From Desulfobacter vibrioformis DSM 8776 (GTDB lineage Bacteria > Desulfobacterota > Desulfobacteria > Desulfobacterales > Desulfobacteraceae), in the NCBI RefSeq assembly GCF_000745975.1, contig NZ_JQKJ01000015.1, positions 1 through 64,000 on the forward strand: a stretch of 64,000 bases of DNA. The letters are read 5' to 3'. This document shows positions 1-64,000 of this stretch, piece after piece. A program made the position numbers and the translations under genes. Position 1 is the first letter of the stretch; each line of letters begins with the position of its first letter. The notes under the pieces were generated by a model. That model saw nothing but the letters and a program-made list of their open reading frames with translations. It was not told the DNA's origin and ran no database searches.

Positions 1-143
1 CGTGGTAGAGAAAAACCTGTACCCAAATTGAGTATTGTACGCTGGCGCACACCCTTCTCAGTTCGTTCTGATTCAACCAACCTGTAGGTGTAATACTGGC
101 GGCCATCTTTTCGGCTTTTAATCGTAGTTCTTCGAATATACAT
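1..143 (-). mobile_element. IS1634/IS4-type transposase, N-terminal part (cut by window edge)
   Basis: Reading the minus strand from the ATG at 143 gives 47 codons starting MYIRRTTIKSRKDGRQYYTY and continuing RLVESERTEKGVRQRTILNL. I recognise this as the N-terminus of DDE transposases of the IS1634 group (IS4 superfamily). The frame is open to the window edge, so the catalytic DDE part lies outside. The element is transcribed away from the truncated ABC transporter that starts about 150 bp to its right, so its outer end lies between 144 and about 290. The N-terminal identification is fairly secure. The IS boundary and whether the copy is intact cannot be told from here. Confidence 0.8.
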
Positions 144-190
144 GGGGCCACTATATACACATGTCAATGGAAAAATCAACAACTTTATAA

Positions 191-276
191 TTTTATGGCA
201 CTACATTGGAGAATATTGAAGGAGCCGCATGCAACACACTTAAAACATTATGAAATAAATTCATAGTGCCATAAAA
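191..276. repeat. 13-bp perfect inverted repeat between transposase and ABC gene
   Basis: TTTTATGGCACTA (191-203) is repeated exactly in inverted orientation as TAGTGCCATAAAA (264-276), with 60 bp between the arms. It lies between the transposase start and the truncated ABC transporter. It may mark the outer end of the IS (terminal or subterminal repeats), or form a hairpin that shields the transposase from outside transcription. No target duplication can be judged because the other IS end is outside the window. Confidence 0.5.
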
Positions 277-291
277 AATAGGTGAAATTTT

Positions 292-1716
292 ATGTTTGTC
301 TTAGAATTTTCGAAAAGATGGGTTAACTCCAGTTTGTCCAGTAATGTCGATGAGAGCGTGATGCTGCTGGGGATGGTGTCAGGCATGCTTATCGAGAACT
401 TTCTCACCCCGGTCGTGGTGATTGTTGGCATGTTTTTTATCGACTGGCAGATGGCGGTGCTGCTGCTGCTGATCATGCCCCTTGCCATTCCTCTGTATCG
501 CAAAAAACGAAAGAGCGGCGCCCATGAAAAAACGGAAATGACCAAGGCCAACAGTGTTCTGGAGTCGGATATCATAGAGTACATTCAGGGCCTTCCTGTT
601 TTACGCGCCACGAATCAGACCGGAAAAAATGCGAAACACCTTCATGAAGGGATTATTCATGTCAGAGATCTTCAACGGGCTTCGGTGTGGGGTACTATTG
701 TCAATCTGGTCATGGGTGACATGCTGATCCTGTTGGCACTTATTATGATCGCCATATGGGGAAGTATTTGGGTCGGCAACGGGACGATGAATATCGCTGT
801 TATCGCCGCGTTGCTTGTCATTGTTTCACGCTTGATGGAGCCGTTATCACTTTTTTTGGCGACGACCTCCGTACTGGATATCATGAATGCCGGCTTTGCG
901 CGTGTCAAAGAGATTCTGAAAACACAACCGCTTGAGGTGATAAGTCCTCAAGGCAAGGCAAATAACTTTGAAATCCGTTTCAGTCATGTGGATTTTACCT
1001 ACCACGGACAGGAAGAGAAGGCCCTCAAAAAATGCACATTCACGATCCCCGGACAGGCCATGACGGCTGTGGTTGGACCGTCCGGGTCAGGCAAGACAAC
1101 GATTGCCAGACTGATGATGCGTTATGCTGATCCCCAGGCAGGAGCGGTTTTCATCGGCGGAATCGATATCCGGCAGATAAGCCAGGAAGAGCTTATGAGC
1201 TACTTTGCCGTTGTTTTTCAAGATGTATACCTCTTTGATGAAACCATTATTGAGAATATCCGAATGGCTAAATCCGACGCAACGGATGAAGAGGTTATCC
1301 AGGCCGCAAAAGCCGCCTGTTGTCACGAGTTTATAAAAGATCTGCCCAATGGATATCATACCACTGTGGGCGATATCGGAGGCAGTCTTTCAGGAGGAGA
1401 ACGTCAACGAATCAGTATCGCTCGCGCCATCCTGAAAGATGCACCTGTCGTCATTCTGGATGAACCGACTGCAGCCCTTGATACACAAAGTGAGGTCGCC
1501 GTACAAAAGGCCATCGACACACTGGTCAAGGATAAAACTATTATTGTTATCGCACATCGTCTCTCTACAATTACAGGTGCGGACCAGATCCTCGTCATTG
1601 ATGACGGGGAGTTAGTTGAAAAAGGTACCCACTCAGACTTGCTCGAAAAACAAGGTAAATACAATGCGCTATGGCAAGCACAGTTAAGCAGCAAGGAATG
1701 GCACATTGGCGAATGA
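292..1716 (+). CDS. ABC exporter (fused permease/ATPase), siderophore-type, 5'-truncated
   Basis: Half-transporter with transmembrane segments around residues 27-72 and 135-195 and a complete nucleotide-binding domain: Walker A GPSGSGKT (262-269), signature LSGGERQR, Walker B VVILDEPTA and the switch AHR. The linker and permease resemble YbtP/YbtQ/IrtB-type siderophore transporters. Family members have about 570-600 residues; this one has 474, and an in-frame stop lies just upstream at 283-285. The first transmembrane helices are therefore missing, most simply because the adjacent IS insertion removed them. The ATG at 292 is only the first available start and the product is probably non-functional. 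The ATPase family call is secure; substrate is inferred. Confidence 0.85.
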   Translation: MFVLEFSKRWVNSSLSSNVDESVMLLGMVSGMLIENFLTPVVVIVGMFFIDWQMAVLLLLIMPLAIPLYRKKRKSGAHEKTEMTKANSVLESDIIEYIQGLPVLRATNQTGKNAKHLHEGIIHVRDLQRASVWGTIVNLVMGDMLILLALIMIAIWGSIWVGNGTMNIAVIAALLVIVSRLMEPLSLFLATTSVLDIMNAGFARVKEILKTQPLEVISPQGKANNFEIRFSHVDFTYHGQEEKALKKCTFTIPGQAMTAVVGPSGSGKTTIARLMMRYADPQAGAVFIGGIDIRQISQEELMSYFAVVFQDVYLFDETIIENIRMAKSDATDEEVIQAAKAACCHEFIKDLPNGYHTTVGDIGGSLSGGERQRISIARAILKDAPVVILDEPTAALDTQSEVAVQKAIDTLVKDKTIIVIAHRLSTITGADQILVIDDGELVEKGTHSDLLEKQGKYNALWQAQLSSKEWHIGE

Positions 1717-1748
1717 TGTTGTTGGAACTTTCTGTATTCCCCTCATCA

Positions 1749-1858
1749 ATGTCATAAAGTTAAGAAACTTTTCAGATTAAAACCACGAAGTTCACGAAGA
1801 ACACGAAGTTTAGTACTCTAATATCTTCGTGGACTTCGTGGTAAAATAAAATCTCAAT
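1749..1858. repeat. Dispersed repeat A, copy 1 (CACGAAG hairpin)
   Basis: Begins AATGTCATAAAGTTAAGA, followed by an arm of 9-bp units (ACCACGAAG, TTCACGAAG, AACACGAAG), a loop containing TTTAGTACT, and a returning arm CTTCGTGGACTTCGTGGT. The same element lies at 60697-60816, nearly identical over about 75 bp on the left, with one more 9-bp unit in its right arm. It sits just downstream of the ABC transporter and can fold into a long hairpin, so it may act as a terminator. Coding potential is nil. Confidence 0.85.
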
Positions 1859-1885
1859 GCTTAAGTTTATGGCATTGTCCCCCCC

Positions 1886-2005
1886 ATGGGCCGCAAATCC
1901 ACAACGAACAACGAAACTAAAGACGCCGACAATGAGGGGCTAAAATGGGCGCCCCCAGGCGCTTCACCCTCTTTTTCCAGGATCTTGTCTCTAGTCTCTT
2001 ATAAA
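1886..2005. repeat. Dispersed repeat B, copy 1 (~120 bp)
   Basis: The stretch from ATGGGCCGCAAATCCACAAC to CTAGTCTCTTATAA recurs in the same orientation at 53882-54000 with roughly 15 differences by eye. Shared landmarks are CACAACGAACAA, GACAATG, GGGGCTAAAAT, CCCAGGCGCTTC and CTTGT.TCTAGT.TCTTATAA. It is non-coding and ends about 40 bp before the aldehyde dehydrogenase gene. Both copies flank accessory or rearranged DNA. No transposase is associated; a small non-autonomous element or recombination relic is possible. Confidence 0.85.
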
Positions 2006-2042
2006 ATTTAATAAAAATCATTACAATTTCGTGAGGTATCTT

Positions 2043-2927
2043 ATGCATGTTGCTATTTTAGGTACAGGCAATATAGGAACGGATCTTTTGATCAAGGTGT
2101 TGCGCTCCGAATTCCTTGACTGCTCAATTTTTGCAGGAAGAAATTATAAATCTGCCGGAATGCAGAAAGCCAGAACACTTGATGTCCCATGCTCTGATAA
2201 AGGGATAGATTACTTACTAAAAAACAAAGATCAATTTGATCTTGTTTTTGATGCAACTTCGGCAGAATCTCATTTAAAAAATTTATTCTCGCTAAAAAAA
2301 ATGGGGAAGAAGGTAATAGACCTGACCCCTTCCAACAACGGTATGATGTGTGTTCCTTCCATAAACATCAAAGCGTCTTTAAAACATAAAGAGTCTAATC
2401 TGATTACGTGCGGGGGACAGGCCTCCCTTCCGGTTGCCTACTCAATAAGTCAAACCCATGACGATATAGAGTATCTGGAGGTTGTTGTCAGTGCATCTTC
2501 GAAAAGTGCCGGTCCAGCCTCAAGAGCCAACGTGGATGAGTACATTACAACTACAGAAAGAGCGCTGAAATATTTTACGGGTGTAAAGAAGGTAAAAACA
2601 CTGTTGGTTCTTAATCCTGCTGTCCCGGGTGTGGATATGCAAACAACCATTTTTGCAAAGGTAAAAAATCATAATCTGGAAAAACTCAGTTCTTTTTTGG
2701 ATACAATTGTTAAAGAAGTTCAATCCTATGTGCCAGGATATAGAATTGAAATTGGCCCTATATGGGAAGGAAACCGGATAGTTGTTATCGTCAAAGTTAA
2801 AGGGCTTGGGGATTATCTCCCTAAATTTGCAGGCAATCTGGATATTATAAATTGTGCTGCTGTTACGATAGCAGAGGAATATGCAAAGGAGATAAAAGGA
2901 AATGAACGAAAAGTTAATTATAAATGA
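2043..2927 (+). CDS. Acetaldehyde dehydrogenase (acylating), DmpF/MhpF family
   Basis: Interconverts an aldehyde plus CoA with the acyl-CoA using NAD; family members act in a complex with the aldolase encoded next door and channel acetaldehyde. The N-terminal Rossmann motif is GTGNIG (7-12), and the catalytic cysteine is C123 in ITCGGQASLP. Length 294 is slightly under the usual ~300-315. An in-frame GTG lies at 2031, but the ATG at 2043 has GTGAGGT upstream at suitable distance. The 3' end overlaps the aldolase gene by 26 bp, the arrangement typical of the dmpFG pair. Here it is not in a meta-cleavage pathway but with an aminotransferase and a type II thioesterase. The aldehyde used may therefore not be acetaldehyde. 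Confidence 0.9.
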   Translation: MHVAILGTGNIGTDLLIKVLRSEFLDCSIFAGRNYKSAGMQKARTLDVPCSDKGIDYLLKNKDQFDLVFDATSAESHLKNLFSLKKMGKKVIDLTPSNNGMMCVPSINIKASLKHKESNLITCGGQASLPVAYSISQTHDDIEYLEVVVSASSKSAGPASRANVDEYITTTERALKYFTGVKKVKTLLVLNPAVPGVDMQTTIFAKVKNHNLEKLSSFLDTIVKEVQSYVPGYRIEIGPIWEGNRIVVIVKVKGLGDYLPKFAGNLDIINCAAVTIAEEYAKEIKGNERKVNYK

Positions 2928-3951
2928 TGCAACATTAAGGGATGGCAGCCATGCGCTCCTTCACCAACTGACATCTGAACAGGTGGAATTGTATTGTAAC
3001 AAGATTGATAAGTCGGGGGTGGATATTGTTGAAGTCGGTCACGGGAATGGACTTGGGGCCTCTTCTTTACAGGTTGGAGAATCTTTAACTCCGGACAGAG
3101 TACTTCTTCAGGCAGCCAGAAAAAGCCTCAAAAATTCAAAGTTGGGGGTTTTTGTTGTTCCTGGCTTTGCTACCATTGAAAAAGATCTGAAACCCGCCAT
3201 TGATATTGGGGCGGATGTTTTTAGAATCGTCTCACATTGCACGGAGGCAGATACAACAGAACCTCATATAAAATTCTGTAAAAAAAATGGTAAAACCGTT
3301 TTTGGTGTGTTGTTGATGTGTCACATGCTGGAGGCAGAACCTCTTTGTCAAGAGGCATTAAAAATGCAGGATTATGGAGCTGAAGGTATTATTTTGATGG
3401 ATTCTGCGGGATATTCTCTACCCGAGGACGTCAAAACAAAAGTTTCATATTTGGTTGAGAATTTGTCTGTTCCTGTTGGTTTTCACGCGCATAATAATCT
3501 AGGGATGGCAATTGCAAACTCTTTGGAGGCAGTAAAATCCGGGGCATTAATAATTGATGCAACTGCAAGGGGTTTTGGCGCTGGAGCAGGAAATGCCCAA
3601 ATTGAAGCTCTTGCTGCTGTTTTTCAACGCAGAAAAGAAATAAATAGCAGTCTGAATTTGTACGAATTATTAGACGCTGCTGATATCGCTGAAAAATTTA
3701 TTATCAATAGCATGCCGCATACCAGCTCAATCAATATTGCCAGCGGTCTGGCCGGTGTGTTCTCAGGTTTTGAAAAACATGTTGTAAGAATTTCTGAAGA
3801 ATTTGAGGTTGATCCCAAAGATATCTTTTTTGAATTAGGCAAACGAAAAATTCTTGCGGGGCAGGAAGATATGATAATTAATGTGGCAAATGATCTCGCA
3901 AAAGACAGACAGAGTAAAAATGATTGTTTTTATATAACAGCCACAGGCTGA
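2902..3951 (+). CDS. 4-hydroxy-2-oxovalerate aldolase, DmpG/MhpE family
   Basis: Class II HMGL-type aldolase that joins or cleaves pyruvate (or another 2-oxoacid) and an aldehyde. N-terminal motif DATLRDGSHA (9-18) carries the catalytic R13 and metal-binding D14; the metal histidines are H195 and H197 in GFHAHNNLG. The C-terminal dehydrogenase-contacting region is present, total 349 residues, normal for the family. It overlaps the aldehyde dehydrogenase gene by 26 bp, which implies translational coupling and a channelling complex. Followed after 88 bp by a branched-chain aminotransferase, so the 4-hydroxy-2-oxoacid may be made and then aminated rather than degraded. That direction is inference. 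Confidence 0.9.
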   Translation: MNEKLIINDATLRDGSHALLHQLTSEQVELYCNKIDKSGVDIVEVGHGNGLGASSLQVGESLTPDRVLLQAARKSLKNSKLGVFVVPGFATIEKDLKPAIDIGADVFRIVSHCTEADTTEPHIKFCKKNGKTVFGVLLMCHMLEAEPLCQEALKMQDYGAEGIILMDSAGYSLPEDVKTKVSYLVENLSVPVGFHAHNNLGMAIANSLEAVKSGALIIDATARGFGAGAGNAQIEALAAVFQRRKEINSSLNLYELLDAADIAEKFIINSMPHTSSINIASGLAGVFSGFEKHVVRISEEFEVDPKDIFFELGKRKILAGQEDMIINVANDLAKDRQSKNDCFYITATG

Positions 3952-4039
3952 TCTGATTTTTCACCCAAACCGTCACACAACAACACATGAAAGTGATTTA
4001 ACAATTTATTGGGACTTTCATATGGAACTGGAAGGCATT

Positions 4040-5101
4040 ATGGAGATAAAAGTAATAAAAAAAAATCCTATAGGTAAGAAACCCGATGGTTCAACTCTGG
4101 GTTTTGGTAATATTTTTACAGATCATATGTTTAACCTTGACTATAACCCTGAAAAAGGTTGGCACAATGCCAGAATTGAACCTTTTCAAAAATTTGAATT
4201 TTCTCCGGCAACTATGGTCCTGCACTATGGGCAGGCGATATTTGAGGGACTAAAAGCATATAAAAATGATAAAAAAGATATCCTTCTTTTCAGGGTAAAA
4301 GATAATTTCAAACGACTTAACAACTCTGCAAAAGGACTGTGTATTCCTGAACTTGACAGCGACTTTCTTATAAAAGCGTTGCACAAACTTCTAAAGCTTG
4401 AAAAAGACTGGGTTCCCGAAGCTCCGGGAACATCACTTTATATAAGGCCTGCGATAATTGCCACAGATCCTTCTATTGATTTAAGACCATCTGAAACTTA
4501 CAGATATTTTGTCATACTCTCTCCTGTCGGCGCATATTATGAAGGCTTTAAACCTGTTAACATATGGGTTTCTAAAGATTATACAAGGGCTATTCCCGGA
4601 GGTGTGGGGGAGTTTAAGACAGCCGGCAATTATGCTGCAAGTTTATTTGCAGCAACAGAGGCGGCAGAAAACGGCTATAACCAGGTACTCTGGCTTGATG
4701 CGGTCGAGAAAAAATATATAGAAGAGGTCGGGTCTATGAATATATTTTTTGTTATAGGTGATGAGATAGTAACCCCCAAGCTTACCGGAAGTATTCTTCC
4801 CGGCATAACAAGGTCCTCGGTTATTGATCTTTCAAACAACTGGGGCTTTAAAATATCCGAGCGCAGGATCTCCATAGATGAAATTCTGGAAGCGCACGAC
4901 AGCGGCGATCTTAAAGAAGTTTTTGGTTCAGGGACCGGCGTTGGTATTTCCCCTGTCGGAAAAATAGGCCTTGATGACACAGAGCTGACTATAAACGGGA
5001 ATAAACCCGGTGAGCTGGCTGTAAAATTCGATGAGGAACTTACCGGAATCAAGCTTGGAAACCGTGAAGATAAATTCAACTGGGTGACCCCAGTTCTATG
5101 A
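4040..5101 (+). CDS. ilvE: Branched-chain-amino-acid aminotransferase (fold-type IV PLP)
   Basis: Full-length class IV aminotransferase of the BCAT group. PLP lysine K193 lies in GEFKTAGNYAAS; other landmarks are GQAIFEGLKAY, LYIRPAI, EEVGSMNIFF and FGSGTGVGISPVG. An alternative ATG at 4022 would add six residues, but GGAAGG at 4029-4034 favours 4040. It transfers an amino group between glutamate and a 2-oxoacid. In this operon it follows an aldolase that makes 4-hydroxy-2-oxoacids, so its substrate may be that product rather than a leucine/valine precursor. Codon use is AT-rich like the two genes before it. Gene symbol is by family; substrate is inferred. Confidence 0.88.
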   Translation: MEIKVIKKNPIGKKPDGSTLGFGNIFTDHMFNLDYNPEKGWHNARIEPFQKFEFSPATMVLHYGQAIFEGLKAYKNDKKDILLFRVKDNFKRLNNSAKGLCIPELDSDFLIKALHKLLKLEKDWVPEAPGTSLYIRPAIIATDPSIDLRPSETYRYFVILSPVGAYYEGFKPVNIWVSKDYTRAIPGGVGEFKTAGNYAASLFAATEAAENGYNQVLWLDAVEKKYIEEVGSMNIFFVIGDEIVTPKLTGSILPGITRSSVIDLSNNWGFKISERRISIDEILEAHDSGDLKEVFGSGTGVGISPVGKIGLDDTELTINGNKPGELAVKFDEELTGIKLGNREDKFNWVTPVL

Positions 5102-5128
5102 AACGGTTTTAAAATAAAGGAATCTATC

Positions 5129-6022
5129 ATGCCAAAAAAAATTTATGGGAGTCAGTGTGTTTTGCTGACACCTTTGAACGAAGATGAAACTATTGATAAA
5201 CAGAGCACAAAAAGACTTATTGATTATGTTATTACCAACGGAGTTCATGGTGTTCTGGCCCAGAGTACCACCGGCGAGGCTTTTTTATTTGACACAGATG
5301 AGAGAAAAACATGTCTTGATTTAGCCCTGGAATACGTTGATGGCCGTACGCCAGTTGGCTTTACCGTTGAATCCCCCTCCACTGCAATTTCGGTGGATTT
5401 GGCAAAATACGCTGAAAAAGCTGGTGCTGACTATCTTTTTACAACGGCACCTTATCGGGTTCCGCATACGGGTGCTGGTATATATGAACATTTTAAAGCG
5501 ATCAATGATGCCGTTAACCTGCCAATTTTAATATATGACGGCGGGGCTGGCATTGAGTTTGGGTTGGATCTTTATGCAAAAATAAGTGAAAATCTGCAAA
5601 ATATAAAATATTCTAAAATATTTGTGGAGAAGCCGGGAAAAATACCTATGATAACAGAGGCTACCCAGGGAAAGATCATTCCGTGGGCAGGACATGACCG
5701 ATGCTTTTATCAGATGCTTTTGTATGGTGCTTCCGGTATGACTTCTGCCTGCAGCTGCATTGTGCCTGGCGAAATCACAAATATAGTTGATTATATTCAG
5801 GCCGGTGAAATTGAAAAAGCCCGTGAAATATACCTGAAAACAGTTTGCCCTTTAACTAATATTGCTGTGTACAGCGTATTGGATTTTATAGCCTGTTATA
5901 AAATGGCCTTGTATTTCATGGGAATTATTACAACACCAACTGTCCGCAAACCGTTGATGCCATTGAATTCAACCATGCAAACCGAAATTCGTGAGGCTTT
6001 AAAGTTTATTGGTAAGCTTTAA
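5129..6022 (+). CDS. Dihydrodipicolinate synthase (DapA) family aldolase/lyase
   Basis: A 297-residue class I aldolase of the DapA/N-acetylneuraminate lyase superfamily. STTGE (46-50) matches the pyruvate-carboxylate-binding GTTGE loop, Y136 in ILIYDGG matches the catalytic tyrosine, and K163 in IKYSKIFV aligns with the Schiff-base lysine. The sequence around both residues differs from true DapA (the tyrosine is followed by DGGAG instead of NVPGRT), so lysine biosynthesis is unlikely. It follows the aminotransferase by 27 bp with AAAGGA upstream of its ATG. Likely condenses or cleaves a 2-oxoacid in the same pathway. The actual substrate cannot be read from sequence. Confidence 0.82.
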   Translation: MPKKIYGSQCVLLTPLNEDETIDKQSTKRLIDYVITNGVHGVLAQSTTGEAFLFDTDERKTCLDLALEYVDGRTPVGFTVESPSTAISVDLAKYAEKAGADYLFTTAPYRVPHTGAGIYEHFKAINDAVNLPILIYDGGAGIEFGLDLYAKISENLQNIKYSKIFVEKPGKIPMITEATQGKIIPWAGHDRCFYQMLLYGASGMTSACSCIVPGEITNIVDYIQAGEIEKAREIYLKTVCPLTNIAVYSVLDFIACYKMALYFMGIITTPTVRKPLMPLNSTMQTEIREALKFIGKL

Positions 6023-6137
6023 AGCAGAGATCTTTCACTGCACTCAATTCTGAAAAAATATTTCCAACACTCCTGCAGTATATGAAAGAGTGGTCGCAAC
6101 ATTTGGGTTTAACCCTGAATCAAAATAGGAGAAGAGC

Positions 6138-6905
6138 ATGTATATGTCTAAGGTAGTTGGAGATGTTCGGGAAACTCCCGCTTTGATGGTGTATAAAAAT
6201 AATAGGACGATCCTGCGGCTGTTTTGTTTTCCCTACGCCGGAGGCGGTGCCGCAGCTTTTAGAATGTGGCCGGCGTTTTTACCGGATACCGTGGAAGTGT
6301 GCGGAGTTCAGCCGCCGGGCAGGGAAAACCGCATCGGCGAAGCACCCATTGCCGATGTTCATGATCTGGTGGCCCGGCTTTTACCGTCGTTGGCACCATG
6401 GTTTGACAAGCCTTTTGTTTTTTACGGCCACAGCACAGGGGGGCTGGTTGCCTTTGAGATGATCCGGGAACTGCGCCGGCAGCAAATGCCCCTTCCCCTC
6501 CATCTGGTTGTCTCGGGGGCAAGGGCTCCCCATATTCCCGAACCTTCTCCTTTGCACAATTTGCCAAGAGAGGCGTTCATACAGCAATTGCGCCGGTTTT
6601 CCGGTACGCCTGAGACTGTGCTGGAAAACAGTGAACTTATGGAAATCTATATACCCATTCTCAGAGCGGACCTTGCCATTGAGGAGAAGTATACCCTAAA
6701 AAAGGAAGCACCCATGAATATACCGATAACTGCCATTTACGGTATTGAGGATGATGAGGCCCCCAAGTCAGTTATGGCACCATGGAAACGATATACCACG
6801 GATTCCTTTGAATTGATCGGCCTGCAAGGCGGGCATTTTTTCATCAATACCGCCCGGTCGGCTTTTTTATCCTGCCTTTCCCGGATAACAGATTTTTTTC
6901 AGTAA
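6138..6905 (+). CDS. Type II thioesterase (GrsT/YbtT-like alpha/beta hydrolase)
   Basis: External thioesterase of the kind that clears mis-acylated carrier proteins in non-ribosomal peptide or polyketide assembly. Features: LFCFPYAGGGAAAFRMWP near the N-terminus, PPGRE (59-63), nucleophile S99 in YGHSTGGLVAFE, and a terminal GGHFF histidine. Length 255 is typical. RBS AGGAG sits 8 bases before the ATG. Its base composition is visibly more GC-rich than the four genes before it, suggesting a different origin. It is strong evidence that this operon serves a carrier-protein pathway, although no NRPS/PKS gene lies in the window; one may have been beyond the IS at the left edge. Confidence 0.88.
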   Translation: MYMSKVVGDVRETPALMVYKNNRTILRLFCFPYAGGGAAAFRMWPAFLPDTVEVCGVQPPGRENRIGEAPIADVHDLVARLLPSLAPWFDKPFVFYGHSTGGLVAFEMIRELRRQQMPLPLHLVVSGARAPHIPEPSPLHNLPREAFIQQLRRFSGTPETVLENSELMEIYIPILRADLAIEEKYTLKKEAPMNIPITAIYGIEDDEAPKSVMAPWKRYTTDSFELIGLQGGHFFINTARSAFLSCLSRITDFFQ

Positions 6906-6966
6906 ATTGTGCAGTCGGCACTTAAAATATAAATGTATCCTTTTTAAAAGTGGAGGTAATTTTAAA

Positions 6967-7908
6967 ATGAATTCAAACGAAATTTTGAATCAGATAGGAG
7001 CGACCCCCATGTTTCGGATCGGGCTTGGGGGAAATGACGACATGAACATTTACGCAAAAGCAGAATACCTGAATCCGGGAGGTTCAATCAAAGATCGCGT
7101 TGCGCTTTTTATTATCGAACAGGCTGAAAAAAAGGGCAGATTAAAAAAAGGAATGTCCATCGTAGAAGCAACCAGCGGAAATACAGGCATTGCAGTGGCC
7201 ATGGTTGGTTTGGTCAAAGGGTATGATGTCAGGATCATCATGCCGGAAAATATGAGTGATGAGAGAAAAAAAATGATCCGGGCTCTGAATGCTGAATTAA
7301 TTTTAACGCCTCCTGAAAAAAATGTGGCAGGCGCTGTTGAAAAGCTTAAAGAGATTATGGCTGAAGATGACAACATTTTTGTCCCTGACCAGTTTGAAAA
7401 TCATGACAACAGTATGTCCCATTATCTCTCCACAGGTCCTGAGATATGGAAAAACATGAACGGCCATGTGGATATTTTTGTGTCAGGCCTTGGCAGCGGC
7501 GGCACACTCATGGGAACAGGGAAATACCTGAAGGAAAAGAATCCTGAAATCATGATTGTTGCGGTTGAGCCGAAAAATGCCTCTGCACTTCTGGGCCATG
7601 AACCGGGACTCCACAAAATAGAAGGCATAGGCGATGGATTTGTTCCCTCCATTGTGGATACCAGTCTGATCGACAATGTCATTGAAGTTGACGATGACAG
7701 CGCGGTGGAAATGACCCGCTGGCTTGCAAGTAAGCAAGGCTTCCTCGTAGGAATTTCTTCCGGTGCCAACGTATGTGCAGCCCTTGAAATGCGGCATCTG
7801 TTTGGAAAGGATAAAAATATCGCCACCATTTTCCCCGACGGCGCGGAAAGGTATTTCAGCACAGCCCTTTTTGCTGACCGGCACCGGAAACTGGCAGTTG
7901 CTATATAG
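6967..7908 (+). CDS. Cysteine synthase family PLP enzyme (O-acetylserine sulfhydrylase-like)
   Basis: Beta-substitution PLP enzyme of the CysK/CysM/SbnA family, 313 residues. PLP lysine K42 in GGSIKDR, substrate loop TSGNTG (69-74), phosphate loop GLGSGGT (174-180) and PLP-nitrogen serine in GISSGAN. The ATG at 6967 is chosen because GGAGGT lies 9 bases upstream; upstream codons in the same frame have no support. It is the last gene of the aldolase/aminotransferase/thioesterase run. It could make cysteine, or, like SbnA, use an activated serine with another amine to build a non-proteinogenic residue. The family is secure; the substrate is open. Confidence 0.88.
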   Translation: MNSNEILNQIGATPMFRIGLGGNDDMNIYAKAEYLNPGGSIKDRVALFIIEQAEKKGRLKKGMSIVEATSGNTGIAVAMVGLVKGYDVRIIMPENMSDERKKMIRALNAELILTPPEKNVAGAVEKLKEIMAEDDNIFVPDQFENHDNSMSHYLSTGPEIWKNMNGHVDIFVSGLGSGGTLMGTGKYLKEKNPEIMIVAVEPKNASALLGHEPGLHKIEGIGDGFVPSIVDTSLIDNVIEVDDDSAVEMTRWLASKQGFLVGISSGANVCAALEMRHLFGKDKNIATIFPDGAERYFSTALFADRHRKLAVAI

Positions 7909-8065
7909 GGTGTATATAAAGGCTATTTGTTTTTATTTCGAATTGTTATTGGTCCGACCCTATGACGACTCTATGCCTTCTGTTAACGCTCTCGAGAACC
8001 GTTCCAAAGTCAGTTTAAACAGATTATATCTTGTGGCTCCTTATCCGCCATGGTAAAAATCCAGC

Positions 8066-9058
8066 ATGGAAAATATAGAAAACAAACTGCATCATTCCCA
8101 TGACAAGCTGTTCCGCGAAACCTGGAGCGATCGGGACAATGCCAGATCATTTTTAGAAAATTACCTACCAGCACATGTCATTGAGATTGTACGGCTGGAC
8201 ACCCTTGAAATCTGCAAGGACTCATTTATTGAAAAGGATCTGAAAAATTTTTATTCTGACATGCTTTATAAAGTCAGAATAAAGGAGGCAACAGGGTATA
8301 TATACTTTCTTTTTGAACATAAAAGCTATTTGGACAGACTGATTCATCTCCAACTCCTTGAGTATATGATCAAAATCTGGCGACTCGGGTTTAAACAGTC
8401 CAAAGCCCGAAAATTGCCCATTGTAATCCCTTTGGTTTTATATCACGGCACCCCAAAATGGACGGTGGACAGACGCTTTTCATCTCTTTTTGAGGGGCCG
8501 GTTGACAAGCTCGCAGGCTACACCCCGGATTTTGAGTTTATTCTGTATGATTTGAGTCAATATACAGACGATCAGATCAAGGGAACAATAATGGCCAAGG
8601 TGGCCATGCTGTTGCTCAAACACATATTTGAACCGGACATAGCAGATTTTTTGCCCAATATTTTTATGCTGTTAAAGGATTTGTCCGAACAGGAAACAGG
8701 ATTGCAATATTTTGAATCCCTGATAAAATATGTATTCAGCAACGTTGAAGATATTACAACAGAAAAATTTCATATTCTCGTATCAAATACGTTGTCTGAG
8801 GAAAAAGGAGGTATCATCATGACATTGGCTGAAAAATTAATAAAGGAAGGACATGCTCAGGGGCTTGAGCAGGGGCTTGAATTGGCCCGGGAGGGCATTG
8901 AACTGGCAGTGAATATTAAGTTTGGTGACGGCGAAGACTGCAAAACGATTATAACAAAAATCAGAACGATTCAGGATATCAACCTTTTGAGAGCTTTGAA
9001 GGGTAAAATTATGTCAGCAAAATCGGTTCCTGAACTGATACAATCTATTGATAATTAG
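8066..9058 (+). CDS. Rpn family recombination-promoting nuclease / putative transposase (PD-(D/E)XK)
   Basis: A 330-residue protein of the Rpn/YhgA-like family (PF04754 type). N-terminal SHDKLFRETW is typical. Nuclease core: SDMLYKV supplies the aspartate and FLFEHKSY the E-x-K of the PD-(D/E)XK motif, followed by IPLVLYHG. The C-terminal part contains AQGLEQGLELA-type helices often seen in the family. Family members are mobile-associated DNA nucleases that stimulate RecA-independent recombination in E. coli. It stands alone between the metabolite operon and a bidirectional terminator. The preceding ~150 bp (7909-8065) is non-coding and unrecognised. Confidence 0.85.
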   Translation: MENIENKLHHSHDKLFRETWSDRDNARSFLENYLPAHVIEIVRLDTLEICKDSFIEKDLKNFYSDMLYKVRIKEATGYIYFLFEHKSYLDRLIHLQLLEYMIKIWRLGFKQSKARKLPIVIPLVLYHGTPKWTVDRRFSSLFEGPVDKLAGYTPDFEFILYDLSQYTDDQIKGTIMAKVAMLLLKHIFEPDIADFLPNIFMLLKDLSEQETGLQYFESLIKYVFSNVEDITTEKFHILVSNTLSEEKGGIIMTLAEKLIKEGHAQGLEQGLELAREGIELAVNIKFGDGEDCKTIITKIRTIQDINLLRALKGKIMSAKSVPELIQSIDN

Positions 9059-9078
9059 GATGCTTAAATCTCCTTTCA

Positions 9079-9103
9079 AGAGCGCCTTGCCGGGAGGCGC
9101 TCT
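9079..9103. repeat. GC-rich hairpin after the Rpn gene
   Basis: Arms AGAGCGCCT (9079-9087) and AGGCGCTCT (9095-9103) with a 7-base loop form a strong stem 20 bp past the Rpn stop codon. No T-run follows, so this is a possible mRNA 3'-end stabiliser or weak terminator rather than a classic intrinsic terminator. Confidence 0.5.
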
Positions 9104-9221
9104 TCCGGCAAAGCGCTCCTGAAGCATAGGGTCTTTGTTCTTGACAATTCAGCCTCAACACTCTCAAATAACAGTCTTGACATGGGGTCCACTTCAACAG
9201 TCCTTGTTTGAATCCAAACGA

Positions 9222-9264
9222 AAAGGGATAAAGGCCGGTCTTCACGCCTTTATCCCTTTTTTTG
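9222..9264. terminator. Bidirectional rho-independent terminator
   Basis: AAAGGGATAAAGGC (9222-9235) pairs with GCCTTTATCCCTTT (9246-9259) around a 10-base loop, with T-rich flank on the right and A-rich flank on the left. It lies between convergent transcription units (the Rpn gene on plus, the receiver operon on minus) and would end both. Confidence 0.85.
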
Positions 9265-9304
9265 TCCGTTGAATAAATCAACCAAACGCCTGAGTCTTAA
9301 GGTG

Positions 9305-9733
9305 CTACCATCCGCGGGTTTCCATAATATCCCGGATTCTTTCCTCTGTTTTTTTCTCCACCAGGATCATCTTTTTGGCCTGGGCTTTTTTGATCTTTTC
9401 TGTCAGGGTCGTCATGTCAGCCGGCTTTTCAAGCAGATCCATGGCACCCAGCTTCATGGCCTCTATTCCTTTTTCAACCGTGGCATGTCCGGTTAAAAGA
9501 ATGACCTGAAGTTCGGGATTTTTCTTTTTCAGAATTTTTAAAGTTTCGATACCATCCATTTCCGGCATCTGCAGATCAAGAACCACCACGTCAAAGGTAT
9601 GTTCTTCAACGCTTTGCAGGCCTTCAATGGCGGAACTCGAAGTACTCACCGTCATTCCCCGGTTCGTCATCCTCTCTGCCAGGGCTTGTGTGAACTCCTG
9701 TTCGTCATCTATGATTAAAACTTTTTCAGTCAT
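9305..9733 (-). CDS. Single-domain response regulator (receiver)
   Basis: A CheY-like receiver of 142 residues with no output domain. Acidic pocket DDE at 9-11, phospho-acceptor D53 in VVLDLQMPEMDG, TGHA switch threonine and K in LLEKPAD. A charged helical tail (KKTEERIRDIMETRG) follows. RBS AAAAGGAG precedes the ATG at suitable distance. Last gene of the minus-strand operon that starts with the TetR regulator; together with the preceding kinase gene it probably forms a phosphorelay. Signal and target are unknown. Confidence 0.9.
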   Translation of the reverse strand: MTEKVLIIDDEQEFTQALAERMTNRGMTVSTSSSAIEGLQSVEEHTFDVVVLDLQMPEMDGIETLKILKKKNPELQVILLTGHATVEKGIEAMKLGAMDLLEKPADMTTLTEKIKKAQAKKMILVEKKTEERIRDIMETRGW

Positions 9734-9795
9734 TGCCGGGGTCTCCTTTTAACTAGTTGATATTAAAGAAGCTGTTATCTATTAAAAATATTTTT

Positions 9796-10446
9796 TTATT
9801 TGCCAAATACCAGGTCAACCCTGGTGTGCTGATCATCTAATACAATTTCTGCCTGGAACAGATCCAGTGCCAGACCGCTTGTCTGCCAGCCAGAATCCGA
9901 TACAAAAGGCTGTTCGCACTGAAAACTTAAACAAATCCGGCTTTTCTCATCTTTCATAGAGGATATATTGAGAACGGCACCTGATGCAAGGGTTTCCGTT
10001 GCATTTTCTAAAATTGACCAGATCAGAGACAATAAAAAGAAAAGTGATCCGTTGACATAAAATTTGCCTGCAGCCCCGGTATGATTCACCTTGATGCCTT
10101 TGTTGGCAATGATCCTGGCACCAAGGGCAAGGGCAAGGGTAACCGCCTCATCCAGGTCTATCTGCTGTTCGGGCTTGTCCATACTGTGGGAAAAGGTACT
10201 AAGGGATTTTACGATACCATCAGCCCGGCCGATCTGCTTTTCAATGCGCTGGACAATCCCTGAAAAACGCTCGATATCGGGTGGAACGCCATTTTTTTGG
10301 GCCATCATAAGATGATCGGACATCAGTCCTGTATTTTCGTTCATGATGGCCAGGCAGTTTTTAATATCATGGGAGATGGTTGCCCCCATCCGGCCGAAAT
10401 AGGCCGGGCCGTATTGATCTGTAATTTCCTGAACCGTGTGTTTCAA
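9796..10446 (-). CDS. Histidine kinase-like protein with degenerate ATPase domain
   Basis: A 216-residue soluble protein. H-box GATISHDIKNCLAIMNE with H26, a helical dimerisation region, then a shortened ATPase-like part with N-box ENATE but no clear G-boxes. It may therefore act as a phosphotransfer protein or inactive kinase rather than a full kinase. Start is a TTG at 10446 with GGAGG six bases upstream; the TTG shares the TTGA overlap with the stop codon of the upstream receiver gene, so the two are translationally coupled. No membrane segment is visible. Its partner is likely one of the flanking receivers. Confidence 0.78.
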   Translation of the reverse strand: MKHTVQEITDQYGPAYFGRMGATISHDIKNCLAIMNENTGLMSDHLMMAQKNGVPPDIERFSGIVQRIEKQIGRADGIVKSLSTFSHSMDKPEQQIDLDEAVTLALALGARIIANKGIKVNHTGAAGKFYVNGSLFFLLSLIWSILENATETLASGAVLNISSMKDEKSRICLSFQCEQPFVSDSGWQTSGLALDLFQAEIVLDDQHTRVDLVFGK

Positions 10447-10814
10447 GGTTTTCCTCCATTGTGCATAACCTGGTTAAGCTTTTCAATCAGACTGTCAATT
10501 TCCACAGGTTTAACAAGATAAAAAGCCTCTCCGGTCTGGGAACACCCTTCATGGTAGCATTCTTCAGACCCGTGGCCGGTCATGAAAATAAATTTGAGTT
10601 CAGGAGATATGGCCTCCATCCGCTCCTTGAGCTCAAAGCCGTTCATCTCCGGCATCTGAACATCCAGTACCGCAATGTCATAGCTTTGTTCTGACAGCAT
10701 GGCAACGGCATCATTGGGCGTGACAGCCCAGTGTGCATCAATGCCTCTGTACCCAAGGCGTTCTGCCAGGGTAGAAACCAGTTCCTTCTCATCGTCGACC
10801 AGAAGTATCTGCAT
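10443..10814 (-). CDS. Single-domain response regulator (receiver)
   Basis: A 123-residue CheY-like receiver: DDE pocket at 7-9, phospho-acceptor D51 in AVLDVQMPEMNG, TGHGSEE switch and K in YLVKPVE. An unusual CYHEGCSQTGE insert sits between the switch threonine and the lysine. The gene starts 3 bp after the stop of the dCache kinase and overlaps the next kinase-like gene by 4 bp, placing it inside a tightly packed operon. Probably the phosphoryl acceptor of the membrane kinase. Confidence 0.9.
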   Translation of the reverse strand: MQILLVDDEKELVSTLAERLGYRGIDAHWAVTPNDAVAMLSEQSYDIAVLDVQMPEMNGFELKERMEAISPELKFIFMTGHGSEECYHEGCSQTGEAFYLVKPVEIDSLIEKLNQVMHNGGKP

Positions 10815-10817
10815 AGT

Positions 10818-12548
10818 TCACCCTTCTTTCTGTGTTGTGGTTGTGGGCAGATAGATTATAAATGTGGTGCCCTCATTAATTTTGCTTTTTGCTTCAATCC
10901 GCCCGCCCAGTTCCTGGACAAGGCCATAGGTGATGGATAATCCTAAACCGGTACCGCCCTGATTGGTCTTTGTGGAAAAAAACGGTTCAAAAATGTGATT
11001 GAGATTTTCAGGGGGAATACCACACCCACTATCACTTATATTAAGGCGGACAAATGGTTCGTCCGTTTTTTGTGCGCTGATGGACAGCCTGCCGTCCCGG
11101 GGCATGGCAGCAAATGCGTTATTAATTATGTTTAAAAAAATCTGCTGCAGTTTACCCGGGTTGCCAATGACCTGGGGCAGGGTATCTGGCACATCAATAT
11201 CAATAAAAATATTTTTTAACTGAGCCTCTTTTACCAGAAAAACCAGCACCTCATCAAGGACAGTTTTAAGGGTTAAGGGCACGGGAACGGTCTGGGTCTG
11301 GCGGCCGAAACTGAGCAGTTGACGTGTGATCCTGCTGCATCGCTTCACCGAAGCAAGGATCACATCCACAATCTCAAGAAGTCTTGGATCTCTTTTCAAC
11401 TCCTGCTTGAAATAGACCATATCTTTTATGAGTCCTGCCTTTTCATTAATAATGGCCAGAGGATTGTTGATTTCATGGGCCACGCCTGCGGCAAGCCGGC
11501 CGATGGAAGCCATCTTGTTTTCATATTCAGCCATATGAAAATATTTATGACGATTACGGTCTAAAATTTTCAAACGCCGGACAAAATATCCGGTTACGGC
11601 CCAGATCCATAAAAGAATGACAGATATGCTGATGCCCAGATACTTGATCAATGCCACCTGGCTGTCATGCCAGGGGGACATGATGACCTGTTTGGATTTC
11701 AGCACCACCAGGATAAAGGACGTATTGGGTATGTGCCTGAACGCTGCGATCATATCCTGTCCATTTTCCAGGGTAATGGTCATGGTCCGGGTCTGGGCCA
11801 TGGCCGGGGGTAAGGCAATGTTTGTTTTTTCAAGCACATCCCCGAAATAGTGTGAAGGTGTTTGAAGCACGCCCTTTGCATTGATTAAAAAGGCATCCCC
11901 GTTGCCCGATGTTTTGACTTCGGATAAAATTTTGGGCAACTGGTGCTCAATGGTGGCCCGGATTATGAAATAGGTATTATCCGGGGCCATATGACGCAGG
12001 GCAATGGAAATATGGGGAACATTTCTGAATCCCAGAAACACATCACTCACAGAAGTTCCATGGGATATGGTGTCCTTAAACCATTGCTGATCCTTGTAAT
12101 TTTTACCTGCAAGGCCATGGGGGCCTGCATAGGCACGTTGAACACCGGTGGCGTCAATAATGCCGATATCGGTAAATCCCCCAAAGCTTTGGTGCAAAAA
12201 ATCTAAAATGTTTGCCAGTTGCTGTGTGTTCCCAAGCTGCTCAAAGGAATTGAACCGCACCACGTAGCTTAATGCATTTTTGCGCTCATCTAAAAAAAAG
12301 GAAAGTGAACGCCAGGTATTGGAGGCCAGGCGGGAAGCCCTGGCCTCGGCATCATTTTCCAGAGACCGCCGGGTCAGGTTATAATCCAGGACGGCAAAAA
12401 AAATAACAGGCATAATGGCAAATGCGGCGGTCAGCACAAAGGAGATCAGCCATATCCTCTGATAATTAAGGAACTCCCCTTTAAGCAGTTTGGTACCTGG
12501 GCCTGTGCTGTCTGCTTTTTTTTCTGTATTATTGGTTTCCAGCACCAT
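10818..12548 (-). CDS. Membrane sensor histidine kinase with extracytoplasmic dCache domain
   Basis: A 576-residue kinase. Transmembrane helix at about 31-53, an extracytoplasmic dCache-like sensor (about 60-295; motifs DIGIIDATGVQRAYAGP and DVFLGFRNVPHISIA), second helix at 302-322, then HisKA with H358 in AGVAHEINNPLAI and HATPase_c with N-box NIINNAFAAM, DSGCGIP and GGTGLGLSIT. It autophosphorylates on ligand sensing; dCache domains typically bind small metabolites. Operon position directly after the kinase-like/BON/receiver gene and before a receiver suggests it phosphorylates one or both, possibly in response to the anion carried by the SulP protein. That link is inferred. Confidence 0.9.
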   Translation of the reverse strand: MVLETNNTEKKADSTGPGTKLLKGEFLNYQRIWLISFVLTAAFAIMPVIFFAVLDYNLTRRSLENDAEARASRLASNTWRSLSFFLDERKNALSYVVRFNSFEQLGNTQQLANILDFLHQSFGGFTDIGIIDATGVQRAYAGPHGLAGKNYKDQQWFKDTISHGTSVSDVFLGFRNVPHISIALRHMAPDNTYFIIRATIEHQLPKILSEVKTSGNGDAFLINAKGVLQTPSHYFGDVLEKTNIALPPAMAQTRTMTITLENGQDMIAAFRHIPNTSFILVVLKSKQVIMSPWHDSQVALIKYLGISISVILLWIWAVTGYFVRRLKILDRNRHKYFHMAEYENKMASIGRLAAGVAHEINNPLAIINEKAGLIKDMVYFKQELKRDPRLLEIVDVILASVKRCSRITRQLLSFGRQTQTVPVPLTLKTVLDEVLVFLVKEAQLKNIFIDIDVPDTLPQVIGNPGKLQQIFLNIINNAFAAMPRDGRLSISAQKTDEPFVRLNISDSGCGIPPENLNHIFEPFFSTKTNQGGTGLGLSITYGLVQELGGRIEAKSKINEGTTFIIYLPTTTTQKEG

Positions 12549-12578
12549 AATGATTATCCTGTCCCTGCAATTTTTCAG

Positions 12579-13799
12579 TTAGTTTTGTTCTTTGTGCCGG
12601 ATCTTTTCATTGGCAGCCTTCAAATTCCGGCTTAACTCTTCTATATCCACAGGTTTCTGAAGATAGGCAAAGGCCCCAAGCTTCATGCAGATCTCCCTGT
12701 CAGCCTCCGAGCCATGGCCTGTTAGAATGATGACTTCAATTTGGGGCCTGGATGCCTTGACCTTTTTAAGCACTTCAATACCGTCAATACCCGGCATTTT
12801 TAAATCCAGGATCATCACATCCGGTTCATCCGCTTCCATCAGGTTCAACGCAGATTCTCCATCATAGGCAATGGCAGATCCCACGTCCCGCATCTGCAGC
12901 CTTTCGGAAAGTGTCTGCACAAATTCACGCTCGTCATCCACTAGAAGAACCTTTGACGGTACCTGAAAATCGAACCTGCGATAGATATCTGCCTGGTAAA
13001 AACCTTTTCCGATCCGGGTTTCAACGGACGAAACCCCTTGAACCTGTTGTACTATTTTTTTAAGCTCTTCTTCAAGTCTTCCCAAAAGAAGAACATTGGT
13101 ATTGATGGTCAATGTAACCAGCCCGTCCCGGGCTGTGACGCCCACAGCATGGCCTTCCTTGGACAATGCCACTTCCACCCGGGCGGCCAGGGCAAAATCA
13201 TCGGCAGCCTTTCTTGATGCCTTGGTGGGCTGAATCACTTCATTTTTTAAATTTTCAAGAATCAGGGACACGGCTTCATCTTTGGCCATCTTGTCCGTGG
13301 GCAGAATCATGTCGTAAAGGGAAGCATCCCATGGATCGGTAATTTTATAAAGCGTATTAGACCATGCACTGTAAGATTCGTCATTTTTTGATATCAGGCT
13401 GACAGCATCTTTTTCACTTAAGTTATGAGATTTCATGGCCTGTTCAATTCGAAATGCCTTGTCTGCAATCAGGCAGATTCTTAATACGTGGCTTATGGAT
13501 GCAGGGATCAAAAGGCTTGTAAATCCTTCAATCACGCAATCGTCCAGGGACATGCATTCAGCCATGGCAAGGCGCAGGTAAGCAATGGCGCGCTCTTTTT
13601 CATGGGTGAACTTATTGAACACCGATGTTTTTTCAAGGAAAGACCGGGCAATTTTATTTTCGGGCATTCCGGACAGCCGGCTGGCCGAGGCCACCAGATC
13701 ATTGTCTGACAGCAGTTTAAATCCGCTTTGATCAATAACATCTGAAATGATTGATTTTTTGCCGCAATATGAACCGCTGAAAAATGTCAGTATAGACAT
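12579..13799 (-). CDS. Cytidylate-kinase-like domain + BON-like domain + receiver domain
   Basis: A three-part 406-residue protein. Residues 1-195 resemble the cytidylate-kinase-like family (Cytidylate_kin2 type) with a degenerate P-loop SGSYCGKKS. Residues about 200-262 (ARVEVALSKEG.., VTLTINTNVLLLG, VQGVSSVETRIG) look like a BON domain. Residues about 283-400 are a receiver with DDE, D in VMILDLKMPGIDG, TGHGSE and K in YLQKPVD. RBS AAGGAG precedes the ATG. It lies 11 bp from the SulP gene and upstream of the dCache kinase, so it is probably the response regulator of the system, with a nucleotide-kinase-like effector. What the effector does is unknown. Confidence 0.82.
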   Translation of the reverse strand: MSILTFFSGSYCGKKSIISDVIDQSGFKLLSDNDLVASASRLSGMPENKIARSFLEKTSVFNKFTHEKERAIAYLRLAMAECMSLDDCVIEGFTSLLIPASISHVLRICLIADKAFRIEQAMKSHNLSEKDAVSLISKNDESYSAWSNTLYKITDPWDASLYDMILPTDKMAKDEAVSLILENLKNEVIQPTKASRKAADDFALAARVEVALSKEGHAVGVTARDGLVTLTINTNVLLLGRLEEELKKIVQQVQGVSSVETRIGKGFYQADIYRRFDFQVPSKVLLVDDEREFVQTLSERLQMRDVGSAIAYDGESALNLMEADEPDVMILDLKMPGIDGIEVLKKVKASRPQIEVIILTGHGSEADREICMKLGAFAYLQKPVDIEELSRNLKAANEKIRHKEQN

Positions 13800-13810
13800 G
13801 GATATCTCCT

Positions 13811-15946
13811 TTATTTAGTTGATTGGGTTCCCAGGCAGTTTACGAGTAATGGGCACTGATTTTCCTTGGTATTAACATGGGTCTGTGCATGAACAATTGA
13901 CAGTGCTTTTTCCATGGTGGGGTAAATATTGTGAACCCCGATCTCTTCAAGCAGGTGCGTACGTGCAAGTACCTTGTAAACCGCATCATTGACACCGCTT
14001 AACGATACGCCGTATCCGGCGCTTCTTAACCGCTGGATAATAAGGGCCAGCGTTTCCTGGCCCGAGGCATCTATGTCGTTGACACCGTTGCAGGCGATAA
14101 TAAAATGTCTTAGATCGGATTCTTTCTGAATCCGGTTGTTTATTTCATCTTCAAGGTAGCTGGCATTGGCAAAAAACAGCGGACCTTCAAAGCGGATCAA
14201 TTCAATGTGTTCACATGTGGCAAGCTCATGGACACAGGAGTCTTTTAAGGAATGATCCTCGCCCCGGGACAGAGAACTGATTCTGGGGCGCATGCATTTA
14301 TACAGAAACACGCCCAAAGACAGGCCCACGCCAATGTAGATGCCATTTTCCAGATGAGGTGCCACAGCCAGGGTGACAACAAAGGTAATAATGGAAATCA
14401 GGCCGTCATACCACTGTGCTTTCCAGGCATGAACAAAACCGGAAATGTTCACAAGCCCGATAACCGCCATCATGATAACCGAAGCAAGGACTGCCTGGGG
14501 CAGATGGTAAAGCAGGGGGGTAAAAAACAGCAAAGCAATGATGACCACAAGACTTGTAATGACACTGGAAAGACCGGAAACCGCGCCGGCCTGAAGATTC
14601 ACAGCACTTCTGGAAAAAGAACCGGATACCGGATAACTTTTGCCAAAAGACCCCAGGATATTGGAAAGGCCCTGGCCGATAAGCTCCTGGTTGGGATCAA
14701 GCCGCTGTCCGGTTTTGGCTGCCATGGCCTTGGCAATGGCAATGGCTTCCATGAAACCGAGCAGGGAGATGATAACGGCATAGGGCAAAAGCTGCAGGAA
14801 CACGGGAATGGTAATTGGCGGTATGCCAAGTTTTGGCAGTCCTTTGGGGACCTCACCCACCACGGCCCCGCCACCGGTCAACAGCAAAGATTGTGTATTC
14901 AGGATTTTATTACCCACCCGGATACGGTATACCCGGCCATCCACCCTGGCATCGGGCATCTGCCCCTCTTTGGGGTAAAACAGAACCCCTTTATTTGTGT
15001 CCTCAACCGCGCTGAACTTCATTTCCCGAAGCCGGGTACGAATCTGAGACGCCTGGCTTTTGGCAGCATTTATTTTAGCTGTAAATACCCTGGACTGATA
15101 GTCGAGATCCAGCCGGTCAAGGGGAGAAGCATCATGGCTGCTTTCTATTTTGGATGTAAGCTTTGTGCGTTCAATACTTAACGCGGCAATGGATTCAACA
15201 GCATGGTTAAACGATTGAATATCTTCCTGAACCGGCTTATCCATGATCTGGTCAATGGCCACAGAGGCATTATGCTGGAATCCGGTGGCCCAGGAAATGA
15301 TCGTGGTGAAGGCAACCGCCACAAGCACGTAAGGGATTCTTGGATTCAGGCGTTTCAACACCACCATGATGGCAATGGATAAAAGCCCCATGGCAAGGGT
15401 GGGCAGATGGGTGTAATGAAAGGCACTTTCAATCACCCGGATAATGGTTTCATAGTGGTGATGGGCCTTGTCCACATATACGCCGAACAGTTTGGACAGC
15501 TGGGAGGTGGCAATGATAATTGCTGCCGCGTTGGTAAACCCGTTAACAACAGGATGGGACAGAAAATTAACAATCAGGCCCAGGCGCAGAATCCCGAGCA
15601 GCAGCTGGAATACCCCCACGGTCAAAGCCAGGATAATTGCATAGGCAATAAAGGCTTCACTTCCGGCTGATGCCAAAGGTTCAAGACTTGCTGCGGTCAT
15701 CAAAGAGACCACAGCCACAGGACCGGTTGCCAGCTGGCGGCTGGATCCGAACAAAGAAGCGATCATGGGGGGCAGAAATGCCGCATAAAGGCCGTAGTAG
15801 GCCGGCAGGCCAGCCAACTGGGCATAGGCCATGGACTGGGGAATAAGTACCAGGGCCACAGTAAGCCCGGCCACAAAATCGATTCTGAATTTGGCCAGGG
15901 AGTAATCCTTGAACCACTCTATGAACGGCAGTATTTTGGTTAACAT
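13811..15946 (-). CDS. SulP family anion transporter with STAS domain and large soluble insert
   Basis: SLC26/SulP transporter, about 711 residues. The N-terminal IDFVAGLTVALVLIPQSMAYAQLAG is typical, as are the later NILGSFGKSYPVSGSFSRSA and a C-terminal cytoplasmic STAS domain (from about 590; IIACNGVNDIDASG). Between two membrane helices, at about 230-362 (counted from the upstream GTG), is an extra ~130-residue hydrophilic, coiled-coil-like segment that ordinary SulP proteins lack; the sequence resumes normally at AVVGEVPKGLP. ATG 15946 is preferred over GTG 15955 because AAAGG lies 8 bases before it. It probably imports sulfate or bicarbonate. Being 26 bp from the TetR gene, it is the first structural gene of the operon. 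Confidence 0.9.
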   Translation of the reverse strand: MLTKILPFIEWFKDYSLAKFRIDFVAGLTVALVLIPQSMAYAQLAGLPAYYGLYAAFLPPMIASLFGSSRQLATGPVAVVSLMTAASLEPLASAGSEAFIAYAIILALTVGVFQLLLGILRLGLIVNFLSHPVVNGFTNAAAIIIATSQLSKLFGVYVDKAHHHYETIIRVIESAFHYTHLPTLAMGLLSIAIMVVLKRLNPRIPYVLVAVAFTTIISWATGFQHNASVAIDQIMDKPVQEDIQSFNHAVESIAALSIERTKLTSKIESSHDASPLDRLDLDYQSRVFTAKINAAKSQASQIRTRLREMKFSAVEDTNKGVLFYPKEGQMPDARVDGRVYRIRVGNKILNTQSLLLTGGGAVVGEVPKGLPKLGIPPITIPVFLQLLPYAVIISLLGFMEAIAIAKAMAAKTGQRLDPNQELIGQGLSNILGSFGKSYPVSGSFSRSAVNLQAGAVSGLSSVITSLVVIIALLFFTPLLYHLPQAVLASVIMMAVIGLVNISGFVHAWKAQWYDGLISIITFVVTLAVAPHLENGIYIGVGLSLGVFLYKCMRPRISSLSRGEDHSLKDSCVHELATCEHIELIRFEGPLFFANASYLEDEINNRIQKESDLRHFIIACNGVNDIDASGQETLALIIQRLRSAGYGVSLSGVNDAVYKVLARTHLLEEIGVHNIYPTMEKALSIVHAQTHVNTKENQCPLLVNCLGTQSTK

Positions 15947-15972
15947 GTCGAACACCTTTCTAAGTTGATTGT

Positions 15973-16551
15973 CTAAGTCTTTAGTATGCGTTTGCAGGCG
16001 CTTACCAATTCATTGAACAGTGCATTGGCATTATATAGATTGTACGTTTTAAACCTGACAACCCCGTCCACCATGGAAAAGATAATCAGGGCGATTTTCC
16101 TGGCAGGCAGCAGATCTATGGATCCGTCTTTCTGCCCCATTTCGATGCCGTCTTCATAGATTGAAACAAGACAATCGTAAATGGCTTCCAGATAATTGCG
16201 GCATTCCGGTACAGCCTCTGCCATCTGGTAGGGGTAGTACCGGTGCAAAAGGAGAAATTCGTTTTCCATTTTGCCGGCTAAAAATAAGTGAAAGGATACC
16301 GCACGTTCAATCATGCCCATGCCGCTGTCAAAATGCTGATTTCCCATATAGGCGTCAAATTCTTCCAGAATCATTTTTTTGGTTTTTTCAAGAACCGCTA
16401 AAAACAATTTTTCTTTGGTTTTGAAATGATAAAAAATGGTTCCTTCCGCCACATTGATCATTTTTGCCAGATCAGCGGTGGAGGTTTCTTTGAACCCGTT
16501 TTTGGAAAACAGCACAGTGGCCGCCTGCAGTATGGCATCTTTTTTTGACAT
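15973..16551 (-). CDS. TetR family transcriptional regulator
   Basis: A 192-residue TetR/AcrR repressor: helix-turn-helix ILQAATVLFSKNGFKETSTADLAK..VAEGTIFYHFKTKEKLF, then an all-helical ligand domain. The open frame extends upstream to 16635, but the ATG at 16551 (MSKKDAI) begins exactly where family members start and has AGAGGTG in front. Starting there also keeps the operators and promoter outside the gene. It heads the SulP/two-component operon and very likely represses itself and the operon through the two palindromes at 16567-16601. Ligand unknown. Confidence 0.9.
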   Translation of the reverse strand: MSKKDAILQAATVLFSKNGFKETSTADLAKMINVAEGTIFYHFKTKEKLFLAVLEKTKKMILEEFDAYMGNQHFDSGMGMIERAVSFHLFLAGKMENEFLLLHRYYPYQMAEAVPECRNYLEAIYDCLVSIYEDGIEMGQKDGSIDLLPARKIALIIFSMVDGVVRFKTYNLYNANALFNELVSACKRILKT

Positions 16552-16566
16552 AACACCTCTAAAATT

Positions 16567-16601
16567 TGAGTGACTACTCATTTTATTTGAGTGTATACTC
16601 A
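16567..16601 (-). promoter_or_regulatory. Paired TetR-type operators (TGAGTNNNNACTCA x2)
   Basis: Two 14-bp palindromes, TGAGTGACTACTCA (16567-16580) and TGAGTGTATACTCA (16588-16601), have identical half-sites and lie 21 bp centre to centre, two helical turns apart. They sit between the promoter and the start codon of the TetR gene, and the upstream one covers the -10 box. This is the geometry expected for cooperative autorepression by two TetR dimers. Confidence 0.85.
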
Positions 16602-16620
16602 GTTGACCTGCTCGTGTCAA
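16592..16620 (-). promoter_or_regulatory. Sigma-70 promoter of the TetR-SulP-two-component operon
   Basis: On the minus strand TTGACA (complement of 16615-16620) and TATACA (complement of 16592-16597) are separated by exactly 17 bp. The -10 box lies inside the upstream operator palindrome. Transcription would begin near 16585, about 35 bases before the TetR start codon. Confidence 0.8.
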
Positions 16621-17037
16621 ATAAATTTTAACCATTTTCTAATTTTTTTTAAGCGCGTTGATGACATGCAACACGTTGAAACATCAGCAAATTATGCATT
16701 TAAATGACGAAATTCTCTTAAAATTCAAGCGTTTCAATGTGCAATGAAGGTGTTTCAAAGTACAACAAATTGTTGACATTCGGGTGGGGTTTTAAGTTTT
16801 AAGTTTTATGTTTTAGGAAATTCCTGTTCAATTAAGAACGAGATTTTATGTGCTTGACATAAAAATCGGGCTCAAAAAGAACATAAATGGCTGCCAATGA
16901 ATAAGACCGCTAAAAAATCCATGTTTACACAGGGGTGAAACCCAATTATAATCAGCGCTCAAATTTTCAGAATGGGTTTGAATTCAATGTGATAAAGTTA
17001 AGATGTTTCATGATAAAAAAATAAAAAGGAAACAAAA
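16621..17037. other. Intergenic region between divergent TetR operon and argJ
   Basis: About 415 bp, AT-rich, with no supported gene. It contains GTTTCAA-like words (near 16726 and 16752), the repetitive TTTTAAGTTTTAAGTTTTATG around 16791-16811, two TTGACA words (16774 and 16855) without a convincing -10 box at the right spacing, and CAATGTGATAAAGTTAAGAT at 16985-17004, which matches the head of dispersed repeat A. The argJ promoter should lie here but I cannot place it. Confidence 0.6.
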
Positions 17038-18219
17038 ATGAAAGGCTTTAAATTTGCCGGAATCCGTGCCGGGATCAAAAAAAGCAAAGCCAGGGATCTC
17101 GGGCTGATTTATGCTGAAAAGCCTGTTTTTGCCGCCGCATTGTTTACGCGGAACCAGGTGGTTGCCGCCCCTGTTATTCTTGGCAGGAAAATTATGGAAA
17201 AGGGCCTGCTCCAGGCCGTGCTGGTCAATTCAGGTAATGCCAACTGCTTTACCGGCGAACAGGGGGTGGCCGATGCAAAACAATGCGTTGAACTTGTGGC
17301 CAAAGCCCTTAACATTGATCCTGACCATGTTATTGCCTCTTCCACCGGGGTGATCGGCGCGCCGCTGCCCATGGACAAATTTGAGACAGGGATCCCCGAA
17401 GCTGTGGCGTGCCTTGATTCTGGTACCCTTGAAGATTTTGCCAAAGCCATACTCACCACAGATACCTGCACCAAAATTGTATCCTGTCAGGGAAAAACCA
17501 TCACATCCGGGGATGAAAAAAGCTTTACCATTACAGGGGTAGCCAAAGGTTCCGGTATGATCAGGCCGGACATGGCCACCATGCTGGCCTATGTATTTAC
17601 CGATGCAGATATTTCAAGCAGCCTGCTCAAACAGGCTTTGACCCATGCCGCCTCCCGCTCCTTTAACCGGATTACGGTTGACGGAGATACCAGCACCAAT
17701 GACACCCTCGTGTGTATGGCTAACGGGGCCGGGCAGGCAGTGATCGACAATGATGGCGCCTTTGGGGCCTTCCAGGCTGTTTTAGATGAGGTTTGCTATG
17801 CGCTTGCCAAAATGATTGTCAAAGACGGGGAGGGTGCCACAAAGCTTGCTTCAATCACGGTCCAGGGGGCACTGACCCGGCAGGATGCGTTTGCAGCGGC
17901 CGAAGCCATTGCCCATTCCCCCCTTGTCAAAACCGCCATTTACGGCCAGGACCCCAACTGGGGCCGGATCACGGCGGCAGCCGGAAGATCCGGGGCCACG
18001 GTGGACCAGAATAAAATGGATTTGTATTTTGATGATGTCCTGCTGGTTCAAAACGGACAGTGGCAGGGCAAAGCGTCGGAAAAGAAAGCTGCGGACATCA
18101 TGAAGCAGGATGAAATCAGCATTGTTTTGGATCTCAATCTCGGAGACGGCCAGGACCAGTTCCTGTTCTGCGACTTCAGTGAAAACTATGTCAAAATCAA
18201 CGCAGATTACAGATCCTGA
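17038..18219 (+). CDS. argJ: Bifunctional glutamate N-acetyltransferase / amino-acid acetyltransferase
   Basis: ArgJ recycles the acetyl group from N-acetylornithine to glutamate in arginine biosynthesis. A 393-residue Ntn-hydrolase-like protein with the self-cleavage and nucleophile site at the threonine of DMATMLAYVFTDA; other landmarks are LVNSGNANCFTG, ASTGVIG-type SSTGVIGAPLP, KGSGMIRP and GQDPNWGRI. Complete length. AAAGGAAAC precedes the ATG. The pseudouridine synthase gene starts within its last 32 bases, implying co-transcription. No other arg gene is nearby. Confidence 0.95.
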   Translation: MKGFKFAGIRAGIKKSKARDLGLIYAEKPVFAAALFTRNQVVAAPVILGRKIMEKGLLQAVLVNSGNANCFTGEQGVADAKQCVELVAKALNIDPDHVIASSTGVIGAPLPMDKFETGIPEAVACLDSGTLEDFAKAILTTDTCTKIVSCQGKTITSGDEKSFTITGVAKGSGMIRPDMATMLAYVFTDADISSSLLKQALTHAASRSFNRITVDGDTSTNDTLVCMANGAGQAVIDNDGAFGAFQAVLDEVCYALAKMIVKDGEGATKLASITVQGALTRQDAFAAAEAIAHSPLVKTAIYGQDPNWGRITAAAGRSGATVDQNKMDLYFDDVLLVQNGQWQGKASEKKAADIMKQDEISIVLDLNLGDGQDQFLFCDFSENYVKINADYRS

Positions 18220-18931
18220 AACAGCCCAGGGTATCCGCCTGCAGAAAATTTTAGCCCATTGCGGGGTTTGTTCGCGCAGGAAGGCCGAGACGCTTATCCT
18301 TGACGGCAGGGTCACTGTGAACGGAAGCGTTGTAAACTCGCTTGGCACACGGGGTGATCCGGCAAAGGACCGCATCTGTGTTGACGGTAAATCTGTTCAA
18401 TTCAATAAAAATGAAGACGTCAGCCATACCTATATTGCCGTAAACAAACCCAAAGGGGTGGTTACAACCTGTGCCCAGAAAAATGCAAAAATTATCCTGG
18501 ACCTTGTGCCGGTAAAAAAAAGAGTCTATCCCGTGGGGCGGCTGGATAAAGATTCAGTGGGTCTTGTTTTGCTGACAGATGACGGTGACCTGCACAACCG
18601 GTTATCCCATCCCTCCCATGACCATGAAAAAGAGTATCTGGTGTTTACGGTACAGCCTGTCAGTGACCCGGATCTTTCTGCCATGGCCCAGGGCATGGTT
18701 ATAGACGGAAAAAAAACCCGGCAGGCCAGGGTCTGCAGGGTTTCTGAAAACGGATTTAAAATTGTTTTAAAGCAGGGGTTAAACCGCCAGATCAGGAAAA
18801 TGGTGGGCAAAACCGGCAATCAGGTGGCCATGCTCAAACGGATTCGCATGGCCAATATCCACCTTGGCAGTCTGCCCCCGGGCAAGTGGCGATATCTCAC
18901 CGAAAAAGAGGTGAAAAAACTAACACAGTGA
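18188..18931 (+). CDS. Pseudouridine synthase, RluB/RsuA family
   Basis: Isomerises a uridine in rRNA. N-terminal S4 RNA-binding domain (RLQKILAHCGVCSRRKAE), then the catalytic domain with the active aspartate in VGRLDKDSVGL (the usual threonine is a serine) and GLNRQIRKMV near the end. Length 247 is normal for RsuA/RluB. The ATG at 18188 lies inside argJ and fits the S4 start; longer in-frame versions read through argJ and have no homology. The 3' end overlaps the convergent trpS gene by 12 bp. Which rRNA position is modified cannot be told. Confidence 0.9.
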   Translation: MSKSTQITDPETAQGIRLQKILAHCGVCSRRKAETLILDGRVTVNGSVVNSLGTRGDPAKDRICVDGKSVQFNKNEDVSHTYIAVNKPKGVVTTCAQKNAKIILDLVPVKKRVYPVGRLDKDSVGLVLLTDDGDLHNRLSHPSHDHEKEYLVFTVQPVSDPDLSAMAQGMVIDGKKTRQARVCRVSENGFKIVLKQGLNRQIRKMVGKTGNQVAMLKRIRMANIHLGSLPPGKWRYLTEKEVKKLTQ

Positions 18932-19930
18932 TTGAATACCAACACTCTTTCTAACTTTATCCAGGAAGGGTACGGAATATTCCCTGGCCCGAACCGCCCC
19001 TTTTTTCAAAATATCTTCAATCTCTTTGGGATTCGCCATCAGCTCTTGGTACCGCTGTCTGGGTTCCTTTAAAATATCATTGATGTATTCAAACAACTCC
19101 TGTTTCATGGTCCCCCAGGCAATGCCCTCCCTGTACCGCCGGGCCAGGTCTTTTGTCTGTTCCTGTGTGGCAAAGGCCCGGTAAATTGAAAACAGGGTAC
19201 AAGTATCAGGATCTTTGGGTTCATCGGGCCCCAGGGAATTGGTCTGGATCTTCATGATCATTTTGCGCAGCCGCTTTTCCGTATCAAACAGCGGAATAAA
19301 GTTGTTGTAGCTTTTGCTCATTTTGCGTCCGTCAAGGCCTGAAAGCACGGCTGCGGTTTCATCCACAACCACCTCGGGCAGCACAAATAACTCCGTGTAC
19401 ATATGATTGAATCTTGCGGCAATATCCCTTGTCATTTCAAGGTGCTGGATCTGATCCTTGCCCACGGGCACCTTGGCGGCATTGAACATGAGAATGTCTG
19501 CTGCCATGAGAATGGGATAGGAAAAAAGGCCCATGGTGACGCCCTGGTCCGGATCTTTTCTCTCCTGTTCCTCGTTTTCCTGGACAGCCGCCTTGTATGC
19601 ATGGGCACGGTTCATCAGTCCCTTGGCCGTTGAACAGGTCAGAATCCAGGTAAGTTCCGGAATTTCCGGAATATCAGACTGCCGGTAAAATACACAATTA
19701 TTGTAATCCAACCCCAGGGCAATCCAGGCCGCTGCAATTTCAAGGGTGGATACCTTTCGTTTTTCCGGATCATGATTTTTTATCAGGGAGTGGTAATCTG
19801 CCAGAAAATAATAGGAGGTCAGGTCCGGATTTTTGCTGGATTCAACAGCCGGACGGATGGCACCCACATAATTGCCAAGGTGGGGCGTGCCCGAGGTGGT
19901 AATACCGGTTAAAAAGTCTGCGTTTTTCAT
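18920..19930 (-). CDS. trpS: Tryptophanyl-tRNA synthetase
   Basis: Class Ic aminoacyl-tRNA synthetase charging tRNA-Trp. The N-terminal signature TSGTPHLGNYVGAI corresponds to the HIGH motif, and GRKMSKSYNN is the KMSKS loop. 336 residues, full length. PVGKDQIQHLEMTRDIA is typical of TrpRS. Convergent with, and overlapping by 12 bp, the pseudouridine synthase gene, so no terminator separates them. Nothing unusual otherwise. Confidence 0.95.
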   Translation of the reverse strand: MKNADFLTGITTSGTPHLGNYVGAIRPAVESSKNPDLTSYYFLADYHSLIKNHDPEKRKVSTLEIAAAWIALGLDYNNCVFYRQSDIPEIPELTWILTCSTAKGLMNRAHAYKAAVQENEEQERKDPDQGVTMGLFSYPILMAADILMFNAAKVPVGKDQIQHLEMTRDIAARFNHMYTELFVLPEVVVDETAAVLSGLDGRKMSKSYNNFIPLFDTEKRLRKMIMKIQTNSLGPDEPKDPDTCTLFSIYRAFATQEQTKDLARRYREGIAWGTMKQELFEYINDILKEPRQRYQELMANPKEIEDILKKGAVRAREYSVPFLDKVRKSVGIQSLC

Positions 19931-20209
19931 TTATATTCCTAAAGAATGAATTAGTGTTATGCAAAAAATGGAATTACCAGAATCTTATCTTTTTTTCAAG
20001 CCACGCCTTTATTGGATATTAATTTAATCGGCGCTTGAAATCAGAGGGAATGAATTTCAACCTCGAGACATTTTTTTTTAATTGCTTTGTGATGGGCCGC
20101 CTGATATTTTTTCTGTTCATAAAGCCTCTGTGGTGTTTTTTTTGTATGTTTGGTTGCTTGAAAGTACAATGTTTATTAATAATTAAAATTGCTTATGGAA
20201 TAAAAGTCT

Positions 20210-21088
20210 ATGAAACATGATTCTGAAGGAGAAATTCCGCTGATTTTCTTAATCGGCCCTCCCGGATCTGGAAAAAGCAGCCTAGGCAAAAAAGCATGTC
20301 AAAATCTTGAGTTGCGGTTTGTCGATTTGTCCAGTCCCGAAATTAACGACCAATCGTTGTTGTCGCAAAAGGAAATCCTTACGGAGGTTATTAAGAAACA
20401 ATCTGCGGATGTAATCGCTCTGCCTTGGTCACTTCAAGAAGACAAAAAAGTACAAAAATTAGCCCGACGTTCCGGGGTGTTGTTACTTTTATGGGCGCAT
20501 CCGCTTGATATGCAGGCCCGGTCAGGTCATCCGGATCTTCTTTTTACCCCTTCGCCAAGAATCAAAACCAAGGGTGGCTTTGGGCGTAACGGCACTGGAT
20601 GTCGTGAATTTCGCAAATTGGATAATGTTGCCGATGAAGTCCTGATATTGGTAGGCAGTTCTTTTGATGAGGCAGTTGATAAACTCAAGGAGTATATTTT
20701 CAGTATTGGTGAGGAAAGCTCAGGGACTCCCATGGTTCGTGCCAAATTGAGTCATTTGGTAGATGATTGGCACCAGGATTATGACATCAGTAAAGATATC
20801 GTCAATATTATTGTGGATGCCATGGCTCGTTATATACTTTATCTTCGATCTGATGGAAAATCATCTCGTACGCTTTCGGGTGTTTATAGCGATTTGGAAG
20901 CCGCCGGTATGTTGGTCATAGGCTACGACTATCCCACGCAAGCAAAGGCGAAAGAAATACTCAATTTTTTTTCTGAGCCACCTTGGACGATTGAATTTAA
21001 AAGAAAATTTTCCGATTCGCCCAATGACATCGCCCGATATGAACGCAACTTAAAGGGATTTGCCCGTTTCCTGAAAAATACTAAATAA
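20210..21088 (+). CDS. Shikimate-kinase-like P-loop protein with unknown C-terminal domain
   Basis: A 292-residue protein. Residues 8-165 form a small-molecule-kinase-like P-loop fold: Walker A GPPGSGKSSLGKK, followed by FVDLSSPEI and a lid-like RTKGGFGRNGTGCREF segment. This resembles shikimate kinase, but the substrate residues are not convincingly present. Residues about 175-292 (DDWHQDYD.., YILYLRSDGKSSRTLSGVYSDLEAAG, ARYERNLKGFARFL) are an all-helical domain I do not recognise firmly. It is reminiscent of the SAM-like core-binding domain of tyrosine recombinases, without a catalytic part. It converges on the Lon-like gene 70 bp away. Function unknown; preceded by ~280 bp without a gene. 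Confidence 0.7.
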   Translation: MKHDSEGEIPLIFLIGPPGSGKSSLGKKACQNLELRFVDLSSPEINDQSLLSQKEILTEVIKKQSADVIALPWSLQEDKKVQKLARRSGVLLLLWAHPLDMQARSGHPDLLFTPSPRIKTKGGFGRNGTGCREFRKLDNVADEVLILVGSSFDEAVDKLKEYIFSIGEESSGTPMVRAKLSHLVDDWHQDYDISKDIVNIIVDAMARYILYLRSDGKSSRTLSGVYSDLEAAGMLVIGYDYPTQAKAKEILNFFSEPPWTIEFKRKFSDSPNDIARYERNLKGFARFLKNTK

Positions 21089-21158
21089 AATTAGTAAGTT
21101 GAAATATGATTGTACCGTATTTTCAAAAAAACTTCCGGGCCGAACATTGGGGATTCCC

Positions 21159-24100
21159 TTAATTTGTTTTAATATAGGTTTGAAATATTTTTTCATGGGA
21201 AATATATTTTTCCCGGCCAGGATCCTGGAGATAAAACCCGATGGCGTTGACCCGTTTGAGAATTTCGTTTTCGGCCCGTATTCTCATCATCTTTTTGGTC
21301 TGGATAATATTTTCTTTCAGATTATCCGTGTTTTCAGCGTCATAGTATCTTTCCGTCTTGTATTTTATTCTCTTTTCAATTAAGTCTTCGCGCATCTTAT
21401 TATGGGCCTCATCCAGGAACAGAACCTCTGGCATGAGGTCGGCAAAATGGGTTACGGCAATAATATCCTTGTCACGCTGCCAGTAGCCGATAAGAAATTC
21501 AGGCTCAAGATCCTCATAGTTCTGCAGCGGCATGTACATCCGCCTAAGATACAGCAGCACTTTTTCCGTTTTTTTCCGATGCCCGCCGATGATAACCGAA
21601 CCGCCGATTTCGTCCTTTTTAACCCCTTTGGTCCAGGGGGCCCCGGTGATGCCAAAGTCAATGCAAAGGGGAATCTGAAGCAAGACCGACATGGTGTTCA
21701 GGGCCAGGGCATACCCTGCTGACGGTCCGCCCACGTTGTAAGATGCGGATAACAGCTGGTGATGGATGGAATACCGCTGGAGGAAATCCCCGAACAGCCA
21801 GGGGATGCTGATATCCGGGCACAGGTTCTGGATATAGTTTTTCACCATGGTCAGGGCCTCCTGGGCCGACTGATTGGTCATTTTTACGGCCATGTCCATC
21901 TGGGCGGTCTGGGCCGAAGGCGTGGCCACGGCCCCGGTTACAATGATCGGCGCGTTTTCAACCCTGCCGGTCAGGCTGGTGGCAATGGGCAACAGCATTC
22001 CGGTCATGTCATTGGCTCCCACGCCAATAATAAAACCGACCTGGGGTTCCTGGCTCAGTTCGGTTTGTAAAAATTCGTTGAGCTGGATGGATCCTTTGCG
22101 CGTGGGACTTTGGGAAATTTCCCTTCTGGCGGATTCCAGGTGGGCCACAACAATGGGATAATCCTGTTCCCGGGTAATATGGTTCACACTTTCCAGGATC
22201 TTGTCGTAATGCTCCACAAAATTTTTCAGATCGTTTTTGATTTTGGATTTGATCAGGGGCGGGGCTTTAAGGGCATCAAGAATCCCCAGGACGGTTTTGA
22301 AATTAAGTTTGACAAAGTTATATTTTTCATCCCGGGTTGAGGATTTGAGATCCCGAAGTTTGAGCAGCACTTTAAACTCGGTGCTGCAAAGGGCAATGGC
22401 CTTTTGGGTAAATGATGTGTAGTCTGCCGGGGTATTGCAGATCCCCTGGGCTGTCTCTATAATTTTTTCCACCTCAAATTTTCGTTGGTGGGGAACATGT
22501 TCAAACTGCTTTTTGATGATTTCAAAAACATCCTTTTGCCGCATGTGTCCTGATATTTCAAGCGTTTTCAATCTTTTAGACCGGATCAGGGCAGGGTCCA
22601 GGATATCCAGACGGTTGGTGGTTAAGACGGTAAATACCTTATTCAAAGGGATTTCTCCGTCAATGATATTTAAAAATTTGTTGGTCAGGGCATCCGAAGG
22701 GTGGCCTCCGGTAGCGCTTCGTTTGGGGGCAAGCGCATCTCCCTCGTCAAAAAAGATCACCGTGGGGGCGATCATTTTTGCGATATCATACACTTTTTCA
22801 AGATTGGATACGGCGCCGTGCACAGGACTTGACGGATCCTGGAGAGCCGAGGGGCTTGTTGCAATATCATGGACCTGGGGATTGGAAGAAAGCCAGGTTC
22901 TGACCAGATAGGTTTTACCCGATCCCGGCGGGCCTGTGAGGACCACGCCTTTGTCTTCGCTGACCCCGTAATGAAAACAGTTGTTGGCCATCTCGGAGAA
23001 CTTATCCTTGATATCGCCCACATACGCCTCCCAGTTCAGGTTCCGGTCCATCTGGTCAACCACTTTGTCGTAAAGTTCGCCATACACATTTTTGGCCACC
23101 AGCTGGAAAGCCTGCCGGATCAGGACGGCATCATCCAGAAATTGAAGGACAAAATCCCCCTGTATGTTGATGATTGATTCAATGAGCTTTCTAACGTAAG
23201 CCGGGGTAATTTTCAGGCTTCTTTCCCTGAAAATGGCATAAATTTTATCTGCGGCATGGTCCAGTTGTTCCGAGTCCGGCTTAAATCTGGTGGGAATCTG
23301 GTAGCGCCGGATTTCAAGGATGATGATTTTTTTTAAGTTTTCCCGGTTCATCCAGTATTTTGAAATGTCGATGATCACGCCTTTTTCAACAAATCTGCGG
23401 TAGATGGCCGCGTCAAACCGGTGGGTCTGGTCACTGGTGGCAATAATAAAGCAGTCCCGTCTTCCGTCAATGATTTCGTCCAGGATAATGTTGGAGGTGT
23501 CAATCAGGGTCCTTTGCTGTTTTTCCACGCCATCACTTCCGCCTCCGGACCCGGACCCTGATTTTCCAAATGCCGAATGGGCCTCTTCAATGTGCCGGAT
23601 TGACGTGACCCTGGGATGGCCCATGGCCCGCTTAAAATAGTTGCCCGGTTCTCCTGACAGGGCGGTCTGGTAATCATTGGGCGTGATAACGGACATGTCC
23701 ACTAAAATACCTAACTCTTCAAAATCCGTCAGATTGTTCATGATCCGTTTTCTAAAGATCCGTTTAAGAATGGGGATTTTTGCCAGACGCAGATAAAAGT
23801 CGGTTTTCTTTTTTTTTGCGATCTGCATGGCAAACTCAGGGTCCACATCCTCAAGCTGGGTAAACAGGCTGTATTCACCTAAAATTTCGTTCTTCTTTTT
23901 TCGCCAGTCCACCGTGGGAATCACTTCGTTTCTAAATACCACTTTTTCAAGGGCTTCTCTTGCCGTAGCGCTTTTCCCCGAACCCGAAGTCCCTTCAATG
24001 AGCACGATGGGGGCTTTAGGAACATCCGGGTCTTCCAGGTGTTCTTTTCTGATATGAGCTTTGTAAATTTTTTCAAAGATTGTTTCTAACTCCACGGGGA

Positions 24101-24482
24101 CATGAAGGTCGGTCAGTTCTCTGTCCAGAACTGCGATAAGGTAATGGTATTCAGCCTTTGAAAGTTCTTTTTCAATGATCCTGTTCCAGGAGGCCGCAGG
24201 ATTGGTTTCCCCTGAATATAAAAATCTTTTTTTCCAGTCTGTCAGAATCTGGGGGTTATTGAGGACATTCATCCGTTTTTGTTTTCTTTTCATGAAAAAG
24301 GCAAAAAAGAAAAAATTTTTCAGCAAAGAGACCAAAGCGTTGGGCGGTCTGTACTGGTTGAGCCGGGACCTGACAAAGGCCTTGGTGTCATAGGTCCAGG
24401 TTTCCACCATGGATTCAATTTTATGAATGGCCTCTTCGGGCAGGGCAATATATTTTTTTTCTTTGGTATGTCGTTTGGCCAT
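21159..24482 (-). CDS. Tandem AAA+ protein with C-terminal Lon-like (S16) protease domain
   Basis: A 1107-residue protein. N-terminal hydrophobic patch 51-63 (LLKNFFFFAFF) followed by KRKQKR suggests membrane association. AAA module 1: Walker A GTSGSGKSAT (164-173), HIEEAH in the Walker B position, a GSGSGGGSDG linker (309-318). AAA module 2: GPPGSGKTYL (517-526), VIFFDEGDAL (575-584), sensor-1 TTNR and arginine-finger DPALIRSKRL. The C-terminal S16 domain has catalytic S921 in YNVGGPSAGYALAL; the dyad lysine region reads IGGHRKK, so the lysine would be R969 or shifted to K970. Not orthologous to LonA or LonB. Follows the SPFH gene by 83 bp with AAGGATG as RBS; probably its partner. Confidence 0.82.
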   Translation of the reverse strand: MAKRHTKEKKYIALPEEAIHKIESMVETWTYDTKAFVRSRLNQYRPPNALVSLLKNFFFFAFFMKRKQKRMNVLNNPQILTDWKKRFLYSGETNPAASWNRIIEKELSKAEYHYLIAVLDRELTDLHVPVELETIFEKIYKAHIRKEHLEDPDVPKAPIVLIEGTSGSGKSATAREALEKVVFRNEVIPTVDWRKKKNEILGEYSLFTQLEDVDPEFAMQIAKKKKTDFYLRLAKIPILKRIFRKRIMNNLTDFEELGILVDMSVITPNDYQTALSGEPGNYFKRAMGHPRVTSIRHIEEAHSAFGKSGSGSGGGSDGVEKQQRTLIDTSNIILDEIIDGRRDCFIIATSDQTHRFDAAIYRRFVEKGVIIDISKYWMNRENLKKIIILEIRRYQIPTRFKPDSEQLDHAADKIYAIFRERSLKITPAYVRKLIESIINIQGDFVLQFLDDAVLIRQAFQLVAKNVYGELYDKVVDQMDRNLNWEAYVGDIKDKFSEMANNCFHYGVSEDKGVVLTGPPGSGKTYLVRTWLSSNPQVHDIATSPSALQDPSSPVHGAVSNLEKVYDIAKMIAPTVIFFDEGDALAPKRSATGGHPSDALTNKFLNIIDGEIPLNKVFTVLTTNRLDILDPALIRSKRLKTLEISGHMRQKDVFEIIKKQFEHVPHQRKFEVEKIIETAQGICNTPADYTSFTQKAIALCSTEFKVLLKLRDLKSSTRDEKYNFVKLNFKTVLGILDALKAPPLIKSKIKNDLKNFVEHYDKILESVNHITREQDYPIVVAHLESARREISQSPTRKGSIQLNEFLQTELSQEPQVGFIIGVGANDMTGMLLPIATSLTGRVENAPIIVTGAVATPSAQTAQMDMAVKMTNQSAQEALTMVKNYIQNLCPDISIPWLFGDFLQRYSIHHQLLSASYNVGGPSAGYALALNTMSVLLQIPLCIDFGITGAPWTKGVKKDEIGGSVIIGGHRKKTEKVLLYLRRMYMPLQNYEDLEPEFLIGYWQRDKDIIAVTHFADLMPEVLFLDEAHNKMREDLIEKRIKYKTERYYDAENTDNLKENIIQTKKMMRIRAENEILKRVNAIGFYLQDPGREKYISHEKIFQTYIKTN

Positions 24483-24565
24483 TTATTCATCCTTACGCAT
24501 GGGTTAGATGTTCATTGAGAACTGTCCAGGCTACTTTATTTATACCCCCTTTGCAGGATATAAGT

Positions 24566-25501
24566 CTAATCTGAAACTGTGCTGTCTGCCGGGGAGGGCA
24601 GGGTGATTGCAGGGGGCTTTCCGCCGTCATGGAGTACAAAGGTTTTCTGGTTTGATTCGTTCTTTTCGTAGGCGGTGGCCCATTTTTGCTGGGTAAGAAA
24701 TTCAAACAAATCCGGGTTGACCCGTTGACCGTCCCGGCCGCCCAATGCAATATGGAGTGATTGAATGCCGTCAAGGTAGGCTTTGTAAAGTTTTTTAATC
24801 CTCTGGGCTTCCTGATCAGCGGCATAGTTGTCTGCCTCTGCGATGAGCTGTCGCCGCTTTTTCTCTTCCGTGGCCTTCACCAGCGTGTCGCCGAACCTTG
24901 TTTCGTTGAGAACAAAACTGACCACCTCAATGCCGTACTTTACTTCAAGGGTGGGGCCGTTTTTATTGATGGGCCGGTTTTTCAATGCATGAAAGATCTC
25001 TTCTTTTATGCTCTCCCTTTCCGAGATCAACTTGTTGACCTCTTTGCCCTGCAGGATATCCTTGGCAATTCCGTCGTAATCCCCCTGAAGCAGGATTTCA
25101 GGAGACAGGTTTTCAATGCCCCAGACTTTCAAATCTTTTATCCTGAACGTCATCAAGGCAGATGTCCACAGGGCCACGTTTTCCCGGGAAATAATTTTAA
25201 TGGGTTCAGCGGCACCGCCGATGTACATGTTCTGGTTCATTAAGGGAACCTCTTTTTCCAGCCGGGTAAAGAAAGGAAGCCTGAAGTGCCAGCCCAAATC
25301 GGTGACAGCCTGCCTTTTTCCGCCAAATTGTTCGAGAATAACAGCATAGTTGAATTTGACCTTGTAGATCACCTGGGTGGAATAGACCACAGCGGCCAAA
25401 GAATAAATCAGGGTGAGGCTGACCAGTAAAAATGCCAGCCTTCTCATCATGGTAAAAAATCGGGCTCGCTGCAAAAAAATCTGAGATTGCTGCTCCTTCA
25501 T
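24566..25501 (-). CDS. SPFH/band 7 (prohibitin-like) membrane protein
   Basis: A 311-residue protein with a single N-terminal transmembrane helix (about 18-42), a band-7 domain (VIYKVKFNYAVILEQFGGKRQAV.. GWHFRLPFFTRLEKEVPL) and a charged coiled region KATEEKKRRQLIAEADNYAADQEAQ typical of prohibitin/HflK-like oligomers. AAAGGAGAC precedes the ATG. It is the first gene of a two-gene operon with the Lon-like AAA protease. SPFH proteins cage and regulate membrane proteases (HflKC with FtsH), so by analogy this one probably scaffolds the protease. The window also has a separate HflKC pair and FtsH. Confidence 0.87.
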   Translation of the reverse strand: MKEQQSQIFLQRARFFTMMRRLAFLLVSLTLIYSLAAVVYSTQVIYKVKFNYAVILEQFGGKRQAVTDLGWHFRLPFFTRLEKEVPLMNQNMYIGGAAEPIKIISRENVALWTSALMTFRIKDLKVWGIENLSPEILLQGDYDGIAKDILQGKEVNKLISERESIKEEIFHALKNRPINKNGPTLEVKYGIEVVSFVLNETRFGDTLVKATEEKKRRQLIAEADNYAADQEAQRIKKLYKAYLDGIQSLHIALGGRDGQRVNPDLFEFLTQQKWATAYEKNESNQKTFVLHDGGKPPAITLPSPADSTVSD

Positions 25502-25905
25502 ACCGTCTCCTTTGCCGTTGATTCAGCGGTTAGTGTCCGCCAGGGTTTTAGGGGGATGCCACTTTTTTAAAAAGTGTCCTGGTTCAATATTAATGTGTTA
25601 ATTTTTTGCTTATCCGTCAGTTCTGATTGCCTTTTGTGTAAAAAGAATTTTCGTCGATGCTGTTACCGCCGGCAAAAAAAAAACGGATTAATAAAGGAAT
25701 TCAAGAGTGTAAAAAATTATACAGGAAGATTTATTAATGGTCAAAAAATATTACCGATACCCATAATCAAAAACAGACATCAGCCGGATCAAGCCCGGCA
25801 TCGGGCCTAGGCAGCCGTGGTCTTTTTGAGCCCCCCGGCATGCTGTTTTGTCAAGCGGCCCTTTGCCAGCCGCCTGCTTTAGACTGTTTTACAAGCGGTA
25901 GAATT
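25502..25905. other. Intergenic region upstream of the SPFH-protease operon
   Basis: About 400 bp without a supported gene. It holds an inverted repeat CCACTTTTTTAAAAAGTG near 25559-25576 and a GC-rich stretch (25795-25905) with CAAGCGGCCC and GCCAGCCGCC words between the end of the GH130 gene and the operon start. One 78-codon frame on the plus strand lacks an RBS and similarity. The SPFH promoter must lie here; no clear -35/-10 pair was found. Confidence 0.55.
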
Positions 25906-27387
25906 TTACGCAGTTACCTTGCGCATGCTGTTAATCAGATTATTTACCGAAACCGTTGCAATACCCGAATTAATATCCGACATGGCATAGGGAATGACCA
26001 GTTCATTACTATGGATGATTGAACCGCAGGAGTAGACAACGTTTGGAACATACCCTTCTCGCTCTTCCTCTGTGGGAGCCAAAAGCGGTTGTTCAAGCTG
26101 TGCAATGACCTTGCGCGGATTTTCAAGATCAAGAAGCATTGCACCAATACAGTATTCCCGCATGGGACCGACACCATGGGTAAGAACGATCCAGCCTTTC
26201 TCGGTCTCTATGGGAGAGCCGCAGTTGCCGATCTGGATAAATTCCCAGGGATACTCGGGTCGCTGGATAATATGAGAGGTCCTCCAGAAGTGCAGGTGTT
26301 TTGAAAACATAATATGGTTGTTTTCGCCATCCTGTCGGGACAGCATGGCAAATTGGCCGTTAATTTTCCGGGGAAACAGCGCAAACCCTTTATCTTGTGC
26401 CGCTTTTCCGTTCAGTATGGTAATTTTAAAACTGATAAAGTCTTTAGTTTCGATCAGTTGAGGGAGAATGGAAACCCCATTGTACGCCGTATAGGTTGCA
26501 TAATAGGTTGTTTCACCATTATCATCAACAAACTGAACAAACCGTGCATCTTCTATCCCGCGGCTCTCATTTTTAGAAACAGGAAAGATAACCCGCTCGG
26601 ATATGCGGTGATCTGAATGGAAATCCACCTCATAATTTGAATCAGAAAGCCAGTTGATGATCTCAAATGTTTTATTCTGCTTGTTTTGGGTAAAATGAGG
26701 ATGTTTATGAAGCTTTCCCATCTCACTGACCAATTGCGCCTTGCTGAATTCTTCGGGAAGGGCATTGAGAACATGGGTGCAGATATCATTATCCGCGTTC
26801 ATTTCCTTGAGCTTGTGCTGAAAAATTTTGCGCTTGTAGAAAGGGTTTAACTTCAGATCCGGTGTTTCCACAAACTCACTGATATGATCAAACCGGAAGG
26901 TGTTGTACCGGTTCAGCACGCCGCTTCTGAAAACAATGGAGGAAATATGGCCCTCTCCGGTGGCCCGCAAACTCATGACAAACCGGATGCTGTCCTTTTC
27001 AAGATTGTCTTGGATGGGATGCGGAACAATGGATGGATTGAACAAAGCAGCAGACTCAATGGCATACTCCTTTGTAAAATAAGCGCCGATCAATGCGCTT
27101 TCAGGCTCACTGAACAGGGTGCCTTTCTTAATATGTTTTTTTACCAGGCTGAAGTGTCGTTCGAAAATGTAAGCCAGGTCTTCATGTCGCCTGGAAAAAT
27201 TTTTCATGATTTGTGTTAATAATTTTTGTTGTTCGCTTGCAGTCAGCCCGCGGATTCGTTCGATGATCAAAGTGATGCGTCTGGTATCATCGGGAATATG
27301 GGGCCTTGTAATTACACGGGAGGTATCCCCGACAATTTTATTGGGTTTTCTTGTCACGATAAGTTTGCCATAGCTTTTTTTTTGCAC
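25906..27387 (-). CDS. GH130 family protein (mannoside phosphorylase-like), long form
   Basis: A 493-residue protein. The N-terminal ~110 residues are helical and unassigned; the rest is a five-bladed beta-propeller of glycoside hydrolase family 130, with the conserved RGIEDARFV motif carrying the proposed catalytic aspartate. Later landmarks are GNCGSPIETEKGWIVLTHGVGPMREY and EREGYVPNVVYSCGSI. GH130 enzymes phosphorolyse or hydrolyse beta-mannosides. Start is a GTG at 27387 with GAGGAAA upstream. Last gene of a five-gene glycan operon, directly following a shorter paralogue. Substrate is inferred only at family level. Confidence 0.87.
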   Translation of the reverse strand: MQKKSYGKLIVTRKPNKIVGDTSRVITRPHIPDDTRRITLIIERIRGLTASEQQKLLTQIMKNFSRRHEDLAYIFERHFSLVKKHIKKGTLFSEPESALIGAYFTKEYAIESAALFNPSIVPHPIQDNLEKDSIRFVMSLRATGEGHISSIVFRSGVLNRYNTFRFDHISEFVETPDLKLNPFYKRKIFQHKLKEMNADNDICTHVLNALPEEFSKAQLVSEMGKLHKHPHFTQNKQNKTFEIINWLSDSNYEVDFHSDHRISERVIFPVSKNESRGIEDARFVQFVDDNGETTYYATYTAYNGVSILPQLIETKDFISFKITILNGKAAQDKGFALFPRKINGQFAMLSRQDGENNHIMFSKHLHFWRTSHIIQRPEYPWEFIQIGNCGSPIETEKGWIVLTHGVGPMREYCIGAMLLDLENPRKVIAQLEQPLLAPTEEEREGYVPNVVYSCGSIIHSNELVIPYAMSDINSGIATVSVNNLINSMRKVTA

Positions 27388-27415
27388 AGGTGTATTTCCT
27401 CAATTTAATTGGGGG

Positions 27416-28357
27416 CTACATGGGTGGACGACCCGATTGAAGACATAGAGAGACAAGGTCACAGATTTTTGCAGTACCCATGCACATCACCGTATCCGCT
27501 CCCCCCCAGTAGATTTTCACAGTCCCGTCATCTTCGGCAACAGCACCGCAGCTAAATACCACATTGGGGACATAGCCGGTCTGTTCCCAGACATCTTCCG
27601 GCTGCAGGATCCATTGATCAGACACCCCGAGCACCCTGGCCGGGTCGGCAAGATCATGCAGCGCTACCCCAAGCCGGTATACGGTTCCGGACATGGTTTT
27701 GAAAACACCATGAAAGATATGAAGCCAGCCATCATCGGTTTTAAAGGGCGGGGTGCCCGGACCGATTTTCATCTCATCCCAGTGGTAGGATAACGGTTTG
27801 ATGACAACTTGTGAGTCCCCCCAGTAAATCAGGTCCGGGGAATAGGAAATCCAGATGGACCAGGGAGAAATTTCCGAGTGCGGACGATCCAGACGGACAT
27901 ACCTGCCATTAATTTTTTCAGGAAAAATAACCACATTACGCAGATCTGCCTGGGTGATCAAGGCAATGCGTTCAATTTTTTTAAAATCATATGTACGGGC
28001 CAGGGCAATGCGAACCCCGTGGCGGGAATAGGCACTGTAAGTGAGAAGGTATGATCCTTCAACCGGGTTGATGCGCAGGTCTTCAACCCCAAAGGCTTCA
28101 TATTCGGCAAAAGGGCCTTGGGATGCCGGAGTCAAAAAAGGTTCCGGCAAAACTTTGAAAGTAAACCCATCCGGACTGTCCGCTCTTCCGATAATGGACC
28201 GCCCGTTTTTCAAGTGGGCCCGGAAAAGCATGATATAGCGGTTCTTATATTTGATTACCCCGGCATTGTGAACCGTTGCAACGGGATACGGTACATCCTC
28301 CCGGGTCAGAATGGGGTTCTTCAGGTAACGCATGACAATATCCTGGATCGTGTTCAT
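27416..28357 (-). CDS. GH130 family protein (mannoside phosphorylase-like), short form
   Basis: A 313-residue GH130 beta-propeller, the usual length. Conserved motifs: NAGVIKYKNRYIMLFRAHL, FGVEDLRI (catalytic aspartate), GPGTPPFKTDDGWLHIFHG, GYVPNVVFSCGAV and IYWGGADTV. Family members use phosphate to release mannose-1-phosphate from beta-1,4- or beta-1,2-mannosides. It lies 19 bp after the GT4-cupin gene and 28 bp before the longer GH130 gene, so all are co-transcribed. Together with two glycosyltransferases it suggests turnover of a mannose-containing oligosaccharide. Confidence 0.9.
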   Translation of the reverse strand: MNTIQDIVMRYLKNPILTREDVPYPVATVHNAGVIKYKNRYIMLFRAHLKNGRSIIGRADSPDGFTFKVLPEPFLTPASQGPFAEYEAFGVEDLRINPVEGSYLLTYSAYSRHGVRIALARTYDFKKIERIALITQADLRNVVIFPEKINGRYVRLDRPHSEISPWSIWISYSPDLIYWGDSQVVIKPLSYHWDEMKIGPGTPPFKTDDGWLHIFHGVFKTMSGTVYRLGVALHDLADPARVLGVSDQWILQPEDVWEQTGYVPNVVFSCGAVAEDDGTVKIYWGGADTVMCMGTAKICDLVSLCLQSGRPPM

Positions 28358-28376
28358 TTGGGTCCTTTCTCATGGG

Positions 28377-29729
28377 TCAGATTCTTCCGAAATCATCGGC
28401 CAGACGTTCAATATCATCTTCGCCAAAATAATCTCCCGTTTGAATCTCCATAAATACCAGGTTGTCCTGGCCGCTGTTTTCAATTCTGTGGATGGATTTT
28501 CTCGGAATATCAACGGATTGCCCGGCAATCACCGGAACCGTTTTATCGCCGAGTGTCCACATGCCGTTACCGCTGACGATATACCAGTGCTCATCGCGAT
28601 ACTGGTGACGCTGGAGACTCAGGCGCTTTCCCGGATACACCACAATTTTTTTATTCTTAACGGTATTCTCATCGGAAAGTATTCTATAAAACCCCCAGGG
28701 GCGATGATCTTCACGTTTGGTTGTCTCCATGATCTGCTCATACACCCGGATATAGTTTTTGACCATGCAGTCGATGGTAAAACGATCCTCCACTGTTCGC
28801 CGGCAGAATTCCCGGTCAATGTCCCTGATACGTTCCACCGCGCTGATGGCCTCATGGGTGCCGGAAACAAGAAATCCGTTTTTATTGTCCTGGATAAGCT
28901 CGGGCATACTGCCCCGGTTGTTTGCGATCACCGGGGTGCCGCAGGCCATGGCTTCGATAACGGAAAGGCCAAAAGGTTCGTTGAAATTGATGGGGTGGAG
29001 CAGTGCATGGGCTTTGCCCAGAAGTTTATTCCTTTTTTCAGGTTCAACACTGCCAAGATAAACCACATTGGCATCGTCAATGAACGGCTGGATATAGTCT
29101 TTAAAATAGGCACTGTCCTGAATAATTCCTGCCATGATCAGTCTTCTGTGACATGCCCGGGCGATTTCAATGGCCTCTTTAGCGCCTTTATCCGGGTGGA
29201 AACGACCGAAAAACAACAGATAATCTTCCGGGTCCGTATGAAACTGAAATTCTTTTATATCTATGCCGTGGTGAATGGTGTCAATATAATTGAGGCCCTC
29301 TGCCCGGTCAGCATCACTGATGGAAACATAGAATGTTTTTTTATTGTATTTGCGATACACCGGTAAAATTCCGGGGGATGAAAAACCGTGGATGGTTGTC
29401 ACCACAGGCGTCCTGGTAAGGCCGGTATAGGTTAGGGGGAGAAAATCAAAGTTATTGTGAATGATATCAAACTCTTCTGCATGATCAAATAACTCAGAGA
29501 TGTGGAGGCATTCATATACTTTGGGAATGATCTTTGAATCCTCTTCATATCCCCGGGTGCACACGGCACGCAGGGTGCTGTGTGTAATCGAATCTCCTGT
29601 CGCAAACAGCGTGACGTCATGGCCAAGTCCCACCAGGGCTTCGGTCAGCAATGAGGCGACTTTTTCCCAGGGGCCGTAGTGCCGTGGCGGGGTGCGCCAG
29701 GCAATGGGGGACAACATGGCAATACGCAT
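28377..29729 (-). CDS. GT4 glycosyltransferase fused to phosphomannose-isomerase-type cupin
   Basis: A 450-residue fusion. Residues 1-335 are a GT-B family 4 transferase (MRIAMLSPIAWRTPPRHYGPWE, FFGRFHPDKGAKEAIEIA, FNEPFGLSVIEAMACGTPVIA). Residues about 340-450 match the C-terminal mannose-6-phosphate isomerase cupin of ManC-type proteins: RPWGFYRIL, YPGKRLSLQRHQYRDEHWYIVSG and SVDIPRKSIHRIENSG. One of the metal histidines of the usual QMHHH motif is changed (QRHQY). The fusion couples mannose-phosphate supply or sensing to glycosyl transfer, which fits the adjacent GH130 genes. The donor sugar (GDP-mannose?) is inferred. Confidence 0.87.
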   Translation of the reverse strand: MRIAMLSPIAWRTPPRHYGPWEKVASLLTEALVGLGHDVTLFATGDSITHSTLRAVCTRGYEEDSKIIPKVYECLHISELFDHAEEFDIIHNNFDFLPLTYTGLTRTPVVTTIHGFSSPGILPVYRKYNKKTFYVSISDADRAEGLNYIDTIHHGIDIKEFQFHTDPEDYLLFFGRFHPDKGAKEAIEIARACHRRLIMAGIIQDSAYFKDYIQPFIDDANVVYLGSVEPEKRNKLLGKAHALLHPINFNEPFGLSVIEAMACGTPVIANNRGSMPELIQDNKNGFLVSGTHEAISAVERIRDIDREFCRRTVEDRFTIDCMVKNYIRVYEQIMETTKREDHRPWGFYRILSDENTVKNKKIVVYPGKRLSLQRHQYRDEHWYIVSGNGMWTLGDKTVPVIAGQSVDIPRKSIHRIENSGQDNLVFMEIQTGDYFGEDDIERLADDFGRI

Positions 29730-29758
29730 AAAATTTTCCTTTATATTTACCCTGTTGA

Positions 29759-32053
29759 TCAGGGTGAAGACTGATGCAGCAGTTCATCGGCATAGAGTTT
29801 TTGCAGTGTCATTAACGATAACAGCCAGGCAAGCGTTGATTCAGCTCCCTGGTTCTGGTTGATGCCGTCCACCATGAGTCCGTCCCGGCATCCGCCGGTT
29901 TTCGGGTCATACAGCGGCATGTTCAGATCATTGTGCCCCAGAAACCAGTTAAAACACATCACGGTATTTTCAAACCATTGCCGGTCATGGGAAATGCTGT
30001 AGGCTGCGGCACATGCTTCAACCATGGTTTTGGCTTCTATTGGCTGCTGATCAAACCTGGATCTTTCCCCCTTTTTTTTATACCAGCCGTTACAGCCGAT
30101 GGGGGCAAAATGGTGATCTGCCGTCTGGATGGAAAACAGCCATGAAAGACTGTCCAAACCCATCTTCACCATCTCGTGATTTTCCATGCGATGGCCGGAT
30201 ACCAGAAGGGCATGGGGCAGTTTGGCATTGGCATAGCTCAGGGTCTCCTCTATCCATGGCCACTCATCTGTTTTATTTTCGCAAAACTGATTGAACAATC
30301 GTTCTGCCAGAACATCTCTGATCCGTTTGGCATCACTGTCACCGGAAAATTTTTCCAGGTAGGCATCCAGGCCCACCAGACAGAATGAGATGGCCCGGGG
30401 CGATCTGAAATTTTCTGCGGCAATCAATGCCTTTTTAAAAAGGATGGTGCTCATGGCCAGGTGATCTGAATTTTCCAGAAACGCCACGGTTTTTCCCAGG
30501 CACCAGACGGCCCGTCCGTGGGAATCCTCGGACCCGGTCTCCTCAGCCCACACTCTTGCATAGGTCATAAAATTACGAAACCGGCCGTTTGTTTCATTGT
30601 ATGCGTATAAAAGAAATCCCAGATAATGGCCGCTTAAGGCATCCAGTCCAAGGCCGTTGGTCGGCAGATATCTTTGTCCCATGGCCGCCGCCAGCAGGGC
30701 TCTGGCATTATCATCCGTGCAGTATCCATGCAATCGGTTGGGAATGGTATGATCTGCATGCTGTAGCATGCCGGTGTCATCGGTCATGGATTTCAGGTGA
30801 TCCAGCTTGATCTCGGGCAGGTCAAAGCGGGTAATGGCTTTGATGTTTTCCACATAGGAATGTCTGGGTCTTGGATGCCGGATTCGCTTCTGACGGACCT
30901 CATTGAAGAGGTCAAGATAGTTCTGGCAGACTTTTTCCCACACAGCTTCCCTTGTGAAGGTGTATGCTTTTTTGCGGATGGCATGCCGCTGGGTATCATC
31001 GCATAAAAGTGCATTGATCTGTTCTGCCATGGCACTGGGATTGTTGAACGGTACGATTTTACCCCTGCCGTGTGCCAGCATTTCCTCTGCATACCAGTAA
31101 GGGGTTGAAATAACAGCTTTACCTGTTCCCATGGCATAGGCAAGGGTTCCTGAAGTAATCTGTGCCTTTTCAAGATACGGGGTGATGTAAATATCTGCAA
31201 TGCCCAGAAATTCACACAGCTCTTTCAACGGGACAAAATTATTCCGGAATATAACATGGTCGCTGAGATTCAGATTGTGAACAATTTGCTGGAGCATTAT
31301 CCGGTAGGCTTCCCCTCTGGTTTTCAGCACATGGGGATGGGTGGTGCCAAGGATGATATACATCACTTCGGGGTATCTGTCGATCACAGCCGGAAGTGCC
31401 TGCAGAACGGTTTCAATTCCTTTGTTGGGTGAGAGCAGGCCAAAGGTGAGTAAGACCTTTTTTCCTTCCACGTCGAATTTGTCTTTATGAAAACTTGAAT
31501 CGATAAAAGGCATATCCGGAATGCCATGGTGTATAAAAGCGATTTTCTCCCGGGGAATACCATATATCTCCTGGAGAAATTGTTCTGCTTTTCTACTCAT
31601 GACCACCAGTTTGTCTGACAATTCCCCCAGTTTGATCATGACGTTACGATATTCGGAAGAAGGATCTTTCAGCACGGTATGCAGTGTTGTCACCACCGGC
31701 ATCTGCAGATCTGACAGCAGCTTGAGAAGATGGCTGCCGGCCGGTCCCCCGAAAATACCGAATTCATGCTGGAGACAGACAATATCGGTGTGACTGATAT
31801 TCAAAAATTGGGCGGCAATACCGTAATCAGCCAATTTATTCTGATTGATCTCAAAGCGGACTTTTTCAGGATAGGCATATCCTTTTATTCTGTCGTTCAT
31901 GGCAACGGCCCAGCAATGGATATCCCTGGCCCGGTCAGACAAACCTTCAACCAGATCTCTTGTAAACGTTGCGATGCCGCATTGTCTGGGCAGGTAATTG
32001 CCGATGACGGCAATGGAGTTGATCCCCTTAACGGGGCGTTCTTTCGGTATCAT
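29759..32053 (-). CDS. GT4 glycosyltransferase with C-terminal alpha/alpha-barrel-like domain
   Basis: About 764 residues. N-terminal half is a GT4 glycosyltransferase (IAVIGNYLPRQCGIATFTRDL, LQHEFGIFGG, LTFGLLSPNKGIETVLQALP, ITPYLEKAQITSGTLAYAMG, GKAVISTPYWYA). The C-terminal ~350 residues (MTDDTGMLQHA, RLHGYCTDDNARALLAA, SHGRAVWCLGK, IEAKTMVEACAAAYS) look like an (alpha/alpha)6-toroid seen in glycosidase-like proteins. The open frame extends to a TTG at 32152, but the ATG at 32053 has AGGGAGAG upstream and begins just before the conserved domain. Operon with the GT4-cupin and GH130 genes. Likely builds or remodels the same glycan. Confidence 0.85.
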   Translation of the reverse strand: MIPKERPVKGINSIAVIGNYLPRQCGIATFTRDLVEGLSDRARDIHCWAVAMNDRIKGYAYPEKVRFEINQNKLADYGIAAQFLNISHTDIVCLQHEFGIFGGPAGSHLLKLLSDLQMPVVTTLHTVLKDPSSEYRNVMIKLGELSDKLVVMSRKAEQFLQEIYGIPREKIAFIHHGIPDMPFIDSSFHKDKFDVEGKKVLLTFGLLSPNKGIETVLQALPAVIDRYPEVMYIILGTTHPHVLKTRGEAYRIMLQQIVHNLNLSDHVIFRNNFVPLKELCEFLGIADIYITPYLEKAQITSGTLAYAMGTGKAVISTPYWYAEEMLAHGRGKIVPFNNPSAMAEQINALLCDDTQRHAIRKKAYTFTREAVWEKVCQNYLDLFNEVRQKRIRHPRPRHSYVENIKAITRFDLPEIKLDHLKSMTDDTGMLQHADHTIPNRLHGYCTDDNARALLAAAMGQRYLPTNGLGLDALSGHYLGFLLYAYNETNGRFRNFMTYARVWAEETGSEDSHGRAVWCLGKTVAFLENSDHLAMSTILFKKALIAAENFRSPRAISFCLVGLDAYLEKFSGDSDAKRIRDVLAERLFNQFCENKTDEWPWIEETLSYANAKLPHALLVSGHRMENHEMVKMGLDSLSWLFSIQTADHHFAPIGCNGWYKKKGERSRFDQQPIEAKTMVEACAAAYSISHDRQWFENTVMCFNWFLGHNDLNMPLYDPKTGGCRDGLMVDGINQNQGAESTLAWLLSLMTLQKLYADELLHQSSP

Positions 32054-32158
32054 ATTCTCTCCCTGTTCCGGTTGTGGGCAGCAGGGTGACATCATTTTCC
32101 CTTTTGCTGCCCCAATCCGTTTTTTCTTGTGAAACTTTTTTTCAACAGTCAAACGGAG

Positions 32159-32911
32159 TTATTTCCTGTGTTTGAAATTTACCTGAAATTTTTGTTCAAA
32201 GGCACACGCAATGATATGGGCAACCTGATGTTCTTGGGTAATGTGATCCATATGAATGACCAGATCAAATTCATCCGGGGATGTTTTTTCCCTGAGAAAA
32301 ACCTTTTGAAAAAATTCATGATGGTCATCATCAATGATGTTTAATTTTGCTTCTGCTTCACTGTTCCCGATACCCAGCATCTTCGCCAGTTTTTTAATCC
32401 GGTGCTTTTTGCTGCATACCAATTGTACAGATAGAATGGTATGGCGGGGCAGAATCAAATGGGTTCCCCGGCCGATAAATATCGTGGGTTCGGTATGTGC
32501 TAATGCGGTAACCGTTTTTGCCAGCTGTTTGACATAATCGTTTTTGAAAAATTTTTTTTCCACAGAGAGTGCAACAAGCAGTTCACTCATCTTTCCTGGA
32601 AACCGCTCATCAAAAGACGTGATGATCTTTTCTGTGAGAGAAGAATCTTTTGCCATGTGTTCTATAATTTCTTTATCGATCACACGATAGCCTGTTATTT
32701 CCGATAGAAAATCGGCCACATCCATGGCGCCTGCCCCTATCCCGCGGGATAAACAAATACAATGCTTTTGTGAAAAATGGCTGGCTGTTTTTATTTGAGC
32801 CTGGGCCCGTTCCCATTTTCTGACTTGCGTACCGGCCCAATCTGAGGCGCTCATCATTTTCTTGCCGTAATATCCGGGAGGATACACTGTTTCTTTAGAT
32901 GCATTTTTCAT
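32159..32911 (-). CDS. Cytidylate kinase-like family protein
   Basis: A 250-residue protein of the cytidylate-kinase-like group (Cytidylate_kin2 type). The P-loop region reads SRGIGAGAMDVADFL, lacking a canonical GK[ST], and is followed by GYRVIDKEIIEHMAKDS and IFIGRGTHLILP, both usual in this family. Residues 1-48 are an extra N-terminal tail. It is the first gene of the glycan operon, ending 6 bp before the longest GT4 frame. A second member of this family is fused to the receiver in the SulP operon. Its phosphoryl acceptor is unknown; true CMP kinase activity is doubtful given the altered P-loop. Confidence 0.82.
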   Translation of the reverse strand: MKNASKETVYPPGYYGKKMMSASDWAGTQVRKWERAQAQIKTASHFSQKHCICLSRGIGAGAMDVADFLSEITGYRVIDKEIIEHMAKDSSLTEKIITSFDERFPGKMSELLVALSVEKKFFKNDYVKQLAKTVTALAHTEPTIFIGRGTHLILPRHTILSVQLVCSKKHRIKKLAKMLGIGNSEAEAKLNIIDDDHHEFFQKVFLREKTSPDEFDLVIHMDHITQEHQVAHIIACAFEQKFQVNFKHRK

Positions 32912-32951
32912 ATCGTTTTTTTCCTTTTTAGGATGGCTTCTTTAAACTCAT

Positions 32952-32982
32952 ATTTCACATTTCACATTTCACACTTCACATT
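32952..32982. repeat. Heptamer tandem repeat (ATTTCAC)n
   Basis: Three perfect ATTTCAC units (32952-32972), one ACTTCAC unit and a partial unit lie 40 bp upstream of the cytidylate-kinase-like start codon, within its likely promoter or leader. Unit number could vary by slippage. Confidence 0.7.
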
Positions 32983-33102
32983 ACGTGCCAGGACAAAAAA
33001 CACCAGCGTCAGCTATGTAACGTGTTGATTAATAAATAAAATAAAATCAGCAAATAGAATGGGATGTACTTAATGACCGGATAAAAAAGATCATATGTAT
33101 CC

Positions 33103-33124
33103 AAGCGGTCATATTTGACCGCTT
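33103..33124. repeat. Hairpin AAGCGGTCA/TGACCGCTT
   Basis: Perfect 9-bp arms (33103-33111 and 33116-33124) around a TATT loop, located between the small membrane protein gene and the glycan operon. It could be a weak terminator for the FtsH transcript or a palindromic operator; no T-run follows on the minus strand. Confidence 0.6.
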
Positions 33125-33198
33125 TCCAAGTGGTGGGAATGATCAGGAAGTCTCAAGGGAATGGCCACGCCAACAAGTGGCGGTCTGCTGCGGCCTGG

Positions 33199-33393
33199 TC
33201 AATTCATCCAATTACCGATGTGAAAGGAATCGAATGTCCCAAACAGATTGCCCAACCACAAGACAACGGAGATAACCGCGAGAATGTTAAGAATCCACCG
33301 TATTCTCCTGTCCATGGGAATGTAATTGTTGGCCATCCAGAACAGAAATCCGACAAAGATTAAAATGATTGCAAACTGTGCAAGGTCCATCAT
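33199..33393 (-). CDS. Small Thivi_2564-family membrane protein
   Basis: A 64-residue protein with two predicted transmembrane helices (about 5-24 and 32-51) around the conserved NNYIPMDRRIRWILN loop. This matches my memory of the Thivi_2564 family of small inner-membrane proteins, of unknown function. The ATG at 33390 is an equally good start. It follows ftsH by 25 bp and is probably co-transcribed, so an association with FtsH or the membrane stress response is plausible but unproven. Confidence 0.82.
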   Translation of the reverse strand: MMDLAQFAIILIFVGFLFWMANNYIPMDRRIRWILNILAVISVVLWLGNLFGTFDSFHIGNWMN

Positions 33394-33418
33394 AGCTACT
33401 CCGTTCCGTATTGTTCGG

Positions 33419-35290
33419 TCATGAGTTCATCATTGCTCTAAGCTCGTCCCCCCGGACGGTTTCCTGTTTGGAGAGAAGTGCCGCCAGCTTATCCAGCAAC
33501 GCCCTTTTGTTTGAAAGGATCTTGTGTACCCGCCGATGGGCTTCTTCCATCATCAAGGAGACCTCTTCATCAATCCGGGCAGAGCTTTCATCACTGTAAT
33601 TTTTTTCGGAAGAATAGCCCTGGGGCAGAAACATGGGGGTTCGCTGCCGCTCATAACTCACAAGACCTATCCGGTCACTCATGCCGTATTCCGCCACCAT
33701 GGACCGGATAATATCTGTTGCCCGCTGGAGGTCGTTCTGGGCACCGGTGGATATTTCATTAAATACCAGTTCCTCTGCCACTCTGCCCCCCAGAAGTACT
33801 GCCAGCCGATCGAGCAATTCAGAACGTGTCATCAAATATCTGTCTTCCGTAGGCTGCTGCTGTGTGTATCCCAGCGCTGCGATCCCCCTGGGAAGAATGG
33901 ATATTTTATGGACAGGATCGGCAAGGTTAACCGATTCAGCGACAATGGCATGGCCGGACTCATGAAATGTAACAATCTCTTTTTCATGGGCATTCATCAC
34001 CCGGTTCTTTTTTTGAAGCCCCCCGATCACCCGGTCGATGGCCTCGTCAAAATCGCTGGATTCCACGACTTCCTTGTTGCTTCTGGCCGCCAGCAGGGCA
34101 CTCTCATTGACAATATTCGCAAGATCCGCACCCACAAAACCGGGCGTTCGGCCGGCAATTTTTCCTAAGTCCACATCATCACCCAGCACCACATGTCTGG
34201 AATGGATTTTCAGAATCGCTTCCCGGCCGTTGATATCCGGACGATCCACCAGGACCTGCCGGTCCAGGCGGCCCGGTCTTAAGAGTGCCGGATCCAAAAT
34301 TTCGGGCCGGTTGGTGGCAGCCATGATAATGACCCCTTTATTGGTACCAAAACCATCCATCTCCACCAAAAGCTGGTTCAATGTCTGCTCCCGTTCGTCA
34401 TGGCCTCCCATGGCATTCATTCCCCGGGCTTTGCCCAGGGCATCCAGTTCGTCGATAAAGATGATACATGGGGCCTGGCCGGCTGCCTGGGAGAAAAGAT
34501 CGCGAACCCTTGCCGCGCCGACCCCCACAAACATCTCCACAAACTCTGATCCGTTGATGCTGAAAAACGGCACCTTTGCTTCACCGGCCACCGCCTTTGC
34601 CAGCAACGTTTTGCCGGTTCCCGGCGGTCCCACCAGAAGGACGCCTTTGGGGATTCTTCCGCCCAGTTTCTGAAATTTTTCCGGTGTGGTTAAAAAATCA
34701 ACCACCTCTTCGAGCTCCTCACGGGCTTCGTCAATGCCGGCCACATCTTCAAAAGAGATCTTGGTGTCACTTTCTGCAAAAATCTTGGCCTTATTTTTAC
34801 CAAAGGACATCACCCCCATGCCGCCGCCCATATTTTTTGCGGTAAACCGCCAGATCAGGAAAAAAAACCCGAGGGGCAGAACCCAGGATAGAAGGTAACC
34901 CCAGAATCGGTTCTCCGTTCGGCCGGCATAACGGATATTGCGTTCATCCATCTCTTTTGCTAGGCCCGGATCATTCACCCGGACGGTAACAAATTTTTGT
35001 CCCGGTGTTCCCCGGAGCATGCCTTCAATCGTCTCAGGACTGATTACGATGTCATCCACATTGCCCTCAGCCATGGACTGCTTGAACTGACTGTAGGGGA
35101 TCGTTTGTCTCTTGGGAGCAAAAAAAGGCTGCTGCAGAAAGACAAGCCCACAAAAAATAATCATAACGGTCCAGATGTTTAAGAACGGTTTTGGAGCCCC
35201 AGGTTTCTTATCTGATTTTGATTCTGTTCCGGCAAACAGGCTGCGCAATTTCTCCTGGATGGCTTTTAACGGGTTTGGTTTGTTTGACAT
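33419..35290 (-). CDS. ftsH: ATP-dependent zinc metalloprotease FtsH
   Basis: Membrane-anchored AAA protease that degrades misassembled membrane and short-lived cytosolic proteins. About 623 residues: TM helix 1 in [15 protein letters not shown], periplasmic segment, TM helix 2 in [20 protein letters not shown] domain with GPPGTGKT and [19 protein letters not shown], and zinc site HESGHA with the downstream aspartate region. ATG 35290 (MSNKPNPL) is chosen with AAGGA 10 bases upstream; the longer frame needs a TTG at 35311. The remnant GGDEF frame overlaps its first 25 bases. HflK/HflC, its usual regulators, are encoded 3 kb away on the other strand. Confidence 0.95.
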
Positions 35291-35619
35291 AGGGAGATCC
35301 TTTTTGAGCAATCATGCACAACGCAATTTCTGCCGTTGGACTTGGCCTTGTATAAGTGTTTATCTGCTTTCGAGATCCAGGAAAGAAAACTGTTATGGGA
35401 GCTCTTTTTAACCTGGCCCTGGGTAACCCCGATACTGATGGTCACAAAAATGTCGTCCGGTCTGGATTCTTCCACCTCTTTCCGGATTTTCTCAGCCATC
35501 CGCGGCACAGCAGAGGCGTGGATGTCGGGAAACAGGATGACAAATTCTTCCCCGCCATACCGGCACAGCACATCTGATTTCCGGACATCCCTTCCAAAGA
35601 TTTCGCAACACTTAATGAC
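35266..35619 (-). pseudogene. GGDEF (diguanylate cyclase) C-terminal remnant
   Basis: The minus frame reads VIKCCEIFGRDVRKSDVLCRYGGEEFVIL and continues through ISIGVTQG and ADKHLYKAKSNGRN, the second half of a GGDEF domain including the active-site GGEEF. The first half of the domain (the DxxxFKxxND region) and any sensor module are missing. The homology begins abruptly at GTCATTAAG (35611-35619), where it meets a fragment of another gene. The 3' end runs into the first bases of ftsH. Not expected to be a working cyclase. Confidence 0.85.
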
Positions 35620-35672
35620 ACCCGTATATGGATAAAGTCACGGCCACAGATGTCAGCCTGGATTTTCGAACA
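35612..35672 (-). pseudogene. Duplicated 3' fragment of the radical SAM gene
   Basis: 35614-35672 matches 42090-42148, the 3' part of the radical SAM gene, at about 50 of 59 positions by eye. Translated it reads VRKSRLTSVAVTLSIYGCH and then a stop, against VRRPRLISLAVTLSIYGYH in the larger gene. It ends exactly where the GGDEF remnant begins, sharing the 9 bases GTCATTAAG, so the two remnants were joined by illegitimate recombination. Confidence 0.75.
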
Positions 35673-35675
35673 ATT

Positions 35676-36023
35676 TTATACCATCAGCCCTTTTTTTCGC
35701 CTGAGCGCCTGGACAGCCTCCATCCCCCAGGTCTGGGACACGGTATGGATTCGAATCCAGGGCGGTTCAGATAAAAGTGTTTTTGTTCCCAGAAGCACAC
35801 CGAACTGAAGGGATTGAATGTGGTTGTCCATGTCTTTTCGGGTTTCCCATTCTTCCAGCAGTGTAAATCGATTTTTATCGTCAATGTCGTAAAAGGCACA
35901 ACAGCTTCTGCAGCCGGGGCCCTTTCTCATCGGTTCCATCAGGGAGAGAAGGGTTTGCAGCACTTCCAGATGTTTTTCCGGATATGCATTGAGAATCATT
36001 CTGACAATCATCATTCGGACCAC
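35676..36023 (-). CDS. Antibiotic biosynthesis monooxygenase (ABM) domain protein
   Basis: A 115-residue dimeric alpha/beta-barrel protein of the ABM/YgiN type. MIVRMILNAYPEKHLEVLQTLLSLMEPMRKGPGCRSC..YDIDDKNRFTLLEEWETRKDMDNHIQS is the usual pattern. Such proteins are cofactor-free quinol oxygenases or heme oxygenases; the substrate here is unknown. The C-terminal WIRIHTVSQTWGMEAVQALR is longer than in small family members. It stands upstream of the GGDEF/radical SAM remnants and ftsH. ATG at 36023 could be replaced by the one at 36011 or 36008. Confidence 0.8.
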   Translation of the reverse strand: MVRMMIVRMILNAYPEKHLEVLQTLLSLMEPMRKGPGCRSCCAFYDIDDKNRFTLLEEWETRKDMDNHIQSLQFGVLLGTKTLLSEPPWIRIHTVSQTWGMEAVQALRRKKGLMV

Positions 36024-36063
36024 CTCTTAAAATCATGCTGGACTATCGAAATAAACAGGACGG

Positions 36064-36204
36064 TTAACCGTCACTTGGGCCTCTCCCCAGAATTGTTTCC
36101 GGAGTGCTACTTTTCTTTTTTTCTTTGCGTTTCTCTTTTGGCGTCTGTTTGGCTTTTTTCTGTTCTTCGCGCCTTCCTTTGTCTCGTCTTCCTTTGTCAC
36201 CCAT
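36064..36204 (-). CDS. Small lysine/arginine-rich protein (MGDKG family)
   Basis: A 46-residue highly basic protein starting MGDKGRRDKGRREEQKKAKQ and containing KRKEKKK. I recognise a widespread short hypothetical family beginning MGDKGKKDK. GGAGGG sits seven bases before the ATG at 36204, one of the best RBSs in the window, so translation is likely. The longer open frame upstream (to 36309) is unsupported. Function unknown; possibly nucleic-acid binding from its charge. It lies in the stress-protein region beside the ABM gene. Confidence 0.75.
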   Translation of the reverse strand: MGDKGRRDKGRREEQKKAKQTPKEKRKEKKKSSTPETILGRGPSDG

Positions 36205-36527
36205 AATTTTCCCTCCTGGTTTAAAATTGGTTTTCTTTTTCCATTGCCCATTTTTTCGTCTTTTCTGGACATGGGAGTGTTCGAATCTTATAGAGCATAA
36301 AGCAATCATTGTGCCAAGATTCTGATAGGGGGAGTTATTATTTGATGGTACTGGATTTTAAGGAAAAACACCGGAAGGAGAGGGCTTATTCAAAGAGGGG
36401 GATGGGGCTCAAAAACGGTTTTATTTGTTCAATTGGCCATATCGTACCTTTTTGCAGTCCCATGTCCTGGATCACCGGCATGACCGCAGGAGGATCGGCC
36501 ACAGCGAAAAATGAAACTCATAGGGAA
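36205..36527. other. Intergenic stretch with no recognised gene
   Basis: About 320 bp between the small basic protein and the sigma-54 activator remnant. A plus-strand frame beginning around 36342 (MVLDFKEKHRKER) has no RBS-homology combination I trust and reads into the antisense of the remnant. Probably decayed DNA. Confidence 0.5.
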
Positions 36528-36850
36528 TCAAAAGGAGGTAATCGGGAAGACATTGAGCCGGTACCACAAATCTCTTCGGAAACGCCCCTTTTTAACTTCT
36601 TCCTCAAGATTTCGGTTTGTCGCGGCAATAATCCGTACATCCACCTTGGTGGTGCGCGAATTGCCCAACCGCTTAAATTCACCATCTTGAATTACCCTGA
36701 GCAGCTTTGACTGCAATTCCAGGGGAAGTTCTCCGATTTCATCCAGAAACAGGGTGGCGTTGTCAGCAATCTCAAATCGTCCCTTGTGGCTGCGGTCTGC
36801 GCCGGTAAATTCACCTTTTTCATGGCCGAAAATATCGCTTTCTATAGAAA
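36528..36850 (-). pseudogene. Sigma-54 activator AAA domain remnant
   Basis: The minus strand reads [18 protein letters not shown], then [20 protein letters not shown] and [47 protein letters not shown], then a stop. This is the middle of an NtrC-type AAA domain with Walker B, sensor 1 and the arginine-finger region. The GAFTGA loop is GEFTGA. Walker A, the receiver/sensor part and the helix-turn-helix are all gone, and both ends stop abruptly, so it is a non-functional fragment. Confidence 0.88.
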
Positions 36851-36908
36851 ATCAGTGGAAGTAAATATCTTTTTCAAAGTTGAAATGAAGGTGAATGAAA
36901 TAGGTTTT

Positions 36909-36928
36909 ATATGGCCACATGGCCATAT
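36909..36928. repeat. 20-bp palindrome ATATGGCCANNTGGCCATAT
   Basis: Perfect 9-bp half-sites around a 2-bp centre (CA), located about 190 bp upstream of the PRC-barrel gene. It has the size and symmetry of an operator for a dimeric regulator. No regulator is assigned. Confidence 0.6.
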
Positions 36929-37116
36929 GCGATCTAATTTTAAGGCAATTCTATTCTCCGGCTGTAATCCATTGATGTCATTATTCTCTTTATTTCATCT
37001 GCGATCCCAAGACGAAAAATTAAATTTTGTTATGTTTGGCTCGAAATATGAATGTAACAATGAATAAACTTCGGGAAAAGCGAAAACGATACCAGGAAGG
37101 AGAGAAAGGACCAACC

Positions 37117-37761
37117 ATGCTAAACAAAGCAAAAACATTATCCGGTTACAAATTGGCCGATCGTGATGGAGAAACCGGGAAGGTCCAAGAATTTTACTTC
37201 GACGACCGGCACTGGGCAATCCGCTATCTGGTCGCCGACACGGCAGGAAGCAAGCTGCTTATGGGCAGGCAGGTGTTGATCTCCCCGTATGCGCTGGTAG
37301 CCGTAATGAAAGAAGAGCAACGCATTGCCATTGATTTGACCCAACAGCAAATCGAGAGAAGCCCATCCTTAAGCAGTGACAAGCCTGTTTCACGACAATT
37401 CGAGGAAGCCTGCCACGAGTATTATGGCTGGCCGAATTATTGGATCGGCCAATATATGTGGGGAGCTCATCCCAACCTTGTACGTGAGCGTGACAAATGG
37501 AGAGACTCCGTCATGGACGAAAAAGGGTGGGATCCTCATTTGCGCAGTACCAAAGTTGTAACCGGCTATCATATCCAAGCCTCAGATGGCGAGATCGGCC
37601 ACGTCGAAGACTTTATCATTGATGACGAGAACTGGGCGATTCGGTATCTGATCGTTGATACGCAGAACTGGTGGACGGGAAAAAAGGTCCTGATTGCACC
37701 GCAATGGATCGAAGGTGTTAGTTGGAGCGAGTCAAAAGTCTTCATCAATCAAGAAGGTTGA
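37117..37761 (+). CDS. Tandem PRC-barrel domain protein
   Basis: A 214-residue protein with two PRC-barrel repeats: residues 1-75 (LSGYKLADRDGETGKVQEFYFDDRHWAIRYLVADT) and about 140-214 (VTGYHIQASDGEIGHVEDFIIDDENWAIRYLIVDT..KKVLIAP). The two repeats are clearly homologous to each other; the linker contains HEYYGWPNYW. PRC-barrels bind RNA or proteins (ribosome maturation, photosynthetic complexes, stress). ATG 37117 has AAAGGA six bases upstream; the longer frame to 37027 lacks support. It heads a run of stress-type genes (sll1863-like, hflKC) on the plus strand. Confidence 0.87.
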   Translation: MLNKAKTLSGYKLADRDGETGKVQEFYFDDRHWAIRYLVADTAGSKLLMGRQVLISPYALVAVMKEEQRIAIDLTQQQIERSPSLSSDKPVSRQFEEACHEYYGWPNYWIGQYMWGAHPNLVRERDKWRDSVMDEKGWDPHLRSTKVVTGYHIQASDGEIGHVEDFIIDDENWAIRYLIVDTQNWWTGKKVLIAPQWIEGVSWSESKVFINQEG

Positions 37762-37861
37762 TGCAGGTGACAACAAATTCGCTGTCACTATCATCTGCCA
37801 GAAGAACGGAATTGGACCCAAAGAGAAAATTTGTTTCATAAAAAAACAGAAGGAGCAAACC

Positions 37862-38254
37862 ATGACAAACCTAAAATCCGACCAGATTTTTGAAAGACAA
37901 AAATATCATCAGTCTCTGATGGATAAAATGAGCATTGAATCCTCTTCTGTAGATACCTGCAGGCCTGAAGGTGACAAGACGCTTTATATCGAAAAGCTGG
38001 AGCAGCAGATCAAATCCCTCAAATCCATTATGGAGGACATGACAGAAAAAAGTAAAAATCTGGAAAAAGGGTTCAGGGTAAAGTTTGAAGAGGATCGCAA
38101 GGTGATAGAGGAACGCTACCGCACGTTAAATAAAAGGATGAATAATATCCGCCAGGCAAGCGGAGAAGCCTGGAAAGAATTGGGTAAAGGAACTTCAAGT
38201 GCTTTGGAGGATTTTACAAAGGGTATAAAAAATGCAATTTCAAAATTTAAATAA
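37862..38254 (+). CDS. Coiled-coil stress protein, sll1863-like
   Basis: A 130-residue, almost wholly helical protein. A long coiled coil spans about 38-105 (YIEKLEQQIKSLKSIMEDM.. and EERYRTLNKRMNNIRQ), and the C-terminus GEAWKELGKGTSS..FTKGIKNAISKFK matches the pattern ending sll1863-family stress proteins. ATG 37862 has AAGGAG upstream and follows the PRC-barrel gene by 100 bp. No enzymatic motif. Likely induced by stress like its relatives; that is family knowledge, not visible here. Confidence 0.75.
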   Translation: MTNLKSDQIFERQKYHQSLMDKMSIESSSVDTCRPEGDKTLYIEKLEQQIKSLKSIMEDMTEKSKNLEKGFRVKFEEDRKVIEERYRTLNKRMNNIRQASGEAWKELGKGTSSALEDFTKGIKNAISKFK

Positions 38255-38466
38255 AACATTATGCCAGGAAGTTTGATTGATGTTTATCATCACTCCGCTT
38301 GTGATGTCTTATCCGAAAACACACCTGGAATAAAAAAGGCCATATATGACCTAAGGTTGGATATGACCTTTTCCTGCGGTTTACTTAATCTGTAAAATCA
38401 AGTCTTATAAATCGAATTCGCTATATATATCAAGAAGATGGTTATGAAAGACCAGGCAGTTGATGC

Positions 38467-38483
38467 CTGGCACACAAGTTGCG
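38467..38483 (+). promoter_or_regulatory. Probable sigma-54 promoter upstream of hflK
   Basis: CTGGCACACAAGTTGCG has the -24/-12 elements TGGCAC (38468-38473) and TTGC (38479-38482) with the required 5-bp gap. Transcription would start near 38494, about 38 bases before the hflK TTG. Expression of hflKC would then depend on an NtrC-type activator. Confidence 0.7.
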
Positions 38484-38531
38484 ATATAAATCAAAAATGC
38501 AAAAATGCAAAAATAAAACAGGAGGTAAGTT

Positions 38532-39581
38532 TTGACTGAAGAGAATACCCCGCCGGGGGGATCCAAACCGGCGTTAAATGGCGTGCTGAAGGAAATTCTA
38601 CAGCAGTTTAATAAATTCAAAGGCGGTCCGATCCTCATCCTTGTCGTTGGCGTGATAGTGGTGGTTTTATGGACTTCATGGTTCACCGTCCAACCTGAGG
38701 AAACAGGGATTGTACAGCGCTTCGGCAAGGTCATGCGCACGGCCGGTCCGGGATTGCATTTCAAATTGCCTTATGGTATCGAAACGGTCCGTCTGCTGCC
38801 CACGGCTCGCGTGCTCAAAGAAGAGTTCGGGTTTCGGACGGTCTCGGTTTCCACCGTTCCCGGTCAAAAAACCCGTTATGATTCACGCGGCAACTACAAG
38901 GACGAGTCACTGATGCTCACCGGGGATCTGAACGTCATTGACGTTCGGTGGATCGTCCAGTACCGCATCGAAGACCCGATCCGCTACCTGTTCCAGGTCC
39001 GCGACACTTCAAAAACAATTCGCGACACGACCGAGGCGGTCATGCGCCGTGCGGTCGGCAACCGTCTGGGCAGCGATGTACTGACCACCGGACGGGTGGC
39101 AGTGGCCAGTGAAGCCAAAAACGAAATTCAGAAAATCCTGACAACCTATGAGTCAGGCGTACGTCTGGTTACCGTGGAACTTCAGGATGTGACCCCGCCG
39201 GATACCGTAAAACCGGCCTTTAATGAAGTCAATGAGTCGCGTCAGGACAAAGAGCAAACGATCAATAAAGCCCAGGAACAGGCCAACCGGGAAATCCCCA
39301 AAGCCCGGGGGGTGGCGACCCAAAGCATCAGTGAGGCCGAAGGTTACGCACTGGAACGCGTAAACCGGGCCAAAGGTGAGGCCAACCGTTTTGAGGCCAT
39401 TTTAGGACAATACGAACAGGCACCGCAGGTGACGCGCCGGCGGCTGTATCTGGAGGCCATGACCGGTTTCCTGTCAGACATGAAAGGACTTTATATCGTG
39501 GATAAGGACCAGAAGGCCATGGTGCCCTGGCTCCCATTGGAATCCAGTGGGCAACCATCCGCACAAGGGGGAAAACCATGA
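38532..39581 (+). CDS. hflK: HflK-like SPFH membrane protein
   Basis: HflK forms, with HflC, a periplasm-facing cage around FtsH and controls access of membrane substrates. 349 residues: short proline-rich cytoplasmic N-terminus, one TM helix (about 33-54), band-7 domain (FTVQPEETGIVQRFGKVMRT.GPGLHFKLPYGIETV), and a coiled tail with INKAQEQANREIPKARG. Start is TTG 38532 with GGAGG seven bases upstream. HflC overlaps by 4 bp. Base composition is clearly more GC-rich than the flanking genes, hinting at separate acquisition. Confidence 0.92.
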   Translation: MTEENTPPGGSKPALNGVLKEILQQFNKFKGGPILILVVGVIVVVLWTSWFTVQPEETGIVQRFGKVMRTAGPGLHFKLPYGIETVRLLPTARVLKEEFGFRTVSVSTVPGQKTRYDSRGNYKDESLMLTGDLNVIDVRWIVQYRIEDPIRYLFQVRDTSKTIRDTTEAVMRRAVGNRLGSDVLTTGRVAVASEAKNEIQKILTTYESGVRLVTVELQDVTPPDTVKPAFNEVNESRQDKEQTINKAQEQANREIPKARGVATQSISEAEGYALERVNRAKGEANRFEAILGQYEQAPQVTRRRLYLEAMTGFLSDMKGLYIVDKDQKAMVPWLPLESSGQPSAQGGKP

Positions 39582-40585
39582 AGTTTACCTTGAAAGCAGC
39601 AGCCCTTGCAATAGCGATGGCGATCGGTATCGTACTCTATGGCGGTCTATATACATTGGAAGAGGGTCTGCAGGCCATTATCGTGCAGTTTGGCCGGCCT
39701 GTTGGGGAACCGGTTACCGAGGCTGGGCTGCACATGAAACTGCCCTTTGTGCAGGAGGTCCGGCGATTCGAAAAGCGTCTGCTGGTCTGGGACGGAGATC
39801 CGAACCAGGTTCCCACCAAGGGGCGCGAGTTCATTTGGGTGGATACCACGGCCCGATGGCGGATTTCCGATGCGAAAAAATTTCTGGAAAATGTGGCCAG
39901 CGAAAAAGGGGCCCAGTCGCGCTTGAATGATATTCTCGATTCAGTGGTACGCGACCAGGTGTCAAGCAGCGAACTCGTTGAACTCGTGCGCAGCGCATCG
40001 TGGGAAGTGCCCGAGGGCGAGGCCCTGAAGGAGATACCAAAGGAGCGCGAAGAGGAACTTAAAAGGGAGATTGCCCGGGGCAGGGAGGAGATCACCCGAA
40101 CAATACTGACTGAAGCACAGAAGATCATCCCGCAATACGGCATTGAACTTGTGGATTTGCGCATCAAGCGCCTCGACTACGTTGAAAGCGTCCGTGAAAA
40201 GGTCTATGAGCGCATGATTTCCGAGCGCAAGCGCATTGCTGCGCAGTTCCGTTCCGAAGGCGAGGGACGCAGCGCCGAGATCCTCGGCACAATGGAAAAA
40301 GAGCTGCGCCAGATTCGCTCAACAGCTTACCGCCAGGTGCAGGAGGTCCAAGGCAAAGCCGACGCTGAAGCTACGCAAATCTATGGCCACGCGTACAATA
40401 AAAATCCGGAATTCTACGCCTTTTTGCGCACCCTTGAAAGCTACAAGGAAAAAACGAATAAGAATTCCGTACTGATTCTCACCACGGACAGCGACTTTTA
40501 TCAATATATCAAACAGGCGAGCCCAGGGGGAAAAAGCCGGGGTTTTCCATCGAAAGAGGCGTCAAGGACGGAGACAAAGAACTGA
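39578..40585 (+). CDS. hflC: HflC-like SPFH membrane protein
   Basis: Partner of HflK. 335 residues with an N-terminal TM helix (about 5-25), band-7 domain (YTLEEGLQAIIVQFGRPVGEPVTEAGLHMKLP), an ERKRIAAQFRSEGEGRSAEI helix and a C-terminal YAFLRTLESYKEK segment, all typical of HflC. The ATG overlaps the hflK stop as ATGA, showing translational coupling. A charged, possibly disordered tail (SPGGKSRGFPSKEAS) ends it. FtsH, the expected client, is encoded at 33.4-35.3 kb rather than in the same operon. Confidence 0.93.
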   Translation: MKFTLKAAALAIAMAIGIVLYGGLYTLEEGLQAIIVQFGRPVGEPVTEAGLHMKLPFVQEVRRFEKRLLVWDGDPNQVPTKGREFIWVDTTARWRISDAKKFLENVASEKGAQSRLNDILDSVVRDQVSSSELVELVRSASWEVPEGEALKEIPKEREEELKREIARGREEITRTILTEAQKIIPQYGIELVDLRIKRLDYVESVREKVYERMISERKRIAAQFRSEGEGRSAEILGTMEKELRQIRSTAYRQVQEVQGKADAEATQIYGHAYNKNPEFYAFLRTLESYKEKTNKNSVLILTTDSDFYQYIKQASPGGKSRGFPSKEASRTETKN

Positions 40586-40668
40586 TGATCCGTGATAGCG
40601 GACATCGAAACAATCTGCCCGGGATTTTGAGTCTGGGGAATTTTAACAATCAATGACAAGGAGTTATT

Positions 40669-40923
40669 ATGAACAAGGAAGAACTTTGTGAAAAAATCAG
40701 GAAGATTTATCCAGGTATCGGTAGATGCGGTATTGACCTAAATGTAAATTACGATGACAAGATCAATCAATGGTGCGTCAGCCTTATAAGGGACGGCAAG
40801 GAGCTGAAAACCTATCTGGAGACCGGGGATGCCGAGTTGTGTATCGACGATAAACAATGCCTGAGTCTGGGGATAGAAATCACGCAACTAAAAGACAGCA
40901 TTGATCGGATGCCGGCATATTGA
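40669..40923 (+). CDS. Small conserved-looking hypothetical protein
   Basis: An 84-residue acidic protein, MNKEELCEKIRKIYPGIGRC followed by a predicted beta-rich middle (IDLNVNYDDKINQWCVSLI) and a helical end. It has four cysteines, at roughly positions 7, 20, 40 and 60. AAGGAGTTATT precedes the ATG, so it is probably translated. I do not recognise the family. It follows hflC by about 85 bp and may be co-transcribed. Confidence 0.65.
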   Translation: MNKEELCEKIRKIYPGIGRCGIDLNVNYDDKINQWCVSLIRDGKELKTYLETGDAELCIDDKQCLSLGIEITQLKDSIDRMPAY

Positions 40924-40984
40924 GATGACTTTGCTTTTTATAACAGCCATGACCTGGCGGACACAACAAACCATGAAAAATATT

Positions 40985-41043
40985 TTAACCACGGAACGCA
41001 CGGAAATCACAGAATTTCATCTTCAGTGATTTCCGTGGTTAAA
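40985..41043. repeat. Hairpin repeat related to repeat A (CACGGAA units)
   Basis: Left arm TTAACCACGGAACGCACGGA followed by AATCAC, right arm GTGATTTCCGTGGTTAA, then CTTTTT. It has the same plan as repeat A (9-bp units NNCACGGAA instead of NNCACGAAG). It follows the hflKC transcript and may terminate it. Confidence 0.7.
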
Positions 41044-41070
41044 CTTTTTCATATAAAAAAACACGGATGC

Positions 41071-41377
41071 AATGGTTTTCAGCATCCAGCCCGGTTCAAG
41101 GGCACCACCTTCCGGGATCTGCTGGCCATTGCATCGGGACAGGACGATGAAGATACACTGGCCAGAATTATCTCCCGGGTGGGGATATGTTCCATGGATT
41201 TTCTTGACAAGCCCGTGGATGCAAAACTTTCGGGCGGAGAGATCAAAAAGATTGAGATAGCCACCATTATTGCAAGAACTCCGAAACTGGCGATCTATGA
41301 TGAGCCGGATACGGGTATTGATCTGTGGACTATCCAGCCCATGGTGGATCTCATCCGCCGGGAGAAGCAGCGAAGCG
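41071..41377 (+). pseudogene. SufC-like ABC ATPase remnant
   Basis: The plus frame reads NGFQHPARFKGTTFRDLLAI, then CSMDFLDKPVDAKLSGGEIKKIEIA and KLAIYDEPDTGIDLWTIQPMVDLIR, the second half of an Fe-S assembly SufC-type ATPase with signature LSGGE and Walker B. The Walker A half and the C-terminal H-loop are absent. It starts just after the hairpin repeat and ends in the 3' part of grpE. A clear fragment, not functional. Confidence 0.85.
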
Positions 41378-41398
41378 GCCCCGGAAGCGGGACTGGCC

Positions 41399-41944
41399 TT
41401 ACCCCGCCGCCACCAGTACCTGGGCCGGGCGCAGCAGTTTATCCCGATACAAATATCCTTTTCTTTCAACCCGAACCACGGTGTGAGCCGCAGCTTCCGG
41501 GCTTCGGGTCACCCCAAGGGCTTCATGGACATTCGGGTCAAATACCGCGCCAAGAGCCTCCATTGGTTTGACCTCATACATGACAAAAAACTGATCCAGA
41601 ATGCCTTTGAGCCCTTGGATTCCCTGAAAAATATTCCGGCTGTCATCTTCACCGGGTAAATGATTCAGGGCCAGGTCCAGTCCGTCTGCCACCTGAAGCA
41701 CATCTTTGAGCAGTTCTGTTCTCTGCCCCTCTATTTCAAGAGCAGAGGCGCGTTCCAGGCGTTTTTTCGTATTTTCCAGGTCAGCGAGCAGATAATAATA
41801 TTTTTCCTTCCACTTAGCTGCCAGATCTGACGGCCGCGCCTTTGAGCTCCTCAGCCCTGAAAATTCATCTTCCAGGCCGTAACCGGGTTGGGGAGAAGCA
41901 TCTTTCAGTACGGCACAGATTTTTTTTTGAATATTATTGACCAT
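41399..41944 (-). CDS. grpE: GrpE family nucleotide-exchange factor
   Basis: Exchange factor for the Hsp70 chaperone DnaK. 181 residues: long N-terminal coiled coil (YLLADLENTKKRLERA), central ELLKDVLQVADGLDLALNH, and a C-terminal beta-wing domain with FDPNVHEALG and GYLYRDKLLRPAQVLV. ATG 41944 has AAAGGAG upstream; the frame upstream to 42037 is unsupported. No dnaK or dnaJ lies nearby, so this is an orphan, perhaps second, copy within the stress region. Confidence 0.9.
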   Translation of the reverse strand: MVNNIQKKICAVLKDASPQPGYGLEDEFSGLRSSKARPSDLAAKWKEKYYYLLADLENTKKRLERASALEIEGQRTELLKDVLQVADGLDLALNHLPGEDDSRNIFQGIQGLKGILDQFFVMYEVKPMEALGAVFDPNVHEALGVTRSPEAAAHTVVRVERKGYLYRDKLLRPAQVLVAAG

Positions 41945-42057
41945 CTTCACTCCTTTCTTGTCATCCTGTCCGGAAGTCTTATTTGGGATTCTGGGTAATC
42001 GGTCACAGGTCAGCTCCTTTACGAGATGCCATCCCAAGGGAAGGCACGCATCATGGG

Positions 42058-43425
42058 TTAATAGATATAACGTTCACAGATTTTCCGGTAATGATACCCG
42101 TATATGGATAAGGTCACGGCCAAAGAGATCAGCCTGGGTCTTCGAACAAGGGTCCACAGGATCAGCTTCCAATAGCAAAACCGCTCTTTTCCCAGGAGCC
42201 CGAGCCTGAAACTGGCCCTGAAAAAAGAGAGAAACCGCTGGAAGTCCAGGGGTGCAAACACCTCAGGGGGCGTGAGGGCCCGCAGCTGGGTCCTGACCCG
42301 CCGGTAATAGTTTGCCGGGGAATATATCTGCTCCATGATCAATTGATACCCCTTTGACAGCGCCTCCATTCCCATCTGGGGCAGAATATTGGTGGTACCG
42401 TCCACATTATCGCCGGTAAAGGGTCTGACCACCCGGCTCTGGCGCTGAAGCCTGTCAAACAGCCGGGTTCCGGGAGGGGCCTGAAGCATCCCCACCATGG
42501 CCATGACGATCCCGCTGTTCTGGATAAAATCGATCTGGCGTTGAAAAATCGAGGGAGGGTCACTGTCAAATCCCACGATAAACCCGCCCATCACCTGCAG
42601 GCCGCTGCGGTGGATGATGGCCACGCTTTCAAGCAGATCCCTGTTTTTATTCTGGATTTTATGGCATTCGCTCAAGGCGGTTTCATCCGGGGACTCGATG
42701 CCGATGAAGACCGAGTCAAATCCCGCTTTTACCATCAGGGAAAGCAGATCCGGATCATCGGCCAGGTTGATGGAAGCTTCCGTGAAAAAGACACATCCCT
42801 TTTTATCCCTGCGCCATTGGATCAGGGCAGGAAGAAGGTGGTCCTTTAAAAACCGTTTGTTGCCGATAAAATTATCATCCACAAAAAATATGCTGCTTCT
42901 CCAGCCAAGATCATAGATACGGTCCAGTTCCCCAATGATCTGGTCGGGGGTTTTTAGCCGGGGCCTGTGTCCGAACAATGCGGTGACATTACAAAAATCG
43001 CAGTTAAAGGGACATCCTCTGGAAAACTGGATGCTCAGGGCGGCATACCGTTTTATATTCAGCAGATGCCACAAGGGGGCCGGCGTCTCACCAAGATCAC
43101 TGAACCCTCCCGCCCGATAGATTTTTTTTGCCCGCCCTTTTTTCAAATCTGATAAAAACAGGGGCAGAGTCAGTTCGGCTTCATCCAGCACCAGGTGATC
43201 CACAGCCCGGAATTGCTCCGGTTCCGCCGTAAACAGAGGACCGCCGCAGACAAGGGGCACCGAAAAGGCAAGGCAGCGGTCAATAATCCGGCAGGCAGAT
43301 TCGCGCTGAACCGTCATCCCCCCCATAAATACGATGTCCGCCCATAAAAGGTCTGTGTCGCTCAAGCGCTCCACATTGGTATCCACAAGTCTCTTGGACC
43401 ATTCGGGGGGCAACAGGGCTGCCAC
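42058..43425 (-). CDS. B12-binding-domain radical SAM protein, N-terminally truncated
   Basis: 455 residues. Residual B12-binding Rossmann part (ADIVFMGGMTVQRES.., VPLVCGGPLFT), radical SAM core with FSRGCPFNCDFCNVTALFG (CxxxCxxC), and a C-terminal domain of the DUF4070 type. Family proteins begin about 40 residues earlier with a conserved LPPLGLLTVAA segment; here the sequence begins at VAALLPPEW with an in-frame stop (TGA) 6 bp upstream of the GTG. The 5' end was therefore lost, apparently at the junction with the divergent kinase gene. Its last ~20 codons are duplicated near 35.6 kb. Activity is doubtful. Confidence 0.85.
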   Translation of the reverse strand: MAALLPPEWSKRLVDTNVERLSDTDLLWADIVFMGGMTVQRESACRIIDRCLAFSVPLVCGGPLFTAEPEQFRAVDHLVLDEAELTLPLFLSDLKKGRAKKIYRAGGFSDLGETPAPLWHLLNIKRYAALSIQFSRGCPFNCDFCNVTALFGHRPRLKTPDQIIGELDRIYDLGWRSSIFFVDDNFIGNKRFLKDHLLPALIQWRRDKKGCVFFTEASINLADDPDLLSLMVKAGFDSVFIGIESPDETALSECHKIQNKNRDLLESVAIIHRSGLQVMGGFIVGFDSDPPSIFQRQIDFIQNSGIVMAMVGMLQAPPGTRLFDRLQRQSRVVRPFTGDNVDGTTNILPQMGMEALSKGYQLIMEQIYSPANYYRRVRTQLRALTPPEVFAPLDFQRFLSFFRASFRLGLLGKERFCYWKLILWTLVRRPRLISLAVTLSIYGYHYRKICERYIY

Positions 43426-43441
43426 CGTTCAGGGATCTTAA

Positions 43442-45169
43442 ATGAATCATAAAACAAATGCACAGGAAAAATTTCATCGATTGCGCAAACAGGCTGAAAT
43501 CATGATGGCCAATAAGACTTTTCCCAGCACGCCACCTGTTGTGGATGATCCGCTCAAATTAATCCATGAACTTCAGACCTTCCAGATTGAACTGGAACTG
43601 CAGAATGAAGAGCTGCAACGGTCGCAGCAGGAATTGGTGGAAACCCAGATAAAATACACCCGGCTTTATGATTTTGCACCCGTGGGGTACCTTACCATCG
43701 GCGTCAACGGCATGATCCTGAATGCCAACCTGACTCTCGCAGATATGTTGGCAATCGAAAGGAGTTCTCTGATTGACCAGTCGTTATCCGTCCATATCGT
43801 TTCTGAAGATCAGGACATTTTCTATCAGCACCTAAGACGCCTTGCCGATGAAAAAACAAGACAGGTCTGCGAACTGCGCATGAAAAAAACAGACGCCGCC
43901 CCCTTTGATGCACAACTGGAAAGCACGGTTATGTCATATCAGATCGGCACCCCCGGACGATATCGAACCGTGGTCATTGACATCAGCGAACGAAAAACAA
44001 TGGAAAAAGAGCAGGAATACATACAGAAACAGCTTTTCCAGGTCCACAAGATGACAGCCATCGCAACTATGGCCGGGGGCATTGCCCATGATTTCAATAA
44101 TATCCTGTTCATCATTATCGGGAATGTTGAATTTCTCATGGAAGACCTCCCGGAATGGGAACCGTTATATTCTAAGCTTAACACCATTCAAACCGCCGCC
44201 TTAAGGGCCGCAGGCATTGTGAAGATGCTCCTCAGTTTCAGTTTTAAGACTGATCAGGAAAAAAGACCGATCGATGTTTCCTTTAAAATAAATGAAACCT
44301 TTAAATTATTGCGGTCATTGATTCCATCTACCATAAATATCCGCACAATTGTTCCGGATACCGATGTGATGATCCTGGCAGACGTCATTCAGTTCGGTCA
44401 GATTCTGATAAACTTGTGCACCAATGCCGCCCAGGCAATGGAAGAAACCGGAGGCTCCATTGAAATCAAATTGGAAACTCAATTTTTAGAACAGGGCGAT
44501 GTGGAACACTATCCGGCTCTGAAAGCCGGAGCTTACGCCAAAATATCGGTATGTGACACTGGTCCGGGCATTGATCCTGAAATCATGAGCCAGATATTTG
44601 ATCCTTATTTTACAACCAGGGACGTTGGAAAGGGGTCTGGGATAGGCCTGGCCGTTGTTCACGGCATTGTTAAAAATCACGACGGCGCGGTTACGGTAAC
44701 CGGAAAACCAGGACAAGGGGCCTGTTTCACAATATTTTTCCCCGTGATTGACCAGAAACCTGAAATAAAGGCAGCCCCCCCGTATGACCTTGTTCATGGT
44801 ACGGAGAGCATCCTTTTTGTGGATGATGAAAATGACATTACAGCGGTGGCAGAAGAAACCTTCAAGCTTTTTGGTTACCGGATTGAAGCCATGACCGATC
44901 CGATAGATGCGCTGGCCATATTCAAGCTGAACCCGGGATATTTTGATATTGTTGTAACCGATATGACCATGCCGAACCTGACGGGCATCTCACTGGCCCG
45001 GGCATTGCAGGATATTCGATCCGATATTCCGATCATTCTCTGCACGGGCCATAGCTCCCTTATAGATGAAGACAAGGCCCGGCAACTTGGAATTGCAGGG
45101 TATATTGAAAAACCGGTAGAAATATCCGATCTTGCAAAAACAATCCGTCACATTTTAGACACACGGTAA
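43442..45169 (+). CDS. PAS sensor histidine kinase with C-terminal receiver
   Basis: A 575-residue soluble hybrid kinase. An N-terminal coiled coil (LIHELQTFQIELELQNEELQ) leads into a PAS domain (about 75-185, YDFAPVGYLTIGVNGMIL). HisKA follows with histidine in GGIAHDFNNIL, then HATPase (NLCTNAAQAM, DTGPGID, GSGIGLAVVHG) and a receiver with DDE, D in IVVTDMTMPN and K in IEKPVE. It starts 16 bp from the truncated radical SAM gene, divergently. The first ~170 residues are closely related to those of the PAS-LuxR protein encoded 150 bp downstream on the other strand. Confidence 0.92.
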   Translation: MNHKTNAQEKFHRLRKQAEIMMANKTFPSTPPVVDDPLKLIHELQTFQIELELQNEELQRSQQELVETQIKYTRLYDFAPVGYLTIGVNGMILNANLTLADMLAIERSSLIDQSLSVHIVSEDQDIFYQHLRRLADEKTRQVCELRMKKTDAAPFDAQLESTVMSYQIGTPGRYRTVVIDISERKTMEKEQEYIQKQLFQVHKMTAIATMAGGIAHDFNNILFIIIGNVEFLMEDLPEWEPLYSKLNTIQTAALRAAGIVKMLLSFSFKTDQEKRPIDVSFKINETFKLLRSLIPSTINIRTIVPDTDVMILADVIQFGQILINLCTNAAQAMEETGGSIEIKLETQFLEQGDVEHYPALKAGAYAKISVCDTGPGIDPEIMSQIFDPYFTTRDVGKGSGIGLAVVHGIVKNHDGAVTVTGKPGQGACFTIFFPVIDQKPEIKAAPPYDLVHGTESILFVDDENDITAVAEETFKLFGYRIEAMTDPIDALAIFKLNPGYFDIVVTDMTMPNLTGISLARALQDIRSDIPIILCTGHSSLIDEDKARQLGIAGYIEKPVEISDLAKTIRHILDTR

Positions 45170-45215
45170 AGGCAATCTCTGTTGCGCCTGCTCAAATGTG
45201 ACAAGGAGGTGAATT

Positions 45216-45323
45216 ATGGAACAACTTCTGCAGGCCCAGGAATGCCTGGTACTGGAAACTTCCCTATTATTAAAAGCAAGTTCGACAGGTCAGGCAAAAT
45301 TCGATAAAAATCAGAATAACTGA
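45216..45323 (+). CDS. Small ORF of 35 codons with strong RBS
   Basis: MEQLLQAQECLVLETSLLLK followed by ASSTGQAKFDKNQNN. AAGGAGGTGAATT in front of the ATG is a near-perfect Shine-Dalgarno at ideal spacing. It begins 46 bp after the hybrid kinase gene and its stop lies 1 bp before the end of the convergent PAS-LuxR gene. A short amphipathic helix is predicted. No family recognised. It may be a real microprotein or a leader remnant. Confidence 0.5.
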   Translation: MEQLLQAQECLVLETSLLLKASSTGQAKFDKNQNN

Positions 45324-45324
45324 T

Positions 45325-47103
45325 TTATTCCATGGTGAGCAAAAATGTTCGAAGATTTGTTTTTTTATTCTTCAAGCCTGTTTTTTTGCGGATATTTTCT
45401 CGATGCCGGGCGATGGTATGAACGGAGCTGTTCAATAAAGATGCAATTTCTTTATTGGTTTTTCCAGCTTTAATAAGACTGGCAACGTGAATTTCCGTGG
45501 GGGTCAAATTTATCATCCGGTCAGACATTTTTTTTGAAAACGGCGATATCAGGTTTTTCAACTCGGATTCCAGGATATCGATCATTTCCCTTTCGTGTTC
45601 CCGCAAAAGGTTTTTTTTCAGATTATCAAGAAGGGGGGAAATTAATAATTTATGATTGGCAAAAATCTTATTTTCCATCTCCTCTTTATCGTCCTGTCTT
45701 TTTTGGAGCAGCACCTTCAGGGCCGCATTCATATCTTCCAATTCCGCAGTCCGTACCTTCACTTTTTTTTCAAGAATTTTTTTTATCCGTTTTTGCTTTT
45801 CTTCGAACCGCTTTCGCTCCGTAATGTCTGTTACAATACCGAGATGGACAAGCGTGCCGTTTATCCATGGAATAGCCGAATCACTCTTTTCCTGCCATGT
45901 GTTTTGTTCCTTGTTGTAAACCTCCGAGATACAGGGTGTCACAGGCTTTCCATCTGAGTCTGTCAATTTTTCCTTTTTGCAGTAGTCACAGGGGCGGTCT
46001 TGATTTTCATGAAACGATTTCCAGCAGATTTCGCCGGTCAGGTCTTTCTGATAATGCTGTTTCAGGTGTTTGTTCATAAAAAGGATCTCATTTGAATCTA
46101 TATCGGTAATGTAGATGGACAATTCAATATTGTTAAGGACAGTTTCCAATTGAAGCTTGTTCTTTTCCAATAAGATGCGGCCCTGTTTGAGATCGGTACT
46201 GTCACGGGCATTGACAACAAACCCTTTGATCTTTTTGTCGTTCCCCCTGTACGGTGAGTACTCGATATCGAGGTATCGGCGTCCCATGGTGGGGAATTCA
46301 AACCATTCGCTGTAGCGGACATTGTATCCGTTCATACATTTTTCAGCATTGGGTTTGATCGTTTTCACGAAAAACGCTTCATTGAAAACTTCAGATTTCA
46401 AATGCCCGATGACCTCATCTCTGGTTTTATCATGAAAATTCAAATAGGTTTCATTTACGGCAAGATATCTGAACTGGGTGTCAATCAGGGCCAACAGGTC
46501 AAATGAACTATACACGATGTTTTTAAACTGCTGAAGTTTTTCTTCTGCCTGCCTGCGTTCGCAAATATCTGTGACCACGGTCCGGATCTGAATCGATCCC
46601 TTTGCTTCATCCCTAACAACCGTGCTTTCCAACTGCACATCAAATATGCCGCCCTCCGGATTTTTCATGTGCAGTTCGCACAACCGTCTTTTTTGGGACG
46701 CGGAAAGTTCGTTTAAGTGCCGGTAAAAAATATCCTGATCCTCAAAAAAGATATAGGCTGACAGCGGCTTTCCCAGCAGGAGACTCCTCTGGGTTGAGAG
46801 CATATCGGCAACCGTTAAATTGGCATTTAAAACCACTCCCTTTAAACTCAGGGACAGATACCCCACAGGTGAAAAATCATACAGCCGTGTATATTTCACC
46901 TGGCTCTCCATCAGGTCCTGCTGGGAACGTTTCAGTTCTTCATTCTGCAGCTCCAGTTCGATCTGATAGGTTTGGAGTTCGTGGATGAGTTTTATGGGAT
47001 CTTCAGCAACCATCGGAGAGGCAAACGCTTTGCCTCTGATTAATTCTTCAGCTTGCCGGCGCAGTTGATTGAACTTGTCCTGGACATTTTTGTTCTTTTT
47101 CAT
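45325..47103 (-). CDS. Multi-PAS protein with C-terminal LuxR-type HTH
   Basis: About 592 residues. N-terminal coiled coil (KLIHELQTYQIELELQNEELK) and PAS 1 (YDFSPVGYLSLSL) are homologous to the neighbouring hybrid kinase. PAS 2 (IDTQFRYLAVNETYLNFH) and PAS 3 (ITDIDSNEILFMNKHLK, with CWKSFHENQDRPCDYC) follow, then a coiled region and a LuxR/FixJ helix-turn-helix (LTPTEIHVASLIKAGKTNKEIA..SVHTIARHRENI). ATG 47103 has GAAGG at good spacing; longer frames overlap the CheB-CheR gene. A cytosolic one-component or phosphorelay-linked transcription regulator. Confidence 0.88.
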   Translation of the reverse strand: MKKNKNVQDKFNQLRRQAEELIRGKAFASPMVAEDPIKLIHELQTYQIELELQNEELKRSQQDLMESQVKYTRLYDFSPVGYLSLSLKGVVLNANLTVADMLSTQRSLLLGKPLSAYIFFEDQDIFYRHLNELSASQKRRLCELHMKNPEGGIFDVQLESTVVRDEAKGSIQIRTVVTDICERRQAEEKLQQFKNIVYSSFDLLALIDTQFRYLAVNETYLNFHDKTRDEVIGHLKSEVFNEAFFVKTIKPNAEKCMNGYNVRYSEWFEFPTMGRRYLDIEYSPYRGNDKKIKGFVVNARDSTDLKQGRILLEKNKLQLETVLNNIELSIYITDIDSNEILFMNKHLKQHYQKDLTGEICWKSFHENQDRPCDYCKKEKLTDSDGKPVTPCISEVYNKEQNTWQEKSDSAIPWINGTLVHLGIVTDITERKRFEEKQKRIKKILEKKVKVRTAELEDMNAALKVLLQKRQDDKEEMENKIFANHKLLISPLLDNLKKNLLREHEREMIDILESELKNLISPFSKKMSDRMINLTPTEIHVASLIKAGKTNKEIASLLNSSVHTIARHRENIRKKTGLKNKKTNLRTFLLTME

Positions 47104-47135
47104 ACGCATACCTTCGGCTTTAAATGGGGGGGCTT

Positions 47136-50063
47136 TTATCTTTTCACCGAATTGGCCGGCCATTCCTTGATATCCCTTTCAATCGTGATCATGCTGTTGA
47201 TGCCGCTTTTTTCATCCCTGAGAGCCGCTGCGATAATCCCTACGCTTATGCGTGTCTTATTTTTGGAAAGTCGCTGGGTTTTAAAGACAGGAGAACGTCC
47301 CTCTGAGATTACGGTCTTCATGAAGGAACGGAAGGATTCTTCCTGTTCTTCAGGCACCAGATGACAAAAATTCATGGCCAGCGCCTCTGCTTCGGTAAAT
47401 CCATATAATTTTTCAGCCCCAGTATTCCAGAAGGTAATGGCACCGTCTTCATCCTGGATGATGACGGCTTCCGATGAATTCACCATCACGGACAACCGCT
47501 GGGCAGTCCAGCGGAATTTTTTGAATTCCGTAATATCTTCAAAGGTCACAACCACCCCGTCAATGACATTCTGCATGGTACGGTAGGGCATGATCCGGGT
47601 CCTGAAGAACTGGCCGCTCTGGCTTTCCACTTCAAATTCCTGGGTAATCAAATCTTTGAGAACCTGCCGTGCATGATCCGCCAGCTGAAAATCTCTCAGC
47701 TCCGAGGCAAAATGACTGATGGGACGACCAATATCCGTAACAGCCAGGGGAATCAGCCGGGTGGCCATGTCGGTGAAGCGCCGGATATTCAGATCCATAT
47801 TTAAAAATATCGTTCCGATCTGGGTGGAATTCAGCAGGTTTTTCATGTCGTCATTGGCGTCGGACAATTCATCGATCCGGCTCTGCAGTTCGGCATTTAC
47901 CGTGGCGGATTCCTCGTTGAGGGACTGAAGCTCTTCTTTTGAGGTCTCAAGCTCCTCGTTGGTTGATTGCAGCTCTTCGTTGGTGGATTGAAGTTCTTCA
48001 TTGGTGGATTTGAGTTCCTCATTAGAAGTTTCCAGTTCTTCAATGGTGGTCTGGAGATTTTCCCGGGTATGTTGCAGCTCCTGTTCAAGATGGATTACCG
48101 TCTGGTTCTTTTGAGAAACTCTGGACGTTGTCTTTTGTTTTGTTTTGACGACATCATGAAAGACAACCATGAGCATGCCGCGAATGGCCCCATATTCCAG
48201 TATCGGTTTTACCTTCAGATTGATCGTGATAAATCCGCCATTGTTTTCGATATCGATGCCATTCTGAATCACTTCATGCCTGAGTGTGGCAGCCTTTCTG
48301 ATGGCCGACGTCAATGCAATCTTGAGTCCGGGTCTTGCCATTTCCAGAATATTACTGGACATCCTGCCGGCAGCAGGCTCCAGATATTTTCCCGTGCGGC
48401 CATGAACATAAACGATATCCGATTTTTCATCAATGATCACACAGGGCGGGGTATCACTCTGCTGCAGGATGGTTTCCACCAGCATGAAAGCGTTTATTTC
48501 TTCGGCCCTTTTAACGGCTTCCGGGATCTTTATCTCCAGGGAGTTATCCATCTCCATGGGGGCTGAAATGGGAAATTTTAACGCCGGACGGGCATTTTCC
48601 TGATGAGGCTGACGTTTGAATATTTTCCATTTCTTGTCGGAACATTCAAACAGATTGGTTTCCTGGCCGACTGATTCAGCCGAGCCCAAAAACAAAATCC
48701 CATCCGGCTTCAGACTGTAATAAAACATGGGGAGCAGTTTTTTCTGCAACTCGGGCCCGAGGTAAATCAAAAGATTCCGGCAGCTGAGCATATCCAGCTT
48801 CGTGAAGGGCGGATCCTTAATCAGGTTTTGCGGTGCAAACACCAGCATTTCCCGGATGGCCTTTTTAACCCTGAAGAAACTGTCCTCTCTGGTGAAAAAG
48901 CGTTTTATTCTTTCCGGATGGACATCAGACGCGATACTGACGGGATAGAGCCCGGATCTTGCAGCATTGATGGCATCTTCATCCAGATCAGTTGCAAAAA
49001 TCTGGATTGTAAAATGCCGGTTCATTTTTTCCATGCATTCCTGCAGCACAATGGCCAGGGAATAGGCTTCTTCGCCAGTGCTGCACCCCGGCACCCAGAT
49101 TCTGACCCCGGCGTCTTCGGATTTATCGGCGAGCAGGTTTGGTAAAAACGTCTCCTGAAGAACATCAAAGGCCTCGGGGTCTCTGAAAAAACCGGTCACA
49201 CCGATTAGAAGATCCTTGAACAGGATATGAACTTCTCGCTCGCTTTTTGCAAGATAGGTGACATAGTCATTGATATTACTGATCTGGTGGACATTCATCC
49301 GTCGTTCAATCCGCCGGATGATGGTATTTTTCTTATAAAGGGAAAAATCCTGATTGGTGTGGGACCGCAGGAGGATATAGATTTTCTGAAGGGCTTTATG
49401 AAATTTTTCCTCATCCGTACCCACTTTGTTTCCGGGTTCAATAATGGCGTGCCGGGCGTATTTCATCAGTGCTTCCGGCATCTTTTCCACGGGAAGCACA
49501 TAGTCTGCAAATCCGGTGGCGATGGCGCTTCTGGGCATGCCGTCATACTTGGCAGAAGCTTCATCCTGAACCATAACCATGCCGAGTTCGCCCTTGATCT
49601 GTTTTAATCCAAGGCTGCCGTCACTGCCGGTGCCGGACAGGATAATACAGACGGCATTGGCCCCCTGATCCAGGGCCAGGCTTTTAAAGAAATTATCAAT
49701 GGGCAGATTAAACCCCCTGGGGCGGGGCAGATCCATGAGATGCAGAACGCCGTTTAGAATCGCCACATCCTTGTTCGGCGGGATGACATATGCGGTATTG
49801 GGTTGAATCTGCAAACCGTCTTCGATCAGCAGAACCGCCATCTCGGTTTTTTTCTGAATCAGGTCCGGCAGGAGACTGATATGGGTAGGATCCAGGTGAG
49901 AAATCAGGACAAAGGCCATTCCGCTGTCCTTTGGCATGGCACTGAAAAAGGCTTCAAAGGCTTCCAGGCCGCCGGCAGATGCGCCCATTCCAACAATAGG
50001 AAATTTTTTATCCTGGGCAGGATGTGCTGCCTGTTTTTTTTGTAAATTTTCTTTTTTTGCCAT
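47136..50063 (-). CDS. CheB-CheR-PAS fusion (methylesterase/methyltransferase hybrid)
   Basis: About 975 residues. CheB methylesterase domain (IVGMGASAGGLEAFE with the catalytic serine; HLDPTH histidine; LSGTGSDGSLG), CheR methyltransferase N-terminal (DFSLYKKNTIIRRIERRM) and catalytic domain (WVPGCSTGEEAYSLAI, KLDMLSCRNLLIYL). Then comes a PAS-like region, a long heptad coiled coil made of repeated STNEELQ units, and two more PAS segments. No receiver is attached to CheB. Such fusions occur with hybrid kinases and act outside classical chemotaxis. ATG 50063 has AGGAG upstream. Followed by the PAS-LuxR gene, starting 32 bp later: a likely signalling pair. Confidence 0.92.
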   Translation of the reverse strand: MAKKENLQKKQAAHPAQDKKFPIVGMGASAGGLEAFEAFFSAMPKDSGMAFVLISHLDPTHISLLPDLIQKKTEMAVLLIEDGLQIQPNTAYVIPPNKDVAILNGVLHLMDLPRPRGFNLPIDNFFKSLALDQGANAVCIILSGTGSDGSLGLKQIKGELGMVMVQDEASAKYDGMPRSAIATGFADYVLPVEKMPEALMKYARHAIIEPGNKVGTDEEKFHKALQKIYILLRSHTNQDFSLYKKNTIIRRIERRMNVHQISNINDYVTYLAKSEREVHILFKDLLIGVTGFFRDPEAFDVLQETFLPNLLADKSEDAGVRIWVPGCSTGEEAYSLAIVLQECMEKMNRHFTIQIFATDLDEDAINAARSGLYPVSIASDVHPERIKRFFTREDSFFRVKKAIREMLVFAPQNLIKDPPFTKLDMLSCRNLLIYLGPELQKKLLPMFYYSLKPDGILFLGSAESVGQETNLFECSDKKWKIFKRQPHQENARPALKFPISAPMEMDNSLEIKIPEAVKRAEEINAFMLVETILQQSDTPPCVIIDEKSDIVYVHGRTGKYLEPAAGRMSSNILEMARPGLKIALTSAIRKAATLRHEVIQNGIDIENNGGFITINLKVKPILEYGAIRGMLMVVFHDVVKTKQKTTSRVSQKNQTVIHLEQELQHTRENLQTTIEELETSNEELKSTNEELQSTNEELQSTNEELETSKEELQSLNEESATVNAELQSRIDELSDANDDMKNLLNSTQIGTIFLNMDLNIRRFTDMATRLIPLAVTDIGRPISHFASELRDFQLADHARQVLKDLITQEFEVESQSGQFFRTRIMPYRTMQNVIDGVVVTFEDITEFKKFRWTAQRLSVMVNSSEAVIIQDEDGAITFWNTGAEKLYGFTEAEALAMNFCHLVPEEQEESFRSFMKTVISEGRSPVFKTQRLSKNKTRISVGIIAAALRDEKSGINSMITIERDIKEWPANSVKR

Positions 50064-50192
50064 GAAAGCATCTCCTGATCCCATAAATTTGAAAGTCGAA
50101 ACGGTATATTTGCACTTTATCTTTCAAGAGGGGGGAATATCAAGTAATACTATTTGGAAATCTTCACAGCCTTACTTGTTCGTTAATAAAAA

Positions 50193-50494
50193 ATGGGGAT
50201 CATACAAAGCGATTACGCAAAGAAGATTGAGGTTGATCAACTGGCCCAAATCGTAAATAGGGGCGCTTCCGCTTTCCATAACACCTTTAAGGAGATCACC
50301 TCGGATTCTCCCTTGACTATCTCAAAAAGATCCGACTGAATAAGGCCGGGTATTTTATGGCTCATCAGCGCATGAAAGCTGACATGGCAGCCGATAGGGT
50401 CGGGTATGAAAGTCCCTCCCAATTCAGCCGGGAATTCAAGCACTATTTTGGCCAGAGCCCTGCTGAAATGGTCAGGGAGATGAGACCTGCGTGA
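50193..50494 (+). pseudogene. AraC-type regulator, C-terminal remnant with frameshift
   Basis: Frame 1 from 50193 reads KIEVDQLAQIVNRGASAFHN then [11 protein letters not shown]. After a one-base loss near 50316 the next frame continues [20 protein letters not shown] and [28 protein letters not shown] to a stop at 50494. Together these are the two helix-turn-helix motifs of an AraC/XylS protein. The N-terminal domain is missing and the reading frame is broken. Confidence 0.88.
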
Positions 50495-50559
50495 TTGGGA
50501 TAGCCTGAAGGCAGACTTTAGTCAATATTCTTGTCAGAGCCGATCTTGTCCTTGTCTAA

Positions 50560-51138
50560 GGCATGGGCAGGCGCGCGCGCTTTCATAGGCGAGGACGATG
50601 CGGCAGGCGAGCTTCTCGGTAGCTGGCGAACCGAGATCGGTCAACTCGGACGACTGTTGCTGTTGCGCGGCTTTGAGACCGCAGAAGAATTGGCAGCCGA
50701 GCGTCGCCGTGCGCTCTTGAGTGTCGATCCATTCCACGCGGGTGGCATTGTAACCGCGTTGAGCATGGAAAGTTATGCTCTCTTCCCATTCCTACCCCCC
50801 ATTCAACCCAAGTCCATGGGCGGCATCTATGAGTTTCGCACCTACCGTCTGAAACCAGGTGGCTTGCCGCCAACCCTTGCCCGCCAACCCTTGCCGGTTG
50901 GAAAAAGGCAATCAAGCCGGCCCGTGAGTACACCAGTCATCTCGTTATTAACATGTACGCGTTGGACGGGCCACCACGGATTACCCATATTGGGGGCTTC
51001 GAGAGTCTGGAACAACGCGCGGTGCTCCGCGCGAAGTTTTATGCTGCTGGGTTCTGGCCGCCTCAGGGAGGCCCAGAACAGATTGCGGAAGCAACTTCGA
51101 CGATTGCCTTGCCGGAGGACTCATCTCCGCTTCGTTGA
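50560..51138 (+). pseudogene. NIPSNAP family protein gene, broken by a 14-bp tandem duplication
   Basis: The frame reads TEIGQLGRLLLLRGFETAEE.. and GIYEFRTYRLKPGGLPPTLA, the NIPSNAP domain signature. Then CGCCAACCCTTGCC is present twice in tandem (50868-50881, 50882-50895), which shifts the frame. Removing one copy restores GWKKAIKPAREYTSHLVINM, GPPRITHIGGFESLEQRAVL and a stop at 51138. NIPSNAP proteins are ~110-240-residue ferredoxin-like proteins of uncertain function. The 5' end is not clear and may be truncated. GC-rich composition unlike the neighbours suggests transfer. Confidence 0.85.
50868..50895. repeat. 14-bp tandem duplication inside the NIPSNAP gene
   Basis: Two adjacent perfect copies of CGCCAACCCTTGCC. 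The net +14 insertion is the inactivating change. A precise deletion of one copy would restore the reading frame. Confidence 0.9.
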
Positions 51139-51242
51139 CGCTCCTAATTGGGGGGGGCTGACTTACCCCCCCCCAAAAAAAAACGTTAACTTATATTTCA
51201 ATACCGTCTTACGCGAAAAGCCGCACAAGACGGTGAATATCC

Positions 51243-51309
51243 GCATAACCCATCATTCCACCGGACCTGCTCGAATAGCCGTGCAGGCCGGTGAATTCAA
51301 ACGTTAGGT
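51243..51309 (+). other. Integron attC-like recombination site
   Basis: GCATAAC (51243-51249, R'' position) and GTTAGGT (51303-51309, matching the R' consensus GTTRRRY) flank imperfect inverted arms ATTCCACCGGACCTGC (51255-51270) and GCAGGCCGGTGAAT (51283-51296). The left arm has two unpaired extra bases, C and A, which on the bottom strand are the G and T extrahelical bases known to orient attC recombination. Length 67 bp is within the attC range. No integrase is in the window. Confidence 0.7.
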
Positions 51310-51319
51310 GAACCGGAAA

Positions 51320-51463
51320 ATGGACAAACTATTAGAAATTAGACAAGCAAAAATGGGGGACAAACCAGACTACCAGTGTTATCTTCAATGGCTTGAAGAG
51401 TATGCTTCCGTTTCAGATGGTCCAGTTATCGGCACAACGGTCAGGGAGAGGCGTCAGAATTAA
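51320..51463 (+). CDS. Short ORF just after the attC-like site
   Basis: 47 codons, MDKLLEIRQAKMGDKPDYQC then YLQWLEEYASVSDGPVIGTT. It begins 11 bp after the attC-like R' box, where a cassette gene would begin. It is followed at once by a poly-C tract and a transposase remnant. There is no good Shine-Dalgarno (ACCGGAAA). Family not recognised; it may be the start of a lost cassette gene. Confidence 0.35.
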   Translation: MDKLLEIRQAKMGDKPDYQCYLQWLEEYASVSDGPVIGTTVRERRQN

Positions 51464-51473
51464 TTACCCCCCC

Positions 51474-51803
51474 CCATTTGCTTTATGGCGAACTGGGTAA
51501 ACGAAAGAAGAAAGACTGTATGCCTACAGGGAGTTATTCCGATATCAATTGGAGGACGATGAACTCGATCAGATCAGAAAAGCCACCAATGGGTATTTTG
51601 CATTAGGCGGGAAACAATTTCAGGATGAAATCAGCATGATGCTGGGTAGAAGGGTCTTTCGGGGAAAAGCTGGCAGGCCGAAGAAAGATGTTTATGGTCT
51701 GTCCCCCATTTTGTGCAAACTTGCGGATGTGGCCATTGTGGCTGATGCCAACCAAGTCTGCTCCGGGATTATCCGGGCATTGAAGGAAAAAATAAGGGAT
51801 TAA
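51474..51803 (+). pseudogene. REP-associated tyrosine transposase (RAYT) C-terminal remnant
   Basis: HLLYGELGK in one frame, then after a one-base change near 51500 EERLYAYRELFRYQLED, ELDQIRKATNGYFALGGKQF and LGRRVFRGKAGRPKK. This is the C-terminal helical part of REP-associated IS200-like (Y1) transposases. The catalytic HUH/tyrosine domain is absent. The final segment (DVYGLSPILCKLADVAIVAD..) differs from the family and may be fused flanking sequence. Confidence 0.75.
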
Positions 51804-51853
51804 GGCCTTAGAGCCTGTTTGGTTTTGTAATGTACATATATTGCAGCTGTGTT

Positions 51854-53722
51854 TTAAAAGAACATGGTCACTTCATATTCATTGAATGATTTTTCAATCT
51901 CCACATTGGAAAAACCGCTGCTGGCCAGCCGGATCATTTTTTTGTTCTCTTTTAGAATATATGCTGTAAATCCCTGGAGGCCTCTTTCCCTGGCATATTC
52001 CATCATCCGCTTCTGCAATGCGCCTCCCAACCCCACGCTCTGGTATTCAGGCAGGATCATATAGGCCACTTCCGCCAGATTGGTGGACGGGTCAAGATAG
52101 TAGCAGGCACTGCCCACAATATGGTTTTTCCCCCGGTCTCCTGCAATGGCCATAAATGACATCTCATTTTCATAATCCACATTGCACAGATGTTCGGCCG
52201 CTGATACGGAAAGAGATTTCAGTTGGGAGAAAAACCGGGTATAGATATCTTCTTTCGACATATCGTAAAAAACTTCCTGCAATCCTTTGACATCACTGGC
52301 CTTGGATGGGCGTATCAGAACGTTTGTGCCGTTTTTCAAGGTGACTTCCCGCTCCTCCTCAGCCGGATAAGCCACACGGCTTTTCAGGGTTTGGCCCTCC
52401 CGCACATATCCCAATTCTTTGGCCTCGTCCAGAAGCGGTTCACGGAAATTGGGGTGGGCAATCTCAATCAGGGAGAGGGTTCGCTCGCGGATGCTCTTGC
52501 CGAACAGATAAGCAATCCCGTACTCCGTAACCACATAATGGACGTCAGACCTTGGAATGCTTACGCCCTCGCCTTCCCTGAGCAGGGAGAGGATCCGGGA
52601 TTCGCTGCCGTCTTCGGTTGTCGAAGACAGGCAGATGATAGGTTTGCCTCCGGGAGAGTTGGCAGCCCCCTTTAAAAATTCCGACTGGGTCGAAACCCCG
52701 CCATAGAATTCGCCTTTAAACTGGTCCGTGCAGACCTGGCCTGTCAGGTCAACGGCAAATGCCTGTGAAACCGAGATGAACTTTGGAATAGCCGAAAGAA
52801 CTGCAGGGCTGCAGACATAATCAATGGGATGAAAGGAAAACATGGGGTTGCGGTCGATAAGACTATACAGCCGTCTGGTGCCCATGCAGTAACTGCATAC
52901 GATCTTTTCCCGGTGAACCGTTTTTGCCTTCCCCGTGACAACACCTTTTTCAATCAGGTCCACAATGGGTTCGGTGATGACATCCGAGTGGAATCCCAGA
53001 TCTTTTCTGTTTGTCAGATACTTGAGCATCTCGTTGGTGATCCGGCCTAAGCCCACCTGGAGGGTAGAGCCGTCATCAATAATCCGGGCGACATACCTGG
53101 CTATCTGCTCACCGACCTCATCCGCCGGCGGGTGGATGTATTCGATCACCGGTGTCTCAACCATGACCATGTGATCGATCTGGTCAATATGAATGTGGCT
53201 GTCCCCGAATGTGTTCGGCATATTGGGATTGATCTCGGCAATAACGGTCCCGGCCTTATTAACAGCAGCCTTTGCAATATCAACGGAAACGCCCAGGCTT
53301 ACAAATCCGTGTTCATCCGGCAGGGATGTCTGGATCAGGGCAACATCCACACACATGCCTCCGCTGTTGATCATATGGGGGACCTGACTGATGCAAACCG
53401 GTACATAGTCGGCCTGGCCCTGTTTGATGGCTTCCCGCATATCGGTGCCCACAAAAAAGACCCGGTGCCGGAACCGGGTGCTGAAATCCCCCTCTTTTTT
53501 ACCCACAGCGCCGTCTGTAAGGAAATGAAAGAGCTCTACATCGAACAGATTGCCTTCCAACGTTTCCAGGACTTGAATCAACGCCCTGGGAGTGGCGCAT
53601 ACAGACCCCACAAAAATGTGGTCTCCAGGCTTGATTTTGGACAACGCTATTTCCGGCGTTGTCAGCCGTTTTTCAAATGGCTTTCCCAGTTTTTTCTGAT
53701 CGGTTTCCTGATTGTGTGTCAT
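51854..53722 (-). CDS. Acetyl-CoA hydrolase/transferase with C-terminal GNAT domain
   Basis: About 622 residues. Residues 1-430 are a class I CoA-transferase/acetyl-CoA hydrolase fold (IKPGDHIFVGSVCATPRALI, GLGRITNEMLKYL, EFYGGVSTQSEFLKGAANSPGGKPIICL). The C-terminal ~170 residues are a GNAT acetyltransferase (VLIRPSKASDVKGLQEVFYDM, AYMILPEYQSVGLGGALQKR). In relatives the catalytic glutamate lies in an HSE/HTE motif; here it reads FHSDVITEP. ATG 53722 (MTHNQETD) has GAAGAGG upstream; the frame to 53881 runs into repeat DNA. Transfers CoA between short-chain acids, with the GNAT part perhaps regulating by acetylation. Single-gene unit. Confidence 0.9.
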   Translation of the reverse strand: MTHNQETDQKKLGKPFEKRLTTPEIALSKIKPGDHIFVGSVCATPRALIQVLETLEGNLFDVELFHFLTDGAVGKKEGDFSTRFRHRVFFVGTDMREAIKQGQADYVPVCISQVPHMINSGGMCVDVALIQTSLPDEHGFVSLGVSVDIAKAAVNKAGTVIAEINPNMPNTFGDSHIHIDQIDHMVMVETPVIEYIHPPADEVGEQIARYVARIIDDGSTLQVGLGRITNEMLKYLTNRKDLGFHSDVITEPIVDLIEKGVVTGKAKTVHREKIVCSYCMGTRRLYSLIDRNPMFSFHPIDYVCSPAVLSAIPKFISVSQAFAVDLTGQVCTDQFKGEFYGGVSTQSEFLKGAANSPGGKPIICLSSTTEDGSESRILSLLREGEGVSIPRSDVHYVVTEYGIAYLFGKSIRERTLSLIEIAHPNFREPLLDEAKELGYVREGQTLKSRVAYPAEEEREVTLKNGTNVLIRPSKASDVKGLQEVFYDMSKEDIYTRFFSQLKSLSVSAAEHLCNVDYENEMSFMAIAGDRGKNHIVGSACYYLDPSTNLAEVAYMILPEYQSVGLGGALQKRMMEYARERGLQGFTAYILKENKKMIRLASSGFSNVEIEKSFNEYEVTMFF

Positions 53723-53881
53723 GGCAGCCTCTTCATTTTTAATGGATTGTTTTAAAGATGAACACCGGGTTGTTTGGAGAAGAAAAGCAGCGTACTTTGT
53801 ACAGAGTATTCCTGCTGTTTTTATCATCACGAATATTTTATTAAAAAACATTTGTCCGCCAGTACTTTTTTTATAACCCAC

Positions 53882-54000
53882 ATGGGCCGCAAGCCCACAA
53901 CGAACAATGAAACTAAAAACACCGACAATGCGGGGCTAAAATAAGCGCCCCAGGCGCTTCGCCCTCTTGTTTCCTGTATCTTGTTTCTAGTTTCTTATAA
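53882..54000. repeat. Dispersed repeat B, copy 2
   Basis: Second copy of the ~120-bp element at 1886-2005, same orientation, with landmarks ATGGGCCGCAAGCCCACAAC at the start and CTAGTTTCTTATAA at the end. It lies upstream of the acetyl-CoA hydrolase gene. Confidence 0.85.
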
Positions 54001-54185
54001 ACAGCCCATGGCTGTTATATGAAAGTCTGTGTAACCTGTACAGACCTTTATGATTAAGTTTATGCGGACACCCGTGGGGGGCCTGGGTAATCGGCACCAG
54101 GGAGTCCCTCCCACCAAAACATGAAGGAGATACTCAGATGCTGGAATGTGCTGAAATTTCAGGCTAAAACCAGTTAAACTCCGGA
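54000..54185. other. Intergenic region with hairpin AACAGCC/GGCTGTT
   Basis: AACAGCC (54000-54006) and GGCTGTT (54010-54016) form a small perfect hairpin immediately after repeat B. CAGCCCATGGC..TATATGAAA from this region recurs near 58688. A further GC-rich segment (54062-54110, GGGGGGCCTGGG and GGGAGTCCCTCCC words) could fold. No gene seen between the two divergent/convergent units. Confidence 0.5.
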
Positions 54186-55121
54186 TTAAAGTATTCCCAC
54201 ATCCATAGCGGTGGCCTTCAGGGATTCTGCCGCCTTTTGAAATCCGTCAATCTCCTCTCTATTAAGATTAGGTACAGGGGATTTTTCCACACCTCTGCGT
54301 CCGACAATTACAGGAAGACTTAATGTCAAACCATTAACACCTGCATAACCCTGAACTTTCGTTGAAACAGTAAGGATGCTCTTTTCATCCCGTAAGATAG
54401 CCGTCAGTATTCTGAGCACAGTTTGTGCAATTCCATAAAAAGTGGCGCCTTTTCTTTTAATGACCTCTTTTCCGGCAGAGAGTACGTCCTCAAATACCCG
54501 CTTCTTTTCATCAGGCCCAAACGTTATATTTGATTGTTCAGCAAAATCATCAAGATGCAAGGTCCCTATCTGTGCATGACTCCATACGGGGATTGATCCC
54601 GCCCCATGTTCACCGATGATATAGGTATGAACATTTCGAGGATCAACATTAATCCTCTTAGAAATGAGGTGACGAAACCTGCTTGTATCCAGTAATGTAC
54701 CGGACCCTATTATCTGCCTTGGCTCAAGGCTTGAATGTTTAGTTAAATACAAGGTCAGTAGATCAACGGGATTAGATACTATAATAAAAATTGCATTCGG
54801 ATTTGATTGGGTCAGTCCTTCTGACAGGTCTTTTATCACAGCAAGATTTCGCTTAATAAGATCAGTTCGCTGTTCATCGGGCTTCCGCTTTGTCCCTGCT
54901 GTAATAACAACAACGTCCATACTGCTGCAGATATGGGGTTCACCGGCTAAAATCTCAACAGGTGGGATAAAGGAGGCACAATGCTGAAGGTCCATGGCCT
55001 CTCCAATCGCCTTCTCTGAAAATTTATCAACGAGTACAAGCTGTTCTGCAATTCCTGAAACAGCAATTGAATATGCGATTGTGGCTCCAACTGATCCCAG
55101 ACCGACAATACCGATTTTCAT
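54186..55121 (-). CDS. NAD-dependent lactate/malate dehydrogenase, malate-type by key residue
   Basis: A 311-residue LDH/MDH-family enzyme. Rossmann GLGSVGATIA (7-16) with D32 for NAD, substrate arginines R85 and R148, and catalytic H172 in IIGEHGAGSIP. The residue that is glutamine in lactate dehydrogenases (NQKP) is arginine here (R79 in GTKRKPDEQR), which in this superfamily selects oxaloacetate/malate. The overall sequence is closer to the LDH-like subgroup, so automatic annotation may say lactate dehydrogenase. ATG 55121 has GGAGG six bases upstream; the longer frame reads into the broken glucosyltransferase gene upstream. Confidence 0.88.
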   Translation of the reverse strand: MKIGIVGLGSVGATIAYSIAVSGIAEQLVLVDKFSEKAIGEAMDLQHCASFIPPVEILAGEPHICSSMDVVVITAGTKRKPDEQRTDLIKRNLAVIKDLSEGLTQSNPNAIFIIVSNPVDLLTLYLTKHSSLEPRQIIGSGTLLDTSRFRHLISKRINVDPRNVHTYIIGEHGAGSIPVWSHAQIGTLHLDDFAEQSNITFGPDEKKRVFEDVLSAGKEVIKRKGATFYGIAQTVLRILTAILRDEKSILTVSTKVQGYAGVNGLTLSLPVIVGRRGVEKSPVPNLNREEIDGFQKAAESLKATAMDVGIL

Positions 55122-55144
55122 GATATTCCTCCCATTTTCCCTTT

Positions 55145-56290
55145 TCATTTTTTTCCCAATTTTTGCAACGGATCCAGACAATCCGGGTGGCTTAACAATG
55201 CCAAGGTTTCTACCGGCTTCAACCATGACTCCAATTGCTGCAAGTTGTCAGCGTGATGTAATTTCCATTCGGCAATTATGCTGGATTCATGAAAGTTCAG
55301 TTCCTCATCTTTCGTATCACGTAGCTGAGATATGTGCCATTTAAATAATTGTGGGTTGTTAACAAGCCTGCTTAGGGTGTGCATTTTTAGTGGTTGTGGC
55401 ATTTCAGTAAATTTTTGCTTTAATTCAACCAGAATTTGAACAGGGTCTTTTTCTTCAGGTGCACGCAGCAATCCGATCTTTTTAATCAAATTTGTGCGTC
55501 TCGCCCCCCCCCACTCAGCCATGACAGGGGAATCGATAAGATCAACCCAGCCGAAATCGGTAACAACCAGTAAAAGAGTTCTTTGCTGAGCCGCCATCTT
55601 TACCTCTTAATATAGAAAAAACTACGCCAAATTGGGAGACCATCAGAATCGGGGCATATAAACCTGACATCACCATTTCCAACAAGGCACTGAGGGTTAA
55701 CAGAATCGGCCCGCCAAATCGTAAATACCTGGGAATGTTAATCATGGCAGCAAACCAGCCAAAAGCTTTCGGCGCAAGCACAATTGCCATTGAGACGACA
55801 AATAAACTTAAGGCCCGTTCTGAATCAAATACCGGCCAGGTGGGAAACAGGGATGGATTGGCAAAATATTCCGGACGTACAAAAGTCGCCTGAATGGCAA
55901 TCCAAGCCCCACAATAATCAACGATAACCAGAAAACTGCGCTCAGGTATGACATTAACCCGCAAAAAAGATGCAAGCGGGTTGGCAGCACAAAACCTTTT
56001 GCAAATATAAAACGTGAATGTTGCAAATTGCCCTGACACCACCTGCGATCGCGAATAAGAATATCAATGAGCGAGGGTGGCGCTTCTTCAAATGAAGCCT
56101 GAATATCGGTATCAAAGCGCACCCCCCAACCGGCACGACAAAGCATGGCGGCTTCAATAAAGTCGTGACTTAAAACATGGCCGCCAAAAGGCGGTTTACC
56201 GGACAGAATCGGAAGGTGACAGGATTCTGCAAACGCTTGTGTGCGAATAATTGCATTGTGCCCCCAGAAATTTGATGACATACCAACCCA
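55145..56290 (-). pseudogene. Glucans biosynthesis glucosyltransferase H (OpgH/MdoH), truncated and frameshifted
   Basis: Three successive minus-strand frames together cover the C-terminal part of OpgH: (56290-55990) [38 protein letters not shown] and RDRRWCQGNLQHSRF; (about 55990-55600) ATFVRPEYFANPSLFPTWP plus membrane helices; (55597-55145) the C-terminal cytoplasmic tail LVNNPQLFKWHISQL and LLSHPDCLDPLQKL. The N-terminal half, with the start of the catalytic domain, is missing, and at least two frameshifts separate the pieces. It ends where a kinase remnant on the opposite strand begins. Confidence 0.85.
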
Positions 56291-56296
56291 TGCAGA

Positions 56297-56888
56297 CTTC
56301 GAGCCTTTTTTTACCACAAAGGGTGCGGGCCGGGGCACAGGTCTCGGGCTGTCAACGGTCTATGGCATCGTCAAACAGAACCAGGGGTTTATTCATGCGT
56401 ACAGTGAGCCTGGCAAAGGTACATCCTTCCGGATTTACCTGCCTTGCCATAAGGGTTCCGCCGTTGATTTGCCGGACAAGGAAGCAGTAAACATAATGGC
56501 CGGTCATGGAGAAACCATCCTGGTTGTCGAGGATGAAACCGGAATTTTGAAAATGACTCAAATCATGCTCGAAAAGATAGGTTATACCGTACTGACCGCC
56601 CGCGCAGCAGGTGAAGCCATGTAACTGGCAAAAGTCCATACCGGCGAAATTCAGCTTTTGATCACCGATGTTGTCATGCCGGAAATGAACGGACGGGAAC
56701 TGGCAGACCCGATGATATTGAGTGAACCGAATCTTAATCTGTTGTTCATGTCCGGTTACACCTCTGATGTGATCACCCGGAGGGGTGTGTTGGACAAGGG
56801 CGTGGGCTTCATTCAGAAGCCGTTTTCCATGAAAGAGCTTGCCATAAAGGTATATGAGGCTCTGGGAAAAGCTTCAGATACCGTTTAA
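56297..56888 (+). pseudogene. Hybrid histidine kinase 3' remnant (ATPase end + receiver) with in-frame stop
   Basis: [20 protein letters not shown] begins abruptly at about 56297: the end of an HATPase domain, then a receiver ([18 protein letters not shown]). A TAA at 56622-56624 interrupts the receiver after GEAM; the same frame continues LAKVHTGEIQLLITDVVMPE (phospho-acceptor aspartate), LLFMSGYTSD and FIQKPFS to 56888. Sensor, HisKA and most of the ATPase are lost at the junction with the mdoH remnant. Non-functional. Confidence 0.88.
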
Positions 56889-57090
56889 AGTTCAATATCG
56901 CCTGTTTTCCGGCGGGCTGAACAGTTAATCTTTTACACTCTGTAAAGAAAAATGACAGATTTTTATTGTTTACCAAAATATAATATTCTGAAAATATTAC
57001 TTATTTAATACGGCATGCCATTTGCGCGCTTCTTTAAGGGTCAAAAGAACAGGGTTGCGACCGGTTAATGATGTAAAAGGAAAGTAAACA

Positions 57091-58659
57091 ATGAAGTCGA
57101 AGACTTCTTCAAATGAAGAATCCGGTGGTCGGGAACGATTGCTCATGGCGGAACAGGAGGAGCTTGGGCTGACCGGCGGGATTACAAATGCTGTTCCGGT
57201 GGGGATCTGTCTGACCCGGGACCACGTGATCTGTTTTGCCAATACCTCTTTAATAAAAATGACCGGATATTCAGCTGTTGAGTTGAGAGATCAGGATTTG
57301 TCCCTTTTTTTTTCGGGGGAAAATAGCATTGAACGTTCCGGCAACCAAAGGAATGACTCGGGAAGCCAGGGCTTCTTCCGTTCCCAGGACCGATGGATCT
57401 GCAAAGACGGAAGTATCCTGTATTGTTCGGTCCGGTGCTGTCCGGTAGATGAACGTCCCGGGGAACAGATATGGGTCATTGCCGATATCTCGGAACGAAT
57501 TCGTCTGGAAGCCCAGCGCCATGAACTTGAACAACAGCTGCTTAAGGCCCAGAAAATGGAAGCATTGGGTATTCTTGCCGGAGGCATTGCCCATGATTTT
57601 AATAATATCCTTTCTCCCATCATGGGGTATGCCCAGCTATTGCTCATAGATACCAGGGATCAAACACAGAAAAGATATATTTCAGGCATTCTCAAGGCTG
57701 CAGAGAGATCCAGGGATATTATTGCCCAGATTTTATCTTTTAGCCGTCGTCAAGAAGAGGCCGCACGCCCCATTCGGATTCAGCCCATTGCCAAGGAAAT
57801 TGTCAAACTGCTGACTGGTATCATTCCGGCGACCATTCGAGTTCAAATTCATACAGATCCGAAGTGTGGACGTGTCCTGGCAGATCCCAGCCAGATCTAT
57901 CAGATGATCATGAACCTATGTACAAATGCATACCAGGCTATGGCTGAAAAGGGAGGTACCCTGACGGTCCGGGTCAGCCATCTAAAGGCTGGAGACGGGA
58001 TCGGGTTGAGTCCAATTCCCCATGTGGCGATCATCGTTTCAGACACCGGACCTGGTATGGCAGAAAAGGTGAAAAAACATATCTTTAAACCGTATTATAC
58101 TACCAAACCCCCGGATATCGGTACGGGACTAGGGCTTGCTATGGTCCACAGCATTGTGCAGCAAATTGGCGGCATCATCCGCGTCAATTCCAGTCCTGGT
58201 TGTGGAGCAAAGTTCAGTATATTCTTGCCTGAACTTGAGAAGAAAAAAGAGCAAAACCAGGAAAAATCCCTGGATTTCACAAAAGGAATCCGAGGGACCG
58301 GTCATATCCTTCTTGTGGATGACGAACCTGAAGTGAGCGAAATCATAGAGGCGATGCTGATTTACCTGGGATATGAAGTTACAGCAGTTGACAGCAGTAC
58401 CCAGGCAATTAAATTATTTGAACACTCCCCCCAGAAATTTGATGTGGTGATTACAGATCAAACCATGCCGGATATCACCGGGATTCAGCTGGCATCTTCC
58501 ATCAAGAGCTTAAGGCTTGATATTCCGGTTGTGCTCCACACAGGTTATTCCAATGTCCTGCCGACACCGGATAATAACCTTATTGACGCCATTTTGCCTA
58601 AACCTGTTGACGTAAAAAAACTTGGCCGCATTCTTTCAGCAGCGCTTCAATGTCATTAA
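57091..58659 (+). CDS. PAS sensor histidine kinase with C-terminal receiver
   Basis: A 522-residue soluble hybrid kinase: PAS (about 27-140; AVPVGICLTRDHVICFANTS, VIADISERIRLEAQ), HisKA with histidine in GGIAHDFNNILSPIM, HATPase (NLCTNAYQAM, DTGPGMAEKV, GTGLGLAMVHSI), and receiver (HILLVDDEPEVSE, D in VVITDQTMPD, LHTGYS, K in LPKPVD). It is an orphan: no receiver-output partner is adjacent. It lies 200 bp after the kinase remnant, and their similar architecture suggests an earlier tandem of such kinases. Start ATG 57091 has GGAAAG upstream. Confidence 0.92.
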   Translation: MKSKTSSNEESGGRERLLMAEQEELGLTGGITNAVPVGICLTRDHVICFANTSLIKMTGYSAVELRDQDLSLFFSGENSIERSGNQRNDSGSQGFFRSQDRWICKDGSILYCSVRCCPVDERPGEQIWVIADISERIRLEAQRHELEQQLLKAQKMEALGILAGGIAHDFNNILSPIMGYAQLLLIDTRDQTQKRYISGILKAAERSRDIIAQILSFSRRQEEAARPIRIQPIAKEIVKLLTGIIPATIRVQIHTDPKCGRVLADPSQIYQMIMNLCTNAYQAMAEKGGTLTVRVSHLKAGDGIGLSPIPHVAIIVSDTGPGMAEKVKKHIFKPYYTTKPPDIGTGLGLAMVHSIVQQIGGIIRVNSSPGCGAKFSIFLPELEKKKEQNQEKSLDFTKGIRGTGHILLVDDEPEVSEIIEAMLIYLGYEVTAVDSSTQAIKLFEHSPQKFDVVITDQTMPDITGIQLASSIKSLRLDIPVVLHTGYSNVLPTPDNNLIDAILPKPVDVKKLGRILSAALQCH

Positions 58660-58756
58660 CTTTTTAGGTGTTGATAGACCCGGTCAGCCCATGGCGGGTA
58701 TATGAAAACCGCTGCCAGACACCTTCGCGGTCCGACAGCAGTCGATTTTAATCATT

Positions 58757-60457
58757 TCAGGAAAGAACAAATTTTTTATAAGGCCAGCATACCACACCGC
58801 CGTCCATGAATTTTACGTTTTTATATCCAGCACCTGCCAGAATACGCTCGGCTTCATAGCCGCGCAAGGAGATCTTGCAAAACGCGATAATCTCCTTGTC
58901 CTTTGGCAGTTCGGAAAGGCTGCTTCTCAGTTTACCCAAGGGGATCACTTTGACCCTGGGGTCTTCAATGCGCATCTGCTCATACTCCTGGGGGGAACGC
59001 GCATCAAGGAAAATAAAATCATCGCCGTTATCTATTTTGGCTTTGACTTCCACAGGAGACAGGGAATTTCCCCGGTTGTAAAGTTTGTTTTCAGCAATAT
59101 TGGCAGCCGTGATGATATTGTCCATGGCAGGGGAAAAGGGCGGGGCATAGGCCAGGTCATACTGGGCGATGTCCGTCACCTTTGATCCGGACGAAATATT
59201 TGACACGGCGATTTCCATGCGTTTGGCCACATCGCCGGGTCCCACGATCTGGGCGCCTAAAAGCGCGTGGGTGGCCTTATCCACCACCAGTTTAATGATG
59301 ATCAGTTTGGCCTCATCAAGGAAGTGGGGTTTGTCAGGAAAGGGGCTTAAAACGGTGATGCAGTCGTATCCCATTTCCCTGGCCTGTTTTTCAGTCAGGC
59401 CTGTTCTGGTCACATTGATATTGAAAACCCGGCAGATGACCGTACCGCAAATGCCCTTGAATTCGGAAGTGATGCCACAGATATTATCGCCAATGATTCT
59501 GCCGTGTTTGTTGGCCGTGGAGCCCATGGGTGCAAAAACGGGTTTTCCTGTGACTAGGGAAACGTTTTCAACACAGTCCCCACCTGCATATATATTGGGA
59601 TCTGAGGTCCGCATGGAGGCATCCACCCGGATGGCACCGGTTTCACCGATCTCAAGGCCGGCTTGTTTTGCAAGCTGGGTATTGGGATTCACACCCACGG
59701 CGACCAGCACCAGATCTGCGGGATATTCCCCCTTGTCCGTGACAACGGATGTTACGGCCGAAAGGTCATTGCCTTTGATTTCCCGGACCGTTTCCAGGGT
59801 TTTGAGCACAACGCCGTTACGTTTAAGTTCATTGTGCAGATGAAACACCATTTCATGGTCAAAAAGATTACCCATGGCCTGATCTAGCATCTCGATCATG
59901 GTAATGTTCATTCCCCTGGCCCTCAAAGATTCTGTGACCTCAAGGCCGATGAGCCCGGCACCAACAATCACGGCATTCTTTCCTTCCAGGGGGCCGTTTT
60001 CATTTCTGATGCCTCGTGCATCCTCAACGGTCTGAAGAAAATGCACACCAGTCAGATCAATGCCGGGAAACGGCGGTTTTTTAGATTGACTTCCCACGGA
60101 AAGGACAAGGGTATCGTACTCATATTCAATGGACTTGCCTGTTGAAAGATCAACGGCTTTCACAATTTTATTTTCACGGTCAATGGATTCTGCCAGGGTA
60201 TGGTTTTTTACTTCAATATCCTTAACCATCTTAAAAAAGTTGGGATCCCTGACCACGCCTGTGGGTGTGGCCATCAGTTCACTATCATTTTGTACCTGCC
60301 CGGAGATATAGTAGGGCAGGCCGCATCCTGCATAGGAGATCAGTTCCCCTTTTTCCAGAATGGTTACTTGGGTATCTGGGTCAAGTCGTTTAATCCGGGA
60401 CGCAGCTTTAGGACCACAGGCCACGCCGCCGATGATCAGTACTTTTTTTTTCTCCAT
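58757..60457 (-). CDS. CoA-disulfide reductase / NADH oxidase-like flavoprotein with C-terminal rhodanese domain
   Basis: A 566-residue FAD/NAD(P) pyridine-nucleotide-disulfide oxidoreductase. N-terminal FAD site VLIIGGVACGPKAASRIKRL, redox-active C45 in SYAGCGLPYY (single-cysteine CoADR/NADH-peroxidase class), NAD site VIVGAGLIGLEVTE, IYAGGDCVE, dimerisation domain (AYAPPFSPAMDNI), then a rhodanese domain from about 465 with catalytic cysteine in AFCKISLRGYEA. CoADR-rhodanese fusions reduce CoA disulfides or polysulfide/CoA-persulfide and are common in sulfur metabolism. The gene ends the minus-strand run and is preceded by a 350-bp spacer with two TAACGTTA palindromes. Confidence 0.92.
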   Translation of the reverse strand: MEKKKVLIIGGVACGPKAASRIKRLDPDTQVTILEKGELISYAGCGLPYYISGQVQNDSELMATPTGVVRDPNFFKMVKDIEVKNHTLAESIDRENKIVKAVDLSTGKSIEYEYDTLVLSVGSQSKKPPFPGIDLTGVHFLQTVEDARGIRNENGPLEGKNAVIVGAGLIGLEVTESLRARGMNITMIEMLDQAMGNLFDHEMVFHLHNELKRNGVVLKTLETVREIKGNDLSAVTSVVTDKGEYPADLVLVAVGVNPNTQLAKQAGLEIGETGAIRVDASMRTSDPNIYAGGDCVENVSLVTGKPVFAPMGSTANKHGRIIGDNICGITSEFKGICGTVICRVFNINVTRTGLTEKQAREMGYDCITVLSPFPDKPHFLDEAKLIIIKLVVDKATHALLGAQIVGPGDVAKRMEIAVSNISSGSKVTDIAQYDLAYAPPFSPAMDNIITAANIAENKLYNRGNSLSPVEVKAKIDNGDDFIFLDARSPQEYEQMRIEDPRVKVIPLGKLRSSLSELPKDKEIIAFCKISLRGYEAERILAGAGYKNVKFMDGGVVCWPYKKFVLS

Positions 60458-60652
60458 TTAAACTCCTTTGACTGGGTATGTCATTTTACATGCGTAATGC
60501 AGTATTCAAATCATTAAATTGATGTTCTATATCATAGTCTGTGCCGGGGTATGATATTTTTTAAATTAAAACAGGACATAGGGATATCCATTTGAAATCA
60601 TGAAATAAAAAAATATATATTAATTGGGGAAAAGAATAATCTGTATGAACAA

Positions 60653-60682
60653 GTAACGTTACAAAAACAGACATAACGTTAT
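60653..60682. promoter_or_regulatory. Two AACGTT palindromes 20 bp apart (possible operator)
   Basis: GTAACGTTAC (60653-60662) and ATAACGTTAT (60673-60682) are perfect 10-bp palindromes sharing TAACGTTA, centres 20 bp apart. They lie about 200 bp upstream of the flavoprotein gene and downstream of fusA. Dimeric regulator binding is plausible; the distance from the start codon is long. Confidence 0.5.
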
Positions 60683-60696
60683 TAGGTGGCACCCAA

Positions 60697-60816
60697 TGTC
60701 ATAAAGTTAAGATACGTTCAGATTAAAACCACGAAGTTCACGAAGAACACGAAGTTTAGTACTTTAATATCTTCTATCTTCGTGAACTTCGTGTTCTTCG
60801 TGGTAAAATACTCAAT
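60697..60816. repeat. Dispersed repeat A, copy 2
   Basis: AATGTCATAAAGTTAAGA followed by ACCACGAAG/TTCACGAAG/AACACGAAG, a loop with TTTAGTACTTTAATATCTTC, and the returning arm of three units ending TTCTTCGTGGTAAAAT. It begins directly after the fusA stop on the minus strand and can form a stem of about 27 bp; likely terminates or stabilises the fusA transcript. Confidence 0.88.
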
Positions 60817-62878
60817 CTTTTTCGGCATTTACCTGCTCAATGATCTTTTTGGCCAGATCCGGCGGCACTTCATCATACTGCTCAAACTCCATGGTAAAGG
60901 CACCGCGGCCACCGGTCATGGAGCTTAAGTCCGGTGCATACCGAAGCATTTCAGACATGGGTACAAGTGCGTTGATAATCTGTTTGTCACCTTCGGAATC
61001 CATGCCAAGTACCCTGCCGCGTCTGGAATTCAGATCACCCATGATATCGCCGGTGGCATCATCAGGAGCTTTCACAGAGACTTTCATAATCGGTTCAAGC
61101 AAAACCGCATTGGCTTGGGCTGCCGCATTCTTAAACGCCAGGGAACCGGCTGTTTTAAATGCCATTTCCGAAGAGTCAACTGCATGGTAAGAGCCAAAAT
61201 CCAGGGTGGTGCGGAAATCCACACAGGGGAATCCTGCCAGAATACCTTTCTGCATGGCACCCCGGATACCTGCCTCAACCGCAGGAATATAGTTTTTGGG
61301 AATGACGCCGCCCACGATTTTGTCCACAAACTCATAGCCTGATCCCTTGGGAAGGGGCTCAAGTTCGATCCAGCAGTCACCGTACTGGCCATGGCCCCCG
61401 GACTGTTTTTTATGCTTGCCCTGGACCCGGACTTTTTTCTTGAATGTTTCACGATAGGCCACCTTGGGTGTGGCAATGTCCATGCCCACGTTGAATTTGC
61501 GCTGGATTTTCTCTGCGGTGATTTCAATGTGAACCAGACCGCGACCGGAAAGAATAGTCTGGCGGGTTTCTTCCTCACGACGCAGGGTAAGGCCGGTATC
61601 CTCTTCAAGGATTTTGCGCACCGCTTCATGAATTTTATCTTCGTCGTTTTTGGCCTTGGGTGAAATGGCAAAGGAGATGCACGGGGGCAAAGGTGCGGGT
61701 GCCGGAATCTGAATGTTTTTGCCACCGGTCAAGGTATCCCCTGTAAGCGTGCTTTTCAATTTTGCCACGGCCACAATGGCCCCCGGCAGCGCACCCTCAA
61801 TCTGTTTCTGCTCTTTGCCGGCAATTTCAAGAAGCTGTGAAAACCGCTCCTTGGTGTCCTTGGTGACATTGAGGAGATTGCCTTCCTTGCCAAGTGTTCC
61901 GGAAATCACCCGGAAAAGGGAAAGCCGGCCCGCATAGGGGTCCACAATGGTGGCGAATACAAAACCTGTGAATTCAGCATCGGGATCAGGCGCCACTTCC
62001 ACATCGTTGCCATCAGCGTCCTTGGCAATCCATGGGCCGCGGTCAAGGGGGGAGGGCATATAATCATTGATAAAATCAAAGACCACATCAATGCCGATCA
62101 GTTTTGTGGCGGATATGCAGATGGCCGGATAGAATTGGGCCTCAAGAACGCCTTTCCTAAACGCGCTTTTGATCTCATCTTCGGTCAGCTCTTCGCCTTC
62201 CAGATATTTTTCAAGCAGATCATCATCAAGCTCTGCGATATTTTCAACGAATTCTTCCTTGGCAGCGGCAATTTCATCTGCCATATCTGCCGGGATATCA
62301 ATTCTTGTGGCCTTGCCATCGGCGTCATACGTAAAGGCTGCACCGGAAACGATATTGACAAGACCGTTAAATCCCTCTTCTTTTCCAATGGGATAGCATA
62401 CGGGAATGATCTTCTTTTTCAAGGACGTATCACATGCGGCAACCGCAGTGGTAAAATCAGACCGTTCACGGTCTAACTTGTTGATAATAACAAAACCGGG
62501 CAGGTTATATTCCAGGGCGGAAGCTGCTGCTTCCTCGGTCATGGCGGAAGGCCCGCCAACACCGTCAATGACAAAAGCCATGCTGTCGGCTACAGGAAAA
62601 CATGTTTTGGCAGCAGAGAAGAAATTTTGGTCCCCGGGGGTGTCCATTAATGTAACGACATGCTTTTGATGCGTATACTTAATAAATGACGTATTAATAC
62701 TTTGCTGCTTTTTGACTTCTTCGGGCTGGAAATCCATTACTGTATTTCCATCTTCAACCCTGCCAAGGCGATTTGTCACCCCGGCTTTAAACAGCATAGC
62801 CTCAGCAAGAGTTGTCTTGCCTGCACCTCCATGGCCCGCAAAAGCCACATTTCTCATGGATTTGATGTCTTCGCTCAT
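60812..62878 (-). CDS. Elongation factor G-like protein (EF-G type 2)
   Basis: A 688-residue translational GTPase with all five EF-G domains. G1 is FAGHGGAGKTTLAEAML rather than the AHIDAGKTT of canonical EF-G; switch I reads KKQQSINTSF instead of RGITI; G3 DTPGDQNFF, G4 NKLD. Domain IV has GGHGQYGDCWIE and YHAVDSSEMAF; domain V GRRG-like SRRGRVLGM. These features mark the EF-G2 group, whose role (translocation, recycling or another ribosome function) varies. No ribosomal-protein or tuf genes are adjacent, unlike the housekeeping fusA. Transcript ends in the repeat A hairpin. Confidence 0.9.
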   Translation of the reverse strand: MSEDIKSMRNVAFAGHGGAGKTTLAEAMLFKAGVTNRLGRVEDGNTVMDFQPEEVKKQQSINTSFIKYTHQKHVVTLMDTPGDQNFFSAAKTCFPVADSMAFVIDGVGGPSAMTEEAAASALEYNLPGFVIINKLDRERSDFTTAVAACDTSLKKKIIPVCYPIGKEEGFNGLVNIVSGAAFTYDADGKATRIDIPADMADEIAAAKEEFVENIAELDDDLLEKYLEGEELTEDEIKSAFRKGVLEAQFYPAICISATKLIGIDVVFDFINDYMPSPLDRGPWIAKDADGNDVEVAPDPDAEFTGFVFATIVDPYAGRLSLFRVISGTLGKEGNLLNVTKDTKERFSQLLEIAGKEQKQIEGALPGAIVAVAKLKSTLTGDTLTGGKNIQIPAPAPLPPCISFAISPKAKNDEDKIHEAVRKILEEDTGLTLRREEETRQTILSGRGLVHIEITAEKIQRKFNVGMDIATPKVAYRETFKKKVRVQGKHKKQSGGHGQYGDCWIELEPLPKGSGYEFVDKIVGGVIPKNYIPAVEAGIRGAMQKGILAGFPCVDFRTTLDFGSYHAVDSSEMAFKTAGSLAFKNAAAQANAVLLEPIMKVSVKAPDDATGDIMGDLNSRRGRVLGMDSEGDKQIINALVPMSEMLRYAPDLSSMTGGRGAFTMEFEQYDEVPPDLAKKIIEQVNAEKD

Positions 62879-62955
62879 TACGGCTCCTTTAGAATATTAT
62901 TAATAAAATAACAATAAACTAATAATCAAAATGAGATGAAAATAACAGTTTTATT

Positions 62956-63708
62956 TTATTTTTTTTGATACACTAGCGAAATTACGTATTCCTCATTGCC
63001 CTTGGCGCCTAAAACCGGCGAGGTAACGGTTCCGTTCACCTTATATCCCCTGTCCTGGAAGAAAAGAATCATATCCTGCTTTACCTGGTTTCTGATTTGA
63101 GGATCCTTTACGATGCCGCCTTTGCATACATTTTCTTTTCCTGCCTCGAACTGCGGTTTGATCAGGGCCAGGATATCCGTGCCGTGCCGCATGAATTTTT
63201 CCGCTGACGGGATAACGGTTTTCAAAGAGATAAAAGAGGTGTCCGCCACCACCGTATCCATGGGTTGGCCGATGGTGTCATAGTCAAGGTGGCGGATATT
63301 GGTACGCTCTATGACCACTACCCGGTCATCCTGTCGAAGGGACCAGTCAAGCTGCCCATAGCCCACATCAACGGCATACACTTTTTGGGCACCGGATTTG
63401 AGCAGGCAGTCGGTGAATCCGCCTGTGGAGGCACCGATATCAAGGCAAACCGCATCCTGAACAGATACGGGGAAACTGTGAAGTGCTTTTTCAAGTTTAA
63501 GCCCGCCCCGGCTGACATAGGGATGATCCGGGGCTTTGACCTCAAGACGCGCATCCTGGTTCACCTGGGTGCCGGGTTTATCTGCCCTGATGCCGTTCAC
63601 CAGAACTTTTCCGGCCATGATCATGGCCTTGGCCCGGTCCCTTGAGCGTATCAGACCCTGGTCAACCAGGGCCTGGTCCAGTCGTTTTCTTGCGGTTCTA
63701 TTTTTCAC
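62956..63708 (-). CDS. tlyA: TlyA family rRNA (cytidine-2'-O)-methyltransferase / hemolysin
   Basis: A 250-residue protein: N-terminal S4 RNA-binding domain (RKRLDQALVDQGLIRSRDRA, GKVLVNG), then an RrmJ/FtsJ-type methyltransferase with SAM motif CLDIGASTGGFTDCLLKSGA and DVGYGQLDWSLR, VADTSFISLK and a catalytic lysine in LIKPQFE. In other bacteria TlyA methylates 16S and 23S rRNA. Its start overlaps the end of dxs by 11 bp, the common dxs-tlyA arrangement, so both are co-transcribed. Confidence 0.93.
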   Translation of the reverse strand: MKNRTARKRLDQALVDQGLIRSRDRAKAMIMAGKVLVNGIRADKPGTQVNQDARLEVKAPDHPYVSRGGLKLEKALHSFPVSVQDAVCLDIGASTGGFTDCLLKSGAQKVYAVDVGYGQLDWSLRQDDRVVVIERTNIRHLDYDTIGQPMDTVVADTSFISLKTVIPSAEKFMRHGTDILALIKPQFEAGKENVCKGGIVKDPQIRNQVKQDMILFFQDRGYKVNGTVTSPVLGAKGNEEYVISLVYQKK

Positions 63709-64000
63709 AGCACAACTTCAATCCTGCCGCCACGACGGCCCGGGCATCAATGCCGTAATCTTTCCGAAGTTCAGCCTGGCTGCCGTGTTCAATAAATACA
63801 TCATTAATACCCACCCGGTTTACGCGGCATCCTGAAATCCCGCCGTCACAGATCAGTTCAAGGATGGCTGATCCAAAACCACCGGCCAGCACATGTTCTT
63901 CAATGGTCACAACCCTTTTGATCTTCCCGGCAAGATCAAGAATCAGATCCCCATCCAAGGGCTTTACAAACCGGGCATTGACCACGGTACTTTCAATGCC
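63698..64000 (-). CDS. dxs: 1-deoxy-D-xylulose-5-phosphate synthase, C-terminal part (cut by window edge)
   Basis: The last 100 codons of DXS: GIESTVVNARFVKPLDGDLI, VVTIEEHVLAGGFGSAI.., RVGINDVFIEHGSQAELRKD, matching the C-terminal transketolase domain. The enzyme condenses pyruvate and glyceraldehyde-3-phosphate in the MEP isoprenoid pathway. The frame stays open to base 64000, so the thiamine-diphosphate domains are outside. Overlaps tlyA by 11 bp. Confidence 0.93.
   Translation of the reverse strand, partial: GIESTVVNARFVKPLDGDLILDLAGKIKRVVTIEEHVLAGGFGSAILELICDGGISGCRVNRVGINDVFIEHGSQAELRKDYGIDARAVVAAGLKLCCEK

Follow-up and report, generated by a model that had tools for sequence, protein, structure and literature searches.

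Why SPFH-family membrane proteins associate with AAA proteases is a standing question, and one studied mostly with FtsH-type enzymes. In a 64,000-nt stretch of the Desulfobacter vibrioformis DSM 8776 genome (the window), an SPFH gene lies upstream of a gene encoding a protein with two AAA modules and a Lon-type protease domain. Do these genes specify a further SPFH-associated protease, and if so, of what kind? Such a two-gene unit is carried by some sulfate-reducing bacteria and their relatives, and looks like an undescribed protein-degrading machine; a literature search for an SPFH/tandem-AAA Lon-type pair found no paper. We think it probable that the pair constitutes an SPFH-organised, ATP-dependent Lon-type protease, built on a logic like that of FtsH–HflKC from other parts.

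Layout and co-inheritance of the gene pair

The two-gene layout described in a first-pass annotation, made from the sequence alone, was confirmed: both ORFs are present (Table 1), with an 83-bp spacer (24483–24565) between the SPFH stop and the protease start. The annotation also placed FtsH and HflKC in the same window, and we located the FtsH gene at 33419–35311 (-) and the HflK/HflC genes at 38532–40585 (+).

Table 1. Coordinates of the gene pair and its features in the window
Feature	Coordinates	Strand	Basis
SPFH (Band 7) protein gene, 311 aa (upstream partner)	24566..25501	-	ORF; Pfam Band_7; Foldseek
Short, conserved N-terminal tail, SPFH residues 1–21 (FLQRA...RR), predicted cytoplasmic	25439..25501	-	
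Transmembrane helix, SPFH residues 22–41	25379..25438	-	hydropathy and model
SPFH domain, SPFH residues 45–205	24887..25369	-	Pfam; model; VIA-align
Predicted long helix, SPFH residues 206–252, like ring-forming SPFH proteins	24746..24886	-	model, block pLDDT 59–69
Tandem-AAA Lon-type protease gene, 1107 aa (downstream partner)	21159..24482	-	ORF; homologues
D1 AAA module, residues 123–467 (Walker A K170, Walker B E299/E300, R362/R363)	23082..24116	-	
Strongly basic D1 insertion between Walker motifs, residues 190–262	23697..23915	-	charge count
D2 AAA module, residues 478–770 (Walker A K523, Walker B D579/E580, R634/R637)	22173..23051	-	
Lon-type protease domain, residues 775–1022	21417..22160	-	Lon_C; 1xhk; LonA hhalign
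Catalytic serine codon, S921 in GGPSAG	21720..21722	-	
Catalytic lysine codon, K971, four residues past GG pair, like LonA	21570..21572	-	

Among 291 sampled genomes of the window's order, 54 carry both genes, 232 carry neither, 5 have the protease gene only, and none has the SPFH gene only. All five protease-only cases stem from a contig end that cuts the locus or from a broken gene. A second class gave a similar picture: of 58 near-complete genomes, 11 carry both genes, the carriers of one being the carriers of the other, and 47 have neither. The SPFH gene lies directly upstream, on the same strand, in 102 of 115 distinct loci; of the remaining 13, ten are cut by a contig end and three have a broken gene. 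Adjacency was likewise seen at 73 of 80 named loci, with 0–106 bp of upstream sequence in the seven that lack it, and at 7/7 extra loci of the second class. The genes are often 2–5 bp apart or overlapping, with overlaps being upper bounds because each ORF start was set at the first start codon. In the 102 paired loci, the two matches fall on separate ORFs, with no fusion. Deep sampling was confined to the window's own phylum; other phyla were covered only by a scan of genome contigs, which used the best 80 of 341 relatives. The first-pass annotation had proposed that the two genes work together and that protease homologues regularly lacking the SPFH gene would speak against this. Strict co-inheritance in the sampled genomes and fixed adjacency across two classes bear out the proposal, and the proteases seen alone were contig-end cuts or broken genes. 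Functional pairing of the two genes is strongly supported.

No third gene of the unit was found in 80 loci, whose flanks differ greatly in length. A next neighbour occupies a fixed place in at least 14 of these 80 loci, a lower bound given the many short flanks, so the surroundings vary. When neighbours were clustered, 65 loci showed the SPFH gene, versus 73 by profile. In a plasmid collection, 82 records matched through AAA pieces only, and none covers 80% of the query; a viral-contig collection yielded 20 candidate stretches, none confirmed as relatives. PADLOC models matched the AAA modules of the protease (IetA and TRIP13 on D2, a weak MkoA, and mad8 on D1 residues 153–308, E = 8.6e-10) and gave no match on the SPFH protein. 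The pair may or may not serve in anti-phage defence, and we claim no such role.

The SPFH protein and the membrane anchor

The upstream protein belongs to the SPFH/Band 7 superfamily, having both the domain and a single N-terminal anchor. Pfam Band_7 (PF01145) matched residues 48–232 (E = 8e-14; 52.5 bits against a cut-off of 23.6), and Foldseek on the predicted model returned stomatin, prohibitin and HflK/C at E values of 2e-13 to 1e-11. VIA-align superposed the model on human prohibitin (Z 14.5, rmsd 12.5, 224 aligned) and on a stomatin SPFH domain (Z 14.0, rmsd 1.8, 108 aligned). The HflK/HflC equivalog profiles TIGR01933 and TIGR01932 gave no match on this protein at E up to 0.1; they do match the window's true HflK and HflC. 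The single pass noted earlier holds throughout, with hydropathy of the transmembrane helix exceeding 1.6 in 102/102 measurable rows, and the model has a helix over residues 3–41. In 88 of 103 rows, lysines plus arginines are more numerous ahead of this helix than behind it, and in 2 they are fewer; the predicted topology is N-terminus in. Residues 1–21 are a candidate docking tail, in which R12 is found in 101/101 rows with a residue there and position 20 is R or K in 100/101. The C-terminal end, FLTQQKWATAYEKN, is also conserved.

A hydrophobic N-terminal patch on the protease had been put forward as a second anchor. We took a 19-residue hydropathy of 1.6 as the threshold for a transmembrane segment and applied it to 103 aligned rows, the window protein being included twice. 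Within residues 40–80, 3/103 rows reach this value, and the patch itself (residues ~50–64), though hydrophobic on inspection, peaks at 1.21 in the window protein. A conserved N-terminal anchor on the protease was therefore rejected. Somewhere along the sequence, 59/103 rows do reach 1.6; the maximum of the reference protease, 1.55 and thus below threshold, lies within the Lon domain, beginning at residue 925 next to the catalytic serine. The membrane anchor of the pair is on the SPFH protein, one on the protease being unsupported, and an enzyme with no conserved N-terminal transmembrane segment cannot sit inside a ring as FtsH does. A predicted strand–helix–helix at the protease N-terminus prompted us to consider a ribbon-helix-helix DNA-binding domain, which we dropped: eight members searched against Pfam gave one irrelevant weak match, and a PDB profile search gave none.

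A tandem AAA motor joined to a Lon-type domain

The Walker and arginine residues listed in Table 1 are identical in 102/102 sequences for both D1 and D2. D2 is matched by Pfam AAA (residues 513–639, E = 1.8e-25), a sequence-based assignment, model confidence being low over this module. D1 is not itself matched by PF00004, and its assignment follows from the invariant motifs and a p97-like fold: model residues 123–463 aligned with p97 N-D1 at Z 15.9 (rmsd 3.9, 229 residues). The best solved match of the protease is Cdc48/p97 (E = 1.5e-37, best stretch 500–702), and Foldseek alignments to Cdc48/p97 span ~700 columns including gaps. D2 matched FtsH at 3e-16 and the AAA module of LonA at 2.2e-6. 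The CDC48 family profile TIGR01243 scored 86.9 bits on the protease, below its cut-off of 802.65. The two AAA modules of the first-pass annotation are thus recovered, D1 by motifs and fold and D2 by Pfam. Its description of a Lon-type machine suits the protease domain, which is S16-like by profile, but not the motors, for which Cdc48/p97-like (classic AAA) is a better description than Lon-type AAA.

In D1, 129 residues separate K170 from E299. The net charge of residues 226–252 in this insertion is +5 to +11 in 102/102 sequences (mean 7.4), making it a candidate surface contact. We rejected an amphipathic membrane helix here, the hydrophobic moment being ordinary (587 of 1090 reference windows were at least as high); the best 19-residue hydropathy over residues 205–262 is ≤1.12 in 102 sequences. 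We keep the insertion as a basic surface only, with conserved high charge.

For the C-terminal domain, the Pfam Lon_C profile scored 23.5 bits on residues 803–977, and 26.4 bits in a second comparison (cut-off 21.1), and the family profile matched 1xhk, the protease domain of an archaeal LonB, at E = 2.2e-6. An hhalign comparison with the genome's own LonA (E = 1.3e-5) aligned serine and lysine with those of LonA. S921 is present in 99/99 sequences with a residue there (3/102 are gapped) and in 7/7 further sequences, and K971 in 99/99; the dyad is conserved among proteins only ~48% identical overall. By these profiles the domain is S16-like, as the first reading of the sequence had it; the second refuting condition of that reading, a C-terminal domain unlike S16, finds no support from sequence. 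The Ser–Lys spacing is 50 (49 residues between), versus 43 (42 between) in the genome's own LonA, and is also longer in 7/7 extra second-class sequences. Three positions before the serine, LonA has an acid and the protease a glycine. The model is too unreliable here to show the fold (pLDDT about 28–37 over residues 791–870); VIA comparison rows cover mainly residues 9–795, so that the lack of a Lon structure among the matches listed is not counter-evidence. Of the 28 Pfam families matched at E up to 0.1, the best 25 do not include the LON N-terminal substrate-binding domain of LonA. The FtsH-type HEXXH motif occurs in 0/102 protease sequences; the window's FtsH has HESGH.

The proposed machine, its rivals and its relatives

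From the domains, the invariant ATPase and protease residues, the fixed gene order and the strict co-inheritance in sampled genomes, we infer that the pair is probably one functional unit: a membrane-anchored SPFH ring plus an ATP-dependent Cdc48-type tandem AAA/Lon Ser-Lys protease. The ring, probably homo-oligomeric, would mark a patch of inner membrane. On the cytoplasmic side it would recruit a soluble, perhaps caged protease hexamer, for which the conserved SPFH tail and the basic D1 insertion are possible points of contact. Clients in or associated with the membrane would be pulled and unfolded by D1 and D2 and cut by the Lon domain. Were the SPFH domain periplasmic, only ~21 residues would be available for contact.

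Two such genes could also serve one pathway without a complex: the SPFH protein would organise a membrane domain, the protease would deal with the same stress or client apart from it in the cytoplasm, and the operon would provide co-expression only. Co-inheritance is compatible with this too; the protease has no conserved anchor, no fusion in the 102 paired loci argues for contact, and a periplasmic SPFH domain would leave little area for it. Yet no intact sampled genome has one gene without the other, and the tight adjacency fits coupled synthesis of partners, if not as proof. We consider this alternative unlikely.

Alternatively, the SPFH ring might be the substrate rather than the scaffold, with the protease responsible for its turnover, disassembly or trimming. 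Cdc48-like motors dismantle protein complexes, which would suit such a role. There is also a precedent in an archaeal SPFH-adjacent ClpP-like protease that cuts the C-terminus of its partner (PMC13086221, citing Yokoyama and Matsui 2005). Conservation of the SPFH C-terminal end argues against a disposable tail, and we hold this relation to be distinctly improbable. A reading of the Lon domain as a remnant without proteolytic activity, and of the protein as a Cdc48-like remodelling ATPase, seems very unlikely: invariance of serine and lysine at such low overall identity opposes it, despite the low Lon_C score (23.5 bits versus 21.1), the seven additional residues between them and the glycine that replaces LonA's acid.

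The SPFH-organised protease that we favor has parallels in FtsH–HflK/HflC and mitochondrial m-AAA–prohibitin, where an AAA protease is likewise associated with an SPFH-family membrane protein. HflK/C rings enclose FtsH (PMC9020784 and PMC12048511). Like HflK/C and prohibitins, the SPFH partner has one N-terminal transmembrane helix, and it is predicted to share their fold. FtsH, however, is a zinc protease that has a single AAA module and brings transmembrane helices of its own, whereas the protease here has no HEXXH, two AAA modules and no conserved N-terminal transmembrane segment. The pair also differs in having a single SPFH gene, immediately next to that of the protease, in place of two; in the window, FtsH and HflKC are encoded separately.

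With LonA, LonB, LonC and LonBA, the protease has the Lon-type Ser-Lys domain in common, the nearest solved relatives by profile being archaeal LonB protease domains. According to PMC9569914, LonA, LonB and LonC have one AAA+ module of the HCLR clade, versus two classic AAA modules here, and the serine and lysine of LonA and LonB are exactly 42 residues apart, versus 49. The LonB transmembrane anchor is inserted between Walker A and B; the D1 insertion there is long but not hydrophobic (≤1.12). Cdc48/p97 and archaeal and actinobacterial Cdc48-like ATPases share the tandem D1–D2 motor. Unlike Cdc48/p97, the protease has its own protease domain, and it falls below the CDC48 family cut-off; Cpa of actinobacteria cooperates with a separate proteasome (PMC6017811). 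Conserved SPFH–NfeD operons, among them those in which a long NfeD contains a ClpP domain (such as P. horikoshii PH1510/PH1511), resemble the present pair in that an SPFH gene is linked with one for a protease (PMC2636767). They differ in having a ClpP-type rather than a Lon domain and other SPFH subfamilies. SPFH–NfeD/ClpP operons are not known to include an AAA motor.

If our reading is correct, an SPFH partner tied genetically to an unrelated, Lon-type protease would show that such partnerships have originated at least twice, and the pair separates the role of the SPFH ring from that of FtsH. Its Cdc48-type tandem motor with a fused protease domain would be a natural one-chain version of the Cdc48–proteasome arrangement. 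More tentatively, and at chances slightly short of even, the pair may represent a third kind of SPFH–protease machine beside FtsH–HflKC/prohibitin and NfeD–ClpP. Here a homomeric SPFH ring would recruit a self-contained Cdc48-Lon hexamer, one polypeptide would extract clients with a two-stage motor and degrade them at an SPFH-defined membrane patch, and the pair would move and be lost as a unit within its phylum.

Occurrence of the two genes

The first-pass annotation described an SPFH gene 83 bp upstream of a gene encoding a 1107-residue protease. Both ORFs were found, in that order and on the same strand (Table). Neither protein scored above the cut-off of any NCBIfam model, and the CDC48 and Lon equivalogs fell far under theirs. 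The source genome is a draft of 4.47 Mb in 86 contigs. Among the best 80 of 341 relatives, the closest named genomes are those of Desulfobacter latus and D. postgatei, whose proteases are 93% identical to this one. Upstream of the pair lie glycosidase- or phosphorylase-like and glycosyltransferase-like genes, apparently unrelated to it.

Table. Coordinates of the features discussed (window coordinates unless a genome, G, contig, C, or fetched locus, L, is named)
Feature	Position	Strand	Remarks
SPFH gene	24566-25501	-	311 aa; Pfam Band_7
Tandem-AAA Lon-type protease gene	21159-24482	-	1107 codons; Pfam AAA + Lon_C
D1 region matching PADLOC mad8	23559-24026	-	protease residues 153-308
Glycosidase-/phosphorylase-like and glycosyltransferase-like genes	25906-32152	-	named by eye
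FtsH gene	33419-35311	-	
HflK/HflC pair	38532-39581 + 39578-40585	+	match NCBIfam HflK/HflC
Second adjacent Band_7 match pair	G000:C1:311634-313255		window's own genome
Another copy of the pair's SPFH family	G551:C43:422-1327		separate contig of G551
FloA-like/NfeD/long NfeD-ClpP-like genes	L072:13927-14901, L067:15068-15538, L062:15365-16834	-	named by eye

The SPFH gene lies upstream on the same strand in 28 of 30 loci fetched from relatives (window's own counted); the remaining two begin at contig ends. In the phylum sample, a protease match with E no higher than 1e-100 was found in 12 of 395 genomes (window's own counted), and the SPFH gene adjoins it in all 12. For named genomes (best 80 of 341 relatives), the genes are adjacent in 73 of 80 loci, and the other seven have 0–106 bp of upstream sequence. 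Pooled loci with distinct proteins (L009–L130 and L152–L198; L001–L008 and L131–L151, being other genes or repeats, were excluded) gave adjacency in 102/115, with a median gap of 5.5 bp. Because each ORF was taken to start at its earliest start codon, the overlaps (as far as -302) may be overestimated and are upper bounds. Conserved adjacency, the check proposed for the pair, is thus seen across genomes, the other 13 loci comprising 10 with ≤106 bp upstream and three broken genes (L193, L197, L198). The next commonest fixed-place neighbour occurs at 14/80 named loci, a lower bound given unequal flanks. The pair's adjacency is not mere synteny, as its surroundings differ.

Two of the broken loci, L197 (genome G014) and L198 (G013), are decayed protease gene copies. 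In G014 this remnant is all that is left of the protease gene, and the SPFH search gave no match there. Besides its decayed copy, G013 carries a full-length protease gene accompanied by the SPFH gene. In L193 (G673), either a chimeric contig or a real truncation, the protease frame starts mid-gene, beside a different SPFH-like gene with zinc-ribbon ends (by eye). Downstream of the protease gene in 11–14 of the 80 named loci, on the opposite strand, is what by eye resembles a FloA-like, NfeD and long NfeD-ClpP set; there, two SPFH-protease gene sets adjoin each other.

Within Desulfobacterales, the window's order, the protease occurs in 59/291 genomes and the SPFH protein in 54/291, all 54 within the 59 (Fisher p = 2e-53, relatedness ignored); the two counts are taken as the same 291 genomes, from identical genome handles. 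In this sample, homologues of the protease do not regularly occur without the SPFH gene: the five protease-only genomes have cut or broken loci (the G014 remnant, the broken G673 gene, and contig ends in G481, G519 and G608). The two genes lie on separate contigs in four genomes (G458, G517, G547, G611), and in the three fetched (G458, G547, G611) the protease stretch begins at a contig end. A second class of the phylum, that of genome G183, was also sampled (0/58 genomes from the window's order). Of these 58 near-complete genomes, the same 11 carry protease and SPFH gene, and 47 have neither; all seven newly fetched loci have the pair adjacent on the same strand.

The pair is present in 1/6 sampled genomes of genus g71, and some relatives in the window's genus (G004) and in genera g14 and g21 have neither gene. 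This patchiness suggests that the pair has been lost and transferred as a unit. When thresholds were set at 1e-12 for the protease domain and at 1e-25 and 1e-15 for SPFH, all non-fragment matches exceeded 400 bits and none was intermediate; hence both families are sharply bounded within the phylum. Protease distances and SPFH distances are correlated (r=0.89, 102 pairs), as common descent would also predict, and this is not counted as evidence of contact. That the two genes are genetic partners is nearly certain, and the pair is a real, sharply defined two-gene module.

Domains of the protease

The two AAA+ modules and S16 (Lon) domain of the first-pass annotation held up. The second module (D2, residues 478–770) is a classic AAA domain nearest Cdc48/p97 (E=1.5e-37, whole sequence; best stretch 500–702), and its profile matches FtsH (3e-16) far more strongly than the LonA AAA module (2.2e-6). 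The first (D1, residues 123–467) is divergent: PF00004 did not match it separately in a Pfam search, and profiles matched only weakly (D2, 1.2e-5; FtsH, 1.9e-4). In an AlphaFold2 model, residues 123–463 superpose on p97 N-D1 (Z 15.9, rmsd 3.9, 229 residues), and Foldseek aligned ∼700 columns, gaps counted, to Cdc48; the model is middling (mean pLDDT 68.2, pTM 0.48, 16 sequences), with low confidence near residues 481–520 and across the Lon domain. K170, E299, E300, R362 and R363 of D1 and K523, D579, E580, R634 and R637 of D2 are invariant in 102/102 homologues (window's own counted). Positions 275 (L, Y or W in 102/102) and 554 (V, I, W, L or Y in 101/102) are hydrophobic; from AAA motifs, we take these to be pore loops. 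Part of D1 also matches the PADLOC model mad8 (E=8.6e-10), reflecting AAA likeness.

Residues 775–1022 match Pfam Lon_C weakly (23.5 bits; cut-off 21.1). The best matches to the family profile were protease domains of archaeal LonB (1xhk, E=2.2e-6; 1z0b, 2e-5), and hhalign aligned the profile to LonA of the same genome (E=1.3e-5, probability 80.5). The catalytic Ser (GGPSAG) and Lys, the latter four residues past a GG pair, are invariant in all 99 sequences with a residue there (gaps in 3/102). Besides this protease, the genome has six LonA-sized ORFs of 711–817 aa with strong Lon_C matches (L001–L006; contigs C1, C3, C5, C13, C48 and C65), which seems many for one genome; Lon_C also matched L007 and L008, less strongly. 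In the window's tandem-AAA protease, 49 residues lie between Ser and Lys, versus the 42 stated to be exact for LonA and LonB (PMC9569914). A Pro stands before the Ser, a feature shared with LonA, although LonB supplies the nearest solved relatives. Because of these features, the C-terminal domain is, by sequence, Lon-type and outside every Lon subfamily tested.

The SPFH protein and a possible membrane-recruited protease

In its model (pLDDT 72.7, pTM 0.50), the SPFH protein begins with a TM helix, which is followed by the SPFH domain and then a long helix; it groups with stomatin, prohibitin, HflK/C and QmcA (Foldseek and VIA-align). The nearest solved structures to its sequence profile, QmcA (E=0.0016) and stomatin (0.0019), are both weak matches; the single sequence found no solved relative at E up to 0.1. 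NCBIfam models did not support HflK or HflC identity. HflK/HflC, distinct from this protein, are encoded elsewhere in the window, as is FtsH, in agreement with the first-pass annotation (Table). The whole genome has eight Band_7 matches. K and R are commoner N-terminal to the TM helix than after it (88/103 rows), suggesting a topology with the N-terminus in and the SPFH domain outside, as for HflC.

A membrane anchor had been proposed at the protease N-terminus, but hydropathy of aligned homologues revealed no conserved TM helix there. The protease is therefore probably a soluble hexamer, which the SPFH protein would recruit to the membrane. One candidate contact is the 21-residue SPFH N-terminal tail, with R12 in 101/101 rows and, in most, two basic residues ahead of the TM helix.

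In the literature searched, which included few subscription journals, we found no description of a Lon protease that is paired with an SPFH protein or has tandem AAA modules. The whole word 'Lon' is absent from the text of a prokaryotic SPFH survey (PMC2636767), which reports no NfeD partner found for SPFH3, 4 and 6–12. AAA-AAA-Lon_C is absent among the Table 3 rows examined of a 2008 S16 architecture survey (PMC2605481); the survey does include Sigma54_activat-AAA-Lon_C and Mg_chelatase forms, with two ATPase-type matches. Most likely, the module is an SPFH-organized Cdc48-Lon protease not described before. A second candidate contact, the basic insertion of D1 (net charge +5 to +11 in 102/102 sequences), sits between the Walker motifs; it is at this site that LonB has its membrane anchor (PMC9569914).
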